Assembly (NCBI GenBank): GCA_001797815.1
Contig: MGQK01000056.1
Coordinates: forward strand, 43,278 to 50,670
Source of the DNA: Deltaproteobacteria bacterium RBG_13_61_14
Lineage (GTDB): Bacteria; RBG-13-61-14
DNA: 7,393 nt
Direction of reading: 5' to 3'
In this document: positions 1 through 7,393 of the stretch, piece by piece
Layout: every line of letters begins with the position of its first letter
Position numbering within the stretch: position 1 is the stretch's first letter
The notes under the pieces: model-generated
The model's database searches: none
Told to the model about the DNA's origin: nothing
What the model saw: only the letters and a program-made list of their open reading frames with translations
Translations under genes and position numbers: made by a program

Positions 1-413
1 GCAAGCCTATCCCCGCGGCCGAAAGCATGGATCAGCAAACTCCCCCGACCGAGCCGCCACCCAGCCCCTTCCCCCGCCAGGACCAGAGCCAGAAGACCTC
101 CATCCTGGTCGTGGGCAACGGCCGCTTCATCACCGACGATAACCTCAAGATCGGCAACTCCAACGCCGAGTTTATCCTCAACTCCCTCGACTGGATGACC
201 GTGGGCGGCAAGCTGATTGACATCCGCTCGCGCGGCACCGCCGACCGGCCGCTCAACCGCGACGCCTCCAAGCTCCGGTTCTGGACCGCGGGCCTGGCCG
301 GGCCCTTCCTGGTCCCGGTCGGCATCATCCTCTTCGGCTTGGCCCGCTCCCTCTCCCGCAAGCGAATCAAGCGCCGCTACTCCGAGACCCTTTCCGGGAA
401 AGCCCCGTCATGA
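1..413 (+). CDS. GldG-family protein, C-terminal part (5' end outside window)
   Basis: This frame is open from the first complete codon (position 3) to TGA at 411-413, giving 136 visible residues. I therefore read it as the 3' end of a longer gene rather than a small gene starting at ATG 27. Visible in order are a proline-rich linker (TPPTEPPPSPFP), a beta/alpha segment typical of the end of the GldG-type extracytoplasmic domain (ILVVGNGRFITDD, then NSNAEFILNSLDWM), the segment LIDIRSRGTADRPL, and one membrane helix (about FWTAGLAGPFLVPVGIILFG) followed by a basic tail (RKRIKRR). Known of the family: GldG-like proteins are the substrate-binding-like, membrane-anchored partner of ABC-2 permeases, first described in gliding motility but widespread in non-gliding bacteria. 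The overlapping DUF4340 gene is a usual neighbour. The transported substrate cannot be inferred. Confidence 0.8.
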   Translation, partial: KPIPAAESMDQQTPPTEPPPSPFPRQDQSQKTSILVVGNGRFITDDNLKIGNSNAEFILNSLDWMTVGGKLIDIRSRGTADRPLNRDASKLRFWTAGLAGPFLVPVGIILFGLARSLSRKRIKRRYSETLSGKAPS

Positions 414-1414
414 AGCCCAAGACCACGATCGTCCTCGGCCTGGCGGTGGCCCTGGTCCTGGCCGGGATCATCCTTTACGAGAAGGTTTACAAACCCCGGC
501 GTCAGGCCTCGCGCGTCGCCACGCTCGAAGCTTACCCCGGCCTGGCCATGGACCAGGTAACCGTGATCGAGCTTAACAAGGCCGGCGCCAACGTCCGGCT
601 CGATAAGCGCGACCAGCGCTGGGTCGTGGCCTCCGAAGGCGATTACCCGGCCGACCCGGACGGCGTCACCCAGATGCTCGACACCGGGAAAACGCTCCGG
701 CTTTCCGACCTGGCCAGCGCCAAGGCCAAGACCCACGACCTCTTCGAGGTCAACGACGACAAGGGGCTCAAGGTCAGCTTCCGCGACCAGGAGGGCAAGG
801 CCCTGGCCGAATTTTACGTGGGCAAGCGGGGCGAGAGTTACGGCACCGCCTATTTCCGAAAGGCCGGAGAAGACAACACTTACCTCGTGGCCAAGAACCT
901 GGCCTCGATCTTTGACCGCTCCTCCGACACCTGGAAAGACAAGGCCATCGCCCGCTTCGAGCCGAACGAGGCGCGCTCGCTCACCCTGAAGAGCGGGAAC
1001 GAGACCCTGACCCTGGAAAAGAACCTGACGCAAGAGGCCTGGGAGCTGGTGGAGGGCGAGACCCGGACCCCGGCCAGCGCCTCGGTGGTGGACGGGATCG
1101 TGCGGGGCCTGATCACGCTGCGCACGATTGAATTCCCGGCAGTGGAAATCAAGGAAACCGGCCTGGATCAGCCGGAGAAAAGTCTCAGCGTGCGGCTGCA
1201 GGACAACACCGAAATCACCATCCAGGTCGGGCAGCCGGACAGCACCAAGAGCCGGCTTTACCTCCAGCGCGCCGACCAACTCGCCCTCTTCCTGGTCTCC
1301 AAATACCAGGTGGATAACCTCTTCAAGACCAAGGACCAGTTGCTGGTCAAGGAAGAATCAGCCTCCGAAAACGAACCCTCGATCCCGCTCCCGCCCCCGC
1401 CGCTGAAGAAATAA
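410..1414 (+). CDS. DUF4340 domain-containing membrane-anchored protein
   Basis: 334 residues. ATG 410-412 overlaps the TGA of the upstream GldG-family gene (ATGA), so the two are probably translationally coupled. GGGAAAG at 396-402 is a plausible ribosome binding site 7 nt upstream. An N-terminal membrane helix (about residues 6-23, VLGLAVALVLAGIILYEKV) is followed by an extracytoplasmic domain. That domain has repeated beta-rich units typical of DUF4340: a 'W.V....YPAD' segment near residues 64-75 (RWVVASEGDYPAD) and 'FYVGKRGESYGTAYFRK' near 137-153. The C-terminus is acidic and then proline-rich (PLPPPPLKK). Known of the family: DUF4340 proteins occur next to GldG and ABC-2 transporter genes; their biochemical role is not established. 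Assignment rests on fold pattern plus context. No enzymatic motif was seen. Confidence 0.82.
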   Translation: MKPKTTIVLGLAVALVLAGIILYEKVYKPRRQASRVATLEAYPGLAMDQVTVIELNKAGANVRLDKRDQRWVVASEGDYPADPDGVTQMLDTGKTLRLSDLASAKAKTHDLFEVNDDKGLKVSFRDQEGKALAEFYVGKRGESYGTAYFRKAGEDNTYLVAKNLASIFDRSSDTWKDKAIARFEPNEARSLTLKSGNETLTLEKNLTQEAWELVEGETRTPASASVVDGIVRGLITLRTIEFPAVEIKETGLDQPEKSLSVRLQDNTEITIQVGQPDSTKSRLYLQRADQLALFLVSKYQVDNLFKTKDQLLVKEESASENEPSIPLPPPPLKK

Positions 1415-1468
1415 TTCTCTCCGGGATCTCTAGTGCCCCAGCACACAACTTTTGGCGAATAATTTGAA

Positions 1469-1500
1469 GCGTAGGGCGCGATTGGATTCGCGCCCGATGC
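1469..1500 (-). repeat. REP-like palindrome, unit 1 (inverted relative to unit 2)
   Basis: A perfect 8-bp stem (GGGCGCGA 1474-1481, TCGCGCCC 1488-1495) encloses the loop TTGGAT. One A/G mismatch (1473/1496) separates it from an outer 4-bp stem, GCGT with ATGC, which contains one G-T wobble. Read on the minus strand, the loop is ATCCAA and the mismatch is C/T, exactly as in unit 2. A conserved mismatch in a GC-rich palindrome in a 3'-3' gap is typical of REP elements. Strand is given as minus so that both units share one orientation convention. A role as terminator or mRNA stabiliser is possible but not shown. Confidence 0.72.
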
Positions 1501-1506
1501 CTCGCA

Positions 1507-1538
1507 AGGTCGGGCGGGTATCCAAACCCGCCCTGCCT
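1507..1538 (+). repeat. REP-like palindrome, unit 2
   Basis: A perfect 8-bp stem (GGGCGGGT 1512-1519, ACCCGCCC 1526-1533) encloses the loop ATCCAA. A C/T mismatch (1511/1534) and an outer 4-bp stem, AGGT with GCCT (one wobble), follow. It has the same 32-nt architecture as the reverse complement of unit 1 and lies 6 nt from it. The two inner stems differ at two base pairs, and both changes are compensated on the other arm. Together the units form an inverted doublet like a BIME. No RAYT transposase gene is present in the window. Confidence 0.75.
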
Positions 1539-1598
1539 GGGAAATCCTTCTTTCGCGGCTCAGCCCAGGTCAGTTGAGCCGGGGAGGGCAGCTTGCTA

Positions 1599-3254
1599 TT
1601 AGTTTTGCCTCTGCGGCCGGCGGCGGAGCATTTTCCAGCCGAAGAGGATGACGGGAAAGAGGGCGAGGAGAGCCAGGAGTCCGAGGCCGGCGAGGCGGAA
1701 GCCACGGCCGAGTTTAAAGAGGATGGCCTTGCGCCATTCCTGATCCACCAGTTGCTGCAAGCGCTTTTCATCCCAGACCCTTTCGGCATAAGCGGGCAAG
1801 GGCGGCAGCTCGCCATGAGGCTCGGCCTGATACCAGAAGGCCAGGGAAGCGTAGGGATTATCCAGGTCATTGGCGGCCTGGCCGTGCTCGATCGAGAAAT
1901 CCAGGGACCGGGTGAAAGGGATGGGGTCGGCCAGGTGCCAGCGAAAGGCCATCGTCTTTCCGGCATGACTCTTCCCCAGAGAATCCTTCACCAAGGCGCC
2001 GGTAAACGGTGAGCGGCCGAACTCGGACCAGGCCCCGTCGAAATAGTCCTCGGTGCCGGTGCCGTGAAAGGCGGGCGGCCAGCTTTCATCGTCCACGAAG
2101 ATCATCTCATCCCCTTCGCCCCACCAGATGAAATACTTGTTCCAGACCATGAGCCAGGTTCCCACGTAGAGGCCGCGGCCTTGGACGCGCAGGATCCGGT
2201 AATTATGCTCGGCCGAAAGATTGGGCCCGCGAAAAGCCCGGGTCCATTCCTGATGATACCAGCCGTGCAGACGATAATCGGAAACCCTCTCCGCCCGGCA
2301 AACCGTGAAACCAATCGAGACGGTGTCGGCTGAGCACGGGCCATCGCAGGCGAGATGAATCAAAGCTTGCCGGGCGAAGGGCATGGGAAAGGGGACCCGG
2401 CTCCAGGAAGCCGGTATTTCCAGGCTGGGGGAGCTTTCTTGGTCCCAAAACACTTTCAGGTAGTAATCCTCCGGCGCGGAGATTTGAAAGCCAGAGAAAA
2501 TGCCGCTGCCTTTATAATTTACTATCTCGATTTCTTTTTGGCGTTCTGTCGAGAGGGTGACCTCTTCCGGCTGGCACGAGTCGCCCCGGGTTGGAGCCCG
2601 GCCCAAGCGATCGGCCGGCGGCCAGGCGGCATAAGCTTCGCGGGAAAGCGGCAAGGTCAAGCTCTGAACCGCAGTGCCGGGCGGATATTGCCGAAAGCTG
2701 ACTTGCCAGAATAGGCCAAAGTCCGGCTGGCTCCCGGGCGCCGGATTCTGGGCCGCGATCTCGATTCGACAGCGCCGGGCAAAAGGGATGGGCAAATAGG
2801 AATAACTGCCCGTCTCGTGGCCGACCAGGGGTTTTAAAAAGGGAGAGACTTGGCCGGAAAAAAGCTCTAGGGCCGGAAGGTCCACCAGCGGCTCCGGGCT
2901 CCCATCCAGGTAGACCCGCACCCGGCCGGCGGGGCTGGCCGACCAGATACGGGTGATGACGCCCGGGCCTAAAAGGTCAGCCAGGATGGCGGTGTTGCCT
3001 TGCACGTGCAGGAAGGTTTCCCCGTCATCGTTTCCGCCGCTGCGGTCCCAGGTGGAGATCATGCCGGCCGAATAGGTTGCCGGTCGGGTCAGGCTTTCCA
3101 GGTCCGAAAGATCTTGCAGGAGTGACTCGAAGGTAATCGCCGCCGGGGCGGAAGGCTCCACGGCAACGGCCCCGCAGAAGCCGGGCAAGAGAAGGCAAGA
3201 GGCGAAGAGGGAAAAAAGTCGGATGCGGCCGGAAAACCTGCTCGCCGCGCTCAC
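1599..3254 (-). CDS. DUF2961 / GH172-like exported glycosidase with C-terminal membrane anchor
   Basis: 551 residues. A GTG start (3254-3252) is supported by AAGGAG 5 nt upstream and overlaps the TGA of the Roadblock gene (GTGA). Two stop codons (TAA, TAG) follow in frame. Residues about 10-31 look like a signal peptide ending in a GAVA site; the cysteine at 27 does not sit in a lipobox. The core DUF2961 signature lies at about 377-409: WWGEGDEMIFVDDES, then HGTGTEDYFDGAW. By comparison with the family, E380 and E402 are candidate catalytic acids, since GH172 enzymes use a Glu in GEG and one in GTGTED; I am recalling this, not aligning. A C-terminal helix (about 520-539) followed by KMLRRRPQR would anchor the protein with its domain outside the cytoplasm. 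Known of the family: characterised GH172 members act on fructofuranose or arabinofuranose linkages. The substrate here is unknown. Codon use is looser than in its neighbours in places, e.g. A/T-ending codons at 2511-2525. Confidence 0.85.
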   Translation of the reverse strand: MSAASRFSGRIRLFSLFASCLLLPGFCGAVAVEPSAPAAITFESLLQDLSDLESLTRPATYSAGMISTWDRSGGNDDGETFLHVQGNTAILADLLGPGVITRIWSASPAGRVRVYLDGSPEPLVDLPALELFSGQVSPFLKPLVGHETGSYSYLPIPFARRCRIEIAAQNPAPGSQPDFGLFWQVSFRQYPPGTAVQSLTLPLSREAYAAWPPADRLGRAPTRGDSCQPEEVTLSTERQKEIEIVNYKGSGIFSGFQISAPEDYYLKVFWDQESSPSLEIPASWSRVPFPMPFARQALIHLACDGPCSADTVSIGFTVCRAERVSDYRLHGWYHQEWTRAFRGPNLSAEHNYRILRVQGRGLYVGTWLMVWNKYFIWWGEGDEMIFVDDESWPPAFHGTGTEDYFDGAWSEFGRSPFTGALVKDSLGKSHAGKTMAFRWHLADPIPFTRSLDFSIEHGQAANDLDNPYASLAFWYQAEPHGELPPLPAYAERVWDEKRLQQLVDQEWRKAILFKLGRGFRLAGLGLLALLALFPVILFGWKMLRRRPQRQN

Positions 3255-3616
3255 TCGATCTCCTTTTTCAGCCGCGCCAGCGCCTTGCGCAGCTCAAAGC
3301 GGGCGCGGCCCAGCGCGGTTTCCGAACTTACGGTCAGGACCACGTAGTAGTCGCGGTTGACCGGCGCGGTCAGCACATGGAAGTGGTCCTGGACAAAGCT
3401 GAGCTCCTGGGCTTGGCCGAACTGGAGCTGGTCCAGGATCTTGCGGGCACGGTCCAGGAGGATGCCGTGATGGGCGCCGATGAACTTGATGTCATAGTCC
3501 GTGCCCTCGCCCGAAGTGTAAGCCGAGACCGCTTCGCCTTCCCCGTCGGCCAGCACCGCGGCGCGGGCGCCCGGCACCCGTTCCACCAACTCCTCTAAAA
3601 TTCCTTGAAACGGCAT
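3251..3616 (-). CDS. Roadblock/LC7 (MglB-like) domain protein
   Basis: 121 residues, about the size of a single Roadblock/LC7 domain. The N-terminal helix GILEELVERVPGARAAVLA leads into the strand-turn pattern 'G.AV..L.D.EGE.V..Y' seen in bacterial Roadblock proteins. A central helix (about 44-66) is followed by paired strands (FHVLTAPVNRDYYVVLTVS) and a C-terminal amphipathic helix rich in Lys/Arg. Known of the family: these small proteins dimerise and often serve as partners or GAPs of Ras-like GTPases, as MglB does for MglA. No GTPase gene is visible here, so the partner is unknown. It starts 11 nt after the lipoprotein stop, with no clear ribosome binding site in the gap, and its stop overlaps the GH172-like start. 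Cytoplasmic location is inferred from the lack of a signal peptide. Confidence 0.8.
   Translation of the reverse strand: MPFQGILEELVERVPGARAAVLADGEGEAVSAYTSGEGTDYDIKFIGAHHGILLDRARKILDQLQFGQAQELSFVQDHFHVLTAPVNRDYYVVLTVSSETALGRARFELRKALARLKKEIE
3260..3265 (-). promoter_or_regulatory. Ribosome binding site deciding the GTG start of the GH172-like gene
   Basis: On the minus strand AAGGAG lies 5 nt before GTG 3254-3252. It is inside the end of the Roadblock reading frame (Lys-Lys-Glu codons). It is the strongest Shine-Dalgarno sequence noticed in the window and supports GTG rather than the first ATG (Met65, inside the domain). Confidence 0.75.
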
Positions 3617-3627
3617 CCGCGCAAGAG

Positions 3628-4383
3628 CTACCTGAGCAAGGAAGCATGCATCCAGCCGGTCGCGCCGGTCTCCAAGAGATAAATCTTGATCCAGTCCCCC
3701 TGCTTCTCCAGGGAAATGACCCGCGTCCCCTTGGCCAATCGGGCGACGGTGCCGCTTTGGGTGGAAGGGCCCTGGCGCAGATTGGCCGTGGCTTGCGTCA
3801 CCGTGAGCAGGCGGCCGTCGCGCTCGGCCTCGATCCGGGCCAGCCGGAGCGCCCCTTCCACCGTCCGCTGGGCGCTGCGGGCAAAGTAGACCGCGCCGTT
3901 GTAATTGCCGACTTGGAGCTGACGGGAGGCCGCGGCCACCATCCGATCCGCGGAGTCGAGGTGGTTTTTCACCTGCTCGGCCAGGGGGAATTTGCGCGCC
4001 TTTTCCAGCGCGATCTTGGCCTCGGCCAGGCCGGCGACCGCCTCGGCTTGCGACCCGCTTTTCGCCGCGGCCTGGCCCTGGGTCGCTTCTTCCACCGCGG
4101 CCAAAAGGTCCTCGCGCATCTGGGCCAGGAGCTGCCCTTGCGCCGCCCGTTCCTGCGACTCCAGCGCCAGCCGGCGCTCCAGGTCCCGCACCTTTTGCTG
4201 CAACGCCTGGTTCTCGGCCGTCAATGCTTCCCGGGAACGCGGCCCTTTCGTCCGCCCCGGCTCCAGCTTATCGGTAGCCGCAGGCTCGGTTTCCGATGGT
4301 CGGCACAGAGAGCGATACCAGGAACAGGCCCCCAGTCCGGACCAGAAAAAGATAAAAAGAAAAACTGTCGCGAAAAATCTCAT
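3628..4383 (-). CDS. Lipoprotein with coiled coil and C-terminal bacterial SH3 (SH3b) domain
   Basis: 251 residues. A hydrophobic N-terminus (MRFFATVFLFIFFWSG) ends in the lipobox LGAC, with Cys20 the predicted lipidated residue. Residues about 21-50 are a charged linker. About 52-100 show a heptad-like coiled coil (LTAENQALQQKVRDLERRLA). About 112-188 form an alanine-rich helical region with a 'G.Y..AV.FA..A' turn, reminiscent of DUF4398/TPR-like helical hairpins. About 191-251 match SH3b, including ATANLRQGPS, then LAKGTRVISLEKQGDWIKI, ending GATGWMHASLL. Known of the family: SH3b domains commonly bind cell-wall peptidoglycan or peptides, so a membrane-tethered, wall-facing scaffold is a fair inference. 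No catalytic domain was seen. The next gene downstream is the Roadblock protein, 11 bp away. Confidence 0.83.
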   Translation of the reverse strand: MRFFATVFLFIFFWSGLGACSWYRSLCRPSETEPAATDKLEPGRTKGPRSREALTAENQALQQKVRDLERRLALESQERAAQGQLLAQMREDLLAAVEEATQGQAAAKSGSQAEAVAGLAEAKIALEKARKFPLAEQVKNHLDSADRMVAAASRQLQVGNYNGAVYFARSAQRTVEGALRLARIEAERDGRLLTVTQATANLRQGPSTQSGTVARLAKGTRVISLEKQGDWIKIYLLETGATGWMHASLLR

Positions 4384-4389
4384 ATGATT

Positions 4390-4418
4390 AAAATAGCACT
4401 CTTGCCGGGACGACGCAA
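4390..4418 (-). promoter_or_regulatory. Possible internal promoter before the SH3b lipoprotein (weak call)
   Basis: In the 39-bp gap after the rhaI stop, the minus strand shows TTGCGT (4418-4413), a 17-nt spacer, and TATTTT (4395-4390) in an A/T-rich patch that stands out in this GC-rich region. It would place the transcription start close to the ATG at 4383, i.e. a very short leader or leaderless mRNA. No good ribosome binding site precedes that ATG, which fits but does not prove the idea. Chance matches to such loose boxes are common. Confidence 0.28.
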
Positions 4419-4422
4419 CGGC

Positions 4423-5688
4423 CTAGCCTCTCTCTTTGATCTTCGCCGGGCGGTAGCCGCTCTGGCGGAAGAGTGCGAGCGGGTCAATCGCCCCCCCATT
4501 GGAGAAACGGACGCGCTGCACGAGCGGAGTCACATCGGTCTCAAAGGCCTGCTTGAGGATTTGTTCGGCCATTACCGGATCGTTTTTCTCCTGGCAGCGA
4601 TGGAGCGCCGGCCGATTTACCAGGAGCGCCTTGCTGAAGGCCCGGAACAGCGCCTCCGTGCTCTGGATCAGGTCCTCGATCGGGTCCTTGAGGTTCATGC
4701 TCTGGTCGAGTAAAAAGGCGGGATGGAAATTCTTCACGGCCGGGTCCTGGGCCGCGTCCTGAAGCTCGTTCATGACCAGGAACAGCCGATAGGGGTTAAT
4801 GGAGCCGGCCGAGAGATCATCGTCGCCATATTGGGCGTCGTTGAAGTGAAACCCGCCCAGCTTCTTCTGCCGGATCAGGCGCGCCACCACCGCCTCCACG
4901 TTGGTGCCGGGCAGGTGGTGGCCCAGGTCCACCAGGCACAGCGCCTTGGGGCCCAGCGCCGAAGCGGCCAGGTAGGAAGCGCCCCAATCCGCGTTCACCG
5001 TGAAATAAAAGGCCGGCTCATAAGGTTTGTGCTCGAGGTAGAGCCGCCAGCCGCGGGGCAGGCCGGCGTAAATCTGTTCCAGGCTTTCCAGGTAGCGGTC
5101 AAAGGCCCGCCGGAAGTGCACCTGGCCCGGGTAGTTGCCGCCGTCCCCGATCCAGATCGAGAGCGCCCGGCTCCCCAGCTTCTTCCCGATCTCGATCACC
5201 TCCAGGTTATGCGCCACCGCCTGGCCGCGGACCGCGGGATCGGTGTGGCACAGGCTCCCGAACTTATAAGAGAGCTTCTGGCCGGGCTGGTCCTGGAAGG
5301 TGTTGGAGTTCATGGCATCAAAGCTTAAGCCCAGTTGCCGGGCGTAGGCCCGAAGCGCGGCCGGGTTGCCGGTCTGGTCCCAGGGGATGTGGAGCGAGAC
5401 CGTGGGATTCTGCCGGGTCAGGCGGTGGAGGGTGGCCGCGTCGTCGAGCTTCTCATAGAGATGGCGCGGCTCGCCTGGGAAGGGGAAGCGGCCGAAGCGG
5501 GTGCCGCCTGCGGCCAGGCCCCAGGAGGGGACCGCGACCACGAAGGGGCGGGCGGCCAGGAAGAGGCGCTGGGGGTTGGTCCCCCGTCGCTTCAGCTCGC
5601 GTTCGAAACCGGCCCAGCCCCGGTCCAGGGCCGGCTTCAGCCGGCGGTTGTGTCGCTCGATCAACTCCTCGGAAATCTCAAAACTCAT
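4423..5688 (-). CDS. rhaI: L-rhamnose isomerase, RhaI (Pseudomonas stutzeri-type) family
   Basis: 421 residues; a TIM-barrel metal-dependent isomerase converting L-rhamnose to L-rhamnulose, and in this family often other aldoses. Diagnostic motifs are HIPWD (100-104), WIGDGGNYPGQ (179-189), YLEHKPYEP (217-225), DLGHHLPGTN (254-263) and HFNDAQYGDDDL (281-292). Residues matching the known metal and substrate ligands of the P. stutzeri enzyme occur at nearly the same numbers: W179, E219, K221, D254, H257, H281, D289, D291 and D328. The active site therefore looks intact. The length is close to the roughly 430 residues usual for the family. I chose ATG 5688 because it overlaps the cytochrome c stop (ATGA), has AGGGGG 6 nt upstream, and starts where family homology should. 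The frame stays open for a further 87 codons upstream, but that part is a shadow of the cytochrome gene. No rhamnulokinase or aldolase gene is in the window, so a different natural aldose is possible. Confidence 0.9.
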   Translation of the reverse strand: MSFEISEELIERHNRRLKPALDRGWAGFERELKRRGTNPQRLFLAARPFVVAVPSWGLAAGGTRFGRFPFPGEPRHLYEKLDDAATLHRLTRQNPTVSLHIPWDQTGNPAALRAYARQLGLSFDAMNSNTFQDQPGQKLSYKFGSLCHTDPAVRGQAVAHNLEVIEIGKKLGSRALSIWIGDGGNYPGQVHFRRAFDRYLESLEQIYAGLPRGWRLYLEHKPYEPAFYFTVNADWGASYLAASALGPKALCLVDLGHHLPGTNVEAVVARLIRQKKLGGFHFNDAQYGDDDLSAGSINPYRLFLVMNELQDAAQDPAVKNFHPAFLLDQSMNLKDPIEDLIQSTEALFRAFSKALLVNRPALHRCQEKNDPVMAEQILKQAFETDVTPLVQRVRFSNGGAIDPLALFRQSGYRPAKIKERG

Positions 5689-6461
5689 GGCGTGCCCCCT
5701 GCTGGGATCGCGCTGGGCGGAAGGTCCAACTCCACTCCTTGCGCCTTCAACGATTGAATTTTTTCCAGATCGGCTTCTTGGAGCTCTCCCGGCCGCTTTG
5801 CCTCCGAAGCGATCACTCGCCGGCCGTGGTAATGGTGGCAGACCTGGCAGCCTTCCTCCAAGTGGCACTTGCAACAAGCCTTCATGGTGAAAAGCTGGCG
5901 AAAGGGCGTGTTGATGGTTCCCTCGCCTCGGCCATGGCAGGCCGGGCAATGGTAGCCCCGGTGGTCCCGGTGCGAATACAGCCGCCGGTCAATCACCGAG
6001 GCGTGGGTTTGCGGCCGGCCGATAAAGAACTTGGATTTCGGGTCTTGCTTCAACGGTTCGTGGCATTCGCCGCAGGCGCGGTCGGCCATGCGCGGCGCGA
6101 GTTCCCGGGTGTTGGCATGCTCGGCATGGCATTGGGTGCAGGCCAGGTCGAGGCGTTCGTGGAAGTTGTTGCGAATCAGCCTCTGGTGGCAATCCGGGCT
6201 GGCGCAGGCGGCGTTGTTGACGCCGGCGATCGGGTGATGGCAGACCCCGCAATTTTCCCGCAGGTGGTAATGGTCCACCGAAAGGGGCGTGCCCAGGAAG
6301 GCTTTCTGGTCGGCCCGGAAGAAATAGGACCCTGCCCAGGCCGAGAAGAGGATCCCGGTCACCGACAGGAAGCCAAGCGAGGACCCGAGGCGGTGGCCTC
6401 GGCTCAGCCGGATCTTGTCTTCTCCCGCAGGTCCCTGAATGCTGACTTGGTCCGAGGGCAT
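5685..6461 (-). CDS. Membrane-anchored multiheme (seven-heme) c-type cytochrome
   Basis: 258 residues. A short N-terminal tail is followed by one membrane helix (about 27-48, LGFLSVTGILFSAWAGSYFF), then a periplasmic heme domain. Heme-binding motifs are CGVCH (71), CTQCH (108), CGECH (130), CPACH (172), CCKCH (196) and CQVCH (205), plus a CX4CH variant, CASPDCH (86-92). That makes up to seven c-type hemes. Extra histidines (H64, H66, H101, H115, H153, H164, H167, H171, H210, H212) could be distal ligands for low-spin bis-His hemes. The arrangement resembles cytochrome c3/c7 and NapC/NrfH-like electron carriers. The C-terminal 35 residues lack hemes and end in a proline-rich tail. It starts 1 bp after the stop of the di-heme b-like gene and overlaps rhaI downstream. 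Inferred role: passing electrons between the membrane b hemes and a periplasmic partner. Direction unknown. Confidence 0.88.
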   Translation of the reverse strand: MPSDQVSIQGPAGEDKIRLSRGHRLGSSLGFLSVTGILFSAWAGSYFFRADQKAFLGTPLSVDHYHLRENCGVCHHPIAGVNNAACASPDCHQRLIRNNFHERLDLACTQCHAEHANTRELAPRMADRACGECHEPLKQDPKSKFFIGRPQTHASVIDRRLYSHRDHRGYHCPACHGRGEGTINTPFRQLFTMKACCKCHLEEGCQVCHHYHGRRVIASEAKRPGELQEADLEKIQSLKAQGVELDLPPSAIPAGGTP

Positions 6462-6462
6462 G

Positions 6463-7266
6463 TCAATACCACAAAACCGAGAGGATATGGGCCACCGAAA
6501 AAGTTACGAGGGCCACGGAGATTGGCACGTGGACATAGAGCCAGAGCCGGAGCCGACGCAGGAACTGGAGGTGCAGGTTCAGATCTTGGAAAAGGCTTTT
6601 CGCTTCTTCGATCAGTTTCAACGCCGCCTGGTAGTCATCGGCCTGTCCAAATTCAAACTGCGTTTCCAGGGGCGGCGCCTCTGGGAGGGCCTCCGGCTTT
6701 TGTCCCCGGGTGCGGTAAAGCGGGATGACCATGTCGTTGTAGAGGTCGAGGAAAGGCTTGCCCCGGCCGGAGCAGATTTCCGAGAGCTGGGCGTGGATCT
6801 CGCTCAGCCGGTCGGCCGTGACCGCGGGCAGCACCGGGGCCTTGAGCCGGCCGGCTTTGCGCGAGGGCTCCCGCAGGTAAATCACCCAGCCCACCAGACC
6901 GCTGACCACCTCCAGGAGCAAAAAGAGCAAGGCCAGGTTGGGCACCGTGGCATGGAAGCGGTAGCCCGAGTGGGCCACGATCAGGACCAGGGCCAGCGAT
7001 CCCAGGTAGATGTGGATCTCGAACCAGCGCTCGAGCGAGCCGATCCACCAGTTGAGATGGACCTTGCGCAGGGAGTAGAAAGCCGAGAGGACGATGGCGA
7101 GCGTGCCCGCGATTCCGAAAGCGAGACCCCAGGCGTCGCCGCCGGTGAGCGGCGGCCAGAAATAAAAGACCCGGTATTGGGCCAGCCAGATGACGAGCAG
7201 GCTCACCCAGGCAAAAGCCAAAGACCACCCGAGCCGCGGCGGGGCCGCCTGGGACCTGGCGCTCAT
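6463..7266 (-). CDS. Five-helix membrane protein, predicted di-heme b-type cytochrome subunit
   Basis: 267 residues from ATG 7266, which overlaps the upstream Fe-S gene stop (ATGA) and has GGAAG 7 nt before it. The frame can extend 39 codons further, but that stretch overlaps the Fe-S gene. Predicted helices lie at about 13-37, 47-65, 83-103, 109-131 and 243-265. Helices 3 and 5 each carry H-X13-H (H85/H99 and H246/H260), the spacing used by cytochrome b and ferric-reductase-like proteins to hold two stacked b hemes. Positive charges at 67-80, 132-142 and 237-240 put the N-terminus and the 111-residue loop between helices 4 and 5 in the cytoplasm. The pairs H85-H246 and H99-H260 would then form an inner and an outer heme. 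Neighbours are an Fe-S protein and a multiheme cytochrome c, which fits a trans-membrane electron conduit. I cannot assign a named family. Heme binding is inferred. Confidence 0.75.
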   Translation of the reverse strand: MSARSQAAPPRLGWSLAFAWVSLLVIWLAQYRVFYFWPPLTGGDAWGLAFGIAGTLAIVLSAFYSLRKVHLNWWIGSLERWFEIHIYLGSLALVLIVAHSGYRFHATVPNLALLFLLLEVVSGLVGWVIYLREPSRKAGRLKAPVLPAVTADRLSEIHAQLSEICSGRGKPFLDLYNDMVIPLYRTRGQKPEALPEAPPLETQFEFGQADDYQAALKLIEEAKSLFQDLNLHLQFLRRLRLWLYVHVPISVALVTFSVAHILSVLWY

Positions 7267-7393
7267 CGGTCGGCTTCCGCCCGGAACCGCTCGATCAGCT
7301 CTTCCGGCGCGAGCAGGCGGGCGGCCCCGGCCGGGCAGTTGTAAACGCAGGCCACCCGGGCAAAGTCCACGCACATGTCGCACTTGACCACTT
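7263..7393 (-). CDS. Iron-sulfur (4Fe-4S ferredoxin-type) protein, C-terminal end only
   Basis: 42 residues are visible, entering from the window edge and ending with TGA 7265-7263. The segment KCDMCVDFARVACVYNCPAG has the spacing CX2CX7CX3CP, a typical [4Fe-4S] ferredoxin-like binding unit, followed by a helix (APEELIERFRAEADR). The last cysteine followed by proline is usual in two-cluster electron carriers; its partner cluster, if any, lies outside the window. The TGA overlaps the ATG of the di-heme b-like gene, so the two are probably co-translated. Whether the full protein is a simple ferredoxin subunit or a larger oxidoreductase with this domain at its end cannot be told from here. No export signal can be seen, as the N-terminus is missing. 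Confidence 0.78.
   Translation of the reverse strand, partial: VVKCDMCVDFARVACVYNCPAGAARLLAPEELIERFRAEADR

Follow-up and report, generated by a model that had tools for sequence, protein, structure and literature searches.

Three genes encoding a candidate cyclic-nucleotide-gated electron conduit of the IMP family in a deltaproteobacterial genome

PCC3 and PCC4 are predicted porin-cytochrome complexes in which a membrane protein of about 300 amino acids with five transmembrane (TM) helices, the IMP, is encoded next to multiheme c-type cytochrome genes (PMC5566968). The IMP carries SGXXG on TM4 and WX3HX13H on TM3 and TM5, and two b hemes were already inferred for it by He et al. in 2017 (PMC5566968). 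In subgroup II of PCC4 a gene for an Fe-S protein (pfam13247) lies upstream of the IMP gene. That paper proposes Fe(II) oxidation, that is electron uptake, and exchange with the quinone pool as functions of PCC3/PCC4, and also lists porin-less clusters of "other multiheme c + IMP + redox protein" (Supplementary Table 6; PMC5566968). A role in electron exchange between bacteria and minerals has already been proposed for the IMP family; the papers found describe no biochemistry for any IMP. For many uncultured bacteria it is an open question by what route electrons leave the inner membrane for periplasmic and extracellular wires.

The window analyzed here is a stretch of 7,393 nucleotides from Deltaproteobacteria bacterium RBG_13_61_14. 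It contains three redox genes, all on the minus strand: the 3' end of an Fe-S protein gene, a membrane protein gene and a heptaheme cytochrome c gene. The first two share an ATGA overlap (read from the sequence), the second and third are spaced by 1 nt, and a further ATGA overlap joins the heptaheme gene to the next gene, bearing out the tight coupling of the three contiguous genes claimed in a first-pass annotation of this DNA. A downstream TIM-barrel gene was treated as incidental, because no counterpart was seen downstream in the relatives examined. The features of the three genes are as follows.

7263..7393, minus strand: 3' end of the cNMP/Fe-S subunit gene, which runs past the window edge (contig sequence and PF00027)
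7332..7382, minus strand: CX2CX7CX3CP cluster motif, motif IV of the Fe-S domain (sequence; all Cys kept in 38/38)
6463..7266, minus strand: putative di-heme b membrane protein of the IMP family, 267 aa, five TM helices (hydropathy, AlphaFold, alignments)
6970..7026, minus strand: WX3HX13H of TM3, W81, H85 and H99 (sequence; invariant in alignment A6)
6889..6903, minus strand: SGXXG of TM4, S122-G126 (sequence; both glycines invariant in alignments)
6544..6870, minus strand: predicted helical insert on the cytoplasmic side, linking TM4 and TM5, about residues 133-241 (AlphaFold secondary structure; alignment)
6487..6543, minus strand: WX3HX13H of TM5, W242, H246 and H260 (sequence; invariant in alignments)
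5685..6461, minus strand: membrane-anchored periplasmic heptaheme cytochrome c, 258 aa (sequence motifs)
6321..6389, minus strand: single N-terminal membrane anchor, about residues 25-47 (hydropathy)
6237..6251, minus strand: heme motif 1, CGVCH (sequence)
6186..6206, minus strand: heme motif 2, CASPDCH (CX4CH), residue 86 (sequence)
6126..6140, minus strand: heme motif 3, CTQCH (sequence)
6060..6074, minus strand: heme motif 4, CGECH (sequence)
5934..5948, minus strand: heme motif 5, CPACH (sequence)
5862..5876, minus strand: heme motif 6, CCKCH (sequence)
5835..5849, minus strand: heme motif 7, CQVCH (sequence)

The first-pass annotation had called the conduit undescribed and its membrane subunit a match to no complex that could be named. 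For that subunit the first statement was wrong and the second found no support, since the five TM helices, the two WX3HX13H (TM3 and TM5) and the SGXXG (TM4) are the motif set of the PCC3/PCC4 IMP (PMC5566968). A search with the window protein (P0001) found G011 at E 3.5e-12, a gene that neighbors those for cytochromes of 20 and 16 hemes and for a 557-aa protein with a beta-barrel-like end, and homologs of the membrane subunit were found in PCC3-type clusters. As in PCC4 subgroup II, the Fe-S gene is located upstream of the IMP gene (gene order of L009, the 19 kb around the window). Unlike PCC3/PCC4, the window locus has neither a porin nor an extracellular cytochrome, and one multiheme c gene only, against the at least two of the PCC3/PCC4 criterion. 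No porin-like gene was recognized by eye in the L009 gene set; a separate porin-cytochrome cluster is located on contig C92. The locus resembles the porin-less clusters in combining a multiheme c gene, an IMP with two HX13H and another redox gene, but the IMPs of those clusters are, by description, mostly shorter and the cytochrome comes first in the gene order (PMC5566968).

Five TM helices were obtained by hydropathy and AlphaFold for the membrane protein, with helices at residues 11-36, 45-69, 78-99, 107-131 and 206-266, the last containing TM5. The distribution of positive charges puts the N-terminus and the TM4-TM5 insert on the inside; the insert is missing from short IMPs in the alignment. 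Both H-X13-H pairs reported earlier were located (H85-X13-H99 and H246-X13-H260), each with a tryptophan at -4. Among 200,000 composition-preserving shuffles, a pair of WX3HX13H motifs arose in 3 and a pair of plain HX13H motifs in 2,795; the full motif pair is therefore not a product of chance. The four histidines, for which a lack of conservation had been named as one refuting outcome, were invariant in 32/32 homologs together with Y64, W242, G123 and G126. Two b hemes are accordingly predicted for this protein from its sequence, the ligand histidines being present and invariant. P0001 matched no Pfam family at E up to 10, no NCBIfam profile and no PDB sequence, in agreement with the earlier statement that it is not NrfD-, NapC- or NarI-like. 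PF01794 was weakly matched by 15 of 28 homologs (best 1e-5) and not by the window protein itself. Foldseek gave no match at E <= 0.001, and in a second look with VIA many helical bundles came up at ambiguous Z values, SpNOX and cytochrome b being two of them.

The heptaheme protein has, as previously claimed, one hydrophobic stretch ahead of its hemes. The number of seven heme motifs was also right, while their description as C..CH was loose: six are CX2CH and one is CX4CH. Shuffles of this protein never gave a CX2CH count above 3. The subunit is homologous to the octaheme subunits of other trios.

The motif CX2CX7CX3CP (CDMCVDFARVACVYNCP at 7332-7382, minus strand) was present as reported and is the C-terminal motif of the Fe-S gene. 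The complete gene, proposed for recovery from the contig, was identified as L009:10541-11926 (461 aa, two stretches masked as N). Its product has two N-terminal cNMP-binding domains followed by a DmsB-like Fe-S domain. PF00027 was found with 158 bits and E 5.7e-47 in two domains, above the Pfam gathering threshold; these domains were missed previously because they lie outside the window. The phosphate-binding cassette Glu and Arg are E105/R114 in cNMP1 and E235/R244 in cNMP2. Over the alignment rows the first domain keeps its Glu in 38/38 and its Arg in 36/38, while the Arg of the second is kept in 28/38. All four Cys motifs of the Fe-S domain were observed in 37/37 relatives. In the window protein motifs I, II and IV are present and the position of motif III falls in a masked stretch; with its sequence partly masked, PF13247 scored 10.8 bits, below the cut-off, as compared with 38.8 bits in the relative P0004. 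The conserved cNMP-binding Fe-S subunit has apparently not been reported before.

The trio occurs in the same gene order in Nitrospinota, Verrucomicrobiota, Acidobacteriota, Nitrospirota, Planctomycetota and Pseudomonadota, so that the neighborhood search suggested for Verrucomicrobiota and Planctomycetota came out in favor of one conserved Fe-S, di-heme b and multiheme c set. Named cNMP-FeS proteins adjoin a membrane subunit in 21 of 24 cases, and in a sample of 290 genomes in 8 of 10; in two genomes of the same order no membrane subunit was detectable. In the tree, the trio membrane subunits and one fused form make up a single clade (support 98/90). Natural fusions join the Fe-S and membrane subunits in L013 and L034, and all of cNMP, FeS and membrane parts in L086 (Nitrospirota). 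In the Nitrospinota locus L075 the three genes are all free of masking. Several related systems come with an NAD(P)H module: a TrxR-like flavoprotein, fused to the Fe-S subunit in L078 and to the membrane subunit in L033 and L036, or a module of the NuoE/F-like (L077) or FAD/NAD/2Fe-2S (L111) type. The window operon has neither a flavin nor an NAD module. The L078 decaheme bears an FHA-like domain, FHA-cyclase genes were seen near related loci, and a receiver domain was noted by eye on the Fe-S subunit of L038.

Taken together, the trio probably forms an inner-membrane electron conduit with three subunits, belonging to the IMP (PCC3/PCC4-type) family and gated by cyclic nucleotides. The cytosolic subunit would combine its two cNMP domains with a DmsB-like domain that could house as many as four [4Fe-4S] clusters; its probable electron sources are ferredoxin in the reduced state or donors linked to NAD(P)H. 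From there the path would lead over the inner b heme (H85/H246) and its outer counterpart (H99/H260) to the membrane-anchored heptaheme c and on to further cytochromes, an outward direction being favored. The path may be opened or closed when the first cNMP domain binds cAMP or cGMP. Tentatively, and short of an even chance in our judgment, the trio stands for a widespread class of conduits in which cAMP or cGMP on the Fe-S subunit switches the flow directly, accompanied in some lineages by FHA domains and dedicated cyclases.

The cNMP-binding fold is retained without ligand binding in many proteins. The domains could then be purely structural, with no regulatory role, and the conduit an ordinary constitutive one, a possible if rather unlikely reading, with which the loss of the cNMP2 Arg in 10/38 and the Fe-S and IMP pairs lacking cNMP domains (L038, L208) are consistent. 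Against it, the cassette Glu and Arg of cNMP1 are almost invariant and cyclases are often adjacent to trio loci: class III cyclases were found near 6 of 21 named trio loci and 3 of 59 control loci, kinship not being corrected for and four of the six being gammaproteobacterial. No cyclase lies beside the window trio; its own genome encodes four of class III.

Inward flow through the same parts, in which periplasmic cytochrome would feed the Fe-S subunit by way of the b hemes and ferredoxin or NAD(P)+ would be reduced, is unlikely. The parts are symmetric as to direction, Gallionella is among the relatives and Fe(II) oxidation was the role proposed for PCC3/PCC4 (PMC5566968), but low-potential carriers normally need an energy input, no ion-translocating subunit was seen in the window operon, and iron oxidation is not known for many of the hosts of the trio. 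Somewhat more doubtful is a quinone-reactive cytochrome b with the Fe-S subunit as a side branch. Di-heme b proteins are often quinone-reactive, relatives show weak Pfam similarity to cytochrome b561 and ferric reductase, and quinone exchange figures in the models of He et al. (PMC5566968); in relatives, however, the membrane subunit is found fused directly to Fe-S or NAD(P)H modules, which offers a route free of quinone, and no conserved quinone-site motif was identified. A redox sensor passing the periplasmic redox state through hemes and Fe-S clusters to cNMP/FHA domains that control signaling is improbable, since despite the recurrent signaling domains (cNMP, FHA-like, nearby FHA-cyclase, receiver) the flavin/NAD(P)H modules and 7-20 hemes fit bulk electron flow and the trio has no fused output domain of the kinase or transcription type.

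Gating of the conduit by its cNMP domains, if real, would place a respiration-like electron export under direct, post-translational second-messenger control. To our knowledge no such control has been described. With three genes and no porin, the trio is a minimal version of the system which could be expressed and tested.

The two cNMP domains of the Fe-S subunit set the window locus apart from PCC3/PCC4, for which the main text of the paper mentions none (PMC5566968). Relatives have the same succession of four Cys motifs as Fe-S subunits of the DmsB/NrfC type; in contrast to these, the trio protein has two N-terminal cNMP domains and a putative heme b partner rather than NrfD/DmsC or a molybdoenzyme. 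Cytochrome cluster 403 of Gallionellaceae, listed as "Forkhead-associated protein" with 10 hemes and with no partners or function given (PMC10734462, Table 1), is likely the decaheme subunit of a proteobacterial form of the trio system; the L098 decaheme protein consists of an N-terminal part, a TM segment and ten heme motifs, and the window heptaheme, unlike cluster 403, has no FHA domain. NADPH oxidase and ferric reductase (PF01794) likewise have HX13H pairs in TM3 and TM5, and the likeness would extend to two stacked b hemes leading from a cytosolic donor to the outside, although the window protein has no Pfam hit and five predicted helices, and its fold resembles that of SpNOX (8qt6) weakly (Z 8.7; 109 residues superposed at an rmsd of 2.8 A). 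In the trio an Fe-S donor would replace the FAD/NADPH domain of NADPH oxidase, and a multiheme c acceptor would replace O2 or Fe(III).

The trio of an Fe-S subunit, a di-heme b membrane protein and a multiheme cytochrome c, read in the first-pass annotation as a possible trans-membrane electron conduit, is well supported as a conduit at the level of architecture. The Fe-S motif, the membrane protein with two H-X13-H patterns and the cytochrome with seven heme motifs (six CX2CH and one CX4CH) were all found as described, in coupled genes identified from the sequence:

ends at 7263, minus strand, 3' end of the Fe-S gene
6463-7266, minus strand, membrane protein gene (267 aa)
5685-6461, minus strand, cytochrome c gene (258 aa)

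The first two genes overlap as ATGA, and the second and third are separated by 1 nt. The cytochrome stop codon overlaps, also as ATGA, the start of a TIM-barrel sugar-isomerase-like gene (named by eye; 4423-5689, minus strand), which therefore probably belongs to the same operon; no link of this gene to electron transfer was seen.

The remainder of the Fe-S gene, whose recovery had been proposed, was located on the same contig, C56 of 132 (positions 10541-11926 of L009, the 19 kb around the window). The full gene revealed two N-terminal cyclic nucleotide (cNMP)-binding domains (two PF00027 stretches, 158 bits) and, after them, a DmsB-like Fe-S domain in which Cys motifs I, II and IV are present and the position of motif III falls in a masked stretch. 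The other L009 genes (NUDIX, KdtA-like, heptosyltransferase-like, ABC transporter; named by eye) look unrelated, and no porin or further cytochrome gene was recognised by eye among them. A separate cluster in this genome (L155:4154-8653, contig C92) codes for a porin-like protein of 456 aa along with a 13-heme cytochrome and other multiheme proteins, and is a possible outer-membrane partner of the conduit. Locus L155 also carries a 682-aa protein with 16 CX2CH motifs and a NapC/NrfH-like N-terminal start (13507-15555).

The membrane protein gave no sequence match in Pfam, NCBIfam or PDB; many of its relatives weakly matched DUF4405, ferric reductase and cytochrome b561 models. A search of 290 genomes drawn from across the domain found homologs in 34. 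The four histidines, on whose conservation the di-heme proposal depended, are invariant in an alignment of 32 rows, as are Y64, G123, G126 and W242, and two WX3HX13H motifs arose in only 3 of 200,000 shuffles of the membrane protein. Based on five predicted helices and on positive charges placing the N-terminus inside and the C-terminus outside, the pair H85/H246 would sit towards the cytosol and the pair H99/H260 towards the periplasm. A structure predicted by AlphaFold (pLDDT 79) is similar to NADPH oxidase 8qt6 of Streptococcus (Z 8.7, 2.8 A over 109 residues), a score that helical bundles reach by chance.

Named genomes, scanned using the Fe-S subunit, yielded 24 proteins that combine cNMP and Fe-S parts. 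Genes for multiheme c and for membrane proteins of the inner-membrane protein (IMP) type of the predicted porin-cytochrome complexes PCC3/PCC4 adjoin 21 of these, and an IMP gene adjoins 8/10 such proteins in an independent 290-genome sample, so the trio is indeed kept together. Hosts were Nitrospinota, Verrucomicrobiota, Acidobacteriota, Nitrospirota, Planctomycetota and Pseudomonadota (including Gallionella and Methylotenera); fifteen trio loci fall in one phylum (which includes Nitrospinota, by matching loci L047/L075), with up to six IMP paralogs per genome. At one of the 21 loci (L114) the IMP gene comes first. These neighbors were not found for three of the 24 proteins, all from Chloroflexi. 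The cNMP-FeS proteins of about 480 aa with no recognisable IMP or cytochrome alongside (L089, L091 and L108 in Chloroflexi; L193, L195) would be the same sensor/Fe-S module as in the trio. In the tree, the trio IMPs form one clade (support 98/90), separate from PCC3 and short IMPs, with the window IMP as a long basal branch; the octaheme cytochromes encoded at other trio loci are homologs of the window cytochrome. The record titled Akkermansia muciniphila (L119) is probably misnamed, since the genome is 7.9 Mb. In Woeseiaceae, a gene for an HbpS-like heme-degrading domain protein lies immediately 3' of the decaheme gene (L082:9896-11869).

The first cNMP domain retains GE in 38/38 Fe-S subunits and the phosphate-binding Arg in 36/38; the Arg of the second is kept in 28/38. 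Class III cyclase genes occurred within the examined flanks (up to 6 kb) of 6/21 named trio loci versus 3/59 loci in a cNMP-protein control set (Fisher p 0.0085, ignoring kinship), using a profile seeded by three of those six cyclases. Four cyclases are encoded elsewhere in the window's genome. A protein with a TPR-like N-terminus and two cNMP domains beside a class III cyclase (L214 on contig C73, L203, L205) forms a separate conserved pair, present in this genome and in the two others from its order. A limited literature search, which is no proof of novelty, found no report joining cyclic nucleotide-binding with multiheme proteins; a decaheme FHA protein of Gallionellaceae is listed without context (PMC10734462).

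The cytosolic part varies between lineages by module swapping.

Cytosolic modules and where they occur
cNMP-FeS alone: window, Nitrospinota
TrxR-like flavoprotein + cNMP + Fe-S, with a decaheme bearing an FHA-like domain: Gammaproteobacteria
NuoE/F-like gene + cNMP-FeS: Acidobacteriota (L077)
FAD/NAD/2Fe-2S gene + tetraheme: Pirellulaceae (L111)
ferredoxin + pyridine nucleotide oxidoreductase, fused to IMP: L033, L036
receiver domain + ferredoxin (by eye): L038
Fe-S-IMP single chain: L013, L034
cNMP-FeS-IMP single chain: L086

In the fusions the Fe-S domain is joined to the N-terminus of the IMP, on the cytosolic side, implying that the two would be in direct contact. Swapped modules and fusions together favor NAD(P)H or ferredoxin as the probable electron source, with outward flow that would not need quinone. 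At L038 (1937-3151) and L185 a response-regulator-like receiver domain is fused to 2Fe-2S and 4Fe-4S parts beside an IMP and a hexaheme cytochrome; this protein would provide a further signalling input to the conduit.

The PCC3/PCC4 IMPs were described as ferric-reductase-like proteins with five TM, SGXXG on TM4 and WX3HX13H on TM3 and TM5, for which two b hemes were inferred; PCC4 subgroup II was already noted to have an Fe-S gene located upstream of its IMP gene (He et al. 2017, PMC5566968). The window protein shows all IMP features described there. Its direct tblastn relatives occur in PCC3-type clusters that combine an IMP with a 20-heme cytochrome, another cytochrome of 10-31 motifs and a protein of 550 aa whose end is beta-barrel-like, several also with a ferredoxin-type oxidoreductase gene (domains checked on related proteins). 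Based on these shared features and relatives, the window subunit is assigned, by sequence, to the IMP family, which is known by computation only. The conduit had been termed undescribed, which does not hold, as both the IMP family and sets combining Fe-S, IMP and cytochrome had already been put forward in 2017 (He et al., PMC5566968); what appears to be new in the system is its conserved cNMP link.
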